DNA of 53,888 bases from assembly GCA_002163155.1 (NCBI GenBank), contig MAAO01000001.1:1-53888 (forward strand), written 5' to 3'. Numbering within the stretch: the stretch's first letter is position 1; each line of letters begins with the position of its first letter. The DNA comes from Halobacteriovorax marinus (GTDB taxonomy: Bacteria; Bdellovibrionota; Bacteriovoracia; Bacteriovoracales; Bacteriovoracaceae). Made by a program: the position numbers and the translations under genes. This document shows positions 1 through 53,888 of the stretch, one piece after another. Under the pieces are notes generated by a model. That model did not search any database and was not told the origin of the DNA. It was given only the letters and a program-made list of their open reading frames with translations.

Positions 1-112
1 TTAGGGTCACTTATTATAAATCTAGCCGTTTTTTCATCTGTACTGGCCAAGCTTTGAGAATACAGTAACTTTTTCCCTTTCTTGATATATTCAAAGTCTA
101 AAATTTTAATTG
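1..112. repeat. Left copy of terminal direct repeat (circular-assembly overlap)
   Basis: The first 112 bases are identical to the last 112 bases (53777-53888). One open reading frame continues in phase from one end to the other, so this is best explained as overlap from assembling a circular molecule, giving a unit length of 53,776 bp. A true terminal repeat of a linear element is the less likely alternative. Confidence 0.95.
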
Positions 113-908
113 ATAATATTTTTTCATTCTCTATTGCGTCCTTAACATCAGATAGGTCAGTATATTGATTTCTCAGTTTAAATTTTTTTTGGCTTTCATA
201 AGTTTTAAGTGTTCCATCAAGTCGAATTAGAACAAGATTATTTCCATCCTCAGTCAAGCTAACCGTTTGGATCGCACTAAACCTATTGTCTGCTTTATTC
301 ACGAAACCAAGTTGCAGCTTGATATGTGAAATTTCCGATACATCTTTAATGTTTTCTAAGCGAAGGTTGAACTCGACGCTCACATCACCTGTCTGTAGCT
401 CATCAAGATCACCTCTCAGTACTGAGAGTCCTCTAAGGATATCTGTCTCACTCCAACTAGATACACCAAAGAGATCATAATCTTCCACAGATACTAAATT
501 GTCTGACTGGACGTCCGAATTTGGATCGATTATTTTATCAAATACAGAGGCAAGGACTTTTTGTCTTATGAATTCGTTCTTTACCTGTCTAAAGTCTGAT
601 TCAACTCGATTATTTAGAGAAAAATCACTACTTATTAGGGAAACGTCTTCATTTATTTTCCACTTCATATAAGCATTACTTGATTCAGTAATAACAATTC
701 TAGGAATAGAACTTATATTAGGATCGTTATCGTTAACATCAAGAATGCCGTCTCCATCAGAATCCGGAAGAGGCCTTACTCCGAGATAGTCGACACCTGT
801 CACTTCAGGACTATCAACTAAATCTTCATCAGAAACGTCAGCACAAGAGCTGATAACAAATGCACATACTAAGTGAACTAAAAGTAGTGATACTTTATCG
901 ATTGTCAC
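1..908 (-). CDS. T4SS-operon lipoprotein with calcium-binding repeat (N-terminal half; continues at the right end)
   Basis: This is the 5' part of a 609-residue protein that runs off the left edge and finishes at 52855 across the circular junction. The GTG start at 906-908 has AGGGAG six bases upstream. A signal peptide ends in a lipobox (VISSC), so the protein should be an exported lipoprotein. Residues about 50-65 carry a thrombospondin type-3-like acidic motif (DSDGDGILDVNDNDPN), expected to bind calcium. The rest is not recognised. As the first gene of the conjugation operon it may be a surface adhesin, a mating-pair factor or an oversized VirB7-type lipoprotein; that is inference. Confidence 0.85.
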   Translation of the reverse strand, partial: MTIDKVSLLLVHLVCAFVISSCADVSDEDLVDSPEVTGVDYLGVRPLPDSDGDGILDVNDNDPNISSIPRIVITESSNAYMKWKINEDVSLISSDFSLNNRVESDFRQVKNEFIRQKVLASVFDKIIDPNSDVQSDNLVSVEDYDLFGVSSWSETDILRGLSVLRGDLDELQTGDVSVEFNLRLENIKDVSEISHIKLQLGFVNKADNRFSAIQTVSLTEDGNNLVLIRLDGTLKTYESQKKFKLRNQYTDLSDVKDAIENEKILSIKILDFEYIKKGKKLLYSQSLASTDEKTARFIISDP

Positions 909-981
909 AGAAAACTCCCTAGTTTTTACCTGTTAAACCGAAATAGATTGCCTTTGTACTTATCTTGAAATACTAAAGGTT

Positions 982-1004
982 AAACGAGACTTCGGTCTTT
1001 GTTT
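982..1004. promoter_or_regulatory. Short hairpin in the conjugation-operon leader
   Basis: AAACGAGAC is followed by the tetranucleotide TTCG and GTCTTTGTTT. This forms an imperfect stem whose C(UUCG)G loop would be very stable in a plus-strand transcript; the minus-strand version closes on CGAA. It lies about 75 bases upstream of the GTG at 908. Confidence 0.4.
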
Positions 1005-1012
1005 ATTGCTGG

Positions 1013-1084
1013 CCTTAACTTAAAATCTTGCCGGAGGATAAGTTAGGGCACTTTTATTTATGACTTGGCCTAACTGGGCCTCCG
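1013..1084 (-). promoter_or_regulatory. Mutually exclusive hairpins in the conjugation-operon leader
   Basis: In the minus-strand RNA, CGGAGG (plus 1079-1084) pairs with CCTCCG (1032-1037). Inside it, AGTTAGGCC (1067-1075) pairs with GCCCTAACT (1041-1049). The strand at 1039-1048 can instead pair with 1013-1022 (9 of 10 positions). The two folds share one strand and cannot coexist, as in attenuators and riboswitches. The ligand or trigger is unknown and no known riboswitch class is recognised. Confidence 0.4.
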
Positions 1085-1130
1085 CCACTTACACCTTCTA
1101 AATTTATAAAATTCATATTTGTCCTTTTTG

Positions 1131-1272
1131 AAATGTCTTTTTAGAAAATGACATTTCCAAATATTGACAAAAATGGCAAAAAAGCAAGGACCAAAATGGA
1201 CAAGATGTCCAAAAAAGTGAGTTAAGCTACTGATTGGACGGCGTGCCAAGACAGCTTTTTGACAAAGTTGTC
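1131..1272. promoter_or_regulatory. Cluster of GACA/TGTC inverted repeats between divergent genes
   Basis: Three inverted repeats share GACA/TGTC half-sites: AAATGTC/GACATTT (1131-1137 and 1150-1156), TGGACAAGATGTCCA (1197-1211) and GACAAAGTTGTC (1261-1272). They lie between the conjugation operon (start 908, minus) and the regulator gene (start 1314, plus). They are plausible operators for the adjacent HTH protein. A TTGACA at 1259-1264 overlaps the last site. Confidence 0.45.
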
Positions 1273-1313
1273 CCCAAGATGGTTAAACAAGGTAACTAAA
1301 TCGGGAGATAGTT

Positions 1314-2135
1314 TTGTTGAATTCTACTTTGAATTCCAGTCAAGAAGTTGCCTCTAGGTTATTAATCGTTCAAACCGACTTAATGACGGCTCTAGAAGAA
1401 TTTCCAAGAGAAAGCACTGGAATTAAAATACTTGCTCAGAAAATGAGCTTATCTGATAAGACTTTAAAAAGAATTGTAAAAGGTACTCACACTCCTTCAT
1501 ACCAAACTATTTTAAAGATCTATCGTTACCTACTCGGAACAAAGAATGACAGAGAGACAGTTTTATCAATGCCTCACTCTCTAAGTACTCTAATGAAAGT
1601 TGAGCACGATAACATGTCTCTTCTAGATGAAGAAATTAGTTTTACAGATGAAATAGATTCTTTATTAAAAAATGACTCTATATTCAGAGCAATATATGTT
1701 GAAACAGCTGCTGGTAAAATTCATAAAAACAAAATTGGATATGATTTTGGACAGCATGGCCTCAAAGTATTAGAAAAAATGGTTCAGTTAAACATTGTAA
1801 AAGAAATCGAAAGTGATTTTTATACAACATCAGTAAATAGAGGGAGCTTGTCCCCAGAAACTGCATACGAATTATCAAAATACTTATTAGATAATAAATT
1901 TTCCTCTGAAAAGTCAGGACTAAGGGGAGAAAATTTTTACAGTCTATATTTTGAATCTGTTAACTCCGATACTTATAATGAAATTTTAAAAATTGACTGG
2001 GAGTCAATGCAAAAGAAGAAAGCGTTATTGTCTAATAAGGACAATATAGGAAACATCAAGCTTTGGACTATTAACTATACTGATACATTATCTGGTGAAT
2101 TAATCTATGGTGATAGCAAGGAGGTTCTGCAATGA
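1314..2135 (+). CDS. HTH transcriptional regulator divergent from the conjugation operon
   Basis: A 273-residue cytoplasmic protein with an N-terminal helix-turn-helix (about residues 36-62, LAQKMSLSDKTLKRIVKG) and a longer C-terminal region that looks like a second winged or sensor domain (around GLKVLEKMVQLNIVKEIE). The layout resembles the paralogous HTH families common in Bdellovibrio-like genomes; that assignment is tentative. The start is TTG at 1314 (or TTG at 1317) behind GGGAGA at 1303-1308. It overlaps the next gene by ATGA. It probably represses the divergent T4SS operon or its own operon through the GACA/TGTC sites upstream. Confidence 0.8.
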   Translation: MLNSTLNSSQEVASRLLIVQTDLMTALEEFPRESTGIKILAQKMSLSDKTLKRIVKGTHTPSYQTILKIYRYLLGTKNDRETVLSMPHSLSTLMKVEHDNMSLLDEEISFTDEIDSLLKNDSIFRAIYVETAAGKIHKNKIGYDFGQHGLKVLEKMVQLNIVKEIESDFYTTSVNRGSLSPETAYELSKYLLDNKFSSEKSGLRGENFYSLYFESVNSDTYNEILKIDWESMQKKKALLSNKDNIGNIKLWTINYTDTLSGELIYGDSKEVLQ

Positions 2136-2473
2136 AATTGTTAACCTTTATTGTTTTAATCGCTTTTAGCTCTCCTGTATTCGCTGGAGAAGGAAGCCAC
2201 GGAGGAGGACCTCGTATAACTGCAAGGTTTTTGAATATTCCTACAAAACTTATCTCTGAAAGTTCTCAATACTTAGATCTTTCTAATGAAGAGATAACTT
2301 TAGGAAATAGAACCATTATTCCCACAGAGATGATATCAGATCTTAGAATGAAAAATGAAGATATCCTTAGCTTTGAAGCCTTTGAGAAAAAATTCAAATA
2401 CAATTTTGACTTGAGTAATGTACAGGACATTCAATTAAGAAATGGCGACATTTTTGATTTTGTTAATAATTAG
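2132..2473 (+). CDS. Small secreted protein coupled to the HTH regulator
   Basis: A 113-residue protein with a clear signal peptide (cleavage expected after SSPVFA), a short glycine/histidine stretch (GSHGGGP) and an otherwise ordinary soluble sequence. Its ATG overlaps the regulator's TGA (ATGA), so the two are translationally coupled and presumably work together. Function is not known. A periplasmic signal-sensing or inhibitor role for the regulator is only inference. Confidence 0.75.
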   Translation: MKLLTFIVLIAFSSPVFAGEGSHGGGPRITARFLNIPTKLISESSQYLDLSNEEITLGNRTIIPTEMISDLRMKNEDILSFEAFEKKFKYNFDLSNVQDIQLRNGDIFDFVNN

Positions 2474-2792
2474 TTTGTTTGTAGAGTAATAGCTAAAAAC
2501 TACTACTCTACATATACTCTTTTCCATATATTAATAACTCCCCTACTGAAATTCTTATATTCATCCTATTTGATAAGTACCCAAACTTTTCTGTCTTATG
2601 AAAGAATGGCCAATCTTTTATAGAGGGATTTTGGTTTTGTTTTGGAGTTATTTAATAGAGATTCAATTCACTAGACATCAATTTCCTACTTTCAACAACT
2701 TCAAGATGAATAAATTACAGTAAATTCAGTTTATGGCTGACTTAAGTGCCCGTTATTGGTATGAAGAGAGATATTCTACTTAGGAAAATTTA
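2474..2792. terminator. Intergenic region with terminator-like hairpin at 2480-2512
   Basis: Arms at 2480-2492 and 2500-2512 match at 12 of 13 positions with a 7-base loop, just after the stop at 2473, followed by a short T-rich stretch. It probably ends the regulator operon. Nothing else is evident in the remaining roughly 280 bases apart from AT-rich sequence that should carry the protease promoter. Confidence 0.5.
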
Positions 2793-3623
2793 ATGAAATC
2801 TGTTTTTAAAATTCTGCTTCTTGCGAGCTTAGTGATTGCGACTGTTCAGGCTGAACTTCACCCAAGTGATGATAGAAAAGTGAAAGGTCCTGATTCTCCA
2901 AAATTCTTGGACGCTGTTGGTAGGTTGACTGTAAAAAAATCAACAGGTGCTACAAACTACTGTGGAGCAACTCTTGTTGGATTTACTGCTGATAGAAAGA
3001 GTAGAATTGTTGTGACTTCGGCTCATTGCTTAAAAGCTGATAATATTTCTTGGAAAACGACGACTAAATCTGGAAAAGTGATTAAAAGAAAAATAGTTAA
3101 AGTTTTAGAACATGAAACTCTTTCAGATTACGCAATTCTTTTACTAGATGATTATGTTGAGCCTAGTGATGTTGCTCCTCTTATTATTGATTATGAAGGT
3201 GGAGACTCTGTTGGAAGAATGATTACCCGTGGTGGAAAAGCAGTTATTGCTGGTTACTCTGCCGACAAAGAATTGGGACAAGGTGGAAAAGTTCTTACTT
3301 ACGATGATAGTATAGAATCAATTGGAAGTTGTAACGATGAAGTAAAGTGTCCTGTAGGTGGCTCAACAAGAGGTGGCACTACTTACAGTGGAGCTTCGGG
3401 TGGTGCAACTATTGTTACTTTTGAAAGCCCATATGCAAGTGTAAACAAGGGTGTTCAGCACTACTTTGTAGGACCTATAAAAGGTGGTCTTACAAGTCAT
3501 TTTGAAAGTTCTAACGGAATAAGGGGTTCCAACAATACGTTATTTACTTTTCATGAAAGATTCTGGAGTCCTCTATTTGATCATATGGTTGAGTACAATG
3601 GTGCAGTTGAAGGTATTGAATAA
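2793..3623 (+). CDS. Secreted trypsin-like serine protease
   Basis: A 276-residue protein with a signal peptide (about residues 1-20, ending VQA) and a chymotrypsin-fold (S1) catalytic triad: His78 in TSAHC, Asp112 in SDYAILL, and Ser202 in GASGG. It should be an exported endopeptidase acting in the periplasm or outside the cell. AGGA lies eight bases before the ATG. It stands alone between the regulator operon and the convergent parAB operon, so it looks like independent cargo. A secreted protease fits a predatory or biofilm lifestyle, but its substrate cannot be predicted. Confidence 0.9.
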   Translation: MKSVFKILLLASLVIATVQAELHPSDDRKVKGPDSPKFLDAVGRLTVKKSTGATNYCGATLVGFTADRKSRIVVTSAHCLKADNISWKTTTKSGKVIKRKIVKVLEHETLSDYAILLLDDYVEPSDVAPLIIDYEGGDSVGRMITRGGKAVIAGYSADKELGQGGKVLTYDDSIESIGSCNDEVKCPVGGSTRGGTTYSGASGGATIVTFESPYASVNKGVQHYFVGPIKGGLTSHFESSNGIRGSNNTLFTFHERFWSPLFDHMVEYNGAVEGIE

Positions 3624-3641
3624 CTCCTCAATAAAACCAAA

Positions 3642-3662
3642 GCACTTCTATGCAAGAAGTGC
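3642..3662. terminator. Hairpin between convergent protease and parB genes
   Basis: GCACTTCT and AGAAGTGC form a perfect 8-bp stem with a 5-base loop, 18 bases past the protease stop. There is no strong T-tract on the plus strand, so termination efficiency is uncertain. Confidence 0.45.
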
Positions 3663-3771
3663 CAATATCTAACATATTCATCCCCCATTGTTTAGAATAA
3701 TCAGAGGACGATGAAACAATCCTATTCTATACTTAAAGGCCTATTTTTCGACCTCAATCTGTAAGAGAGAT

Positions 3772-4755
3772 TTACTTCTTGCATTCTGCTATGAGTCTTT
3801 CAGCTGCTTTAATTAATCTTTTTTTGTTCTTTTTATCTAAATTTCTTATAACATTTTCACGAATTTTATATTCATCTAGATCGTGCCTATAATATAAAAA
3901 GTTCCGAGGGACATCACTTAGACTCTTATTTGCATCCTCTACTCTTTCAAATGAACTATTTTGGGAAGAAGCAAACGCATGAATTTTCTCAATCCAAAAA
4001 TTAACAAGATCATTTAACTCTTCAAACGCTGAATGCTTTCCATTGGAAAATATCTTGAAGTCTTTTTTGATTTCACTACAAAAGTCTCTGTTTTTTATGT
4101 CAAACTTAATAATCTCTGCTCTAACCTCAATTGGAACAGGTTTCCATGCCATCCATCTCGAAACTGTAGTTTGCGAAACTTTAAAAACCTTTGAAACTTC
4201 CTCTTGTGTATGTTTTTCAATTTCCTTATTTTCAAATTTAGGATTGTTTTCTTCAATATTTCGTCTGACATTAGAAAAAGACTTATATCTTAAAAACTCT
4301 ACGAACATGTCTATTTCATGAGTATTTTCTCTGACTATGTTTGTTTCTAATGCACATTGAAGAGCATATTTTTCATCTTCTGTAATTTTTGCAAAAATCT
4401 TAGAATGATTGGCCAGAACGCTTGGCATATTTTCAAAATCTTCACAGATTTTTAACTTTCCTCTTAATCGAGTCTCCCCTGCTACAAGAGTAAATTGCTC
4501 TTTACCATTCTTGTATTCCTTCAGAAGAATTATTGGATCTAACTGTCCTAGCTCGTAAATAGACTTAGCCATACGATTTATAGTTTCATCTGTTATTGCT
4601 GATTTTGTTTGAAATCTTTCTCTATCGAGTTTTATGTCATAAATATTGATATTGGCATACATATTCGAACTGTTAATCTGAATGGCCTCGTTAGTGTCCA
4701 ATGACATCTTGCTCTTTTCTCTTGAGGCCTTATTTTTTCGTCCTAAAACATTCAT
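3772..4755 (-). CDS. parB: ParB-family partition protein (system 1)
   Basis: A 327-residue protein with a ParB/Spo0J N-terminal domain (about residues 35-150) that includes the GETRLRG box corresponding to the family GERRxRA motif. A helix-turn-helix follows near residues 180-205 (EEVSKVFKVSQTTVSRWM). It should bind a parS-like site, load on DNA and stimulate its ParA. Its ATG shares one base with the parA stop (TAATG), so the two are co-translated. The palindromes at 5834-5852 and 6017-6035 are candidate binding sites. Confidence 0.9.
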   Translation of the reverse strand: MNVLGRKNKASREKSKMSLDTNEAIQINSSNMYANINIYDIKLDRERFQTKSAITDETINRMAKSIYELGQLDPIILLKEYKNGKEQFTLVAGETRLRGKLKICEDFENMPSVLANHSKIFAKITEDEKYALQCALETNIVRENTHEIDMFVEFLRYKSFSNVRRNIEENNPKFENKEIEKHTQEEVSKVFKVSQTTVSRWMAWKPVPIEVRAEIIKFDIKNRDFCSEIKKDFKIFSNGKHSAFEELNDLVNFWIEKIHAFASSQNSSFERVEDANKSLSDVPRNFLYYRHDLDEYKIRENVIRNLDKKNKKRLIKAAERLIAECKK

Positions 4756-5819
4756 TAAAATGCTCCCGTAAGTTCTGCTCTTTTGGCCTGCTTAGTTTTA
4801 AGTTCTTTTTTGGTATAAGAGTAAACCTCACTGTAAGTAGATAAAATTTCTGTTATCTCCTGAACAACTTCATTTCTGAATTTTTCATCATAGTTATTTA
4901 TGTCAACAAGCCAGAATGGAATTCCATCTCTAGTGCTATAGAAAAAGATATCTGACGTTGGAATAATATTCTCAAAGGCACTAAACCCGTAAGATTTAAT
5001 CTTTGCTCTTAATTCCTGAACGTCTTCTAAGTGAATATCCATATTTCGAACTGTATCTCTACAGTTAATGAGGAATTTCATATCAAGTTTAGGGTTCCAT
5101 TCTTTTGCTTGGACATATAAAGATACAGAATCATCGATTGCTTCAAAATCATTAGAAGTAACACCAGTTACATTGAAAACCACATCTGAAACAATAAAGA
5201 GTAAAAAGTGCAGAAGTCCAAAACTTGGAGGAGAATCAATTAGCACAGCATCAAAATCTTTCGAAAGCTCTTTAAATTCATTGATGAATTGATCGAGCTT
5301 AGAAAGATCAGCGTTTTCAGAAAAGCTTCCATTTGAAAAATGAAATCTCTCAGTTAGATATAAGTTAAGATTCGCCATTTTTTCACCAGATGGAACAACA
5401 GATAGAGAATCATCTATATCGACAACTAGATCTTTCAGTTTTAACCCATCTTCATTTTTGAAATAATCGGCAACAGAGAGTCTCCCCTCTTTACTCATAA
5501 AATACTCGGTTGCGTTGGCCTGACGATCAAAGTCCCAAACCAAAACCCTCTTTCCTCTAAGAGCTAGATTTTGAGAAAAGTTAAAAGTGTGAGTCGTTTT
5601 ACCAACACCACCTTTATTAAAGGTAAACAACATTACCTTTTTATCTTGTTCTTCTTTTAGTGATTTTCCAAAAGCTCTGACATCTTTATATGTATGTAGA
5701 AAATTAGCATCATTATCTTTAAAGAACTTCCCTACTATCTTTTCATCAATATTGAATATTTTAGATATTTGTCTCTTTGTATGTGTTGCCCCAGATATTG
5801 GGTTTAAAAAATCTTCCAT
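4755..5819 (-). CDS. parA: ParA-family partition ATPase (system 1)
   Basis: A 354-residue Walker-type ATPase. The deviant Walker A motif KGGVGKT is at residues 69-75, the DFDRQANAT box follows, and VLIDSPPS forms the Walker B region. The roughly 60-residue N-terminal extension resembles the DNA-binding domain of type Ia ParA proteins, which often autoregulate. It moves plasmid copies along the nucleoid together with ParB. AAGGAAAAAAC precedes the ATG. A 19-bp palindrome sits 15 bases upstream of the start and is the likely operator. Confidence 0.92.
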   Translation of the reverse strand: MEDFLNPISGATHTKRQISKIFNIDEKIVGKFFKDNDANFLHTYKDVRAFGKSLKEEQDKKVMLFTFNKGGVGKTTHTFNFSQNLALRGKRVLVWDFDRQANATEYFMSKEGRLSVADYFKNEDGLKLKDLVVDIDDSLSVVPSGEKMANLNLYLTERFHFSNGSFSENADLSKLDQFINEFKELSKDFDAVLIDSPPSFGLLHFLLFIVSDVVFNVTGVTSNDFEAIDDSVSLYVQAKEWNPKLDMKFLINCRDTVRNMDIHLEDVQELRAKIKSYGFSAFENIIPTSDIFFYSTRDGIPFWLVDINNYDEKFRNEVVQEITEILSTYSEVYSYTKKELKTKQAKRAELTGAF

Positions 5820-5833
5820 GTTTTTTCCTTTTT

Positions 5834-5852
5834 AATATTCCACTGGAATATT
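5834..5852. promoter_or_regulatory. Perfect 19-bp palindrome upstream of parA1
   Basis: AATATTCCACTGGAATATT has perfect 9-bp arms around one central base, directly before the parA1 ribosome-binding site. A near copy occurs at 6017-6035. It is probably the autoregulatory operator or parS. Confidence 0.6.
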
Positions 5853-6016
5853 TTAACCGCATTGTTAATCAGACTCAATATATATCGGAATTAAATCTAA
5901 TATCTAAAATTAATTATAGAATTAATTCGATTTAAAGTCTTAGGGTGACATTATTTACCGCCTTAATAAAATACAACTAAGTAATTAAAATAAAAGAACG
6001 ATAAAGATTCATAATT

Positions 6017-6035
6017 AATATTCATCTGGAATAAT
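6017..6035. promoter_or_regulatory. Second copy of the parA1 palindrome, upstream of the rep operon
   Basis: AATATTCATCTGGAATAAT matches the 5834-5852 palindrome at 16 of 19 positions and lies 11 bases before the start of the divergent gene at 6047. A shared operator would co-regulate partition and replication. Confidence 0.5.
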
Positions 6036-6046
6036 TAGGGGAAAGT

Positions 6047-6850
6047 ATGAACGGTTATTCAAAATTTAGTTATACAGAAAATTGTAAGACTGAAGATATT
6101 TCTCAAGAGAGTAGCGAGTCTATTACTCAAGTATTAATTGGAGAGATCGATCTCAGAAATGATTTCACTATAAAGGATAGATTCAAAGAACTCTTGGTAT
6201 CAAAAAAGGTGAGTGCTGCAAGTGTATTACTTCCCGTAATCTTCTTTGAACTCCTCGTTTGTATTCTAGGCTCAAAGTTTTACCTTAGTATTGGCTTTGA
6301 TTTTTTCACATCGATTGTTTTAGCTGTAACAACTGAAACATTCTATATGTACTTCTCATCAATGAGATCAGTCAAAGCAAGCTTTATAAGGACAGTTCTT
6401 CTAACTGTAAGTATCACAACACTGTCATATTCCGCATACCAGAAAGATACTAATGTAATGAATCTAGTTAATTCATTAGAAAGTGACATCTCAGAATCAA
6501 GAAATCGTCTAAAAGAAGTATCCACTGAAATTGTTTCTCTAAAAAAGGAAGAGTTGAACATAGAAAGAGATATGGAAGTCTACAGAAAACACGACTTAGC
6601 ATCAAAAGGTAACAGAGTCTTAGCCCCAAGAAGACTAGAGCTCTCAAATAGAAGAATTCGCTTAAGCGGTGAGAGAGGGGAGTTGAGACAATTCATAGAA
6701 AAGAAAAGTACCAAACTTTCATCTCAAAGTTTCATAGGCAATATAAAGATACTAACAATTCAAACACTCATCACAATAGTTACATTTTCAATAATCCAAT
6801 TATCAATTTGTATCGCACTACCACAAATTTTAACTGAAATTAAAGAATAG
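6047..6850 (+). CDS. Membrane protein with central coiled coil, in the repA operon
   Basis: A 267-residue protein with three hydrophobic segments (about residues 58-80, 85-105 and 112-130), a charged predicted coiled coil (about 135-225) and a fourth membrane segment (about 235-262). AGGGGAAAG precedes the ATG. The repA start is only 11 bases downstream, so the two genes share a transcript. No family is recognised. Its position suggests tethering of the origin or partition complex to the membrane, or copy control, but that is inference. Confidence 0.8.
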   Translation: MNGYSKFSYTENCKTEDISQESSESITQVLIGEIDLRNDFTIKDRFKELLVSKKVSAASVLLPVIFFELLVCILGSKFYLSIGFDFFTSIVLAVTTETFYMYFSSMRSVKASFIRTVLLTVSITTLSYSAYQKDTNVMNLVNSLESDISESRNRLKEVSTEIVSLKKEELNIERDMEVYRKHDLASKGNRVLAPRRLELSNRRIRLSGERGELRQFIEKKSTKLSSQSFIGNIKILTIQTLITIVTFSIIQLSICIALPQILTEIKE

Positions 6851-6861
6851 GAGAGGGACAC

Positions 6862-7809
6862 ATGGAATTAGTAGACAACTTTATTAAAAACTTTAAGGCA
6901 AATCACTCAACTAGGGACACTGGACTAGAAGTAAACAGCTCAGAGCTATTTTGGACTCCTGTTGAATTTGTTAAAACAAGTTTTCCAGAGAAAAAAATTG
7001 AATCATTAAAGTGGTTAAGGCAGTTCGCCTACTACCAACTAAGTCTTCAACAGCTAGAAGAAAATAGAAATGTTCCCTATGGAATGATGGCAAGAGAGAT
7101 CTTTGATTACTTCTACAATCAATTTGTAGTTAAACAAAATCAAGGACACGAAACTCCTAATCACTTCTTCTTTAGCAGTGCTGCTGAATTTGTAAATCTA
7201 GTAAAGGGAAAGCCGCTTGGTACGAAGGTCTCTACAGATCAAAGAACACAAGCACTAGAAATGCTTTTAAATATGGAATCTTGCGCTATTAGATTTAAAA
7301 AACCAGTGGGAGAGGATGAAGTTAGGACAAATAACAACTTATTCATTAGGAGTTACTCTGGCCCTGCTTATGCCAAGCTAAAAGAAACACCAGGAAGAGT
7401 TACAAATGGAGAGATCGAAATCGAATTAGACTTTGATACTTTCAATGAGCTGTCACATTCTAAAAGAGTTCCTACAAGGTCATATTTAGTTGATTTAGCG
7501 GGATCTAATGTAACAGCAAGAGATCTAGTTATCTTTATAGCTAGTCAGTGTTATTCGCTTCATAAGAGATCTACTGACTATATAGACTACTGTTATTCTG
7601 ACTTAAGACAGATCCTTGGAAAAGATACGGGAATATTAAAAGAGAATTTTAATAAAGACCTTAAAAGAGCGGTTAAGCTTCTGACTAAAAGATATGAAGA
7701 TCTTCATCAAGAAGACTTTTTTCCAGCAGAACTAATAAGTGAAGGAAGAGGAAAGATCAAACTTAGAATCTATAGACCAAGAGTAATTAAGAACATTTTA
7801 TGCGCCTAA
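6862..7809 (+). CDS. repA: Plasmid replication initiator, RepA-like
   Basis: A 315-residue protein resembling the RepA_C type of plasmid initiators: an N-terminal segment with VPYGMMAREIFDYF, then winged-helix-like regions including the VPTRSYLVDL and ARDLVIFIASQCYSLHKR stretches. It should bind the 17-bp iterons that begin two bases after its stop codon and open the adjacent AT-rich DNA. AGGAGAGGG precedes the ATG. The family call rests on pattern recognition; the position next to iterons strongly supports an initiator role. Confidence 0.82.
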   Translation: MELVDNFIKNFKANHSTRDTGLEVNSSELFWTPVEFVKTSFPEKKIESLKWLRQFAYYQLSLQQLEENRNVPYGMMAREIFDYFYNQFVVKQNQGHETPNHFFFSSAAEFVNLVKGKPLGTKVSTDQRTQALEMLLNMESCAIRFKKPVGEDEVRTNNNLFIRSYSGPAYAKLKETPGRVTNGEIEIELDFDTFNELSHSKRVPTRSYLVDLAGSNVTARDLVIFIASQCYSLHKRSTDYIDYCYSDLRQILGKDTGILKENFNKDLKRAVKLLTKRYEDLHQEDFFPAELISEGRGKIKLRIYRPRVIKNILCA

Positions 7810-7835
7810 CAGTAAACTTTCTCGCCCTATATAAC

Positions 7836-7866
7836 GATTCCTCTAGATTAATATACTAGAGGAATC
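7836..7866. terminator. Perfect hairpin after repA
   Basis: GATTCCTCTAG and CTAGAGGAATC form a perfect 11-bp stem with a 9-base loop, 27 bases past the repA stop and between the first direct iteron and the inverted iteron. It may end the repA transcript or act within the origin. Confidence 0.55.
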
Positions 7867-8112
7867 AATTTCTATCATAAATTCAACAACTTACATGATG
7901 TATAAATATTTGATACCTAGATTGAAAAATCTTTGGGCGAGAAACTTTACGCTTTGATAATACTCAATCATTAGAAATTATTTCATTATAAGATTTTTAA
8001 ACACTTCGAATTTAGAAGATGTTGGTTACTTTAGTATGCCGTAGCATAGTAGAACTGACATTCATTACAGTGAGTGGGGAAGTAATCAGTTAGTACATTC
8101 CTTAAAAGCTTT

Positions 8113-8137
8113 TATTTCTATTTAATATTTCTATTTA
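8113..8137. other. AT-rich direct 12-mers, candidate DNA-unwinding element
   Basis: TATTTCTATTTA occurs twice (8113-8124 and 8126-8137) in a strongly AT-rich stretch 45 bases before the main iteron block. Iteron origins commonly place AT-rich 12- or 13-mers beside the initiator sites as the first region to melt. Confidence 0.5.
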
Positions 8138-8490
8138 AGCGATAAGAAAATCAATGTTGATCGAAGGTTAGAGCTAAATACAGTAAACAATCTCGTCTTA
8201 TGCGTAAACTTTCTCGCCTGTTCAGTAAACAATCTCGTCTTATAAGTAAACTTTCTCGCCCCATAGTAAATAAAGTAAAGTTTCTCGCCCATTCGAAAGG
8301 ACTTCTACTAAGGCCATAAGAGAGAAGAGTAAAGAATCTCGCCCTAATTGGAAAGTTTCTCGCCCAGATCAGTAAAGTTTCTCGCCCTCAGAAAATGAAA
8401 AACCATAGAGCTTGAATTGAACATGACTTAGTTTGGTCAAAAAATATTAATTCACACTAAAGAAAACTTATAACGCAACTCAAACGCTCA

Positions 8491-8525
8491 ACTTTTTAAA
8501 ACGACTCCTAATGGGTTTTAAAAGT
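8491..8525. repeat. Inverted repeat between the two origin arrays
   Basis: ACTTTTTAAAAC (8491-8502) and GTTTTAAAAGT (8515-8525) are complementary apart from one bulged base. The role is unknown. It separates the iterons from the 25-unit array. The rest of 8388-8640 shows no gene. Confidence 0.4.
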
Positions 8526-8649
8526 AGGGCAAGTACATACTGGAGAAAGTAATCCTTCGAGCTACAAGTATGGCCCAGAAGTCTTAAAATCATTCAAAAT
8601 CTTAATTGCATGAAACATCTAAAAATATACCACCCGCCATGAGGTACAG

Positions 8650-9074
8650 TTTTGTACGTGGTTCAGTTTTGTACGTGGTGCAGTTTTGTACGTGGTGCAG
8701 TTTTGTACGTGGTTCAGTTTTGTACGTGGTTCAGTTCTGTACGTGGTCCAGTTATGTACGTGGCTCAGTTCTGTACGTGGTTCAGTTTTGTACGTGGTTC
8801 AGTTTTGTACGTGGTTCAGTTTTGTACGTGGTCCAGTTTTGTACGTGGTCCAGTTCTGTACGTGGTTCAATTCTGTACGTGGTACAATTCTATACGTGGT
8901 ACAATTCTATACGTGGTTCAATTCTGTACGTGGTTCAGTTCTGTACGTGGTTCAGTTCTGTACGTGGTTCAGTTCTGTACGTGGTTCAATTTTGTACATA
9001 GTTCAGTTTTGTACGTGGTTCAATTCTGTACGTGGTTCAATTCTGTACGTGGTTCAGTTTTGTACGTGGTACAG
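8650..9074. repeat. Exactly 25 tandem 17-bp units, candidate centromere or second iteron array
   Basis: The unit is TTTTGTACGTGGTTCAG with no insertion or deletion across 425 bp; variation is limited to a few positions (T/C at position 3, G/A in the last CAG, T/G/C/A at position 14). Partial units flank both ends. The period is not a multiple of three, so the open frames across it are artefacts. It ends 77 bases from the stop of the second partition operon. A reversed 11-bp piece of the unit (CAGTTTTGTAC) recurs upstream of that operon at 11011-11024. Confidence 0.9.
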
Positions 9075-9151
9075 TTTTGTACCTTAGTCACTTTATAAGT
9101 AGGAGAGATAAAACTAGGCCAAGAGACGGCCTAGTTAATAAACGTAATGAA

Positions 9152-9898
9152 TTATAATATTAAAAGTCTATATTCTACAGATTTAACGTTTCCGTCTTTT
9201 CCAATGTTTTTGTATTCGATTAATTTTTTATCTACTAGTTCTTCTCTGGCATCACTAAAGTAGTTACGGTGAATTTGATAATCGTTCTTGATTTTATATC
9301 CAGACACTACATACCAATCATCAGTTACACACTGGTCCATGATGGCCTTAAAAAACTTTGCAGCGTTGGCAGTAAGGTTAAGGTTAATAAAACCCTCAAC
9401 ACTTAATTTAGAAGAATCTATTACAGTTTGATCCTTCAATTTCATAAGTTTTCTTTCAAGGTCTGAGGATTTTGTCTTATAGAGAGTATTCTTCTCTTGA
9501 AGTTCTTCAATCTTAGAAATTAAGTGAGAACTATCCTTTTGCGAATTAGAAGAAGGAGTAGAAACTACTTTCTTATCTAAATCAGCTTTAAGTTCTTTGA
9601 TTTGCAAATTAAGGTCGTTGACTTTGTTATCAGCTATAGAAGAGCTTTCAAGCTTTATGATATGTTTCTTAAGTGATTCAATCTCTGAATCTTTATTAGT
9701 TCCTAGAACTGATAAATCAGAATGACTTTCATTTATAGATGTTTCCAGTTGCTTGATTCTCTTTGTAAGAGTTTCAACTTCTACTTTAAGGAGTTTATTT
9801 TCTCGAAAAAGAGGGTTGTTCTCATTCTTATTCTTTTTAGCGTGATTTGAAGCCTTATTGCTAAGGTTGCCAATCATAGAGGCTTGGTTATTACTCAT
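9152..9898 (-). CDS. Coiled-coil DNA-binding-like partner of ParA2
   Basis: A 248-residue protein with a basic, Asn/Lys-rich N terminus, a long heptad-patterned coiled coil (about residues 30-155) and a C-terminal region (about 165-248) that looks like a winged helix (YFSDAREELVDKKLIEYKN). It lacks a ParB/Spo0J domain. Its ATG overlaps the parA2 stop (ATGA), the usual place of the centromere-binding partner. It is therefore the probable adaptor that binds the 25-unit array; that role is inferred from position and architecture. Confidence 0.75.
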   Translation of the reverse strand: MSNNQASMIGNLSNKASNHAKKNKNENNPLFRENKLLKVEVETLTKRIKQLETSINESHSDLSVLGTNKDSEIESLKKHIIKLESSSIADNKVNDLNLQIKELKADLDKKVVSTPSSNSQKDSSHLISKIEELQEKNTLYKTKSSDLERKLMKLKDQTVIDSSKLSVEGFINLNLTANAAKFFKAIMDQCVTDDWYVVSGYKIKNDYQIHRNYFSDAREELVDKKLIEYKNIGKDGNVKSVEYRLLIL

Positions 9899-10851
9899 TG
9901 AAGAACCTCACTCTGTCTAGAAAGATCATTAAGAACATCTAATGTAATTGAAAGGGAATCTGTTTGGCATTTTGAACTCATGTCCATAACGCCCATTGCT
10001 CCATTTATATTCATCTGAGCATTCTTTATTTCGTTATCAATCCTCATATATTTACTACATATTGAAAAATTGAACTTCTCAATAAGGGGAGTGATTCTTT
10101 CTGTGACCTGTGCAAGATTTTCTCGCCCATCAATTTTATTGAAAACAGCCTTTATGCTTCCTTCGTAACCTAGTTGTTCAAGCTTTGATAGAACATGTTT
10201 AAGTCCTTTAACGCTGCTCGAATCATTATTAACGATGGTCAATATCATATCTGCAATACTGTGTATCGCCAGGTTCATATCTGAAAGACTAGGGTTGGTG
10301 TCTATTAGAAACAAATCAGCATCCAATTCGCCGACTATATTTGATTTAAGCATCTTAGGAAGTGCTACTGCACTTACAGCCTCTGAGATAAATTCATTAT
10401 CAAGAGTACTTGGAATGATATACAAGTTGTTTGAGACTTTAACTAAGGCCTCTTTGACAGTGCAATAGCCTTTAAAAACATCATATAAAGAGTATTCAGC
10501 TTCGTATTCTTCGCCCAGAAGGTAATTTGTTAAGTTTCCTTGAGGGTCACTATCTATAACAATAGTCTTATAACCCATTCCTGACGCTTTGTAGGCGACA
10601 AGTGCAGTTGTACTCGTTTTTCCTACGCCACCTTTATTGTTTGCAATTGAAACAATCTTGTTGTGAACATTCTTTATAGGGTTTTTTCTAGAAGATTTTA
10701 AATATTGTTGAAAGAACTCTGGCTCTAAAACCTGAGAACGACCTCTTTTATATGAGAGGTCTTCTGAATTTGGAAGATTATCTAAAAACTTAAGAATGCT
10801 CTCATTGGTCTGTAAACCCATGGCATTTCTTAGCTGAGTAGCCGTAATCAT
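9895..10851 (-). CDS. parA: ParA-family partition ATPase (system 2)
   Basis: A 318-residue ParA. KGGVGKT is at residues 73-79, DSDPQGN forms the second box and LFLIDTNPS the Walker B region, with a roughly 60-residue N-terminal extension that could bind DNA. It is clearly a different lineage from the ParA at 4755-5819. AAGGA lies eight bases before the ATG. It forms an operon with the coiled-coil gene downstream. The upstream region holds a repeat half-unit and the 15-bp-period GGGGCC array. Confidence 0.92.
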   Translation of the reverse strand: MITATQLRNAMGLQTNESILKFLDNLPNSEDLSYKRGRSQVLEPEFFQQYLKSSRKNPIKNVHNKIVSIANNKGGVGKTSTTALVAYKASGMGYKTIVIDSDPQGNLTNYLLGEEYEAEYSLYDVFKGYCTVKEALVKVSNNLYIIPSTLDNEFISEAVSAVALPKMLKSNIVGELDADLFLIDTNPSLSDMNLAIHSIADMILTIVNNDSSSVKGLKHVLSKLEQLGYEGSIKAVFNKIDGRENLAQVTERITPLIEKFNFSICSKYMRIDNEIKNAQMNINGAMGVMDMSSKCQTDSLSITLDVLNDLSRQSEVLQ

Positions 10852-11010
10852 AAATAAAATCCTTCTTATTATGTGTGTGTTGCTCTATTCAATTAGACCG
10901 ATTAGAAAGAAAAATGTCAAATTTAATCGTTAAAAGAATTACGATTAATAAAATCTTTAAGAAATAGTATTTTTGAAACCCATCTCATCATCTCGAATAA
11001 AACATCTAAG

Positions 11011-11024
11011 GTGGTACAAAACTG
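11011..11024. promoter_or_regulatory. Isolated inverted half-unit of the 17-bp array upstream of parA2
   Basis: GTGGTACAAAACTG is the reverse complement of CAGTTTTGTACCAC. Eleven bases are identical to the array unit, and the flank CTAAGG also matches the reverse complement of the array's right border (CAGTTTTGTACCTTAG). The operon 9152-10851 is thus bracketed by inverted copies, as expected if one protein binds both. Confidence 0.55.
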
Positions 11025-11139
11025 TGGCCCCGTAAAACTGGGGCCCCCTGAAATGGGGCCCTGCATTTTGGGGCCCCCATCAATGGGGCCGCATGTTTCG
11101 GGGCCCCAAAAATTGGGGCCACACAAAAAGGGGCCCCCC
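11025..11139. repeat. GGGGCC array with exact 15-bp period
   Basis: GGGGCC starts at 11040, 11055, 11070, 11085, 11100, 11115 and 11130, with a degenerate unit at 11025. GGGGCCCC palindromes fall on alternate units (11040, 11070, 11100, 11130), giving a 30-bp super-period. The nine-base spacers are unrelated to one another. Conservation confined to the G/C core points to a DNA- or RNA-level function: protein binding sites, a centromere, or G-quadruplex formation on either strand. Confidence 0.85.
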
Positions 11140-12646
11140 AATTTGTCCCATTCGGGAATCACATAAAAGAACTAAATTGGATTTAGGCAGAATAGTTGAT
11201 CGATCAAACTGTGTTCGCCAAAGGTATTTAGTGCCAAGTGACAATGTTAGTTACATTTCAAAATATCGAGAAAATTCTCTCTCAAATCAAAAAAGACAAG
11301 CTAAATGCTTACGATTTTGTTCTGGGTTAGATCTAATTGCTATACAAACAAGACAAATCAATCAGATTGCATCCTGTAGAGAGCTATTAATAACTTTTAA
11401 CCAATTACTGGGTACTTCTTATAAACGCGGCTTTAAAACTAAGAACATCCCATTTGCGAAGAACATTAAATTAATAAAGAAGATAATTACGAAAACTGGC
11501 TTAATTGAAGTTTACCCAAATTTAAAATCTCCAAAATATATTCAATTTTTAAATGAAGAAAAGTTTATCAAAAGTGTATTTAACTTCAAAACCCCAATGG
11601 GGGAGAGATATAGAAAGCTTAGTATCTCTCAAAAAATAATAGCTTACTCTGCTTCAAAAAATTACTCTATAAATTTTGAATCTGAACATGCTCCATTATT
11701 CAAAAAAGACTTTAAAGAGTTTTCTTGGTCATTAATGCCACTATTATTCACTAAGAATATTGGCCAAGCCAAAATGGGTGTATTCTTAGGTAGATCAAGA
11801 GAAACAGTTAATCAAAACCTCAAACATAAGTGTTCGAACTATTTAATTATCAAGAATCAGTTTGTTAAGGTGGGACATAGGTTACATTCGTCTAAATATA
11901 ACAAATCAAGCCTTCAAAGCGCATTTAAAAGACATAATTTAAATGGGTACAAGGTTGATGTAGATGGAAATCTCTATAGGCAGCTTGCAAATCATTATCA
12001 AATTAATAATAAAGAAAGTTTTCTTGAACTAGATAATAGAAATGTATTCTACTATCAGAACAAGCAATTGAATAAAATGTATTCTAAGAAGTTAGAATCT
12101 TTATCGCTCGCTAATAACAGTAATGTTATTAAAAAAATTGCCACTCTAAGGAGTGCTAGACGATGTAAATTGAAATCTATCTTGGATTCAAGAAAGAATG
12201 GAAATTTAAGTAATCGTAAAAGTTTCGGGGCATCAAAGAATACGTTTATTTCTGCTGAACAAGTAACTAATAAAATATGGAAAGGAGAAAGGTTTAATTT
12301 TATTTACAAGAAATTACAAAATGAACTTCATACGCTGGATAAATTAGATATTGATCTGTCTGTGAATTTCAAACTATCTAAACAAGTCCCTTCAGGAATA
12401 ATGAGTCTAGGTAAAGATTTAGTTGAAACTAAGATTAACTTATCTAGAACTAACAGAATTGATATTGATAAGAGTTTTAAAGAGCTAACTAACAATAAGT
12501 TTCAGAGATTCCTAGGTGATATACACAAGAAGAAGACTGACTATGAGATTGAAAATGATAGAAGTAACTTTAAGCTTGATAATATTAAACGTTACCAGTA
12601 TTTGATGTATAACGAATTAGTAAGCGAGCGAGCCTTTATGTGTTAG
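11093..12646 (+). CDS. Unknown basic protein with central HTH
   Basis: Up to 517 residues. The first ATG (11093) lies inside the GGGGCC array and its first codons are array sequence, so the true start is probably later. GTG at 11231 has AAAGG six bases upstream and would give 471 residues; TTG at 11177 is another option. A helix-turn-helix is visible at about residues 223-245 of the long form (AKMGVFLGRSRETVNQNLK), resembling Crp-type HTH. The remainder is Lys/Asn-rich and unrecognised. The HNH nuclease gene follows after 27 bases, suggesting an operon. Confidence 0.7.
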   Translation: MFRGPKNWGHTKRGPPICPIRESHKRTKLDLGRIVDRSNCVRQRYLVPSDNVSYISKYRENSLSNQKRQAKCLRFCSGLDLIAIQTRQINQIASCRELLITFNQLLGTSYKRGFKTKNIPFAKNIKLIKKIITKTGLIEVYPNLKSPKYIQFLNEEKFIKSVFNFKTPMGERYRKLSISQKIIAYSASKNYSINFESEHAPLFKKDFKEFSWSLMPLLFTKNIGQAKMGVFLGRSRETVNQNLKHKCSNYLIIKNQFVKVGHRLHSSKYNKSSLQSAFKRHNLNGYKVDVDGNLYRQLANHYQINNKESFLELDNRNVFYYQNKQLNKMYSKKLESLSLANNSNVIKKIATLRSARRCKLKSILDSRKNGNLSNRKSFGASKNTFISAEQVTNKIWKGERFNFIYKKLQNELHTLDKLDIDLSVNFKLSKQVPSGIMSLGKDLVETKINLSRTNRIDIDKSFKELTNNKFQRFLGDIHKKKTDYEIENDRSNFKLDNIKRYQYLMYNELVSERAFMC

Positions 12647-12673
12647 GTTTTTAGTTCTATTAGAGGATATGAA

Positions 12674-13330
12674 ATGGAAAAATACAGAGACCTATATGGC
12701 TCAGTTAGTATATTTGATATAAGGAAACAGTATCAGATAAAGTTATTAACTGAATCCATTGAGTGGGGTTACATAAGAAGGGCTCTACATTCAGTAAAGA
12801 TAGCTTCAACTTGTATGTGCTGCGGAGCTATCGATTCTCTTGAAGTGGATCATATCTTACCGAAATCTATTTATCCTAAACTAGCATTTGATATAAGTAA
12901 TCTACAAATTCTGTGTTGTAATTGTAATTCAGATAAATCAAATACTGATTATACGGACTATAGGAATGAAGAGCAGAAAGTTAAGTCTGAAAGTCTAACC
13001 TCAAATGCCTGGATTAAGGAATTGAACAAGAGATGGATATCTTCCTTATCTCAAAAAGAGATCTTTAAAAAGGATAAACCAAAAGTTGATGTGAAGCCTT
13101 TAGATAGTTTCGAATTAAGTGACGATGAATTGAAAATAGTAATGAAAATAAGTGGTCAGCTTGATAAATGGTTTTTTTGGAAAGTTAAAATGATAAAAAA
13201 GACAAATGTATCAATGTTTAACAAATTTTGTTCAATAGCAATAGCGAAGAACAGAGTCGAACCAAGATCATTTATGTCATCTGTAACTCAACAGGTTGAT
13301 TCGTGGCTCAAAAATAGAAAAACAATATAA
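12674..13330 (+). CDS. HNH endonuclease family protein
   Basis: A 218-residue protein with an HNH nuclease core at about residues 48-90: a CMCC zinc pair, the catalytic VDHILPKS stretch and CCNCN with the downstream Asn. The C-terminal half is unrecognised. It would hydrolyse DNA using a divalent metal. GAGGATATGAA precedes the ATG. It is probably co-transcribed with the HTH protein upstream. Whether it is a homing, restriction or processing nuclease cannot be decided from sequence. Confidence 0.8.
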   Translation: MEKYRDLYGSVSIFDIRKQYQIKLLTESIEWGYIRRALHSVKIASTCMCCGAIDSLEVDHILPKSIYPKLAFDISNLQILCCNCNSDKSNTDYTDYRNEEQKVKSESLTSNAWIKELNKRWISSLSQKEIFKKDKPKVDVKPLDSFELSDDELKIVMKISGQLDKWFFWKVKMIKKTNVSMFNKFCSIAIAKNRVEPRSFMSSVTQQVDSWLKNRKTI

Positions 13331-13413
13331 TAATCATTTTTAGATGTATTTCATGAGCAAGTGTTTAACTTGTGAATCTAGAAAATGACATGACGAATTA
13401 ACATCAAGTGCTA

Positions 13414-13683
13414 TTATTTAAAATTTCTTCCAAAAAACTTCATTATAAAAATATACGCAACAAATGATAAGATCCATATCGCCCCAATGCTTAAAAATCT
13501 CTTAAAAACTCTTATGTGCCAAATCCTAAGTTCAGGATATTTTTGGTAATTTAATGTTAGTTGTGAAGTTATTGGAATTGTTAAAAAACATTTTGCATAA
13601 GTAAATATTGTATAAAGCCAGTATCCCATCGTGGGAACTGTAACTAAAAGAAAATATAAGTTATCAAATTGTTCTATTGTCAT
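13414..13683 (-). CDS. Small two-helix membrane protein
   Basis: An 89-residue protein with two hydrophobic segments (about residues 8-33 and 62-82) separated by a polar stretch. GAGG precedes the ATG by about 11 bases. No family is recognised. It is convergent with the HNH gene. Confidence 0.6.
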   Translation of the reverse strand: MTIEQFDNLYFLLVTVPTMGYWLYTIFTYAKCFLTIPITSQLTLNYQKYPELRIWHIRVFKRFLSIGAIWILSFVAYIFIMKFFGRNFK

Positions 13684-13788
13684 TACTGCTGGACCTCTTT
13701 TTTACTATAAAAAAGACTAAGGATCTTTTCCATAAAGTCATTATGTCTTAACTTAAAATAACGCTCAATACCGAGAAATTAAGTAGCC

Positions 13789-13945
13789 TAGAGGAAGTGC
13801 CATGTTTTCATAAGGCAGGTCGGGAGATTAAGTTCAAAAAAGCTAATTAATTAGAAATAATGGCACTATTCCTCTAATGAAAGGATAAGAGACAGTATAG
13901 GCTAGATTCACCTACCCGCCCTGTCAAAGGCCCCTTATGTAAAAA
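13789..13945. repeat. Dispersed structured element, copy A
   Basis: The right part (about 13855-13945) shares GAGACAGTATA and CCCTGTCAAAGGCCCCTTATG (split as GCCCTGTCAAAG and GCCCCTTATG) with 18590-18660. GACAG (13891-13895) pairs with CTGTC (13921-13925) and GGC with GCC inside it. Copy A adds a long inverted repeat, 13789-13803 against 13860-13876, complementary except for a two-base bulge. CATAAGG (13809-13815) can also pair with CCTTATG near 13938. It probably encodes a structured RNA or is a small non-coding mobile element. Confidence 0.6.
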
Positions 13946-13956
13946 AGTGAGTCTGG

Positions 13957-14415
13957 TTAGTTGATAAATGTACGTTTAACTCTAGTAGACTTCTTTAAGT
14001 AAGTGGCCCATATAGTAAGCGCACAAATACCTCCTATGAAATATCTCATGAAGTGATCTATCAAAACTAGGGCCGTTCCTTTGGGTAGGAGTAAGTAGGC
14101 TAAGGAAACCTCTGAAAGTATAATGAGCAGGGGAGCAATCAAAGAAGCAAGAAATATGACTTTGAAAGATTTCTCTTTATTCCAAAATCTATAAGCGGCA
14201 ACTGGTCTAATAGTGAAAATAATTAAATGAGCTATGAGTTCAAAATAAACAAAGAAAGATTTGTTTTCAATTGAAAGTTTATTGAACTTATAAAGAACAT
14301 CATAGAGTTCCATAATAGAGATTAAAACTCCCATATGAACTGCAAAACCTAGAACTAGGAGCCATCCTCCAAATTTCCAAGGATCTTGAGAAAGTGATTC
14401 ATTTGGGTTTTGCAT
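13957..14415 (-). CDS. DUF2569-family membrane protein
   Basis: A 152-residue integral membrane protein with about four hydrophobic helices and the GGWLLVLGF start of the first helix typical of DUF2569. AAGGATC precedes the ATG. The family's function is unknown. The structured element copy A lies just downstream and may contribute its 3' end. Confidence 0.75.
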   Translation of the reverse strand: MQNPNESLSQDPWKFGGWLLVLGFAVHMGVLISIMELYDVLYKFNKLSIENKSFFVYFELIAHLIIFTIRPVAAYRFWNKEKSFKVIFLASLIAPLLIILSEVSLAYLLLPKGTALVLIDHFMRYFIGGICALTIWATYLKKSTRVKRTFIN

Positions 14416-14633
14416 GACTAGATCCTTTTAAAGTAGCTTAAGTATTCTATTTTACTTCTTAGATATAGCAATGCTTGTGCCAAAAAATAGCGCTTAAAAT
14501 GGATATCTAGACCTCTGTTCCCATTAGAAATCAATGTCATAGGTGTTCTTGTCTTGGGACAAGGTAAATTGCCGATAAAGTTAAAAAGGATAATTTTAGA
14601 TTGTTTGGGTATTGAAAGGGGTGAGTAGGTCGA

Positions 14634-16541
14634 TCATTTCCAAACAGAAGCTGAAGCTGAAAGTCCACTATCAGTTGCGGCGAAGATATTTATTCCATCC
14701 GCATATACACCGTTAACAGAATTGCTGCCAAGTCCATCTCCAGTGGTGCGATTTACAAAGCTGACCCCACCGTCAGTGGATATCGAAAGTCCACCAGTAG
14801 TTGCGGCATAGACATTCACTCCATCAACAAATACGCCACGAACAGAGCCACTACCTAGTCCATCTCCAGTGGTACGATTTACAAAACTAACTCCACCATC
14901 AGTAGAAATTGAGAGTCCATTATTAGTTGCAGCATAGACATTCGCCCCATCCGCGTACACGCCACGAATAACGTTGTCACCGAGTCCATCTCCAGTAGTG
15001 CGATTTACAAAACTGGCCCCCCCGTCAGTAGAGATTGAGATTCCACCACTGGTCGCCGCATAGACATTTGATCCATACGCATATACGTCGTAAATAAAGT
15101 TATTACCAAGTCCATCTCCAGTGGTGCGATTTACAAAACTAACCCCGCCATCAGTAGAAATTGAAAGTCCAGCAGTGGTGGCGGCATAGATATTTGCTCC
15201 ATCCGCAGATACGCCACGAATAACGTTGTCACCGAGTCCATCTCCAGTGGTGCGATTGACAAAACTTACCCCACCGTCAGTAGAAATTGAAAGTCCAAAG
15301 ACAGTCGCAGCGTAGACATTTACTCCATCCACAAATACTTCTCGAACAGTATTGTCGCCAAGTCCATCTCCAGTGGTACGATAGACAAAACTAACCCCGC
15401 CATCAGTAGAAATTGAAAGTCCATATTGAGTCGCGGCATAGATATTTACCCCATCCGCATATACGCGCCGAACCATGTTGCTCCCATGTCCATCAACAGC
15501 AGTGCGATTTACAAAGCTAACTCCACCGTCAGTAGAAATTGAAAGTCCATCGGCAGTCGCGGCATAGATATTTACTCCATCCGCAAAAATGCGATAAATA
15601 GTGTTACTGCCTAGTCCATCTCCGGTAGTGCGATTGACAAAACTTACCCCACCGTCAGTAGAAATTGAAAGTCCAAAGACAGTCGCAGCGTAGACATTTA
15701 CTCCATCGGCAAATACGCCATGAACAGAATTGTTTCCGAGTCCATCTCCGGTAGTGCGATTCACAAAGCTTGTCCCACCGTCGGTAGAGATTGAAAATCC
15801 AGCACTAGTCGCGGCATAGATATTTCCTGCGTCCACATATACGTCATAAACAGTGTTGCTGCCAAGTCCATCTCCAGTGGTACGATTTACAAAACTAGCC
15901 CCGCTATCAGTTGAAATAGAAAGCCCACCAGAAGTCGCGGCATAGATATTTACTCCATCCACAAAAACGTCTCGAACAACGTTGTCACCAAGTCCATCTC
16001 CAGTGGTACGATTTACAAAACTTACGCCACCATCAGTAGAAATTGAAAGTCCACCACCACCGGTCGCGACATAAACTTTTGCGCCATCCACATGTACGCC
16101 ATTAACAAAGTCGTTACCAAGTCCATCTCCAGTAGTACGATTTACAAAGCTTGTCCCACCGTCAGTAGAAATTGAGAGTCCACCCTGAGTCGCGACGTAG
16201 ACATTTACTCCATCAGTATAAAAACGATATACAATGTTACTGCCTAGTCCATCAGCAGTGGTACGGCTTACAAAGCTTGTACCATCGTCAGTAGAAATGG
16301 AAAGTCCACCTCCACTAGTCGCTACATAGATATTTGCTCCATCCACATGTACGCCACTAACAGCGTTCGCAGCAATAGAAGTATAGGTAGACATATTTTG
16401 AGGAATAGTTATGAACTCACTCTTAGTCCATAGAGAGTTTGAAATACCTCCACTGCTATTCCAGGGTAGTATTTCAGTTTCACCAAGCATGTTGCATGAG
16501 CATATTATGAATAGTAATGAGATAATTATTCCAAACTTCAT
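14634..16541 (-). CDS. Asp-box repeat beta-propeller lipoprotein
   Basis: A 635-residue protein with a signal peptide ending in a Cys (FIICSC), probably lipidated. It is built of 13 full repeats of about 42 residues, each carrying the Asp-box/BNR pattern STDGGxSF followed by RTTGDGLG and ending in YAATxxGLSI. Repeats of this type fold as beta-propeller blades. The repeats are very similar at DNA level (about 126-bp period), implying recent duplication or ongoing recombination, so copy number may vary between isolates. The role is probably surface binding; the ligand is unknown. Confidence 0.85.
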   Translation of the reverse strand: MKFGIIISLLFIICSCNMLGETEILPWNSSGGISNSLWTKSEFITIPQNMSTYTSIAANAVSGVHVDGANIYVATSGGGLSISTDDGTSFVSRTTADGLGSNIVYRFYTDGVNVYVATQGGLSISTDGGTSFVNRTTGDGLGNDFVNGVHVDGAKVYVATGGGGLSISTDGGVSFVNRTTGDGLGDNVVRDVFVDGVNIYAATSGGLSISTDSGASFVNRTTGDGLGSNTVYDVYVDAGNIYAATSAGFSISTDGGTSFVNRTTGDGLGNNSVHGVFADGVNVYAATVFGLSISTDGGVSFVNRTTGDGLGSNTIYRIFADGVNIYAATADGLSISTDGGVSFVNRTAVDGHGSNMVRRVYADGVNIYAATQYGLSISTDGGVSFVYRTTGDGLGDNTVREVFVDGVNVYAATVFGLSISTDGGVSFVNRTTGDGLGDNVIRGVSADGANIYAATTAGLSISTDGGVSFVNRTTGDGLGNNFIYDVYAYGSNVYAATSGGISISTDGGASFVNRTTGDGLGDNVIRGVYADGANVYAATNNGLSISTDGGVSFVNRTTGDGLGSGSVRGVFVDGVNVYAATTGGLSISTDGGVSFVNRTTGDGLGSNSVNGVYADGINIFAATDSGLSASASVWK

Positions 16542-16788
16542 ATTATGATATTCGGAAGGTAAAGGATTTTGTTTAGGTATTTGTTGTCAAGTTTTCTTGA
16601 TATTTGTTCCTGACTAGATCACTTTTTTAAACATTAAAACGTTAGCAAACCTTGATTTATGTCACAGGTTTTTTTCGAGATTAAAGTTCTACTTTAAGTG
16701 AATGCTTTTACTTAACAATGAGTAGTTTTTAGCTGAAGCATTCTTTCAGATTTCTTGAAGTTTACACTTGCAATGAGCATCGACTTCC
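16542..16788. other. Intergenic region without recognised features
   Basis: AT-rich DNA between two minus-strand genes. It should contain the promoter of the propeller gene. No clear hairpin or small gene was seen. Confidence 0.4.
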
Positions 16789-17820
16789 TTACTCAATATT
16801 AAAGTAGCGATTGTATCTAGGGTCATCAGGATCTGAAATAACTTGTTTACCAAGAGATTCATTTATTTCAATAGCTCTTTGCTTTGATTCTTCATCCTGA
16901 GAGTTTTTAGCTACAAAACCAAGGGCAGAATCAAGCTTTAGCCCTTTTGGTGCTATGAACTTACCATTACTAGTGATTTTTCCAACTCTCTCTTTCGCTT
17001 CGATATCCTTTGGTGGAACATAGATTCCATCATCCTGAGAAATGAGTCCACCATGAATGAGATCATGCTCTCCAAGGTTTTTGGCTTTAATTTCACTGAG
17101 AAGAATTTTTCTTTCCTCTCTTAGTTGTTTTAAATCAACTCTTTGTTTGATCGTTCCAAGTGATTCATCTTTTCTTAATAGAATGAACTGAGTGGGATTA
17201 ATTTTTACAGGAGCAATTGGTTTTGATTCCTTTAGGCCAATTGAAGTAAAGTCAGACTTCTTTACGTGAATTACTTTTTCATCAAGCAGTTTATCTAAAT
17301 CTTCAATGATCTTTTTCTTCACTTCTTTCTTTTCCGACGTAATTATCTGCGTACTATCTTTAGCTATAGCAACATTTCCTTCAAAGGTTAAAATAGAAGT
17401 TCTATTTGATTTTGGAGTGTAGTTAACGACAAAGTCTGTTCCACGTACACCTAAAGAGGCGGTTCTTGTCTTTATAAAGAGATGTTTCTTGTCTTTTCTC
17501 TTTGCCTTTATACGAAGCTTTCCTTTTAACAGGCTGAATAGGGAGGCATTTTTATTTTCAATAGAAAGAACCATTTTTGAACTTGGACCAATAGTAACTT
17601 TGGAGCCATCACTCATTTTGATTTGAACGAAAGTTTTTTTCTGAGTAACAATTGATGAGTCTTCAACGACGAGATCACCTTTCTTAAGATTTCTTGCCTT
17701 TAACTTATGAGGAAGAAGGATCGTAGACTTTCCTCTAAGTTTTACAACTTCACCCCAAGATGCATGAGTAGAAAAATTTACAAGTAGAATAACAAATATA
17801 GTCAGTATATAATTTAACAT
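16789..17820 (-). CDS. FecR-domain periplasmic protein
   Basis: A 343-residue protein with a signal peptide (ending THA) followed by a FecR-like domain at about residues 20-175 (SDGSKVTIGPSSKM, then LGVRGTDFVV and LTFEGNVAI). The C-terminal half is charged and partly helical. FecR domains occur in signalling and surface-polymer contexts. The start chosen is ATG at 17820 with GAGGAG nine bases upstream; an earlier in-frame ATG at 17865 would bury the signal peptide. The divergent outer-membrane gene starts at 17821, so the two start codons abut. Confidence 0.8.
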   Translation of the reverse strand: MLNYILTIFVILLVNFSTHASWGEVVKLRGKSTILLPHKLKARNLKKGDLVVEDSSIVTQKKTFVQIKMSDGSKVTIGPSSKMVLSIENKNASLFSLLKGKLRIKAKRKDKKHLFIKTRTASLGVRGTDFVVNYTPKSNRTSILTFEGNVAIAKDSTQIITSEKKEVKKKIIEDLDKLLDEKVIHVKKSDFTSIGLKESKPIAPVKINPTQFILLRKDESLGTIKQRVDLKQLREERKILLSEIKAKNLGEHDLIHGGLISQDDGIYVPPKDIEAKERVGKITSNGKFIAPKGLKLDSALGFVAKNSQDEESKQRAIEINESLGKQVISDPDDPRYNRYFNIE

Positions 17821-18510
17821 ATGAAAAAACTCCTCTTTATATTTTCTTTTATTTTCACTATTCATGTCAACGCCAATTGTTTAAAGGATATATTTTCCGT
17901 GGGGGTTGGAGCTACTTCATCAGAGTTTGAACTAGAGGAGTCGGTAGGGAAATCAAGTATCAATTCAAACTATGGGTTAAATGTACTAGGTCAGTGGGTT
18001 CTCTTTTGTCCTAAAAGAAAATTAGAAGTTCTCAATGAAATTGAACTTAGAAATTATAAGTTTGAAGCGACAAGTAGTATGGATGAATCTGTTCTGCTTT
18101 TCAACGTTAAGTCTACAATCGCTTATCTATATCGTCCTCGCCTAGAGGCATTGTTCAAGATTTCTCTAGAAGAGGATCTCTATTTTAAAAGAAATATTGA
18201 GACGGGACAACTAGTCAATAGTGATGATTACTCTTTAAACCTTTTGGTCGGAGCAAAATTCGATGCGATAAAAATAAAAAAATCTAATATATACCTTCGA
18301 TTACTTGCTGGCCCTCGTTTTTCTTTTTCAGACTATTCAAAAGGAGTAGGTCGCATATTTGAGATTGGTGCAGGGACGATTTACAAGATTGCTAAATTTA
18401 GATCATTATCGTTAAACTTATATTACAAAAATATTTATGAAAAGATGGATTCTCTAAAACAGAACAATAAGGATCTAACTTTTAATACTGTATTCTTAGT
18501 TAAATTTTGA
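17821..18510 (+). CDS. Outer-membrane beta-barrel-like protein
   Basis: A 229-residue protein with a signal peptide (ending VNA), alternating hydrophobic strand patterns throughout and a C-terminal Phe (FLVKF), the usual signature of BAM-inserted barrels. No Shine-Dalgarno sequence precedes its ATG, which directly abuts the start codon of the divergent FecR gene. The two may form a functional pair at the cell surface. The specific function is unknown. Confidence 0.75.
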   Translation: MKKLLFIFSFIFTIHVNANCLKDIFSVGVGATSSEFELEESVGKSSINSNYGLNVLGQWVLFCPKRKLEVLNEIELRNYKFEATSSMDESVLLFNVKSTIAYLYRPRLEALFKISLEEDLYFKRNIETGQLVNSDDYSLNLLVGAKFDAIKIKKSNIYLRLLAGPRFSFSDYSKGVGRIFEIGAGTIYKIAKFRSLSLNLYYKNIYEKMDSLKQNNKDLTFNTVFLVKF

Positions 18511-18589
18511 TTTCTTCAAGCTTAATTTTCTTCATTCTGGTTCAGGCTTTATAAATATATATGGAAGAACACTCGAAACATGAGAAATA

Positions 18590-18665
18590 GTGCCTTTCTT
18601 CCCCTTATAGAGACAGTATAAGCCAACCAAGAGAGGCTGCCCTGTCAAAGGCCCCTTATGGAAAG
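18590..18665. repeat. Dispersed structured element, copy B
   Basis: It shares GAGACAGTATA, GCCCTGTCAAAG and GCCCCTTATG with copy A at 13855-13945. GACAG (18612-18616) pairs with CTGTC (18642-18646). The inner AGCC (18621-18624) pairs with GGCT (18635-18638), different bases from copy A, where GGC pairs with GCC. Pairing kept despite sequence change supports an RNA structure. Confidence 0.6.
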
Positions 18666-18820
18666 AAGTGAATTAACAGAGATGTAGTTTTTCTTCAGAA
18701 TACATCAATAATTCAGTCATTTGAATAACTTACTACCAATAAATATATTTCATAACGTCTGTTTAAAAAGAATCTTCTATAGTAAGTATATTGTATTTAA
18801 TCATATTAGGGGAAAGTTCA

Positions 18821-19408
18821 ATGAAATCGTTATTTACAGCAGTACTAATATTTATGTCGTTCCAACCTTTAGCATGGGAAGCAACGCAAACTCAAAAAGA
18901 CTTATGTTTAGAGGGGATGAGAAAAGGTGACTACAGTATAGTTCTTGATCTTCTCGACAAAGGCATGAATCCAGATACAAGAATTAGCGCTATCTCCGAG
19001 AGTCTTTTGTTTGGTTCAAGTCATTATGCTTTTAACGGTTATCATGAAGAGACAGAGAAGCTGTTTTTTAAACTTCTAGAGCTTGGAGCGGACGTAGAGT
19101 GGACCGGCGAGTTTGGGAGATTTCCCTTGAACGTAGCAAGTAATGTTAGGAAGTTTGCAGCCCTACACGCAGCAGGCGCAGATATAAGCAGAGCAGAAAT
19201 TAATTCTTACGGAGTCAAAACTCCATTACAGTTATCTCACTCAGAAAATTATGAAATCTTAGAATATATGTTTAAAAATAATGTGGAACCTGATTGTAAA
19301 GGCTACAGCAGCATTGGCAGTGACAGTGAATGGGACGAAATTGAAGAACTATATATAGAATGGTTTGCAGCCTTTAATATCAATGACCCATTTGAATACT
19401 GCTGGTAA
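18821..19408 (+). CDS. Secreted ankyrin-repeat-like protein
   Basis: A 195-residue protein with a signal peptide (ending PLAWEA) followed by weak ankyrin repeats (VLDLLDKGMNPD, FKLLELGADVEW, LHAAGADIS, ILEYMFKNNVEPD). AGGGGAAAG precedes the ATG at 18821; an upstream TTG at 18791 is less likely. Ankyrin proteins mediate protein binding, here probably in the periplasm. It converges on umuC with only 16 bases between stops. Confidence 0.75.
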   Translation: MKSLFTAVLIFMSFQPLAWEATQTQKDLCLEGMRKGDYSIVLDLLDKGMNPDTRISAISESLLFGSSHYAFNGYHEETEKLFFKLLELGADVEWTGEFGRFPLNVASNVRKFAALHAAGADISRAEINSYGVKTPLQLSHSENYEILEYMFKNNVEPDCKGYSSIGSDSEWDEIEELYIEWFAAFNINDPFEYCW

Positions 19409-19424
19409 AATGTTTCGGACAGTC

Positions 19425-20699
19425 TTAAGTGACTTTTGGAAGCTCTGTGTAGCCAGTTACATAGCGGGGAGACTTGAAGTTTCGACTCATACTCCACGCC
19501 TTATCGTTAACTCCACAGGCGGCAGATTTAATCGTTCCTGGACCATTGATTTTATTAATTAGGTCGATAGTTTTCATAAGAGATCTTGTTCTTGGGCTAT
19601 CATTTTCATCTAACAAGCTTAACTGACCTTCGGTGTCGTTTACAATGTTTGTTAGCTTTACTCCTGCTTTCTTAAACTCGTAACCTTCTTTAAATAGTTT
19701 TTCGACTGCACTGAATGCGTAACTAATCATCTTAAGAGTGTTAGATGAATCTCCTGAAAGAATTACTTGTTCAAAGGCAAAGTGCTGAGGAACGTCCTTA
19801 TAGGGCGAGGTTCTGGCAAAGATTTCAATCTTCGAACAACTAGAATCTTGTTTTCTTAGTTTCTCCGCAGTATTTGTAATGTAATTTGATATCGATTCTC
19901 TAAGAACTTTCATATCAAACACTGGTGTTCCGAAGGTTCTAGAGCACATTATTTCCTTTTTCTTTATTGGTACGATTTCGAGGTTTAGCCTAATGTTCCC
20001 TTCAAGCTCTTCTTTGGTTTGAAGTCCAACCTTTGTCAGGAGTTTGAGAATGTTTTTACTGTTTTTGTATTCTTTAAAATCTTTAGCGTTGTGAATACCT
20101 ATGGCCTTTAATTTTGACTCAGATGCCCGTCCAATTCCCCACACATCACCAATTTGAGTTCGCTCAAGTGCAGCTTCAGTGTGTTTGTCGTTTAGTAGGC
20201 ATACTACACCACCAGCTTTCTTTGATTTTTTAGCTAAGTTATTCGCTAATTTTGCTAGTGTTTTGGTGTAACCAACTCCTACACTTACTGGAATACCTGT
20301 ATCCCTTTCAACGATTCTCTTTATTTCCCTGCTGTACTCAACTAGTTCATCAGGATTAAAGCCTGTTAAGTCTAAGAATGCTTCGTCTACGGAATAAACT
20401 TCTATTCTAGGAGCAAACGTTGCAAGAGTTTTCATTACTCTGTCTGATAGGTTGGTATAAAGAGAGAAGTTAGCAGAAAAGACAGCTACATTATTTTTTT
20501 TGCATAGGTCTTTAACTTTAAAATATGGATCTCCTGTTTTAACACCTAGTTTTTTTAGTTCAGGTGTTCGAGACACGAAACAACCATCGTTGTTCGACAA
20601 AACACCAATTGCAGTGCTCTTCAGGTCCGGCCGGAACAACCTCTCGCATGAGCAGTAAAAGCTATTACAATCAACAAGTGCAAATATCTTCTTGCTCAA
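19425..20699 (-). CDS. umuC: DNA polymerase V catalytic subunit UmuC
   Basis: A 424-residue Y-family polymerase, close to the usual UmuC length. The palm begins FALVDCNSFYCSCE (first metal-binding Asp), and the second metal site is YSVDEAFLD. The little-finger and C-terminal domains follow. It performs translesion synthesis with processed UmuD. The start taken is TTG at 20699, which overlaps the umuD stop as TTGA; an in-frame ATG at 20735 would lie inside umuD. It forms an operon with umuD. Confidence 0.93.
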   Translation of the reverse strand: MSKKIFALVDCNSFYCSCERLFRPDLKSTAIGVLSNNDGCFVSRTPELKKLGVKTGDPYFKVKDLCKKNNVAVFSANFSLYTNLSDRVMKTLATFAPRIEVYSVDEAFLDLTGFNPDELVEYSREIKRIVERDTGIPVSVGVGYTKTLAKLANNLAKKSKKAGGVVCLLNDKHTEAALERTQIGDVWGIGRASESKLKAIGIHNAKDFKEYKNSKNILKLLTKVGLQTKEELEGNIRLNLEIVPIKKKEIMCSRTFGTPVFDMKVLRESISNYITNTAEKLRKQDSSCSKIEIFARTSPYKDVPQHFAFEQVILSGDSSNTLKMISYAFSAVEKLFKEGYEFKKAGVKLTNIVNDTEGQLSLLDENDSPRTRSLMKTIDLINKINGPGTIKSAACGVNDKAWSMSRNFKSPRYVTGYTELPKVT

Positions 20700-21178
20700 G
20701 TTATCTCTCCGTGGCGAGAAACCACAACGCCCCATATTTCAATAGATTCATTATTGGAAATCAAAATATCCTTATGACCTGACTGATTGTCAGACTGAAG
20801 CAATATTCCATTTTCTAACTTAATCGCTCTTTTGCAGATAAGTTGTCCCTCATATGAGAGTACACAAATTCTATTATGAAAATATTCAATAGATCTATCG
20901 ACTAAAAGGAGATCCCCCTTGAAGATAGATGGCTCCATTGAATTTCCATCCGCTTTAAATAAGAATGTACTTGTTTTGTTCTTCACAAATCTTTCGTCAA
21001 GGCTTTGATAGCTTTCAACATTGTCTTCACTGATGCCAAACAACCCACATGAAACATGGTTTAAAAAAACAGGAACTAAAACTTCCCCCTCAGGTACAGG
21101 AAGTTTCTTAATGTCGTTGCAAAAAGATAGAAGAGGGTAGTTAATTTCGCCACATGGCTTGAGCCTAGATAAGTTCAC
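20696..21178 (-). CDS. umuD: UmuD-type self-cleaving protein (S24 peptidase)
   Basis: A 160-residue protein with the LexA/UmuD Ser-Lys dyad: Ser80 in GNSMEPS and Lys116 in LICKRAI. The probable self-cleavage site is Cys44-Gly45 in VSCGLFG, which corresponds to the Cys-Gly site of E. coli UmuD. RecA-stimulated cleavage would yield the active form that partners UmuC. The start is GTG at 21178. Three TGCGYAA direct repeats lie 17-47 bases upstream and may be the damage-response operator. Confidence 0.92.
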   Translation of the reverse strand: MNLSRLKPCGEINYPLLSFCNDIKKLPVPEGEVLVPVFLNHVSCGLFGISEDNVESYQSLDERFVKNKTSTFLFKADGNSMEPSIFKGDLLLVDRSIEYFHNRICVLSYEGQLICKRAIKLENGILLQSDNQSGHKDILISNNESIEIWGVVVSRHGEIT

Positions 21179-21194
21179 AGAATAACGATACCAT

Positions 21195-21225
21195 TGCGTA
21201 AGTTCTGCGTAAACACGCTGCGCAA
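21195..21225. promoter_or_regulatory. Three TGCGYAA direct repeats upstream of umuD
   Basis: TGCGTAA at 21195-21201 and 21206-21212 and TGCGCAA at 21219-21225 lie just upstream of the umuD GTG. No E. coli-type CTG-N10-CAG LexA box and no TTAC-N3-GTAA box is visible here, so this is the best candidate operator. The rest of 21226-21434 shows nothing clear. Confidence 0.4.
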
Positions 21226-21434
21226 CAAGATCACTATTGTCACTTCAATCTATCTAATGAGTGTTTTCTTGACCTTGATCGACTTTTCAATACAGCACCT
21301 TATCAAGGGATCTATGAGAAAAGTAAGTGGGTCAGAATGGTTTATCTGTCAGTTTGTCCAATTCTCAAAGTTAGGCACAGAGTAGCTATAAATAATAGAA
21401 ATATGGGTATAAAAAATAAGAGGGGAGTTTTCAT

Positions 21435-21890
21435 TTATATTTTTTTAATCATACGTTCAAACTCTTCAATGTATACTCGCCAAAATTCGTATATTTCATT
21501 TAGAATATGATCGGGGGGTGTGCCTGGGGGATAATGTTTTCCTGTATACTGCAAGGTCTCTTCTACTGATAAAACCATTCCTTCATTATCGGTTATATCG
21601 TAAGGAACCCAGTTGAAATTCAATTCATATTCTTTTAGTGCTGAATTTCGTTCTTTAAGGGACAAATCTCTTGTAACTTTATCTTGAATATTTTTCCACT
21701 TTTCATCCACTGCTTCTCTTAGCTCAGGAAAATCAATCGCATCTCTCTTATCTAGAGTATGCCCGACTCCTCGAAGCATCGTTAAGGATAGAATCCAGTA
21801 AAGCCTTCTATCTAAATCATTTTCTGCATTAATAAATCTAGCAATCGCCATACTTGAATCAGATAACATTTGGCTTGACTTCAGTTTCAT
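21435..21890 (-). CDS. Unknown 151-residue protein downstream of the triple-ochre gene
   Basis: A soluble, acidic and largely helical 151-residue protein with no recognised family. Its ATG overlaps by ATGA the stop of a 92-codon frame upstream (21887-22162) that contains three internal TAA codons. The overlap shows the pair evolved as a coupled two-gene operon. A toxin-antitoxin or similar pair is possible but nothing in the sequence proves it. Confidence 0.65.
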   Translation of the reverse strand: MKLKSSQMLSDSSMAIARFINAENDLDRRLYWILSLTMLRGVGHTLDKRDAIDFPELREAVDEKWKNIQDKVTRDLSLKERNSALKEYELNFNWVPYDITDNEGMVLSVEETLQYTGKHYPPGTPPDHILNEIYEFWRVYIEEFERMIKKI

Positions 21891-22162
21891 ACAACTTCCT
21901 GAGCTATGCTCCTTTGTGCTCTAATAAGCATATCAGCCTCTTCTCTTGTAATTTTGTTTCCAAGATACTTTTCTTGTAAAAAATTAAATGCCGATTAACC
22001 GATTATTTTCTCAGTTGCATCTCTTTCCGTTTTTAAGATAGGTTTTAATTATTTTCTAGTTATCTCTCTATATCCTCTTTCAGACTTAAGGGCTGATAAA
22101 AAACTAATTGATGCTTCTAAAATGGATTATACTTGCTTTAGTTCTATTCTTTCATTAGTCAT
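21887..22162 (-). pseudogene. 92-codon gene interrupted by three in-frame TAA codons
   Basis: Reading from ATG at 22162, one frame continues without indel to a TGA at 21887-21889 that overlaps the next gene's ATG. It encodes MTNERIELKQV-stop-SILEASISFL...REITRK-stop-LKPILKTERDAT...IIG-stop-SAFNFLQEKYL...RSIAQEVV. The internal ochre codons are at 22127-22129, 22049-22051 and 21995-21997. The composition between them looks like ordinary protein. It is either a recently inactivated gene, since nonsense changes have accumulated but no frameshift, or, less likely, it is read through. Confidence 0.65.
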
Positions 22163-22287
22163 GTTTCTTCTTATCCTATCTAGAACAGAATATTAAATTC
22201 CTACTATTTGAAACTCTTCCAAAAGACTTTGTGCGCTTATTAAAATCTAAGACCTACGGAAGAGAAAATACATTTCGAGATCAGGTG

Positions 22288-22803
22288 TCATAAGCTAAGC
22301 AAGACCTTTTGGACTGGTGTCTTTTTAGTCAGAGCTACCCTTTTTGTAATATATCCACCTTGCCAATTTGTATGATAATGGGTAACTGATGCTGCCCACA
22401 CTACTCTCGTTTGAACGTAGTATTCACCAAAAGGTAAATTATTAAATTCAAAGTTTCCTTGAGCATCGCAAATTGTTGACTTCGCTAAAGTTTTATAACC
22501 TGAGGGTGCACCTGTAATTTTAATTTTTTCAGTAAAAGGGCTGTACCCACCATTTTCACTGCCATAAATTGAAGAAATTCTCTCCTTCGAGTAAGCTGTA
22601 ACGGGAAATGCCTTAACTACTTTTCCAGAACATAGTTTAATATCTCCAGCGACTGTTGTCATAAACCCTTGACCGGTAATTTTATTATTTCCATTCTTTA
22701 AAATCCAATTTGTGTCTGATTCGCTAAATGTACTGTTTATCGTAATGATTCGAGCACATCCTGTGAGTGATAGTATAATTAAAAAAGATAAAGTTTTAAA
22801 CAT
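22288..22803 (-). CDS. Lipoprotein with carboxypeptidase-regulatory-like domain
   Basis: A 171-residue lipoprotein (lipobox SLTGC). The C-terminal half contains the CDAQGNFEFNNLPFGEYYV pattern of carboxypeptidase-regulatory-like (CnaB-like) beta-sandwich domains. The start chosen is ATG at 22803 with AGAGG seven bases upstream; an ATG at 22878 would hide the signal peptide. It is probably anchored in the outer membrane. The role is unknown. Confidence 0.8.
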   Translation of the reverse strand: MFKTLSFLIILSLTGCARIITINSTFSESDTNWILKNGNNKITGQGFMTTVAGDIKLCSGKVVKAFPVTAYSKERISSIYGSENGGYSPFTEKIKITGAPSGYKTLAKSTICDAQGNFEFNNLPFGEYYVQTRVVWAASVTHYHTNWQGGYITKRVALTKKTPVQKVLLSL

Positions 22804-23141
22804 TTCAAGCCTCTGATTTTTGGTTATATAAAAAGTATAGTTAAAAAGGGCAATATGGTAAATGTAAAATGTTAACATATCTCTTTACTATAAATGTCCT
22901 ACAAGTCTCTTGATATGAATCTACTTTTAAAATATCCTAGTTCACAAAACATTAGCCTATTATCAAGATTTCATGATGATTCTTCTCTATGTAATTAAAA
23001 TTAGAAAAGAGTTGAGGGGATACCATGAAACATTTTTTTTTTTAAACTTTTCACTTAATAAGTAGATCTAGGAATATGCGAAGTCTTAACTTTTAGCCTA
23101 ACGCTAAGAAAGGATCTCGCCTACAATTAAGTAAGAGAAAT
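22804..23141. other. Intergenic region with an aborted reading frame at a T11 tract
   Basis: GAGGGGATACC precedes ATG AAA CAT and a run of 11 T (23033-23043), and the frame then stops. Adding one T gives only 13 residues. It could be a decayed gene start or a slippery leader. A small TTAGC/GCTAA hairpin lies near 23095. No other feature was seen. Confidence 0.3.
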
Positions 23142-24113
23142 ATGCAAATCGAGGTTGAGTGCTATATGAATACTGTTCTATTCGAATTTAAAAAAACTAT
23201 TAGGACTTATCTTAAAAATAAAGATATTGCCCTCATATCTCCTCTGAAAGGTGCAGGATGGCACGATAAGCTATCTTTAAAATGTATTTGTGGACATGAA
23301 TGGCCTTCAGAAATATCGAATATCTATGCAGGAAAAGGGTGTTTAGAATGTTCAAAAGTAGGTAGAGGATTAAAGAGGAGAATTGATTTCAATGATGTTC
23401 TTAAAGTTATTAAGAAAAAGAAAGGTACTCTCTTGTCGCCCGTAGAAAAATTCTCATCTACCGACAAGATCGATATTGAATGTAAAAAAGGTCATTCATG
23501 GAATGTTATTATCTCTTCAATTCTTGGTGGTACATGGTGTCCCGAATGTGCAAATGTTGAAAGAGGTGAGAGATGTAGAGAGCCTATCGAATTCTTTATA
23601 GAACTTGCAAGGAAAAATGGAGGAGAATGTCTTTCAAAAAAGACTTTACCTTCAGGCGAAAAACTTAAATTTAGATGTATGAATGGTCACGACTTTTCTT
23701 CTGCCCCTGGTAACGTTAAAAAAAAATGGGCCTGTGCGGAATGTGCAGGAACCAAGAAGTTGTCAATAGAAGTAATAAACGAAAGAGTCTTCGAAAAGTA
23801 TCAAGGAGAATGTATCTCTAAGGTATATGAAGGTTGTTCAAAGGGACTTTTTTTTAAATGTGTGAAAGGGCACAAGTTTAAGAAATCATGGGATGAAGTT
23901 AAACAGGACAGGTGGTGCATAACCTGTAAAAAGGAGTCTTTATCATTAAATGACTATCATGCAATAGCCAGAAGAAATGAAGGCTCATTTGATGGAGATA
24001 GTATTTTAGCTCTCAATAAACGGTTGCAGTGGACATGTAAAAAGGGTCATACGTTCCAAGCAACCTTTAAAGGTGCTCAAGAGGCTTGGTGCAAAATATG
24101 TTTCAAGGGTTGA
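23142..24113 (+). CDS. Five-fold zinc-ribbon (treble-clef) repeat protein
   Basis: A 323-residue protein built of about five repeats of roughly 60 residues, each with the pattern CxxGHxW/F then about 17-20 residues then CxxC (CICGHEW...CLEC, CKKGHSW...CPEC, CMNGHDF...CAEC, CVKGHKF...CITC, CKKGHTF...CKIC). This matches the DUF4379-like zinc-ribbon repeats often found in phage and nuclease contexts. No catalytic domain is attached. It probably binds nucleic acid. The ATG at 23166 is an alternative start. Confidence 0.75.
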   Translation: MQIEVECYMNTVLFEFKKTIRTYLKNKDIALISPLKGAGWHDKLSLKCICGHEWPSEISNIYAGKGCLECSKVGRGLKRRIDFNDVLKVIKKKKGTLLSPVEKFSSTDKIDIECKKGHSWNVIISSILGGTWCPECANVERGERCREPIEFFIELARKNGGECLSKKTLPSGEKLKFRCMNGHDFSSAPGNVKKKWACAECAGTKKLSIEVINERVFEKYQGECISKVYEGCSKGLFFKCVKGHKFKKSWDEVKQDRWCITCKKESLSLNDYHAIARRNEGSFDGDSILALNKRLQWTCKKGHTFQATFKGAQEAWCKICFKG

Positions 24114-24433
24114 GAAAGGACTGAAGGAAGTTTTAATGTTAGAAATAATAGATTTTTTCTAACAACTCCATAACCTTTTAGAACAAAGCTCATTCTTCAA
24201 GATTTCTTTAACAAGAAATCTTAATTAACTTACTCCTAAACAATATTTAGATTTATTCCGATCTGATTTTTAGAAATGACAAAATATTTGTTACTTAACC
24301 TTAAGATACTTCGTAATAATGGATATATCTTAGACAGAGAATACACGAAAAAGAGAAAAGAAATTATCGATTCTATATAATAGATAATTTAGAGTTTAAA
24401 CTTTTTCAAGATATAAAATGAGGGAATGTTTAA
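24114..24433. terminator. Intergenic region with hairpin at 24199-24222
   Basis: AAGATTTCT and AGAAATCTT form a perfect 9-bp stem with a 6-base loop about 85 bases after the zinc-ribbon gene. It may be a terminator, though no U-tract follows. No gene was seen in the remainder. Confidence 0.4.
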
Positions 24434-25015
24434 ATGGAAAATTTTATAAAGGTACTGAAACTCACGCCAAAGGGGTCGATTTATGTTTTTTTTCTATCAG
24501 TTGGGCTCTATCTTCCTGATCTCGACCTCGCTTTACTTCCGATACTACATCACAGATCTATAATAACTCATTCAATTCTTCTTCCTTTTCTTCTTGCACT
24601 AATTATAGAGAAATATTTAAAAGAAAAACTGCCATTAAATTATAGTTATATTACTAGTGGGTTATATGCTGGAATTGGAATTCATTTGATGGCTGACGTT
24701 TTCTCTCCTGCGACTGGCTTTGGTGCAATTTATTTTCCATGGCCGATGAAAATGAGTATAGGGATACTGACGTATCCTTGGTTAATTTTTAATGGGGTTT
24801 ATGCATTTCACAAAACACAAAAAGATATATTAGAAAATAAAATAATATTCATCATTCTAATCGTTGCGGGTGCACTCTGGTACGCGATCTTTAATGAAAA
24901 ATCAGTTAAACCATTTCTACTTTTTGGAATTATATATTCTACGGTTATTTTTATCAAAAAATATAAGTTATCAAAACACCTTTCATTAGAAGAATTAGAT
25001 ACAAAAAATGAATAA
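24434..25015 (+). CDS. YdjM-like metal-dependent membrane hydrolase
   Basis: A 193-residue membrane protein with the metal-ligand pattern of the YdjM (DUF457) family: DLDLALLP, HHRSIITHS (near residue 40) and HLMADVFS (near residue 94), spread over about five hydrophobic helices. E. coli YdjM is LexA-regulated and of unknown physiological role. GAGGGAAT lies upstream of the ATG. A lipoprotein gene follows after 60 bases. Confidence 0.78.
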   Translation: MENFIKVLKLTPKGSIYVFFLSVGLYLPDLDLALLPILHHRSIITHSILLPFLLALIIEKYLKEKLPLNYSYITSGLYAGIGIHLMADVFSPATGFGAIYFPWPMKMSIGILTYPWLIFNGVYAFHKTQKDILENKIIFIILIVAGALWYAIFNEKSVKPFLLFGIIYSTVIFIKKYKLSKHLSLEELDTKNE

Positions 25016-25075
25016 AATATAAACCTGTCGTAAATTTAAAGAAAGCTTAAACAAAAAAATCAGGCCGGAGGCTTA

Positions 25076-25372
25076 ATGATAAAGACAATTGTATATTTCC
25101 TAATTGTAGGCATGTGTGTTTCATGTGCAACAATAGAACCTAATGATTATCATGTTAACTACATGTATAAAAAAGATAAGTCCGCAAAAATAAGATATGC
25201 AGATAACATTATTGAATCATTATTCGTAATTACTCCTAAGGCCGTTGCAATGAAAAAGATAAACAAGCATTGCAATAATAACTACAAAGTTATCTCTACG
25301 GGAAAAAGTTTTGAATCACTTAATGCAAGCACTACTATGAAATATCAATACATAGAGTACGAATGTATTTAA
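25076..25372 (+). CDS. Small lipoprotein
   Basis: A 98-residue protein with a lipobox (MCVSC) and no recognised domain; several Cys and Tyr residues lie in the C-terminal half. GGAGG precedes the ATG by seven bases. Confidence 0.7.
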   Translation: MIKTIVYFLIVGMCVSCATIEPNDYHVNYMYKKDKSAKIRYADNIIESLFVITPKAVAMKKINKHCNNNYKVISTGKSFESLNASTTMKYQYIEYECI

Positions 25373-25448
25373 AGCTGATTTTAGTTATTAGATCTTGGCA
25401 AGATTAGCTAAGAGAGGTGAGTAAGTGGCCCTCACAAAGGCCATACAA

Positions 25449-25481
25449 GCCACCCAACATAAGTATTGTTATATGGGGTAG
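25449..25481. repeat. Dispersed GGGGTAG hairpin element, copy 1
   Basis: GCCACCCAACATAA...TTATATGGGGTAG forms an imperfect hairpin. Relatives are at 32481-32512, 32609-32656 and 40953-40999. The upstream flank (GGCC...AAAGGCC) resembles theirs. Each copy is intergenic. Confidence 0.5.
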
Positions 25482-25512
25482 GGTCTAATTCCTACCCATT
25501 CTTCAAGAAATC

Positions 25513-25533
25513 TTTAAGAGTGAAGCTCTTAAA
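25513..25533. terminator. Hairpin before the lipoprotein gene at 25609
   Basis: TTTAAGAG and CTCTTAAA form a perfect 8-bp stem with a 5-base loop. It may be a terminator for the 25076 gene. Confidence 0.4.
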
Positions 25534-25608
25534 ACACCTCTAATTTCTCATAAAATAATAAAAGAAAATTTATTTTATTCCGATAAGAAATTAAAACATG
25601 GATTTATT

Positions 25609-26022
25609 ATGAAGCTTGTAATGATATTTTTAACGATCTTGGGAATCGCTTCCTGCTCAACATCACAAAAAAGTGTAAAAGTGAGTAATACGGATGTCTC
25701 AATTGTCGAACTTGATAAGATAACAGGGAGAATTAAATCCTTTGTTTCACCTAACGGTATAAAGTCAGATGAGTACTATAAAATTGGAAGAACTAGATTA
25801 AGTAAAGACGAAATAAAAGAGGATCATATTAATTTTAAAATAAAAGACTATTCATTTAAGTTGTCCTTTTACAAAAAAAATATTCTTAAGGATGCTTTCT
25901 ATAGCTTTTATATTAAAAATGTTAAACCATCACATTCTCAAAAATTAATAGAAGCTGATATTTTCAAAATTCAAGATAGGTTTCTTTATGATTCTGACAG
26001 CGAGATAATAGATGTTCAATAA
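25609..26022 (+). CDS. Lipoprotein of unknown function
   Basis: A 137-residue protein with a lipobox (GIASC) and a Lys-rich mature part without a recognised family. Its last 11 bases overlap the next gene, so the two are coupled. Confidence 0.7.
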   Translation: MKLVMIFLTILGIASCSTSQKSVKVSNTDVSIVELDKITGRIKSFVSPNGIKSDEYYKIGRTRLSKDEIKEDHINFKIKDYSFKLSFYKKNILKDAFYSFYIKNVKPSHSQKLIEADIFKIQDRFLYDSDSEIIDVQ

Positions 26023-26533
26023 AGATACTGACCAAGAGAATATTCAAGAATTAGAAAGTGTTATAAGAACTCTTCTATTGTGCGAAAACATGAAATTCCC
26101 ATTTATTGAAAGTTTTTTTACAATGAACAAAGAAAATATTCAATATCTTGCAAAAAATTATTCCTGCAAACTAACAGGCAAATATGTAATAGAAAACTTA
26201 GAATTAAAGATTTCCCAAATTAAGACAATTGGGGAGTGGCTTCCAGATGAATTGAGGCAAAAGTTAGTAAGTATTCCTGATGAAAACAAATTAACCGAAA
26301 TGACCAGGATTGAAGAAGAAATAGAGAGACTTTCCGAAAATTTAATTGTTACTACTCCGAAAAAAATCTTAAATTCTGTACTCATTACTATTGTTTTTTA
26401 TAGTATCTTTATCGGTAGTATAATAAAATTTGGTGCTTTAATTTTACCAGTTTACGCTATTGCTTTAGCGATTATTTTTTCAAACAAAAGAATTAGAAGG
26501 TTTTTTATTACCTTTTGTCGATTTACTATCTAA
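26012..26533 (+). CDS. Membrane-anchored protein coupled to the lipoprotein
   Basis: A 173-residue protein with a soluble, helical N-terminal part (about residues 1-120, acidic coiled-coil-like stretch near 90-115) and one or two hydrophobic segments near the C terminus (about 120-160) with a basic tail (RIRRFF). It overlaps the lipoprotein gene by 11 bases. The pair probably acts at the envelope. No family is recognised. Confidence 0.65.
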   Translation: MFNKDTDQENIQELESVIRTLLLCENMKFPFIESFFTMNKENIQYLAKNYSCKLTGKYVIENLELKISQIKTIGEWLPDELRQKLVSIPDENKLTEMTRIEEEIERLSENLIVTTPKKILNSVLITIVFYSIFIGSIIKFGALILPVYAIALAIIFSNKRIRRFFITFCRFTI

Positions 26534-26659
26534 CTATAAGATAAAATTTTGCAAATCGAAAAATGAATTCAAAAGAATCAAATTACCAGAAGATTAACAA
26601 GTTCCTAAACTCGCCTACGCACCCTAAGAAGAGTTTTCATAATTGATAGTGGAGAAAAA

Positions 26660-27364
26660 ATGTCAAAGAAAATGATTGAAAGGAGAGACCTGTTAGGCCC
26701 AGAGGCTGTCAAGCTATATGAGGAAGGAAAAACTCAAAAGGAAGTAGGACTAGTCTTAGGTGTTCCATCTAGAACAGTAAGCTCGTGGCTTAAATATTTT
26801 AAAGTTAAAATAAGAAAAGGAACGAATACAAATTTTCAACTTAAAAAAGAGAAAATTTTCAATAAAGTTATAAATGATTATCAAGAAAATAAAATTACTA
26901 TGCAGAATATTTGTAAAACATATCATATCGACCACTACACTTTAAAAAAGTGGCTCCAAGAAGAAGGAATTCCATTAGATAAATCAATAAGCACCAACTC
27001 TCTAGACTACGGAGAAGCCTACTTTAATCAACTTTTACAGCGTTATAAGAAAGGAGCCTCGAAGCGTAATCTTGAATTTTATTTAAATCGAGATCAATTT
27101 AAACAAATAATACAAAAAAAATGTCATTACTGTCACGAAGAGCCGATTCTTCAAGAGAACCCCATAAAGCCTGGTACTGAAAGATTGAGATATAATGGAA
27201 CTATTTATTCAAACACAATTGACCGAAAGGACTCCACACTTGGATACACGTTAAAGAACTGTGTTGCCGCATGTGAAATGTGCAATCGAATGAAGATGGA
27301 TTTAGATTATGAGGTATTTATAGCATGGGTTAATAAAATTTCGAGGTTTCAAAATGAAAAATAA
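26660..27364 (+). CDS. HTH-HNH endonuclease, first of a tandem pair
   Basis: A 234-residue protein. Two N-terminal helix-turn-helix segments (VKLYEEGKTQKEVGLVLGV about residues 18-36, and NICKTYHIDHYTLKKWLQ about 83-100) are followed by an HNH domain: CHYC, then NTIDRKDSTLGYTLKNC, then CEMCNRMK. This HNH form is common in phage-borne and homing endonucleases. The HTHs should give sequence-specific binding. GGAGAAAA precedes the ATG. It overlaps the paralogue downstream by 11 bases. Confidence 0.82.
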   Translation: MSKKMIERRDLLGPEAVKLYEEGKTQKEVGLVLGVPSRTVSSWLKYFKVKIRKGTNTNFQLKKEKIFNKVINDYQENKITMQNICKTYHIDHYTLKKWLQEEGIPLDKSISTNSLDYGEAYFNQLLQRYKKGASKRNLEFYLNRDQFKQIIQKKCHYCHEEPILQENPIKPGTERLRYNGTIYSNTIDRKDSTLGYTLKNCVAACEMCNRMKMDLDYEVFIAWVNKISRFQNEK

Positions 27365-28211
27365 CATTTTTAAAGACAGAGATGAACTATATGAAAAAAT
27401 ATTTAACTTATTAAGTCGGAAGAAAATGACTCACACTCAGATTGCAAAAGAGTTAAAAATTGGCAGAAGAACAGTTTTTACGATTCTAAATGAACGAAAT
27501 GCTCCAAATATAAATGAGATAAGAAAAAAAGAAGTAATTGTGACAGTTAGAAGTCTCTACGAAGAAGGTTATCCATGCATCTATATAAAAGAGAGATTAA
27601 ACTTAAAAGAAAATATATCTACAATTCAAAGATGGCTAATTAAAGAAGGGGTAGAGATGACTTCTCATACCGCTAGGATAAGGGTTATCAAGAATGATTT
27701 ACAAAAAATGTTAACAGAGTGGCACTCAGTCTTAGATATGTCAGCAACTGATATATCTAAGATTCTTAATGTTTCTCAACCAACTATTTCCATGTGGTTC
27801 AAAGAGTGGGAAATTGAGATCAACGAGAAAGCAACAAAGAAAAACGCCAAGCCCAATGGAGAGGCCATACTACATCATAAATTTTTGAAATACCAAGCAG
27901 GGGCTAAAGATAGAAACCTGTCGTTCAGAATAAGCAAAAAGCTATTCGTAAAACTAACTTCTCAAAATTGCCACTACTGTAACTCACAACCATTATTATT
28001 AAGAAATGTAAAAAGAAAAAATGGAAACATTACATTCTATTCAAATGCATATGCAAATGGAATCGATAGGATAAATTCAAAAAAAGGATATGTACCAAGA
28101 AATGTTGTAAGCTGCTGCACTATATGCAATAAAATAAAGTTAATGTACAACATAGATGATTTTTTACAAAAGTGTAGAAAAATATCATCCATTCACTATG
28201 TAAAGGAATAG
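27354..28211 (+). CDS. HTH-HNH endonuclease, second of a tandem pair
   Basis: A 285-residue paralogue of the upstream gene with an added N-terminal HTH: KMTHTQIAKELKIGRRTV (about 21-38), then MSATDISKILNVSQPTISMWF (about 128-148), then an HNH core CHYC...NGIDRINSKKGY...CCTICNKIK. Alignable spacing through the HNH region shows duplication. Translation is coupled by an 11-base overlap. The two may act as a heterodimer or recognise neighbouring sites. A homing role and a defence role are both possible. Confidence 0.82.
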   Translation: MKNNIFKDRDELYEKIFNLLSRKKMTHTQIAKELKIGRRTVFTILNERNAPNINEIRKKEVIVTVRSLYEEGYPCIYIKERLNLKENISTIQRWLIKEGVEMTSHTARIRVIKNDLQKMLTEWHSVLDMSATDISKILNVSQPTISMWFKEWEIEINEKATKKNAKPNGEAILHHKFLKYQAGAKDRNLSFRISKKLFVKLTSQNCHYCNSQPLLLRNVKRKNGNITFYSNAYANGIDRINSKKGYVPRNVVSCCTICNKIKLMYNIDDFLQKCRKISSIHYVKE

Positions 28212-28331
28212 GCGCAAGAAAAAATGTGTAAAGAAAATGAATGCATTAACATGTGTATTTCCTGAGAATTTAGATGAAGAGATATTACTAAAAATCAAGA
28301 AATTTATATAGAGTTTTTTTTAAGAATTATT

Positions 28332-28421
28332 TTAGATAATCTCATTCGATTGAAGTAAAGTCTTAAATGTTTTAGACAATTCCTTCTCTACTGCATCTAG
28401 TGTAATTATAAAGAATTTCAT
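28332..28421 (-). CDS. Possible 29-residue small protein downstream of ptuB
   Basis: The ATG at 28421 has AGGAG seven bases upstream and encodes MKFFIITLDAVEKEL...LLQSNEII. It lies 159 bases past the ptuB stop on the same strand. The ribosome-binding site is good but the gene is short and unsupported otherwise. The rest of 28212-28580 shows no other feature. Confidence 0.35.
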   Translation of the reverse strand: MKFFIITLDAVEKELSKTFKTLLQSNEII

Positions 28422-28580
28422 CGATTGACTCCTGTACATCTATACAGAATATATTTACAACAAAAAAATTGATATGAACAGCATATGTAAAATTAATAGA
28501 ATTGAACGTATATTGTTTTTTATATAACAGATTTAACTCTAATTCTGTCTAAAGACCGTAAGAAGAGATTGTTGGTCAGG

Positions 28581-29306
28581 CTATAAAAAATCTAAGTCTG
28601 CTTCAAAGTCACTTAATATATCTTGACCCTTAAGGTAACTGTACTTTATTCCAGTAAATGGTCTATTTGATGACATAATTACTAAAACTCTACTTCTAAA
28701 ATGAGCCTCTTCAGTTGTGCCTATAGCTTCATAATACTCTTCCAGAGCATTTAGTAATTTTCTTATCTCGCTACGAATTAAGTCTGCCAAGGCCCTTGCT
28801 TCTTCTTTTTGAGTTGAAGTTCCTCCTGTAAAAACTCGATTCAATAGTAGAACCGTTTCTAGTGTTTTAGGATTACTGGATAAAGTGGTTACCTCCACTT
28901 TTTTTCTCGGTATTGGCATGTAATCAAACTTTAGCTCAGTAATGGGATCGGGATCTGTGAAATCAGTACAATTAATGATAGAAATGATAGGCTTTCTCTT
29001 TTTTGTACTGTTGCAATGAGCACATGATAAAAGTAGATTATTCCAATTATATTTCATACCAACTATTAATTTTGAGTGAAAATGTTCTATCTCATATGAA
29101 GTAGAATCAATATTTTCACAGATATAGCACTTCTTATGGAAATTAATTATTAGCATTTCAAGGACTTCAGGAAGAAGGTATTTCCCAGTAGATCCGTTTG
29201 CTTCTTTTTCCTCTTCATCCTTAAGTTTATCTAGCATGATTAAAAGCTTTACTCGTGTAAGTGCGTTTAATGAATTTCCTAACTGAATTTTTTTAATTCG
29301 TATCAT
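28581..29306 (-). CDS. ptuB: PtuB-like HNH nuclease of a Septu defence system
   Basis: A 241-residue HNH protein with Cys60/Cys63 (CYIC), the catalytic EIEHFHSK stretch (His75) and SCAHCNSTKK (Cys95/Cys98, Asn99). This matches the PtuB effector family, the nuclease half of Septu. It starts two bases after ptuA stops, so both are translated together. In Septu, PtuA is thought to control PtuB cleavage of nucleic acid on phage infection. The C-terminal half carries helical segments of unknown role. Confidence 0.8.
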   Translation of the reverse strand: MIRIKKIQLGNSLNALTRVKLLIMLDKLKDEEEKEANGSTGKYLLPEVLEMLIINFHKKCYICENIDSTSYEIEHFHSKLIVGMKYNWNNLLLSCAHCNSTKKRKPIISIINCTDFTDPDPITELKFDYMPIPRKKVEVTTLSSNPKTLETVLLLNRVFTGGTSTQKEEARALADLIRSEIRKLLNALEEYYEAIGTTEEAHFRSRVLVIMSSNRPFTGIKYSYLKGQDILSDFEADLDFL

Positions 29307-29308
29307 GA

Positions 29309-30715
29309 TTATGCTTCTTCTTCATTGGTGTCAATTGAAGTATTTTCTAATAATTCATCCTTTACGTCAGCAAGGGTGTCAGATCTCTTAGACTTCTTGT
29401 CATTAGATAATTTAATCTTAACTGAATTGTTAATAGGTTTAGATACCATGTCACGTGAGTCTCTTTTTTTCCTCTTGAGTGACTCTTGTCTTAAGATATT
29501 AACTCTTACCATTTGTTTAACCATATCTATATTTTGATCTTTTTCACTGTCTAGATTGTTCAGATAGATTAAATCATTTTTAAACTCAATATCTTCTTCT
29601 GAAGTTCTATTTTCAGAGCTTAATTTAACAAGCTTATTCAACCTTTCTTGTAAAGAAAGAGAATATAGATCTACGTCAAAATAGGATTCGATAATTTGTG
29701 GAATAGACCATTTAGAAATGTCTCCATCAAAAGTACTGCTTTCTAGGTCAAAAATATTTAAATCCTCAACTGAGGAAAGAACAAAAGGGGAGTGGGTAGT
29801 GAAAATAAATTGTATTTTTGGAAAAACACTAATCAAGAATGGAAGAATTTTTCTTTGGAGTTGAACATGTAGATGGGTTTCAATCTCATCAATAATGACA
29901 ATACCTGGCTTATTGTACCCCATTCTTCCTCCATCATTCAATCGAGTCATTATACTGGCCATTATTTCTAAGATAGACCCGTATCCATCTGATAGTTCGT
30001 TCAAATAAAAACTTTTTCCGTCACTTAATTTAATAGAAAAATTCAATGTATTTCTATCAAAATCGAGGCTCAGATCTTTATCAGAATATATACTTTTTAG
30101 ATGTTTTTCTAATCCTTCAAACCAAAGAGAGTTTTCTCGTGAAGCTTGAATGTCTTTATCTTGCAGGGCAAAAGCTCCTTGAGATTTATAATTAACAAGA
30201 TGAGAAATAAATGTTTGAGAAGTTACTTGCGTTGGTTGCTCTTTTATACTAAATAAGGACTTACCAATATTACTTGGAACAATAAAATTAGCATTTCGTC
30301 TAGCTTCTAAAAAAACAAATGAAAAATTTCCGTTATCCATATTTTTTTTTAATTCTGAAACAGAACCAAACTTAACAGATACCCTTCGAATATCAAGGTA
30401 ACTTTTTAAGCGTTCTTCACATACTAGGATTTGATCATTGTAAACTTTTATATGAGCGACATTCTTTACTTTTTTAGCTTCAGCTAGATTTGTCTTGTTT
30501 TGTTTGAGACTGACTTTAAGGCTTTCTACTTCGAAAATTCTTCCACTATAACACATGTTAATATTTTTAAGAATTTCATTGAGTAGAGTCGTTTTTCCTG
30601 ATCCGTTACGCCCAGTAATTGCAAAACTATAGTTAAATTTTTGACTAGGCTTTATCGTTACTTCTTTTATATTAAATAGATCATTTATTTTTAATTCTTC
30701 AATGTAATGGCTCAT
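29309..30715 (-). CDS. ptuA: PtuA-like AAA/SMC-type ATPase of a Septu defence system
   Basis: A 468-residue ATPase: Walker A GRNGSGKT at residues 35-42, a charged coiled-coil insertion near 60-110, an ABC-type signature region (LNELSDGYGSIL), Walker B IVIIDEIETHLH and a TTHSPF switch. The C-terminal 90 residues are charged. The start chosen is ATG at 30715 behind AAGGA; a TTG at 30730 is less likely. With the adjacent HNH gene it matches the two-gene Septu layout. No reverse transcriptase is nearby, so a retron form is unlikely. Confidence 0.82.
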   Translation of the reverse strand: MSHYIEELKINDLFNIKEVTIKPSQKFNYSFAITGRNGSGKTTLLNEILKNINMCYSGRIFEVESLKVSLKQNKTNLAEAKKVKNVAHIKVYNDQILVCEERLKSYLDIRRVSVKFGSVSELKKNMDNGNFSFVFLEARRNANFIVPSNIGKSLFSIKEQPTQVTSQTFISHLVNYKSQGAFALQDKDIQASRENSLWFEGLEKHLKSIYSDKDLSLDFDRNTLNFSIKLSDGKSFYLNELSDGYGSILEIMASIMTRLNDGGRMGYNKPGIVIIDEIETHLHVQLQRKILPFLISVFPKIQFIFTTHSPFVLSSVEDLNIFDLESSTFDGDISKWSIPQIIESYFDVDLYSLSLQERLNKLVKLSSENRTSEEDIEFKNDLIYLNNLDSEKDQNIDMVKQMVRVNILRQESLKRKKRDSRDMVSKPINNSVKIKLSNDKKSKRSDTLADVKDELLENTSIDTNEEEA

Positions 30716-30748
30716 ATCTTCCTTCAACAATCGAATAAGTATCTATGT

Positions 30749-30907
30749 TCAGATTTTCGTTAATAACTCTATGAAACAATAACATTTAAATCGATATTCA
30801 TCTCTTATTTTATTTGTCTCTAGTTTTTTTATTCTTATTAACCTTACATCTTTGCTGAAAATAAGTCTCTCTATGACGGCATCAGCGTGACAAACATCAT
30901 GCTGCAT
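30749..30907 (-). CDS. Possible 52-residue basic protein upstream of ptuA
   Basis: An ATG at 30907 opens a 52-codon frame (MQHDVCHADAVIERL...CYCFIELLTKI) ending 33 bases before ptuA on the same strand. The composition is protein-like with four Cys/His near the start, but no Shine-Dalgarno sequence is visible. It could be a small Septu-associated gene or a gene remnant. Confidence 0.3.
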   Translation of the reverse strand: MQHDVCHADAVIERLIFSKDVRLIRIKKLETNKIRDEYRFKCYCFIELLTKI

Positions 30908-31059
30908 TTACACTAAAAGATCTGTTCACCAAATCTGACACTTCCAAAGTAATTGTCATTACCTTAGTCGATAATAAATAGTTTAAAAGTATAGTATTTA
31001 CTGTCTTGTTGCTGATAGATCAATTCTAAACAAAACATTAGTCCAACTTTCAATAGCTA

Positions 31060-31170
31060 CTAGTAAATTGAATTGCTCCAAAGGAATAAAAGCGTAATAA
31101 GAGTCCACTTACAGTTCAACAAGTAGAAAATAGCCCTAGCTAAACGATTACGTGCATTTTTTTTCTTCAT
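31060..31170 (-). CDS. 36-residue small membrane protein
   Basis: The ATG at 31170 is preceded by GGAGG at a spacing of eight and encodes a basic N terminus (MKKKNARNRLAR) followed by a hydrophobic segment (WTLITLLFLW). The shape fits small membrane toxins or regulators. It lies upstream of ptuA on the same strand. The remaining parts of 30716-31462 show no clear feature. Confidence 0.45.
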   Translation of the reverse strand: MKKKNARNRLARAIFYLLNCKWTLITLLFLWSNSIY

Positions 31171-31462
31171 TATATTATCCTCCAATCGCATTATAATGTT
31201 TATCAAGCGATTATTTTTCTTCCATACTCTCCTTAACGAAAACAGCACTGGATTTAACATTTTTTATATTTTATTTACAGATTAGGACATAATAACAGAT
31301 AGTTACCAACCATAATAAAGACGAAACTTGATAAAAAAAGAGAAGTTCTTTTGCTAAGTTTGATACAAATAATTCTGAAGAACATGGATTGATTATTAGT
31401 AAAATTTGGCATTCTTTTAATTTTAAGATTTTTTTGGTTTATAAATGACTACGAGAAGAAAA

Positions 31463-32425
31463 TCAGAAGAAATACCTTGTTCCATTCGCCATTCCTCTTT
31501 TATTAATAACTCCACTGTTAACAAAAGAAGCAAGGTCCTTACTTGCCAAAGAAGGGGAAATTCCAATGTGGATATCTAGATAGTCTTTTCTTGTGAACTC
31601 CTTATCTCCAAACTCTTCACTTGCCAATCTAAGTCTTAAATCTTGTTTTGATTCGCCACTTTCAAAAGGATACTTTAACCCTTCTTTTAAGGACTTAATT
31701 AAAATCTTAAGCATGAAGTCTACAAACCCCGTAGGTTCGTCCGACTTCTGAGCTAGGTATAGATATTCATAATAATCCTTCTGATTTGACTTTATTAGGG
31801 ATTCTATCGGCAGGAACTCAAATATTTCATGGTTCTTACTAAGAAATAGGCTTTGCCAAAATCTAGAAATACGACCATTCCCATCTTCAAAAGGATGTAT
31901 TGAAATGGCTAGATAGTGAACTAAGCAGCTCTTAATGATGTAGTTGTCTGTTGAATTACAGATATAATCAAACATGTCAGAGCAAAGCTTTATAATTTTC
32001 TTATGTTCGGGAAAAGTTATCTTTATTTTTCCGTTTGATTTGATACCAACATTAACATCGCGATATTTTCCGTAATTATCAATTAACCCCTTCATTAATA
32101 CATTGTGCCCTAATAGAAAGTCCATTTCAGAAGAGGGATCTAAATTAGAAATCATATCGTAAAGCTTCAAGGTATTTTTAACTTCTAAGACGTCTTTCTT
32201 CTTTCCTTTGATTCTTTTTCCGTCAATGATGGCGGTAACTTCATCATAGGTAAGCTCATTACCTTCAATTTTAGTTGTTGCAAAAACAGTTCTAATCTTG
32301 CTTTCTTTTCTAAGATTAGGAGTAGGCTTATATGAGGGTAACTGCTTTATACGGCCTAGTAACTCGCCAATTTCGATTAATTTATCTTGTATCTGCGGTA
32401 GAAAATTTATCTTTGTATTTATCAT
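31463..32425 (-). CDS. Fic-family AMP-transferase, self-inhibited class
   Basis: A 320-residue Fic protein (326 if translated from ATG at 32443). The core HPFEDGNGRISR contains the catalytic His and the anion-binding GNGR. An N-terminal inhibitory helix motif, T-TKI-EGN, matches (S/T)xxxE(G/N), so this is a class II Fic with intramolecular inhibition. The C terminus ends in a winged-helix-like segment (RKDYLDIHIGISPSLASKDLASFV). It would transfer AMP to a target protein; on plasmids such genes often act in toxin-type regulation. TATACT lies just upstream and may be its -10 box. Confidence 0.88.
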   Translation of the reverse strand: MINTKINFLPQIQDKLIEIGELLGRIKQLPSYKPTPNLRKESKIRTVFATTKIEGNELTYDEVTAIIDGKRIKGKKKDVLEVKNTLKLYDMISNLDPSSEMDFLLGHNVLMKGLIDNYGKYRDVNVGIKSNGKIKITFPEHKKIIKLCSDMFDYICNSTDNYIIKSCLVHYLAISIHPFEDGNGRISRFWQSLFLSKNHEIFEFLPIESLIKSNQKDYYEYLYLAQKSDEPTGFVDFMLKILIKSLKEGLKYPFESGESKQDLRLRLASEEFGDKEFTRKDYLDIHIGISPSLASKDLASFVNSGVINKRGMANGTRYFF

Positions 32426-32480
32426 AAAGAGAGTATAGCACATTACACATATAATGTATAATTACACTATTGACATACTT

Positions 32481-32512
32481 CTACCCCATATAAATACCAT
32501 TATATGGGGTGG
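32481..32512. repeat. Dispersed GGGGTAG hairpin element, copy 2 (perfect stem)
   Basis: CCCCATATAA (32484-32493) and TTATATGGGG (32500-32509) form a perfect 10-bp stem with loop ATACCA, about 40 bases upstream of the Fic gene. Confidence 0.55.
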
Positions 32513-32520
32513 AAAAACAC

Positions 32521-32589
32521 GACAATTTCTCTCGATATAATCCTATAAAATGACATTTGAAACTACTCGACGTATTAAAAGAAATTGTC
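32521..32589. repeat. Inverted repeat GACAATTTCT / AGAAATTGTC
   Basis: Perfect 10-base arms at 32521-32530 and 32580-32589 are separated by 49 bases, between hairpin copies 2 and 3. The role is unknown. Confidence 0.4.
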
Positions 32590-32608
32590 TATTTTAAATC
32601 CTTTTGGA

Positions 32609-32656
32609 GTGACCAAGAGTAGGCCACCCAATATAAACTATATTTATGTGGGGTAG
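32609..32656. repeat. Dispersed GGGGTAG hairpin element, copy 3
   Basis: GTGACC...AGGCCACCCAATATAA...TTTATGTGGGGTAG aligns along its length with 40953-40999. Confidence 0.55.
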
Positions 32657-32775
32657 TTTGTTGTACAAATTAATTTATAAATTATTTTAAAAGTTACTTT
32701 ATTTATTCGTTAGAATCATTTATTGAAAATTATATATTAAAAATAAACAATACTGAGGCTTCAAAGAAAGTATAA

Positions 32776-32802
32776 TTACCGAACAGCCTCACTTATCGGT
32801 AA
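32776..32802. terminator. TTACCGA/TCGGTAA hairpin
   Basis: A perfect 7-bp stem with a 13-base loop sits 25 bases beyond the stop of the minus-strand gene ending at 32827. It resembles the longer hairpin at 38825-38855 (shared CGGTAATGAT on the right flank). It is probably a terminator. Confidence 0.45.
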
Positions 32803-32826
32803 TGATATATTCTTCCGAGTATATAT

Positions 32827-33480
32827 TTACTCAAGAGAGCTACTATTCTTTATAAAAAAGTTTAACTTTGTACTGTATTCATCTCCATCATTAATGTCTA
32901 AATTTAAATTTCTTCCGAATGAAGTAATACTTGAAACGATACATTCATCAAATTCATTATCATCACTTTTCGACAAATGTACTTTCTCTATATTGCCATT
33001 TTTAAATATAACATTTATTTTTCCGCTAGATTCAAAAGCCGTATCTTGCAATACACGTTGGTAACAAGTCTTAAACATATGAGTATTTTCTCTTAACGCC
33101 CTATCGAAAATAAACAAACCCTTCTCCACTTTCTTTCTATTTTGACATTCACTACCATTTTTTTTATTTAAACAATCTCTTTGATTATTATATTTTTGAA
33201 TTATTTCTTCATATGAGTTTCTTTCTTCTACGTAAGAGTTGTGACTTTCAGAAAGGTCTTCTGCGACTTCACTCATTTTTGACAGAATAACTGACTTCTT
33301 CTTGAATCCTGAATTAAGATTTTTAATATTCCTAAGTTCATTTTTAAAGAAATCCATCTCTTCATCCATCCCCATTTGTTTTTGAGAATCACCGTCTATA
33401 TGAATTGTTTCGTTTCTAATTGTTTCACTAGCGTTTACGTTAGTAATATTTAGAATAAGTATTAAGTTAATTAGTTTCAT
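32827..33480 (-). CDS. Periplasmic AgmX/TonB-like C-terminal domain protein
   Basis: A 217-residue protein with a signal peptide (ending VNA), a charged helical middle (about residues 40-120) and a C-terminal domain with the pattern CYQRVLQDTAFESSGKINV...VHLSKSDDNEFDECIVSSI, typical of AgmX/PglI-type TonB-like domains in predatory and myxobacterial proteomes. AGGAG precedes the ATG. It is third in the minus-strand set 35072 to 32827, all directed away from the kinase gene. Confidence 0.72.
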   Translation of the reverse strand: MKLINLILILNITNVNASETIRNETIHIDGDSQKQMGMDEEMDFFKNELRNIKNLNSGFKKKSVILSKMSEVAEDLSESHNSYVEERNSYEEIIQKYNNQRDCLNKKNGSECQNRKKVEKGLFIFDRALRENTHMFKTCYQRVLQDTAFESSGKINVIFKNGNIEKVHLSKSDDNEFDECIVSSITSFGRNLNLDINDGDEYSTKLNFFIKNSSSLE

Positions 33481-33494
33481 TTAATCTCCTTTGA

Positions 33495-34127
33495 TTATAG
33501 TTTTGTTGAACTGTTAATGACTATTGACGATCTCCACCATTTATTTATAACTTCTCTATCCTTGTATGTATGTCCCTTTATTCCTACTTGAACGATATGT
33601 AGTCTATTTGAGATTGGGTCAATAGGTATGGGGTGCATTAACTTGAGCTTTTCAAAGTTTGCATGTCTATTAACTATAGCGAGATCTGAAACAAGGAAAA
33701 TATCTGCGTCTAGTTCAGACTCCGTATAGAAGAAGAGTCCTGCAAGAATGAGAGACTCTTTGTAAACCTTGTCCTTCTTAAGAATTAATTCTATTTTCTT
33801 TAGAGATATAGACAATTGATCTCTCATTGTTTTCAAATTAACTTTTCTTCTTCCTAAAGATTTAGGAATAGGAATTAGATCGAAAGGTAAATTGGCTCCA
33901 TTATTATTAATAAATGATAACTTCACGCTACCGCCAGCGTATCTCATAAAATCAGAAGTGATTAAATCTTCCGCTTTGTGCATCGTTTGCCTAGTGAGTT
34001 TAATAAGATCACTTTTATTAGAAACAGTAGAATCAATCAGAATGATGACATTTGATTGCTTTGCCACTTCATTTGTACAACCAAAAATCAGACTTAACAA
34101 AAATGCTACTATAATTAAGTGTCTCAT
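33495..34127 (-). CDS. vWA-like lipoprotein
   Basis: A 210-residue lipoprotein (lipobox LIFGC). The mature part begins VIILIDSTVS, resembling the first MIDAS strand of von Willebrand A domains (DxSxS with Thr in the middle), and a later strand ADIFLVSDLA fits the same fold. It would bind a protein partner, possibly metal-dependently, in the periplasm. It begins directly after the four-helix membrane protein gene and is 14 bases from the AgmX-like gene. Confidence 0.68.
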   Translation of the reverse strand: MRHLIIVAFLLSLIFGCTNEVAKQSNVIILIDSTVSNKSDLIKLTRQTMHKAEDLITSDFMRYAGGSVKLSFINNNGANLPFDLIPIPKSLGRRKVNLKTMRDQLSISLKKIELILKKDKVYKESLILAGLFFYTESELDADIFLVSDLAIVNRHANFEKLKLMHPIPIDPISNRLHIVQVGIKGHTYKDREVINKWWRSSIVINSSTKL

Positions 34128-35072
34128 TTATAGTACCCCGCATCTTATCGTTTCAATTTTTCTTTCTACAATATTTGCATGAGCTAATTTTGAAATAGTA
34201 TGTAAATTGAATATAGACTTACTAGCCTCCTCAAGGCCTTCAAGATACTTAGACAATGCAATTTCCTTAACTGCCGAGTCTTTAATTAGGTCTAGATTAT
34301 TTAATAGACAGTTAGTTTCATTGAGTATCTCAGATATTTTATTTATATCATTTTCTGAGTCAGTTAATTTCTTACGAGCTTTAATTAGTTTTTTACAATC
34401 TCGATATAAATGAGGGTCTTTAGAGCAAACAAAAACGGAGAGACCAATCAGTATACAACTTACTAACATAGAGATTGAAAGATACTGCTCAATTGAGCTG
34501 TTCCCGTGTTCCGACCTAACTATTGATAATATATAAAGAAGAGTGCAGACACTTAGAACAGTTGAAACATAAGTTAAGTAATGGAAAACCTTAGGTACAA
34601 CTTGTAAGATTTCTTTAAGTACGTAACCAATAAATAGCGGGATAGCTGCCATAACGCATGCTTCAATCTGGCTAGATATCGTAGCGTCTGCCAAATACTC
34701 GATATACAACTTGTACCCTATTACAAATTCTAGGATATAGATTATTGCAATTATAGAGTCAGATAAGTCGAGTTTTACGATAGATTTTGCTATGTGGTGA
34801 CATGTTACTTCACTTCTATGTTTATTTTCTTCAAACCAGTTGGTGAAGCCCTCTCTTATGTTACACATGTCAGAGATACTAGACTTTATAACTCCATCAA
34901 TTCGAGAAGCTAATTGTCTAAGCTCAGACTTTGAGATACTAAAAGATTTTTCGTATATAGTTACTGAAACGTCTTCACTTACTCCTCTTTTAGCGTGTTT
35001 AATGCAACTTGCTTCAGACTCTTTAAGCCTGGTTTTAATGCTTTCTAATTCATTCTTATGCTTTATATACAT
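34128..35072 (-). CDS. Four-helix membrane protein with flanking coiled coils
   Basis: A 314-residue protein with a soluble N-terminal region (about residues 1-100), four hydrophobic helices (about 105-125, 135-155, 163-185, 195-215) and a C-terminal helical/coiled region (about 225-300). GGAAGGAT precedes the ATG. It heads the minus-strand operon and is divergent from the kinase gene. No family is recognised. It could be the membrane platform that joins the kinase to the periplasmic vWA and AgmX proteins; that is inference. Confidence 0.75.
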   Translation of the reverse strand: MYIKHKNELESIKTRLKESEASCIKHAKRGVSEDVSVTIYEKSFSISKSELRQLASRIDGVIKSSISDMCNIREGFTNWFEENKHRSEVTCHHIAKSIVKLDLSDSIIAIIYILEFVIGYKLYIEYLADATISSQIEACVMAAIPLFIGYVLKEILQVVPKVFHYLTYVSTVLSVCTLLYILSIVRSEHGNSSIEQYLSISMLVSCILIGLSVFVCSKDPHLYRDCKKLIKARKKLTDSENDINKISEILNETNCLLNNLDLIKDSAVKEIALSKYLEGLEEASKSIFNLHTISKLAHANIVERKIETIRCGVL

Positions 35073-35127
35073 ATCCTTCCCTCTCTACTCTTCAGTTTTT
35101 ACTTGTCTGACACATTAATAGACTAAA

Positions 35128-35153
35128 GAGGTGGGATAAAAAAACCCCACCTC
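35128..35153. promoter_or_regulatory. GAGGTGGG/CCCACCTC hairpin between divergent operons
   Basis: A perfect 8-bp GC-rich stem with a 10-base A-rich loop lies between the divergent starts at 35072 and 35187. Being in a promoter region rather than after a gene, it could be an operator or leader structure. Confidence 0.45.
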
Positions 35154-35186
35154 CAAAAAATGAGGGAACTGAAGTATAATAACTCC

Positions 35187-36551
35187 ATGGAACTTACGTT
35201 AAATGACCGAAAATACTTAGAATCTAAGGATTTTGAAAAAATTACAGAACTTAGAACAGGTAATCTTTCTGCAATATATACATCTGAAAGAAGAGGCCTA
35301 CCCAAAGTAATAAAAACGATTGAGATTAACGAGACTCCTGATAGTCTTCAAGAGTTAACTGCTCTAATTAAGGTAGGTAGCCATAATAATATATGCAGTA
35401 TTGAAGATTATTTTATTCATGAGAATAGAATTTTTTTAATTCTTGAATACATAAAGGGCGTAACACTTAGAGATCTCATACTTTATATGAATACTTCCAT
35501 AGATAGTGATTTTCTAGGTTTAGCAAAATGTATAATTCATGAGATATCGTCAGCTTTAAATTTTGCCCATGAGAGAAATGTATTTCATAAGGATATTTCT
35601 CTTGAGAATATAATGATTACAGTAGATGGGGCAGTAAAGTTAATAGACTTTGGGATTTCATCTACACTTAATGCTGATTATCGAACTAATTTTGGAAGAG
35701 CGAAATACCTGGGTGATACAGATGCTCAAAATCTCCCCTTAAGAGATCAGTATGCTTTAGGTATTGTTGCTTTGGAAACTCTAAAAGGAAGAATATATAT
35801 AGATGCTTGGGACAAAGTTATTCGACACTCAATTAATAAAGACCTTCAACGGATTAACGACAATATAGAAAATTCTCTTAAGATGTTACTTTCAAATAAT
35901 TATGAGTCTTTAGATGAAATTGCACAAATGGAAAGCGATCATATTCATAGACACGTATTAAGTAGTTATGTAGAAAAATGCTTACTTTCAACTAAACCTG
36001 AAGCTGATCGAGCAAGAACCGAAATATTAACCAAGAACAGTATTAGTATTGCAGCAAGAGGAAATAGCTATGGAAAGTATATAGCAATATCCTTATTTGC
36101 AATTCTAACAATAGCTCTATTTGTAGGAACAAAGTATGAAATCCTACCTATCCCTGTAAGGAGTGACAGTATTGACCTGTATAAAGAAAACAAAAAGCTC
36201 GCTCTACATCCTGTAAAAATTATTCCATACTCTTTTATAAAAAAAGAAATAGAATCAAAAGATATACCTTATATTTCCCCTGTGAGTCTCGTCTCAGGAT
36301 CTCTATTACATGGATATGTTGATCAATTAACTTACAAATATTGCTACGATGTAATAATGAGTACATTGAAAAAGATCAAGAGTAATGAATACCCTACAGT
36401 TAATAAAATCATGTTACTTACAGGAAAAGATCTTAAGGACTACACCGATACAGAGATTCATATTGATGTAAATGCTAAAGAAGTATGCCAGGCGACAGTG
36501 AATATAAAGCTAAAAAGAATAAATACACTTGGTCTTTACCATTTAAGGTGA
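35187..36551 (+). CDS. Membrane-anchored Ser/Thr protein kinase
   Basis: About 454 residues (463 from ATG at 35160). Kinase motifs are ATP-binding Lys43, the catalytic loop HKDISLENIM (Asp136, Asn141; Lys replaces the usual Arg) and DFG at 154-156. The APE motif that normally closes the activation loop is not seen (AKYLGDTDAQNLPLRDQYALG). A single membrane helix follows at about 305-325, then a roughly 130-residue extracytoplasmic domain ending VNIKLKRINT. It would phosphorylate cytoplasmic proteins in response to a periplasmic signal. The start choice is uncertain because neither ATG has a strong ribosome-binding site. Confidence 0.85.
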   Translation: MELTLNDRKYLESKDFEKITELRTGNLSAIYTSERRGLPKVIKTIEINETPDSLQELTALIKVGSHNNICSIEDYFIHENRIFLILEYIKGVTLRDLILYMNTSIDSDFLGLAKCIIHEISSALNFAHERNVFHKDISLENIMITVDGAVKLIDFGISSTLNADYRTNFGRAKYLGDTDAQNLPLRDQYALGIVALETLKGRIYIDAWDKVIRHSINKDLQRINDNIENSLKMLLSNNYESLDEIAQMESDHIHRHVLSSYVEKCLLSTKPEADRARTEILTKNSISIAARGNSYGKYIAISLFAILTIALFVGTKYEILPIPVRSDSIDLYKENKKLALHPVKIIPYSFIKKEIESKDIPYISPVSLVSGSLLHGYVDQLTYKYCYDVIMSTLKKIKSNEYPTVNKIMLLTGKDLKDYTDTEIHIDVNAKEVCQATVNIKLKRINTLGLYHLR

Positions 36552-36557
36552 AAATAT

Positions 36558-37376
36558 ATGCCAATGACACGAAATGATTTAAGAATTAAAATACTAGAGT
36601 TTCTCATAGACGAGAAAGGCTCCCTCAACACTTCAGAGATCGCCCATAAAATTTTGAATAGTCCGTCACGAAGAGAAAAAGAGAGAGTAAAAGAAATCCT
36701 TGAGTCTCTTTATAGTGAAGACTCTATAGATTCAGGTTTTATGGATAGAACTACGAGACAGATATATAGTATCGAAGAAGTTGAAAACCCAAGAAGATAT
36801 GACAGAGCTTGGTTCGTTTCAAGTACCAAAAAAGTAAAGTCATACCTAAACGGCCTCCCTCTTCGATGGGCAGAAATACATACATCAGAACCCTTGCTAA
36901 ACTCAATCTCGAACAAACAAGAGGAAAACTCTAAATGGCTTCTTCATTTTCGAGAACTGAAGCTTTATATATCTTGCGATACAGTCTTTAGCCTTTCTTC
37001 AAAACGAAACAGTCCAGAGGAATATGCATTTGTTAAGAAAGTAGTCAATAGTAAGCAGAATGAAATACTAATACTTTTTGCTGACAGGGCAGTCTCAGGA
37101 ACAAAATCATTTAATGGAGAATATGTTCCGCACTTAAGAGTAAAGCTAGAAGAGGGAACTATTGAGATAACTATGTTTGGTGAAAATGATACTACATACA
37201 CCGAAGGCAACGAGTGTTCTACCGGAATTATTTCGAGAACTATCCAACTAATACAAAGAACCAATCCTATAAGCTTTCTCAAAAAAAATATTACAAAAGT
37301 TATCTCCGTAGAAAACAAACCTATTCAAATTAAAACAGGCGCTGCAACTTTGTTAACTATAAAACCTATAAACTAG
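36558..37376 (+). CDS. Winged-helix-like protein in the kinase operon
   Basis: A 272-residue protein. The first 70 residues look like a winged helix (ILEFLIDEKGSLNTSEIAHKILNSPSRREKERVKEILESLY). The rest forms an unrecognised alpha/beta domain. AAGGTG precedes the ATG, six bases after the kinase stop, so it is a likely kinase substrate or output regulator. Its end overlaps the convergent gene by 11 bases. Confidence 0.7.
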   Translation: MPMTRNDLRIKILEFLIDEKGSLNTSEIAHKILNSPSRREKERVKEILESLYSEDSIDSGFMDRTTRQIYSIEEVENPRRYDRAWFVSSTKKVKSYLNGLPLRWAEIHTSEPLLNSISNKQEENSKWLLHFRELKLYISCDTVFSLSSKRNSPEEYAFVKKVVNSKQNEILILFADRAVSGTKSFNGEYVPHLRVKLEEGTIEITMFGENDTTYTEGNECSTGIISRTIQLIQRTNPISFLKKNITKVISVENKPIQIKTGAATLLTIKPIN

Positions 37377-37866
37377 TGCAGATATTCGGATAGCCTGCTT
37401 CGTTTAAGTTTGAACACAATAATCTTCTATCCCGAAAAGTTATTTTTTCAACATGCTTCTTCACAGTTTTTTGACAACTTGAGTAGTTCTTAACATTGGT
37501 ACACTGCTCTTGAATAAAATTAGAAGTATTTTTTGATGAGATTTTATTGCTTCGTATTTTAAGTTTCTTTCTATAATAATTATTTTGCTTTTCAAGATAA
37601 AAAATCTTACCTTGTAGATCACTAATAATATTTTTATGATCAGAAGCAAAAGCTAGACTCTGTCTATTTTGCTCTGGATAGAATGTGCAATTGGTTAGCT
37701 CTCTTTTACACTTACTGAGGTCTCTATTCCATGCTTCTGTTGCACAAAAATCTCCATCTTTATATTTTTCATTACAATCACTCTGCTTAATCGTTGCGTC
37801 AGCTGATTCATCTACAAATGGGTCATTAGCTTCAAAAGAAAAGCTCTGGAAAGTAAAAAAAAGCAA
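37366..37866 (-). CDS. Exported Cys-rich protein with uncertain start
   Basis: A 166-residue frame opened by TTG at 37866, with eight or more Cys residues suggesting disulfides. The frame continues upstream without ATG; an AGAGAGG precedes ATC/ATT codons near 37914 that would give a fuller signal peptide (LLKLFHKPISGVVFLLFF). The true start is therefore undecided and may be a rare codon. No family is recognised. Confidence 0.55.
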   Translation of the reverse strand: MLFFTFQSFSFEANDPFVDESADATIKQSDCNEKYKDGDFCATEAWNRDLSKCKRELTNCTFYPEQNRQSLAFASDHKNIISDLQGKIFYLEKQNNYYRKKLKIRSNKISSKNTSNFIQEQCTNVKNYSSCQKTVKKHVEKITFRDRRLLCSNLNEAGYPNICTSL

Positions 37867-38057
37867 GAATACTACGCCAGATATAGGTTTATGAAATAGT
37901 TTAAGTAAAATGATAAGAACCTCTCTTGCTTTAGAAAAAACTACATAGTGAAGCCTAAACGAATATTAAATCTTATCGGCACGAATCCACTTTCTTCTTA
38001 ATTTTCCTATAAAAAATGCTTAATTAAGGGCACTAAGCTACGAGAATGACATACTTA

Positions 38058-38177
38058 CTAATTTCTACACTCTGGGGATACTTCAACCTCCCCTGCTACA
38101 ACGCCATCTGCGTATATAATATTTACATGTTGTCTAAAAGTTATACACCCTTCTCTGTAACTAGCTGAAACACCTTC
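38058..38177 (-). pseudogene. Possible gene remnant, 39 codons
   Basis: A frame reading EGVSASYREGCITFRQH...VEVSPECRN has protein-like composition and a proper stop (38058-38060) but no start codon; it is preceded by in-frame TAA and short open stretches. It is probably the tail of a decayed secreted-protein gene. The rest of 37867-38228 shows nothing else. Confidence 0.3.
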
Positions 38178-38228
38178 TTATTCTTGGCACGAGCATTGCT
38201 TATTAATAAGTTATCTTGGAGGTATTTT

Positions 38229-38804
38229 ATGAAGCACATTTCTTTAATTCTTTTAGCTATCTTTTTCACTTCTTGCGCAACAAACCCCTCCATTGGGAAG
38301 CTTGCTAAAGTTGAAAATGGAATGAGCGTTGACCAAGTAGAAAAAATCTTAGGAAAGAAGTACGTCGTAGTTCAAGAAGGTAACGGAGACTATGAGTATG
38401 CTTATAGATATACCAGTTACGCCAACAGGCAGTGCAATTGTAGTAAGCTAAGTGTTTTCTTCACACTAGATGGATTTGTAAAAAATAGGGCGATTACGAG
38501 TATAAACAACACGATCTACTGTGTGGCGAAAAAAGAGAAATTTGCACGAAAAATGGATAATAGAATAGTCTGGAATAGTCTCTTTGCAGGCATAAATAAA
38601 CAACAACAGATACAATCACAAAGAACTCACGAAGTGAGGGTAGCTCAAATTTCTCAGACTAGCACCACGTCCAATAAGTACGAAGTGTTTCCTATTTGTC
38701 CGATAGATAATCGAGGAAACATGCACACTCTTATGTGCTATAGCACAATCACTGAATGTAGATCTAATCTAGGTTCTACTTATGTTAGCTGTGGTAGAAA
38801 ATAA
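38229..38804 (+). CDS. SmpA/BamE-like small lipoprotein
   Basis: A 191-residue lipoprotein (lipobox FFTSC). The mature part starts with the ENGMSVDQVEKILGKKY pattern of the SmpA/OmlA (BamE-like) fold, followed by a Cys-rich tail. The start is ATG at 38229 with GGAGG six bases upstream; a longer frame from 38184 has no signal peptide. It is probably an outer-membrane lipoprotein of unknown role. Confidence 0.78.
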   Translation: MKHISLILLAIFFTSCATNPSIGKLAKVENGMSVDQVEKILGKKYVVVQEGNGDYEYAYRYTSYANRQCNCSKLSVFFTLDGFVKNRAITSINNTIYCVAKKEKFARKMDNRIVWNSLFAGINKQQQIQSQRTHEVRVAQISQTSTTSNKYEVFPICPIDNRGNMHTLMCYSTITECRSNLGSTYVSCGRK

Positions 38805-38824
38805 CTTATCAATTTAAATACATG

Positions 38825-38855
38825 CCGACAGACTGCCTTGACAGTCCCGTGTCGG
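38825..38855 (+). terminator. Long hairpin after the BamE-like gene
   Basis: CCGACA/TGTCGG and the inner GACTG/CAGTC make an 11-bp stem with a 3-base bulge, 21 bases past the stop. The right flank CGGTAATGAT is shared with 32797-32806. Confidence 0.55.
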
Positions 38856-39010
38856 TAATGATCACTTCCATAGGACACCCCATCGTAACGAGAGCACTAA
38901 CATAGCGGATAAAACAGTCAAAAGTATTTTATAACTTAGAGAGGTGGTGGGAAACTTCTAACTAAAATTGGTCTAAATTTTGCACTTATAAAATAAGAAA
39001 TGGAGACAAT

Positions 39011-39661
39011 ATGAACACTATGCAATTTATAACATTTGTAATCTTAGGATGTTTATTTTTAATGGTAACATTGCGAATAACACAAACTTCAAAAAAGAAA
39101 AAGATTCCCACTCGAGAAGAAAATCCTGAACTAGAAGAACAATTAAAAGAGTTGGTACAACAAGACTTAAATTACTACAAGAGCGAAAATAGAGAAGATC
39201 CTACATATGTTCACAAAAATAGTACATTTAATAAACACTATAAAATTATAAAAGAAGCAATCAATGGAAATCATAAAGTAGAACTCTCATACACTAATGC
39301 TAATGGACAATCCGGAAACAGAACGGTTAGACCTACAGAATTTACAAAAGCAGGAAAAACAATATGTTTTTCAGCCTTCTGTTATTACAGGAATGAAAAC
39401 AGAACATTTGCAGTAAAAAGAATTAATGGCGTAAATATAGTTAATAACCTATCCCTTTCGTTAATTGATATATTTGAGCCTAAGATTTTTGAAACAATAG
39501 ATAAAAGACAAAAAAATGGTAGTTTCTGGATTGTAGTAGATAAAGATATAGCTATAAAGAAAATGATTAAAGAGATAGGCATCAAGAACGGACTAGAATT
39601 AACGTTTACAGAAAATGGATCAAAGTCTACAGGAAAAAGATCAGCTTACTACGTAAGATAA
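39011..39661 (+). CDS. Membrane-anchored WYL-domain protein
   Basis: A 216-residue protein with an N-terminal membrane segment (about residues 5-23), a charged linker and a WYL-like domain (about 78-150: VELSYTNANGQSGNRTVRPTEF, then CFSAFCYYRNENRTFAVKRI). The last 50 residues form a small extra domain. WYL domains usually sense nucleic-acid ligands inside cytoplasmic regulators; a membrane-tethered form with no HTH is unusual. GGAG precedes the ATG. Confidence 0.72.
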   Translation: MNTMQFITFVILGCLFLMVTLRITQTSKKKKIPTREENPELEEQLKELVQQDLNYYKSENREDPTYVHKNSTFNKHYKIIKEAINGNHKVELSYTNANGQSGNRTVRPTEFTKAGKTICFSAFCYYRNENRTFAVKRINGVNIVNNLSLSLIDIFEPKIFETIDKRQKNGSFWIVVDKDIAIKKMIKEIGIKNGLELTFTENGSKSTGKRSAYYVR

Positions 39662-39665
39662 GCTG

Positions 39666-39689
39666 ATATTACATTACAGACTGTAATAT
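39666..39689. terminator. Hairpin after the WYL gene
   Basis: ATATTACA and TGTAATAT form a perfect 8-bp stem four bases past the stop at 39661. A second small stem (TTTACG/CGTAAA) follows. Confidence 0.5.
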
Positions 39690-39850
39690 ATGGCTTTACG
39701 CGATTGCAACTCGTAAAACGATCAAGGGTGACCTTACTTCTTAAAAATGAAACAATTAAAAGTTGTAATACAATAATTTCTCTCATTTAAAAATTATTAT
39801 CTCTATTCTTCAAAAAACCCTCTCCTTAGTCTTGCCTTTGTATCTACACC

Positions 39851-40672
39851 CTAATTTATCTTGATGCAATATTTCGTAACAAAGGGGTTTAAATTACCTT
39901 GAATTTTACCTATTTCATTGTTCCTGTAGCATTCAAACTTAGTTGGGGGATCTTTCTTATCCCAAAGTAAAAATAATTTCTTTTCAGATTTTGAAATGGG
40001 CAGGCTATATCGTTTCTCCATATAGAGGTAAGACCTTGCAATATTACCTCTAACAGATGGCATGGCCTCAATAGTTTTAGAGTTATCTTCAAAGTCACAA
40101 CTTCCGTATTCTCTTGGCTCATTCTTAATAAAGCCATAGGCCTTGTTTGAGCGTTTCATATTCAATGTTCCAACAGCAGGAACTAAGTTGTGTAAATCTC
40201 CAAGAGGAGACATCTTAAGACGTTTTAAATAGCTCTGAGGGACTATATGCTCCCATTCTATTCTATACGACCTATCAATTTTCTTATGATACTTAAAACC
40301 GCAACTTGCATGTGATACTGATTTATCTACCTTAAAATCACATGAACAATAGAATGTTTTCATCCTTCTATTTTTATACACAGGCATTAGTACAGAAGTT
40401 ACCTTATTAGTAGAATACTTGTATAAATTGTAACTCCCTTTCTTTGAGATTTTTACTCTCTTAGCCTTCCTTTTTACTACTTTTTTATTATCAACAGTAC
40501 CCTTTGCTGGATCACACACTTTTCCTTTGTGTGAATGTCTAGCTCCTGTAGTGTATCCATATGACTCACAGTTAGATTTACATTTGTGACAACCATCACT
40601 GGCTGTTCCACCTCGATGAGAAAATGCAACAAGAGAATACAAACTTACTGCTAGAATAAAAAGAGACTTCAT
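39851..40672 (-). CDS. Secreted endonuclease I (EndA/Vvn-like DNase)
   Basis: A 273-residue exported nuclease: signal peptide (ending VAFS), a Cys/His-rich N-terminal segment (HRGGTASDGCHKCKSNC...GARHSHKGKVC) and an endonuclease I domain with the catalytic EWEHIVPQS motif, followed by LGDLHNLVPA and RGNIARSYLYM. It should cut DNA non-specifically in the periplasm or outside. AAAGGATTAAG precedes the ATG. Such nucleases can supply nutrients or limit DNA uptake. Confidence 0.88.
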   Translation of the reverse strand: MKSLFILAVSLYSLVAFSHRGGTASDGCHKCKSNCESYGYTTGARHSHKGKVCDPAKGTVDNKKVVKRKAKRVKISKKGSYNLYKYSTNKVTSVLMPVYKNRRMKTFYCSCDFKVDKSVSHASCGFKYHKKIDRSYRIEWEHIVPQSYLKRLKMSPLGDLHNLVPAVGTLNMKRSNKAYGFIKNEPREYGSCDFEDNSKTIEAMPSVRGNIARSYLYMEKRYSLPISKSEKKLFLLWDKKDPPTKFECYRNNEIGKIQGNLNPFVTKYCIKIN

Positions 40673-40714
40673 TTACTTAATCCTTTAGGTAATGACTTTT
40701 TGGTGGTGTAAACC

Positions 40715-40930
40715 TCACCTATTTCTAACTAAAACTGGATCTAACTTAAGCACTCCAGGAATACTTAAAGAGATCGATCTATTGTCATATTTTTTGACAA
40801 GTCTTATGGACTTAAACCTAGTCTTAGAATGTTCACAACTTAGGGCATGAATAGAATTTGAGCAGCTAAAGATTAGTGCCAAAGTTAAAGACAATTTTTT
40901 AAGGTTTGATTTTGAGGATATTTTCATCAT
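40715..40930 (-). CDS. Small exported protein
   Basis: A 71-residue frame with a plausible signal peptide (ending SIHA) and a short basic mature part. No ribosome-binding site is evident. It lies 42 bases upstream of the endonuclease I gene on the same strand. Confidence 0.4.
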   Translation of the reverse strand: MMKISSKSNLKKLSLTLALIFSCSNSIHALSCEHSKTRFKSIRLVKKYDNRSISLSIPGVLKLDPVLVRNR

Positions 40931-40952
40931 GGAATAATTCTAACAGATTAGT

Positions 40953-40999
40953 GTGACCATGAAAAGGCCACACAATATAACCTATTATTATATGGGGTA
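40953..40999. repeat. Dispersed GGGGTAG hairpin element, copy 4
   Basis: GTGACC...AGGCCACACAATATAA...TTATATGGGGTA aligns with copy 3 at 32609-32656 and the core of copy 1. Confidence 0.55.
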
Positions 41000-41028
41000 A
41001 AAGAAATCCCTCTGAGATAAAATACTAT

Positions 41029-41062
41029 CCCACGGTGGGATAGAAATCGTCCCACCGTGGTG
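41029..41062. promoter_or_regulatory. Two tandem TCCCACSGTGGGA palindromes
   Basis: TCCCACGGTGGGA and, 22 bases on, TCCCACCGTGGTGA lie about 75 bases upstream of the small gene at 41138. Paired palindromes at this spacing look like a dimeric repressor's operator. Confidence 0.5.
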
Positions 41063-41137
41063 AGAAACAATCCCTACCTCCAAATTAGATACTTTTTAAG
41101 CTCAAAAAGTATGCTACTAAATAATCTGGAGGCGAAC

Positions 41138-41371
41138 ATGAAAGAAGAACTACTAGATGAATACTACATAACAAGTCTTAAAGAACAACTCAAGGCCACA
41201 AGGATAATAACACTGACGAGATGCTTTGATCAAAATTATGCGTCCTCAATTGACTTAGTTCAATGTCACAAAGAACCAACAAAAAAAATAATTCACATCT
41301 TTAAAATTTTAAATTCAGTAGATTTAATACATTCCTATGAACTAAAGGAAGATATTAATATGGCGGCATAG
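41138..41371 (+). CDS. 77-residue protein, possible small regulator
   Basis: The ATG at 41138 has GGAGG eight bases upstream. The protein is mainly helical with three Cys residues; no family is recognised. Two palindromes upstream and a terminator downstream frame it as an independent unit beside the candidate oriT. It could control transfer, but there is no direct evidence. Confidence 0.6.
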   Translation: MKEELLDEYYITSLKEQLKATRIITLTRCFDQNYASSIDLVQCHKEPTKKIIHIFKILNSVDLIHSYELKEDINMAA

Positions 41372-41464
41372 CAATATTTGATTTTAAATAGATTAAGCTC
41401 TATAATCAACTAGTATTCTATCATAAAATAACTTTAACACTTATACTTGATGGAATACCAAAAG

Positions 41465-41485
41465 CGAGTCTAACTCGTTTTTTTT
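41465..41485 (+). terminator. Rho-independent terminator
   Basis: CGAGT-CTA-ACTCG is followed by eight T residues. It lies 94 bases after the stop at 41371 and is the likely end of that transcript. Confidence 0.6.
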
Positions 41486-41816
41486 GTTTCAATTTTACAT
41501 CACCTCTACATCCAAGACATCCACTTTCCTAAGTTTGAACAGAGCCCACTTTCTAATTTATTCATACAAGATCTAATAACTATAGAGTATCAAATATCTA
41601 CGCTGGACAAGAACTTCATGCTTAAAGATACCCCTCACTTGTCCATAAGGATGGCGAAGATCCATGGTTGGATGTATAAATAGAGAACCTTAATCCGAGA
41701 CAGCTTAGTATCATTGTGCTAATTACCCGCAGATATAGGTGTTCTTTAGCCCCTTTTGCAAGCGCTACCATAGATGAGGCGCCAAAACTCTACAATGGAA
41801 CACGCTACTTCTTCGC
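41486..41816. other. Intergenic region with unassigned open stretches
   Basis: Plus-strand frames of about 58-70 codons are open here without usable start codons (for example one ending SIRMAKIHGWMYK at a TAG near 41682). They could be remnants of a gene or chance. Nothing else is clear. Confidence 0.25.
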
Positions 41817-42104
41817 TGTGTGTTTTATGAGGCCTGTATACCTATGAAAAAATACAACACTTAAAAAAACATATAAACTCAGAACCTAACAAAATTACTT
41901 AACAACACATACAGACCTCATAAAACACACACATTACATAAATATATATATTATTATTCTAAAAGATAATCACCTTACCCCTCGCCAACTACCCGAAAGA
42001 GAGAAACAAATCTAATTCTTAAAATTGACTAACTCATAATGTAATGGAGGGTTAGTCAATTTTAAGAATTAGAATTGTGTAGTGAATTCGGGAAGTTGGC
42101 GAGG
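41817..42104. other. oriT: Candidate origin of transfer with large nested inverted repeats
   Basis: Two composite structures are present. The first has 22-base arms (41817-41838 and 41910-41931) matching at 21 positions. The second has an outer pair, 41980-41997 (CCTCGCCAACTACCCGAA) with 42087-42104, matching at 17 of 18, enclosing a perfect 23-base inner pair (42011-42033 and 42051-42073) with a 17-base loop. It lies in the only long gene-free stretch next to the mobilization genes. Relaxase binding sites at oriT are usually inverted repeats. A single-strand origin is the main alternative. Confidence 0.6.
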
Positions 42105-42269
42105 TTTATTTGAGCCGAAGCTCGACATAAGTCATCCCTGTACTCACATCAGACTTAACATCGTAGTTCACAACAGAGTAAACAACAAACTTCACGAAAC
42201 TGAATACGGAAAGATATTACTAGAGAAATTTATAAACGCACTGAAACACTAAGTAAAAATAAGGAAAGG

Positions 42270-42300
42270 TTAACTAAACTACCTAAAGTAGTTAACTAAC
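42270..42300 (-). terminator. Probable hairpin at the end of the conjugation region
   Basis: GTTAAC-rich arms around ACTACCTAAAGTAGT form a stem immediately beyond the stop at 42302 on the minus strand, followed by a T-rich run. It may end the operon. Confidence 0.4.
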
Positions 42301-42301
42301 T

Positions 42302-42895
42302 TTAGATATTTACGTAAAAGGTGGGATTGCTAAGAGAACCAAAAACACGAATCTTCTTATCTGGAATTGATTCGTTTGCAATACTATCCTGATCAACCTT
42401 ACTAACATGTAAATCAAAATTATCAGAAATATTTAAGCCTTCAAATTTTTTTGCATACTTCTTATAGATAAGAGAATTAACGGCCTTAATATCATTTTCC
42501 ACATATTTATCAAACTTTAGAGAGTCTACTAACTGAACGAGCTCCATATCTGCATAGAGCAAGGCTATAGACTTATAAGCCAAAGAAGTGCTGTTATCAG
42601 TAGATTTCCCCGCAAACATATCAGCTTCATTATTCTTTAACTGGACATATGTTGACTCAGTCTTAGGGGTTTGAAATATATTTTTGATTGCCTGAGGGAT
42701 AGTTATAAATATCAAACCAAATAATATACCTGGACCTTCAATGATTATGAACAGTATCAACGACTTAATTAAAGAAACTATGATTGCAAATGCTAAGGGA
42801 AGGACAGTTTTAAGAATAAAAGAAAAGACAATTAAACCGAAGAAGGCAATGGCAGTGTGCTTAAAAAAATACATTTGAAATTCTGAACCGAACAT
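42302..42895 (-). CDS. Membrane protein at the end of the conjugation region
   Basis: A 197-residue protein with two long hydrophobic segments (about residues 10-32 and 36-68) and a soluble C-terminal domain of about 120 residues. GGGAG precedes the ATG. No family is recognised. Its position, last after the SSB-like gene and next to the candidate oriT, would suit an entry-exclusion or transfer-accessory role; that is inference. Confidence 0.65.
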   Translation of the reverse strand: MFGSEFQMYFFKHTAIAFFGLIVFSFILKTVLPLAFAIIVSLIKSLILFIIIEGPGILFGLIFITIPQAIKNIFQTPKTESTYVQLKNNEADMFAGKSTDNSTSLAYKSIALLYADMELVQLVDSLKFDKYVENDIKAVNSLIYKKYAKKFEGLNISDNFDLHVSKVDQDSIANESIPDKKIRVFGSLSNPTFYVNI

Positions 42896-42975
42896 TATGA
42901 ACTCCCTTGGTTAATTCTATTATCGGTCATTTTGAATAAAAAACCAAGGCCTGAGTGAAGAAAAAGTAAAAACAA

Positions 42976-43203
42976 TTAGTTTAATTTTTTAAATTTATCA
43001 GTTAGTTTCACTAACAGTTTGATATCATCAACTGTTACTCGATCACTATGAATACTACTGATTAATTTATTTAAGGTTATGTAGTTCTTAAGAAAGAATA
43101 CGTTAAACTTGCTGTGAGAATCTTTTTCAGAATATAACTCGATGCAATTCATCCAGAATTGTATTATTTTAATGGATGAATTTTTACTTTTTCTTGATAA
43201 CAT
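42976..43203 (-). CDS. 75-residue small protein behind an internal terminator
   Basis: The ATG at 43203 is preceded by GAGGAAAATT that begins right at the end of the T-tract of the terminator 43213-43242, so expression depends on read-through. The protein is helical and basic, without a recognised family. A longer start at 43215 is less likely. Confidence 0.5.
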   Translation of the reverse strand: MLSRKSKNSSIKIIQFWMNCIELYSEKDSHSKFNVFFLKNYITLNKLISSIHSDRVTVDDIKLLVKLTDKFKKLN

Positions 43204-43212
43204 AATTTTCCT

Positions 43213-43242
43213 CAAAAAAAAGGGGTGGACAAGCCACCCCTT
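43213..43242 (-). terminator. Rho-independent terminator inside the transfer operon
   Basis: On the minus strand AAGGGGTGG pairs perfectly with CCACCCCTT (9 bp, 5-base loop), followed by eight T residues. It lies just after the SSB-like gene and should separate the main operon from the two small distal genes. Confidence 0.85.
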
Positions 43243-43263
43243 AAATAGGCAATAAATATAACT

Positions 43264-43644
43264 TTATTCAAAAAAAGCAATATCATTAGACGTAATATCA
43301 TTGCTAATGACTTCAAGTGGCCCTACTTCCTGTCCTCCATCAACATTCAGAGGTTCCTTGATATCTACGGCAATTACATAATTAACAATCTTTGACTCTT
43401 TAGTACGGCTTGCATAAAACCCTTTAATAGAGATCCTCTTTCCTTTTGCTAGGAAACCTTTTGCTTTATTTATCATCTTCTCACTTAGATATATATCATT
43501 CATCCAAACAGTATTGAAATCACCTGTCTGACTATTCTTTGTTGATTGTGCAAGATTTAAAAAACCAAACTTTTTTTTATTTGTATTTGTTTTTATGTCT
43601 ACACTTTTTCCAACTAGACCTTCAAATTCTACAGAATTTTTCAT
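43264..43644 (-). CDS. Single-stranded DNA-binding protein-like
   Basis: A 126-residue OB-fold protein similar to SSB: an N-terminal VEFEGLVGKSVDIKT strand, the FLNLAQS and TVWMNDIY positions of the core and KGKRISIKGFY. The C-terminal tip is acidic-hydrophobic (NDIAFFE) but not the standard DDDIPF, so contacts with host replication proteins may differ. AGGAGAAAGG precedes the ATG at 43644. Conjugative plasmids often carry an SSB that protects incoming strands. Confidence 0.75.
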   Translation of the reverse strand: MKNSVEFEGLVGKSVDIKTNTNKKKFGFLNLAQSTKNSQTGDFNTVWMNDIYLSEKMINKAKGFLAKGKRISIKGFYASRTKESKIVNYVIAVDIKEPLNVDGGQEVGPLEVISNDITSNDIAFFE

Positions 43645-43698
43645 AAACCTTTCTCCTTGCATAATTAATCATCATTATTGTTAATTATTGATTATTGA

Positions 43699-44058
43699 TT
43701 ATTGAATTTTTAAACTTTTAGCGATGTAATCATAGATATCAATATCTTCACCTTTTTTATCTCCCATTTCTTGAAGCCTCATTTCAACTTTATCTTTTAA
43801 AGAAAGGGAAAGATTTTGAACTTTTTCAATATCCTTTGTAGTGATGTTACTAACCATCCAATCCAGTAAGTCTTTAATAAATAACTCTCTACCAAATTTT
43901 TTTGAATTAAGATCCTTTAACACTATGTTAAGTTTCTCTAGCTGCTCTTCTTCTCCAATCTTATAAGAAAATTTAATTGTCTTTAATGCGCTTCTTTTTC
44001 TTTTTCCTTTTGTTTCTACGTGGTCTTCAAAAGATTTTAATTCATTATCCGTATTCAT
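43699..44058 (-). CDS. Putative mobilization accessory protein
   Basis: A 119-residue protein with a basic N terminus (KGKRKRSALKTIKFSYKI) and a helical remainder. It lies directly after the relaxase-like gene, where relaxosome accessory proteins are usually encoded, and could bind oriT. No family is recognised. Confidence 0.5.
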   Translation of the reverse strand: MNTDNELKSFEDHVETKGKRKRSALKTIKFSYKIGEEEQLEKLNIVLKDLNSKKFGRELFIKDLLDWMVSNITTKDIEKVQNLSLSLKDKVEMRLQEMGDKKGEDIDIYDYIAKSLKIQ

Positions 44059-44077
44059 AAATTACTCCTTATGTTTG

Positions 44078-44818
44078 TTAACAAACGACTTTAGCAAAGC
44101 TACTAAAGTCACATTCTTTTCCTTTTATAATAAATTTAAGATCGTTACTTAGATTGTCCTTACTGTCAGTCAAGTGTTCTATGTAAATTAATTTATCGAG
44201 GAAACTAGTTCCCTTTTCCTCATTATTTTCTATATTAAATTCTCTTGCTCTGTTTACATAATTCTTACTCATGGATCTATTTATAAATAGATATATAAAA
44301 TAGTCGTACTCGCTATGCATATAGTTGTTAAACTTTCGATATATACGCGTTCTACTCTTCTGTGTTAACTCTAGTTCTATCGCAATCTTTTTATTTGAGT
44401 TTGTGAATATAACTGCATCAGGCATCAATTTACTATTTCCGGTTTCAGAATCTAAAAGCTCATGAGCAAGTTCAATGTTTCCAACTTTCAAGTTATTAAG
44501 AAAAAAAAGACAGTAATCTGTAAGTAATGACTCATGTATTATTTCAGATAAATCAAAACCTAACTTTGAATCTTTATAAACACTCCTTGCTAAACGTGAA
44601 CTTATTCTAATCATAGATTTTTTTGGATACCCTATTCCAACTGTTTCAATTAACCCTTCTTTTTTAAAAAGAGATACCATATTCCAATAAGAAGTTTTTT
44701 TCAGATGACTAAAAAGTTCGTTATATACTGTTGAACTTTCTACAACTTTCCATTTTAATAAAAAATTAAAAAATTCACTATAGTTAGTTAAATAATGAAG
44801 GTCTCTATTCACACTCAT
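44078..44818 (-). CDS. MOBC-like relaxase (replication-relaxation family)
   Basis: A 246-residue protein with an N-terminal winged-helix region (about residues 1-75, YWNMVSLFKKEGLIE) and a nuclease-like domain with LMPDAVIF followed by IAIELELTQKS. This is the PD-(D/E)XK-type pattern seen in replication-relaxation and MOBC (CloDF13 MobC-like) proteins, which are about this size. It would nick oriT and pilot the strand. It follows the coupling-protein gene, as MobC follows MobB in CloDF13. Family placement is by pattern and context, not alignment. Confidence 0.62.
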   Translation of the reverse strand: MSVNRDLHYLTNYSEFFNFLLKWKVVESSTVYNELFSHLKKTSYWNMVSLFKKEGLIETVGIGYPKKSMIRISSRLARSVYKDSKLGFDLSEIIHESLLTDYCLFFLNNLKVGNIELAHELLDSETGNSKLMPDAVIFTNSNKKIAIELELTQKSRTRIYRKFNNYMHSEYDYFIYLFINRSMSKNYVNRAREFNIENNEEKGTSFLDKLIYIEHLTDSKDNLSNDLKFIIKGKECDFSSFAKVVC

Positions 44819-44821
44819 CTC

Positions 44822-46297
44822 CTATGAGAACATATCAATATTAGTAGTCTTCTGAGTTGATTTGTATAAATCAACCGTTTCTCTAATTAGTACTCTATCG
44901 TTAATAGTTAAAGGTGCCTTTCTTGTAGATAGGGCTTCACTGGTTTTACTGTATCTAACATTTATAATATCTACACACTTAGGATCGTGTCTAATGAGTA
45001 CACACTGTCCAATCTTTAGTCTTGAAAACATAGAGGGATGTAGTACGTATTGGAATGCCTCCCTAGTTGTGCCAAGGTTCTGCTCAACTCCATTCTCTAT
45101 GATTTTTGTAAGCTTCTTACTAGCTATTGTTGAGACTGACTTAGAAAGAAAATCAACATCATCTGGAGAGCATTGTTTTTGAATAAAAATGTTATTACTG
45201 TTTTCAAAAATTTGTCGTTTTAAAAACGGGCTTACGGCATCAATATCAGCCAGCGACTGTATGTAAGAATATATCCTTATTTTTGCTTCTCTACATTTGT
45301 TTTTAAGATCGATAAAATCTTCTACTAAGATACTTCCTAACTCGTCAAAGTGAACACTTATGGGATTAGTTAGCAATTTATCATTTAAAGAATTTCTTTC
45401 TTTTAAGACTTCATAAGAATGGAACAGTAATGAACATAGAAAGATCTTCCCAATGCCTTTGGCAATATCACCATATCCTTGAGTACTCAATCCGATATAT
45501 AAACAAGCACCTTCTCCTCGTATATCTGAAATATTATAACCTTCGTCATTAGACTTGATATCAAAAAGCCTTCCAAAACTAGAAAAACAAATACCTTGTA
45601 AATAACTTATAAGGCCTGCGATCATTTCTTTACTCTTTTTGTCTTCTTCCTCATCAAGTTTTTTTAATATTGTATGAAAGCTTAAGACTTCGTCTCTTTC
45701 CCTTACCTCTCGAATAACTTGATATAATGCTGTCTCACTCTTAGTCTTATAAAATCCATTTTCCCATTTAAATGAACGCATGATTAAGGCTACTGCCTGT
45801 GTTGTATCTAGACCCTTAAAGAGATTAAATTTATCGCCTGTGTGGTAATGCTCACTAAACACATACATTTTTCTACCGTAGAATTCACACAAAGAGTTAA
45901 GGGTGATGATTGACTCAGTAGATCCCTTTGGATCAAAGCTAATAACAGAAATGTGATTACGCAGATCATTTTCAATAAAATTTTCTGAAATAGTTGTTTT
46001 ACCAAATCCACTCGCACCAACAACCAGATTGTGTCTACCTGTGTCGATATCACTAAAAAGTAAGTCTTTCTTTTGAGAAGTAGAGTATCCGAGGGCCAAT
46101 GAGTTTATTGACTGAGTACTGTCATTGATATTGTCTAAGCTTAAAGACTTAACTCCATCATTATTTGAGAGGGAGTCTGATATCAACTTCCATGAAAATA
46201 CTAACGTATCAGCCACAAGAGTGTAGATAAGCTCTGCAAGAATATCTATAATATCACTGGCTGCATTAGACTGATCATTTTTCTCTTTATCCTTCAT
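44822..46297 (-). CDS. virD4: Type IV coupling protein (VirD4/TraG-like ATPase)
   Basis: A 491-residue ATPase: Walker A GASGFGKT at 94-101, the FDPKG motif, Walker B ISVHFDELGS near residue 325 and the YSYIQSLADID switch. A weakly hydrophobic segment at about 14-40 may anchor it in the inner membrane. It links the relaxosome to the T4SS channel. Its stop is followed after three bases by the relaxase gene, and its start is one base after the lipoprotein gene stop. Confidence 0.88.
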   Translation of the reverse strand: MKDKEKNDQSNAASDIIDILAELIYTLVADTLVFSWKLISDSLSNNDGVKSLSLDNINDSTQSINSLALGYSTSQKKDLLFSDIDTGRHNLVVGASGFGKTTISENFIENDLRNHISVISFDPKGSTESIITLNSLCEFYGRKMYVFSEHYHTGDKFNLFKGLDTTQAVALIMRSFKWENGFYKTKSETALYQVIREVRERDEVLSFHTILKKLDEEEDKKSKEMIAGLISYLQGICFSSFGRLFDIKSNDEGYNISDIRGEGACLYIGLSTQGYGDIAKGIGKIFLCSLLFHSYEVLKERNSLNDKLLTNPISVHFDELGSILVEDFIDLKNKCREAKIRIYSYIQSLADIDAVSPFLKRQIFENSNNIFIQKQCSPDDVDFLSKSVSTIASKKLTKIIENGVEQNLGTTREAFQYVLHPSMFSRLKIGQCVLIRHDPKCVDIINVRYSKTSEALSTRKAPLTINDRVLIRETVDLYKSTQKTTNIDMFS

Positions 46298-46298
46298 T

Positions 46299-46655
46299 CT
46301 ATTGAACTCCTAGCATATCTAGAGTGATGTCTTGATCTAAGGGCTTTGGCCCATCAACTTTAATTTTCACTTTAGTTAATTCAACATCTTTACCGACAAA
46401 GTTTTCGGGATCATCTGTATAAAAAGCATGTCCAAGGTAAGCACCCGCAGCACCACAAATAGTAGCACCAGCAGCACCTCCAATTAACTGATTTAGACTT
46501 TCTGATTCTTTGTTAGGAGATGTATTTTTACCAATGCTATAACCAATAGCTCCACAGATAGCCCCACCTATTAAACCGCTATAAATTGTAGACTTAGTAG
46601 CAGTAGTACAAGAAACCAAACAAAAGACTAAGAACAGAATTACTATTTTTTTCAT
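46299..46655 (-). CDS. Glycine-zipper lipoprotein of the T4SS
   Basis: A 118-residue lipoprotein (lipobox CLVSC) with two glycine-zipper segments (SGLIGGAICGAIGYSIG and LIGGAAGATICGAAGAYLG). ATGA overlap couples it to the VirB10-like gene. It could be the outer-membrane VirB7-type lipoprotein or a surface-exclusion protein. Confidence 0.7.
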   Translation of the reverse strand: MKKIVILFLVFCLVSCTTATKSTIYSGLIGGAICGAIGYSIGKNTSPNKESESLNQLIGGAAGATICGAAGAYLGHAFYTDDPENFVGKDVELTKVKIKVDGPKPLDQDITLDMLGVQ

Positions 46656-47464
46656 TTCTTTATCCTTGAAAAATCTACTTTATTGTTAAAATAAACGATT
46701 ACTCTCTTGTCTTTACGAATAAACACCTTAGGTTCCGTTGATTGCATTTCTTCTTTCATTAAGTTAGTTACTTCATTACCAGTGTTAATTAATCCACCTG
46801 TGATTGTATTAATTGGACTATTTTCAATCTGTGATCCTATTGATGTATTCATACGACCTAAGGACATTGCTAACATACCTTTGGCAGCCTCAGAAGCTAG
46901 TATTGCCGTTATATACTGCTCTTTACCTGTGTAGTACTCCCCTCTCAGTCCACTACTTCCATCACTCGATAGTACAGAAGCATCTATTTCAATTTCGAAT
47001 TCGGAAGTTACGATTGAAGTACATTTAGATACAACTCTTTTTAGATACGTTGTTCCCTGACAAATTATTCTCCCACCGTTTGGAAATGTTTCACTCTCTT
47101 CAAGTTGAATATTTAAAGGTGAAGCGAGATTTGTTGAGAGAACATTAAAAATTAATTTTCCAGCGAACATATCACCTGTTTTAATATCAATATCATCGTC
47201 TAAAAAATCTGGTGTATTGAATCTAAATTGTGCTAACAATTGTAATTTAGCATTCTCTTTCCTTAGCCTTTCAATTTCCTTAAAATTTCTTCTTATTTTC
47301 TTTTTCTTCTTTAAGGCTGATCTTTTACTGCTAACTGAGTCCTGTAAAATGGCCTTTTTTGTTGGGAGCTTTTTCCCACTTAAAAACGAAACTCGTCCTG
47401 TTCCATTAGAAAGAGCGGGAATTGAAGCAAGAATGCAAAATAGAATTAAACTACCAACTCTCAT
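46652..47464 (-). CDS. VirB10/TraB-like T4SS core protein
   Basis: A 270-residue protein with an N-terminal hydrophobic export segment, a Lys-rich stretch and coiled coil (about 45-75), then a VirB10/TrbI-like C-terminal domain ending EPKVFIRKDKRVIVYFNN. It shares one base with the upstream gene (TAATG). It is shorter than most VirB10 proteins and lacks a long proline-rich linker. In the T4SS it bridges inner and outer membranes. Confidence 0.65.
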   Translation of the reverse strand: MRVGSLILFCILASIPALSNGTGRVSFLSGKKLPTKKAILQDSVSSKRSALKKKKKIRRNFKEIERLRKENAKLQLLAQFRFNTPDFLDDDIDIKTGDMFAGKLIFNVLSTNLASPLNIQLEESETFPNGGRIICQGTTYLKRVVSKCTSIVTSEFEIEIDASVLSSDGSSGLRGEYYTGKEQYITAILASEAAKGMLAMSLGRMNTSIGSQIENSPINTITGGLINTGNEVTNLMKEEMQSTEPKVFIRKDKRVIVYFNNKVDFSRIKK

Positions 47465-47934
47465 TAAAACACCGTCCTTTTTCCATTTAAATATATGGGT
47501 GGTCCCAATGGGTATGCATAACTTTTCTTGTATCTTATTTTTTGCCCGTTAATATCCAATATAGCCTTGTTTTTATTTGTGATTAAAATTGAAGATGATG
47601 ATTTATGTAAAATATAATCACTACTTTCTTTATAACGAATATAATTCTTGTCATTCTTTCCATTTTTAATAAAAACACTTCTATGGGCATTCCCATGCTT
47701 GAAATCAAAGTTATAAGTTCCTCCTGAAGTCATTACTACAAGATTCCCTTCAATATCTTTTGATAATGGTTGTAGGATTAAAGTTCTCTTATCTCTTGAT
47801 AACTTTTTGAAAAGTCTTGTCTTATCAATAGATGTTGCAATCTTTTTAATCCTGTGTTCAAAGTCAACCACTGTTACCTGCTTTACGTTTAAAACCAGCG
47901 TGGCAACAACGCCTAAAAACATATGAAAAATCAT
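47464..47934 (-). CDS. VirB9/TraK-like T4SS protein
   Basis: A 156-residue exported protein. The LILQPLSKDIEGNLVVMTSGGTYNF region (residues in two strands) matches the N-terminal domain pattern of VirB9/TraK. AAGGAAG precedes the ATG at 47934, which overlaps the upstream stop (ATGA). It should form the outer-membrane core with the VirB10-like and lipoprotein partners. Confidence 0.65.
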   Translation of the reverse strand: MIFHMFLGVVATLVLNVKQVTVVDFEHRIKKIATSIDKTRLFKKLSRDKRTLILQPLSKDIEGNLVVMTSGGTYNFDFKHGNAHRSVFIKNGKNDKNYIRYKESSDYILHKSSSSILITNKNKAILDINGQKIRYKKSYAYPLGPPIYLNGKRTVF

Positions 47935-48377
47935 AATTCTTCCTTTCTTACACCGACTTCGTGAAACCCATACACCTTGTATAGGCAAGGAAACTCTTCT
48001 TTTTTGTATAGCTCAACTCTAAAAGCTCTTAACCCTTTTTTATCCTTGAAAATGTATCTACAGTTTTGATTGCCAACTAATTTAGCTGTTGAACTTTCAA
48101 GTGTAGATTTTCCAATTTCTTCATAATTTGTACTTTCCAATACCGCAGTTAAATCATCTGGAACAAAATCGGTGATTGGCTCCTTTTTCATTATTGAATC
48201 CATTCCCTCTCTACAAGCAATTCTTTTTAATTCAGAATCCTTTAGAGTATCCTCTTTGCTTATAACAATATGTGAAGAAGTAGCTCCACTACTCGATAAA
48301 GCAAAATAAGTATTAATCAATCCGAATAGAACAACTACTCCGACCGTGATTTGCCCCTCTGTCATTTTTGTACTCAT
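47931..48377 (-). CDS. VirB8-like inner-membrane T4SS protein
   Basis: A 148-residue protein with one N-terminal membrane helix (about residues 9-28) and a small periplasmic domain with two Cys residues. Size, topology and location between VirB6 and VirB9 fit VirB8/TraE; sequence similarity is weak. Confidence 0.5.
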   Translation of the reverse strand: MSTKMTEGQITVGVVVLFGLINTYFALSSSGATSSHIVISKEDTLKDSELKRIACREGMDSIMKKEPITDFVPDDLTAVLESTNYEEIGKSTLESSTAKLVGNQNCRYIFKDKKGLRAFRVELYKKEEFPCLYKVYGFHEVGVRKEEL

Positions 48378-48389
48378 AAATATCCTCTC

Positions 48390-49814
48390 TTAGTTAAAGT
48401 CTTCTGGTAATTCAGGTGATTTGTATTTCGAAAAGGCTGGATTGGATCTTCTAATATTTCCATTGGATCGATATGGCTTCCAGTCTGTTCTACCTGAACC
48501 TTGCTTAATTAATGGTTGACGAAAACTTTGGCTCTGATGATATGGTCTATGTGAAATTGCTTCGCTATTACTAAGGTGAGGACTACTAGCCCCTTGTACG
48601 GCACTCTTAAAAGATTTATTATTCTTTCCAAAATTCATTATTGAATCTGCGCCTAGAACTACCCTATCCATTTTTGATAAATTTTGTTTTTGTGAACTTA
48701 TGTCGGCTTGAATGTTATTCTTAGCTCCTTTTTGTTCTTGATAACCATTTAGTGCTGATCTATATCCTTCATTTACTTGAGAAAGTGCAGAACTGCTTTT
48801 ACTGTCTTTTATACCCTTAGAAAAATTTGAAAATAATCCGTTCCCATTTTTTGCTGCTCCAAAGGTCGCTAATGAAGAAGAGCTTGGTCCAATTCCATTA
48901 GCAGAGTAGATACTATTAGCTGCACCACCAACACCTGTTTGAGTGGCTCTAAGAATACTCTTACCCGCACCTGGAATGGCCGATAACTTTCTTGCTCCTT
49001 GCATGATAGTAACCATAGAGGCCATCTGTGAAATTCCCCCTGCCCATCCGTCAAGACCGACACCTTTAACTATCATTGAGGCAATCCAACATGAACCAAG
49101 AAGAAAGAGCGAAGTAATAAAAATTACGATGTATTCAGGCTGACCATTAAAAACAACTTTACCAGCTACAATTGTAGCGTCTTTATATGTAGTTAACAGA
49201 ACAACTGAAAATGCAGCGGTTAACACAAAGGGAGTTACGCAACACCAGAGAGTTGTTTTTAAACCAAGCAACAAACTTTTCTCAGCAAAAGGAAAAACAC
49301 CAAACATGAAACCTAGATATGCAAAAATGGGAGCCGAATAATATACAATTGTATACAGAACTCTAGTTACAATGAAAAATGCAACAGAAATGAAAACAAC
49401 GATAGAGTGTAACCAGCTTACTTCAGTGTTCTTATTACCAAAAACAGTACCTATAAGAACACTTCCTAGTGAATGATCCTTTAATTTTTCTTTATTACCT
49501 TTTAGTCCGATAACATGTCTCATTATCTTATTTTTAGATATTTTTTCTCCAAGAACTTTATCTGAGTATTTAAATGCCATATCACAAACATTGAAATGAA
49601 TTGATGAATATAGTGCAATTAAAACGACTGCGGTAATTGTCCTCTTTGTAGTTCCTACAACATCAGAAAAAGTTATAAGACAAATAACTGTAGCAGCTAC
49701 GATAATTTCTGGCATAAAACCAAGGAATGCATTCTCAACTCCAGAGAAGAGCTTCCTTAAGGTATCATCATCATGTAAAAGAAGAGACTTTGTAAAACTG
49801 ATGCGGTTGCTCAT
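48390..49814 (-). CDS. virB6: VirB6/TrbL-like polytopic T4SS protein
   Basis: A 474-residue protein with about six hydrophobic helices in its first 260 residues and a long polar, Ser/Gln/Gly-rich C-terminal tail. This topology is typical of VirB6/TrbL. Its ATG overlaps the upstream stop (ATGA). It forms part of the inner-membrane channel. Confidence 0.75.
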   Translation of the reverse strand: MSNRISFTKSLLLHDDDTLRKLFSGVENAFLGFMPEIIVAATVICLITFSDVVGTTKRTITAVVLIALYSSIHFNVCDMAFKYSDKVLGEKISKNKIMRHVIGLKGNKEKLKDHSLGSVLIGTVFGNKNTEVSWLHSIVVFISVAFFIVTRVLYTIVYYSAPIFAYLGFMFGVFPFAEKSLLLGLKTTLWCCVTPFVLTAAFSVVLLTTYKDATIVAGKVVFNGQPEYIVIFITSLFLLGSCWIASMIVKGVGLDGWAGGISQMASMVTIMQGARKLSAIPGAGKSILRATQTGVGGAANSIYSANGIGPSSSSLATFGAAKNGNGLFSNFSKGIKDSKSSSALSQVNEGYRSALNGYQEQKGAKNNIQADISSQKQNLSKMDRVVLGADSIMNFGKNNKSFKSAVQGASSPHLSNSEAISHRPYHQSQSFRQPLIKQGSGRTDWKPYRSNGNIRRSNPAFSKYKSPELPEDFN

Positions 49815-50485
49815 TTAACACCTCCATCTTGAATGTCTTCCCCAGTTAAAGCTCCCACTATTTCACCAATGCTCAACCTTTCTTTAAGTCTTGAAACCTT
49901 TTGTTCTTCAAGTAATAAATTAGTTTTCTTCTGCTCAATAATTAACTTATTAAGGTTTGCATTTATTAAAGAGCTTTCAAACGCCGTATGTCCCGTGTTT
50001 CCGTTAATCCTATTTAGGAGGGCACTTTTAGAAGATGAAACAGAGCTCGAAGGTACTATTGCTCCTTTCGCTCTTTTTCTAGCTGCTTTTTCTCTTTTTT
50101 CAGCTTTAATAATTTCCGTTTTAGATTTGTAGCTATTTCTAGTAATGCGTTCAAGAATAGAGGAAATTTCCTCTCTTTGTGATTTCAGATCTCTAATTTG
50201 AGAATTTAGAGCTGACAAATTTTTAACGTCATTGTCTCCAAGTTCTTTTAAAGATGTGTACCATGCTTCGATTCTCTGTGCTCTTTGAACACGAATGTCA
50301 GCTTCCTCCATGAACTCATTCAGTTCCTTTAAAGATTCGTTGGTTTTCTTAGCTTCTGTTAGTAGCTCATGTAACTCAGCAAGTTCTTGAGTCGCAGTCA
50401 AGGCTATCTGAATCAAAGTTGGATCAAATTGAGACTTAACTGAAAAATTGCAAATCAAAAGAAATAATACTATTTTAGTGCGCAT
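49811..50485 (-). CDS. VirB5/TrbJ-like periplasmic coiled-coil protein
   Basis: A 224-residue exported protein (signal peptide ending SVKS) made of long coiled coils, starting FDPTLIQIALTATQELAELHEL, as in TrbJ/VirB5 proteins. The ATG at 50485 lies inside the end of virB4. It probably sits at the pilus tip or in the periplasm. Confidence 0.65.
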   Translation of the reverse strand: MRTKIVLFLLICNFSVKSQFDPTLIQIALTATQELAELHELLTEAKKTNESLKELNEFMEEADIRVQRAQRIEAWYTSLKELGDNDVKNLSALNSQIRDLKSQREEISSILERITRNSYKSKTEIIKAEKREKAARKRAKGAIVPSSSVSSSKSALLNRINGNTGHTAFESSLINANLNKLIIEQKKTNLLLEEQKVSRLKERLSIGEIVGALTGEDIQDGGVK

Positions 50486-52319
50486 ACTTATACTCCACCC
50501 ATCTATCCAATGTTTCCGTAAAAGAGAAATAGTCTGATCTTCCTTCAAAAAACTTATCCATACGTTGATTGTCCAATGGATTAGTTGTTAGGACTTCGTA
50601 CTCACGAGGATTAGAAAAATATCGAACAATCTTATTAAAATTTTCTGTTTTAAGATAAAATTCTGAGTATTCACCAATACGAGTTTTACATCTCTTTATA
50701 TTTTCAACATCAAAGCTATTTAATTGTTCATTAACAGAACATGCCTGATTGAATAGTATTTTTGTGTTCGCGCAGTTTTCTATAATTTTCCCTACTTCAG
50801 ACTTAATGAATTCATCAAAATCATGCGTGGCGGCCATGATTCCCATATCTTTTTTTCTAGCTTCCCTAAATTTTTGTTCAACAAACTCTGGATTTTTCTT
50901 TAAAAGGAAATGAACTTCGTCTAAAAATAATACACGTCGTCCCTTTAAGTTTTCGACATACTCCATTACAAATATAATAAAGGGTGCAATAACATCTTCT
51001 GGTAGAGACTCTATGTTAACGTGTGAAAAATCTTGAAACTCAAATATCTCATCTGAGAGATAAGGAAGAATTCCGAAAAAGTAATACTTAATATCATTAA
51101 TAAAGTGATCTAACTCATCTAATAATATTTCAAATGTATTTATATTTGATAAATCAATTTCCTCAATAGCAAAGTGAAGTCTTCCCTTTTCTTTTTTTGT
51201 AATCTCAGCCTCAGGAATGCTACTTAAGATAAACTCTTTAAGAAATGTAGTGTTTTTAAACATCATAGGATTGAAACGAGTCAATAGGTCAACACCACCA
51301 GTTAACTTACCAAGTTTCCCCATGGAATCACCTCTTTCTATATTAATAATTTTCACATTATTCATAAATTGGAAGTAACAGATAGCACCAATGGTAAAAC
51401 TTTTACCTGAACCACTTGGTCCCGCTACAATTACATTATAATTAATATTTTGATTATCAAATATATCGTAAAAGATCCCTTTTCCAGACTGAGAATAAAA
51501 CCTCATCCCTTCTGGGTATAGCTTGTCGAGATGCAGAGGTAATAAATTGATTAACAATTTTGAATTTACTGGAAATGAATTTATCCAAGCCGGTTCTTTT
51601 TCAGCAATAGCTATATTTTCTAAAGCATAATCTATGCCTACTGTTTCAAGGATTATCTTGAATCCCCTTCTTGTACATTCAGGAATAATACTTTTGATTT
51701 TTGTATTCACTTCATCAATAGACTCACCTGAAATAATTAATGAACACTCAACACTAAAAAGTGCTTGTTTCCCATGTACTACATCTTCCAGCATTTGCTC
51801 GTTTGCGTGATAAGAAGATTCTCCTACGATATCTCGGGATTTTTCAGAAAATGAAGAAGTGTGCTGACTTCTTCCCATTTCGAGTTTTCCTTTTGCAACG
51901 GAATCACTTATCCTCTTGAAGTTAATGAAATAATCACCAAGGTTAGAAAGTTCGTTAAGCATTGTACTTTTCATCTCAACAATTCTAATAAATTTAAATA
52001 CCTTGTTATTGATAAAAGCATAATTGTCTTTAACTGGATCATTTGTATAAATATCTTCTAAATCAAACAAGTGACTACAATACATAGAAGAAGTGACATC
52101 TGTTCCATGAAAGAAATCGTTAACATTTTCATCGTTACTAGACATATAGGTTTCATCTTCAAAATATACCATTCGATAAAAACAATTAGGGTTGAGTTCC
52201 ATTATTGAAGTATTCATCTCCATTACAAAATTAAATAACTCATCATTGTTTAATTGTTCAAGATCAGTCCCATTTAATTTTAATATTCTTGTATTTGAAT
52301 TATTTAGAATATCTTCCAT
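50475..52319 (-). CDS. virB4: VirB4/TraC-like T4SS ATPase
   Basis: A 614-residue ATPase with Walker A GPSGSGKS at residues 300-307, Walker B RRVLFLDEVHFLL near 455 and a REARKKDMGIMAATHD motif. It powers pilus assembly and substrate transfer. The start is ATG at 52319 behind AGGAAAG and overlaps the virB3 end by 20 bases. No VirB11 ATPase was seen, so VirB4 may be the only assembly motor. Confidence 0.9.
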   Translation of the reverse strand: MEDILNNSNTRILKLNGTDLEQLNNDELFNFVMEMNTSIMELNPNCFYRMVYFEDETYMSSNDENVNDFFHGTDVTSSMYCSHLFDLEDIYTNDPVKDNYAFINNKVFKFIRIVEMKSTMLNELSNLGDYFINFKRISDSVAKGKLEMGRSQHTSSFSEKSRDIVGESSYHANEQMLEDVVHGKQALFSVECSLIISGESIDEVNTKIKSIIPECTRRGFKIILETVGIDYALENIAIAEKEPAWINSFPVNSKLLINLLPLHLDKLYPEGMRFYSQSGKGIFYDIFDNQNINYNVIVAGPSGSGKSFTIGAICYFQFMNNVKIINIERGDSMGKLGKLTGGVDLLTRFNPMMFKNTTFLKEFILSSIPEAEITKKEKGRLHFAIEEIDLSNINTFEILLDELDHFINDIKYYFFGILPYLSDEIFEFQDFSHVNIESLPEDVIAPFIIFVMEYVENLKGRRVLFLDEVHFLLKKNPEFVEQKFREARKKDMGIMAATHDFDEFIKSEVGKIIENCANTKILFNQACSVNEQLNSFDVENIKRCKTRIGEYSEFYLKTENFNKIVRYFSNPREYEVLTTNPLDNQRMDKFFEGRSDYFSFTETLDRWVEYKYAH

Positions 52320-52560
52320 ATAACTTTCCTGTTTTTGGTTTACGCACTCGATGCTGAAGATAACTCTTCTCAAGCTTCTTTTGTACAAAGAGAGAAATGA
52401 GAAAATAAACCCCCGCTATCACCAAGGCGTGAAACTCATTACAATTAAAAATCATTAGTACTCCGACAATCATCATAGTCGAAAGTACAGTCCAAACATT
52501 AACTCCAAAAAGCAATGGGCTCTGATTTAAGAACTTTGGGAAATCTTGATTGTTATGCAC
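52300..52560 (-). CDS. virB3: VirB3/TraL-like T4SS protein
   Basis: An 86-residue protein with a central hydrophobic hairpin (about residues 20-58) and a basic C-terminal tail, matching VirB3/TraL. It overlaps virB2 and virB4 in other frames, so the three are tightly coupled. Confidence 0.75.
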   Translation of the reverse strand: MHNNQDFPKFLNQSPLLFGVNVWTVLSTMMIVGVLMIFNCNEFHALVIAGVYFLISLFVQKKLEKSYLQHRVRKPKTGKLYGRYSK

Positions 52561-52825
52561 TTACAACCTTCTTTAATAGTGCAACAATTCCCGCGGCTCC
52601 AAATATTAGAACGCCTGCAACCATTATGTTTTTGGCACTTTGTTTTGCATCATCGGCGCTGGATGCATATTTTATTCCAGCGATAACAACGAAAACAGTA
52701 AGGACAGCACCACCAAGCTTGATGACGGGGTCAACATTTATGTTTTTATCAATTGTTGTTGCTCCAAGGGCTGACACATTAGATGATAAGATTAAAGCTG
52801 ATGTTAAATGTTTTCTAAATTTCAT
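52553..52825 (-). CDS. virB2: VirB2-like pilin
   Basis: A 90-residue protein with a long signal peptide (ending VSALGA) and two hydrophobic segments separated by the short polar loop ASSADDAKQSAKN. This is the VirB2/TraA pilin layout. GGAG precedes the ATG. It forms the pilus subunit. Confidence 0.82.
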   Translation of the reverse strand: MKFRKHLTSALILSSNVSALGATTIDKNINVDPVIKLGGAVLTVFVVIAGIKYASSADDAKQSAKNIMVAGVLIFGAAGIVALLKKVVSA

Positions 52826-52854
52826 TTTCTACTCCATTGTAGTTTTGAATAATG

Positions 52855-53888
52855 TTAATTTCTTGTTCCAAATTTTGTTAATTGATAATCAAACTTAACT
52901 TCTCCATTAAAAATCGCAGAAGATGAGGCGCATGAAATACACTTGAATCCTGGATCTAGTATTGGGCAAGCATTCCATGCAAACATTCCTGTTAAAAGTC
53001 TGTGCTCTTGAGCAATAGAATGAAATTTACTGATATTTATATTTTGTATAAATTCTTCGTCCACATTTACTAAGATATAAAGAGATCCTTCATTACTATA
53101 TAAAGTGTATTTTCCAGTAAATTCCTCAAGGCTCTTTTTTCCAAATCTAACGTTCAAATATTTCGAATAGTTCTCAGTGTTAAGTTGTATTTTCTCTTCT
53201 GTATAAAAGGTTTTATATTGCCTTGTAGAACATCCTGTAGAGAATTGGGCTTGCCAACAGATCCTTCGAGCCTTCATCTCGCCTCTCCCCTCCCTTTCGT
53301 CTACATCACGACAAAGTTGTTTTTCCCATACCTCTTCTTTTGTGGTGTATGAACTAGCAGAAATATTTGGTTTGTTTTCAAAAGCTGATATCTCGTAAAT
53401 AATCTTATCTCCATAGGCGTAAGAGATAATATCGACACTTTCGTTTACACCAACACCTTCTTGACTTGATTTAACTTTCTTTGAACTTACAAGACTCTTG
53501 GCCTTCCCGTAGATTATCGAATAAACATTACCTGCAACTGGTCTATCGTTGATACTAGTTCCAAGAGGTATTGTTTTCCATAAACCAAGGTTAATTTCGT
53601 TTGGAAGCAATTTATGTAAATCTACATCATTCACAAACAAGCTATTTGGTAGATAGGATCTAGAATTTGATGCCCCTAAGACTGTTCCACTTGCTGAAAG
53701 CTTAATGTTAGTTCGCAAATACTTTAGAGAACTCAAGACCGTCCCACGAGGAATCATTTGAACAATCTCAGTTGAGTTAGGGTCACTTATTATAAATCTA
53801 GCCGTTTTTTCATCTGTACTGGCCAAGCTTTGAGAATACAGTAACTTTTTCCCTTTCTTGATATATTCAAAGTCTAAAATTTTAATTG
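52855..53888 (-). CDS. T4SS-operon lipoprotein (C-terminal half; continues from 1-908)
   Basis: This is the 3' part of the 609-residue lipoprotein whose start is at 908 on the other side of the circular junction; the frame is open to the right edge. The C-terminal region holds paired Cys clusters (CRDVDER...RRICWQ...STGC and CPILD...FKCISC), suggesting disulfides. A TTG at 53826 is only an internal codon. It ends 30 bases before virB2. Confidence 0.85.
   Translation of the reverse strand, partial: IKILDFEYIKKGKKLLYSQSLASTDEKTARFIISDPNSTEIVQMIPRGTVLSSLKYLRTNIKLSASGTVLGASNSRSYLPNSLFVNDVDLHKLLPNEINLGLWKTIPLGTSINDRPVAGNVYSIIYGKAKSLVSSKKVKSSQEGVGVNESVDIISYAYGDKIIYEISAFENKPNISASSYTTKEEVWEKQLCRDVDEREGRGEMKARRICWQAQFSTGCSTRQYKTFYTEEKIQLNTENYSKYLNVRFGKKSLEEFTGKYTLYSNEGSLYILVNVDEEFIQNINISKFHSIAQEHRLLTGMFAWNACPILDPGFKCISCASSSAIFNGEVKFDYQLTKFGTRN
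53777..53888. repeat. Right copy of terminal direct repeat
   Basis: Identical to bases 1-112. See the left copy for the circular interpretation. Confidence 0.95.

Follow-up and report, generated by a model that had tools for sequence, protein, structure and literature searches.

The window (the whole 53,888-nucleotide contig analysed here) is a conjugative plasmid of Halobacteriovorax marinus, and we conclude that its origin of transfer (oriT) is very probably the nested inverted repeat at about 41970-42111. We base this on the nested architecture of the repeat, the covariation of its paired bases, the constant strand and place that it occupies in relatives with respect to the relaxase gene, and the presence of the same site at integrase-bearing loci without a detected relaxase. 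The sequence-only reading had proposed a composite oriT for the MOBC-like relaxase, built from two neighbouring repeats. The right-hand repeat fits that proposal in architecture, covariation and relation to the relaxase, whereas the left one (41817-41931) is not conserved in relatives and is a doubtful part of it. As far as our literature search could find, this family of transfer origins is previously undescribed.

The plasmid, its transfer operon and two inverted repeats

The two ends of the contig are identical over 112 bases (1-112 = 53777-53888) and the plasmid is therefore circular, with a length of about 53.8 kb (53,776 bp). The transfer operon lies on the - strand, crosses the contig junction within one of its genes and ends at 42302. 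It encodes a VirB4/TraC-like ATPase, further type IV secretion system (T4SS) genes, a TraD-like coupling ATPase, a MOBC-like relaxase, a small protein that we call p119, an SSB-like protein and a membrane protein (Table 1). The Pfam SSB profile matched 16/16 members of the SSB-like family. A homologue of the membrane protein was sought in 129 genomes of the family and none was found.

The label MOBC-like is given to the relaxase on two grounds, namely a partial NCBIfam MobC_subf match (residues 129-177, 49 aa, under the NCBI curated cut-off) and an invariant PD..ExE..K core holding the catalytic residues of a PD-(D/E)xK-type enzyme. Scanning 25 members of the relaxase family gave matches to MobC_subf in 15 and to Pfam Replic_Relax (PF13814) in 9, and residues H95, P133, D134, E148, E150, K154 and K162 are invariant among 25-35 members. 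No Pfam match of note was obtained for p119, whose relatives share a basic RGRKPKN-like N-terminus; it is likely a relaxosome accessory protein, and we put it forward as a candidate for that role.

Elsewhere on the plasmid, a tandem array with a 17-bp period and about 25 overlapping copies (8541-9169) is adjoined by more AGTAAA-TTTCTCGCC repeats (7811-8400) and lies near a ParA-like gene (9895-10851); these repeats are likely an iteron origin or a centromere. The protein encoded at 14634-16541 has about eleven 126-bp internal repeats, coincides with the highest G+C of the plasmid and shows a weak match to a glycosylhydrolase-like repeat family.

As the sequence-only reading had it, two inverted repeats lie immediately beyond the transfer genes, following the final gene of the operon. 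With scores of 31.5 and 20.5 they are the two best local inverted repeats of the 53.9-kb window, where third place scores 13.5, and they are far beyond chance, the maximum in 20 Markov-shuffled windows being 16.5. Folding of 41800-42120 as single-stranded DNA gave z = -11.4. The nested 18/23-base layout described earlier for the right repeat was confirmed: GC-rich outer arms (CCTCGCCAACTACCCGAA / TTCGGGAAGTTGGCGAGG) enclose perfect AT-rich inner arms, with a 13-nt unpaired stretch between outer and inner arms and a 17-nt loop. The left repeat is imperfect, as claimed, with arms of 23 rather than 22 bases.

Table 1. Features of the plasmid and loci discussed in the text (window coordinates unless a locus is named).
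Feature	Position	Strand	Remarks
Left inverted repeat	41817-41839 / 41909-41931		23-nt arms, 96% complementary, 69-nt spacer
Most G-poor 130-nt stretch of the plasmid	41847-41979	-	3 G on + strand; between/within the two repeats
Predicted oriT, whole conserved nested inverted repeat	41970-42111	-	R2 match; oriented as relaxase gene
Right inverted repeat, whole	41980-42033 / 42051-42104		nested outer and inner arms
Outer GC-rich arm, left	41980-41997		18 nt, 17/18 complementary to 42087-42104
Outer GC-rich arm, right	42087-42104		partner of 41980-41997
Inner AT-rich arm	42011-42033		perfect 23 bp, conserved TTGAC/GTCAA core; R1 and R3 matches
Inner AT-rich arm, partner	42051-42073		R1 and R3 matches
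Tentative nic dinucleotide (GTTA/GTCAA)	42029-42030	-	by analogy with CloDF13
Mirror nic candidate	42054/42055	+	by analogy with CloDF13
Membrane protein, final operon gene	42302-42895	-	found in this plasmid only
SSB-like protein	43264-43662	-	Pfam SSB, E 7.5e-5
p119, conserved small protein (119 aa) adjoining relaxase/oriT	43699-44058	-	homologue after oriT in nearly all relatives
MOBC-like relaxase, 246 aa	44078-44818	-	NCBIfam MobC_subf, E 2.6e-5
Coupling ATPase (TraD/VirD4-like)	44822-46297	-	NCBIfam SXT_TraD, E 6e-25
VirB4/TraC-like ATPase	50475-52388	-	NCBIfam TraC-F-type, E 3e-25
Relaxase-less loci examined	L136, L140, L141, L149, L153, L154		tyrosine recombinase beside site
Other relaxase-less site loci	L137, L143, L147, L148, L152		no relaxase in fetched stretch

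Conservation of the site across relatives

Searches by DNA similarity, in plasmids and in the family, found no relative of the region because its sequence is too divergent, and a structural model was required. A search for related loci with the coupling protein and the relaxase as queries also gave no match. Homologues of the relaxase (18-30% identity) and of VirB4 are common in the family, and the comparison set comprised 40 loci with both genes, oriented by the relaxase. These distant relatives share the T4SS and the MOBC relaxase, at 18-25% relaxase identity. A motif-free inverted-repeat scan showed that in nearly all 40 the relaxase gene is followed at a short distance by a nested inverted repeat. 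Outer arms in the relatives read, for example, CGCCCCTGCC or GCCYGCYAA, and CTCGCCAA of the left outer arm in the window agrees with this conserved outer arm. Their inner arms carry T-TGAC-YNCCC, GTCA being nearly invariant in the inner stem. Across 34 loci the inner core stem shows compensatory changes at 13 of its 14 pairs, 96.4% of cells are paired and G-U cells are almost absent, which together point to selection on a DNA dyad. The covariation score of this stem is 0.73, versus 0.20 when shuffled and at most 0.20 when slid.

Three models were built from the relatives with the window sequence left out: a core covariance model (R1), a full-length model from 15 relatives (R2) and a sequence-only model with no credit for pairing (R3). 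The predicted oriT is the only confident place in the window for all three, with E-values that are rough owing to a short calibration: R1 at 42011-42077(-) with 39.4 bits and E 2.7e-9, R2 at 41970-42111(-) with 40.2 bits and E 3.7e-8 (the next place in the window reaching 10.6 bits), and R3 at 42016-42074(-) with E 6e-4 as its sole match. The matching strand is that of the relaxase gene, as in the relatives; weaker R1 and R2 matches on the opposite strand arise because the site is palindromic. The 4.5-Mb host genome contains one model match, the window site itself. Phylum-wide, the site was found at E <= 1e-4 in 155 of the 369 genomes searched, with Bacteriovoracaceae, Halobacteriovorax and other Bdellovibrionales among the named carriers; loci L077, L079, L091 and L095 gave further matches to the family. 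At least 141 distinct high-scoring sites were listed and 88 of them lie near a detected relaxase gene. Among the matches listed, all 88 of these are on the relaxase strand, 76-309 bp downstream, counted from where the relaxase match ends. The site is a cis element outside coding sequence that accompanies a relaxase gene on a conjugative element; as an inverted repeat it is conserved, and its core sequence hardly varies.

Most of the remaining listed sites come from contigs where no relaxase was detected. We fetched 20 such places and found a relaxase after all in 4, p119 in several and neither in about 11; many of the relatives are draft genomes, and the absence of a relaxase at these orphan sites applies to the fetched stretches. 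The full-length model R2 matched at most of the roughly 11 loci. Six of them were examined and all six carry the shared cis site, in core or full-length architecture, with a tyrosine recombinase gene no more than about 3 kb away. Such a neighbour is expected of integrative islands that borrow a relaxase, and a cis site that conjugative elements share with integrative elements lacking a relaxase is what marks an oriT. Two loci hold paired sites of the family less than 1 kb apart on the same strand (L140:3937-4080 and 4754-4896; L152:1999-2142 and 2406-2531).

The window copy differs from its relatives in place and sequence. Gene order in the relatives is relaxase, site, p119 and ssb. The window has relaxase, p119, ssb, membrane protein and site in that order, which puts the site about 2.0 kb from the relaxase gene, versus 0.1-0.3 kb in the relatives. 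From this comparison of gene order the window site has evidently moved by about 1.8 kb, past p119, ssb and the membrane-protein gene. Similarly, at one other locus (L098 of genome G013) a p119-like gene separates the site from the relaxase. In sequence, too, the window copy diverges, scoring 39 bits versus 50-78 for most among the matches listed, and its TGAC-GTCA gap is 25, versus 29-32 in nearly all other sites of the family.

Alternative readings and comparison with known systems

Instead of a transfer origin, the right dyad might be a regulatory site where the transfer operon ends: a transcription terminator working through its RNA, or an operator bound by a repressor. Its position downstream of the final operon gene and the strong folding of its - strand RNA would suit such a role. 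However, no terminator-like T-run follows the dyad, and terminator and promoter scans placed the only terminator-like sites of the region at 41460-41482. Moreover, its pairs covary with G-U nearly absent, the relatives' dyad sits inside the operon, between the relaxase and p119 genes, and the dyad recurs at integrase-bearing loci without a detected relaxase. We therefore regard this explanation as very unlikely. Hardly any credence can be given to a reading that takes the dyad out of transfer altogether and makes it a MITE, a repeat or a dif/attC-like recombinase site, despite the inverted-repeat structure and the orphan copies that adjoin integrases: the element occurs as a single copy in the host genome, inspection by eye revealed neither an obvious target-site duplication nor an attC RYYYAAC/GTTRRRY core, and sites near a relaxase gene keep strictly to its strand and to a set distance from it.

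A further question is whether the oriT is composite after all, with the left repeat binding an accessory protein, acting as a termination dyad or providing the leading region with a single-strand promoter. This repeat is the second-strongest local inverted repeat of the plasmid, lies 49 bp from the right repeat on the flank that should reach the recipient first, and an extremely G-poor strand runs between the two. Against this, it has no counterpart in the relatives, where the corresponding place is p119 coding sequence, and no second copy in the host genome; a search with its arms across the plasmid found no further copies beyond chance. Between about +110 and +290 of the core, the relatives have inverted-repeat pairs whose loops span 63-84 nt; these were considered as homologues of the left repeat and rejected, since they lie inside the p119 coding sequence. 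A functional left repeat is thus possible but doubtful, and we place the oriT in the right repeat.

To our knowledge few MOBC oriTs have been characterised, and CloDF13, with its MobB/MobC system, is the prototype. CloDF13 likewise combines a MOBC-type enzyme with nested inverted repeats (9650-9783), the outer arms lying at 9650-9663 / 9770-9783, 106 nt apart. Its inner arms, GACCACCC...GGGTGGTC, share their motif (GACCACC/GGTGGTC) with TTGACCACC...GGTGGTCAA of the relatives. Its nic site we take to be GGGTG/GTCGGG. R1 gave no match at 9650-9783 when run on CloDF13, even without filters; because the model does not detect this oriT, we suggest a likeness in layout and motif and do not claim membership of the family. 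The order described for pMET1 and CloDF13 is oriT-mobB-mobC (PMC2262945), while the present site comes after the relaxase gene. In the MOBC-type elements pMET1 and HPI-ECOR31 the nic sites are reported to lie inside an inverted repeat (PMC2262945); by that description, the oriT regions of pMET1 and the HPI-ECOR31 ICE (oriT-mobB-mobC) resemble the present one in belonging to MobB/MobC-type mobilisation and in the inverted repeat around nic, but they are enterobacterial. Mimics of oriT are described on elements without a relaxase of their own, for example those of the pWBG749 family in S. aureus (PMC4652767, PMC8136818). The present family is similar in also standing beside integrases where no relaxase is detected, and differs in relaxase class and hosts, and mobilisation in trans is putative here. 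The MOBC enzyme is believed to cleave DNA without becoming covalently attached to it (PMC9299015).

Proposed mechanism and significance

We hypothesise that the MOBC-like PD-(D/E)xK relaxase, probably assisted by p119, recognises the inner dyad, whose TGAC/GTCA core hardly varies, and would cut a single strand beside GTC within the inner arm. By analogy with CloDF13 we tentatively place the nick between 42030 and 42029 on the - strand, an orientation in which the transfer genes would enter last. The nicked strand would then be passed to the TraD-like coupling protein and on to the T4SS, and the outer GC-rich arms may serve as a further dyad for binding or termination.

Taken together, these data make it fairly likely that Bdellovibrionota possess a phylum-wide family of MOBC oriTs, a covarying nested dyad common to T4SS-bearing conjugative elements and to many relaxase-less, MOBC-dependent integrative islands, in which the oriT can shift within the mobilisation operon. 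The orphan sites suggest that relaxase-less mobilisable islands are common in the Bdellovibrio group. In two IMG/VR contigs (L162, L163) the core motif, matched exactly as TGACTCCCCACCCCCAAC, lies close to a contig end, and pieces of site-carrying elements may thus be filed as viral. A covarying alignment of dozens of origins indicates which bases matter and where to seek the nick, and the model finds mobile islands that relaxase-based screens miss. Moreover, the cis site could be used for mobilisable vectors in Bacteriovoracaceae and other members of this bacterial group.
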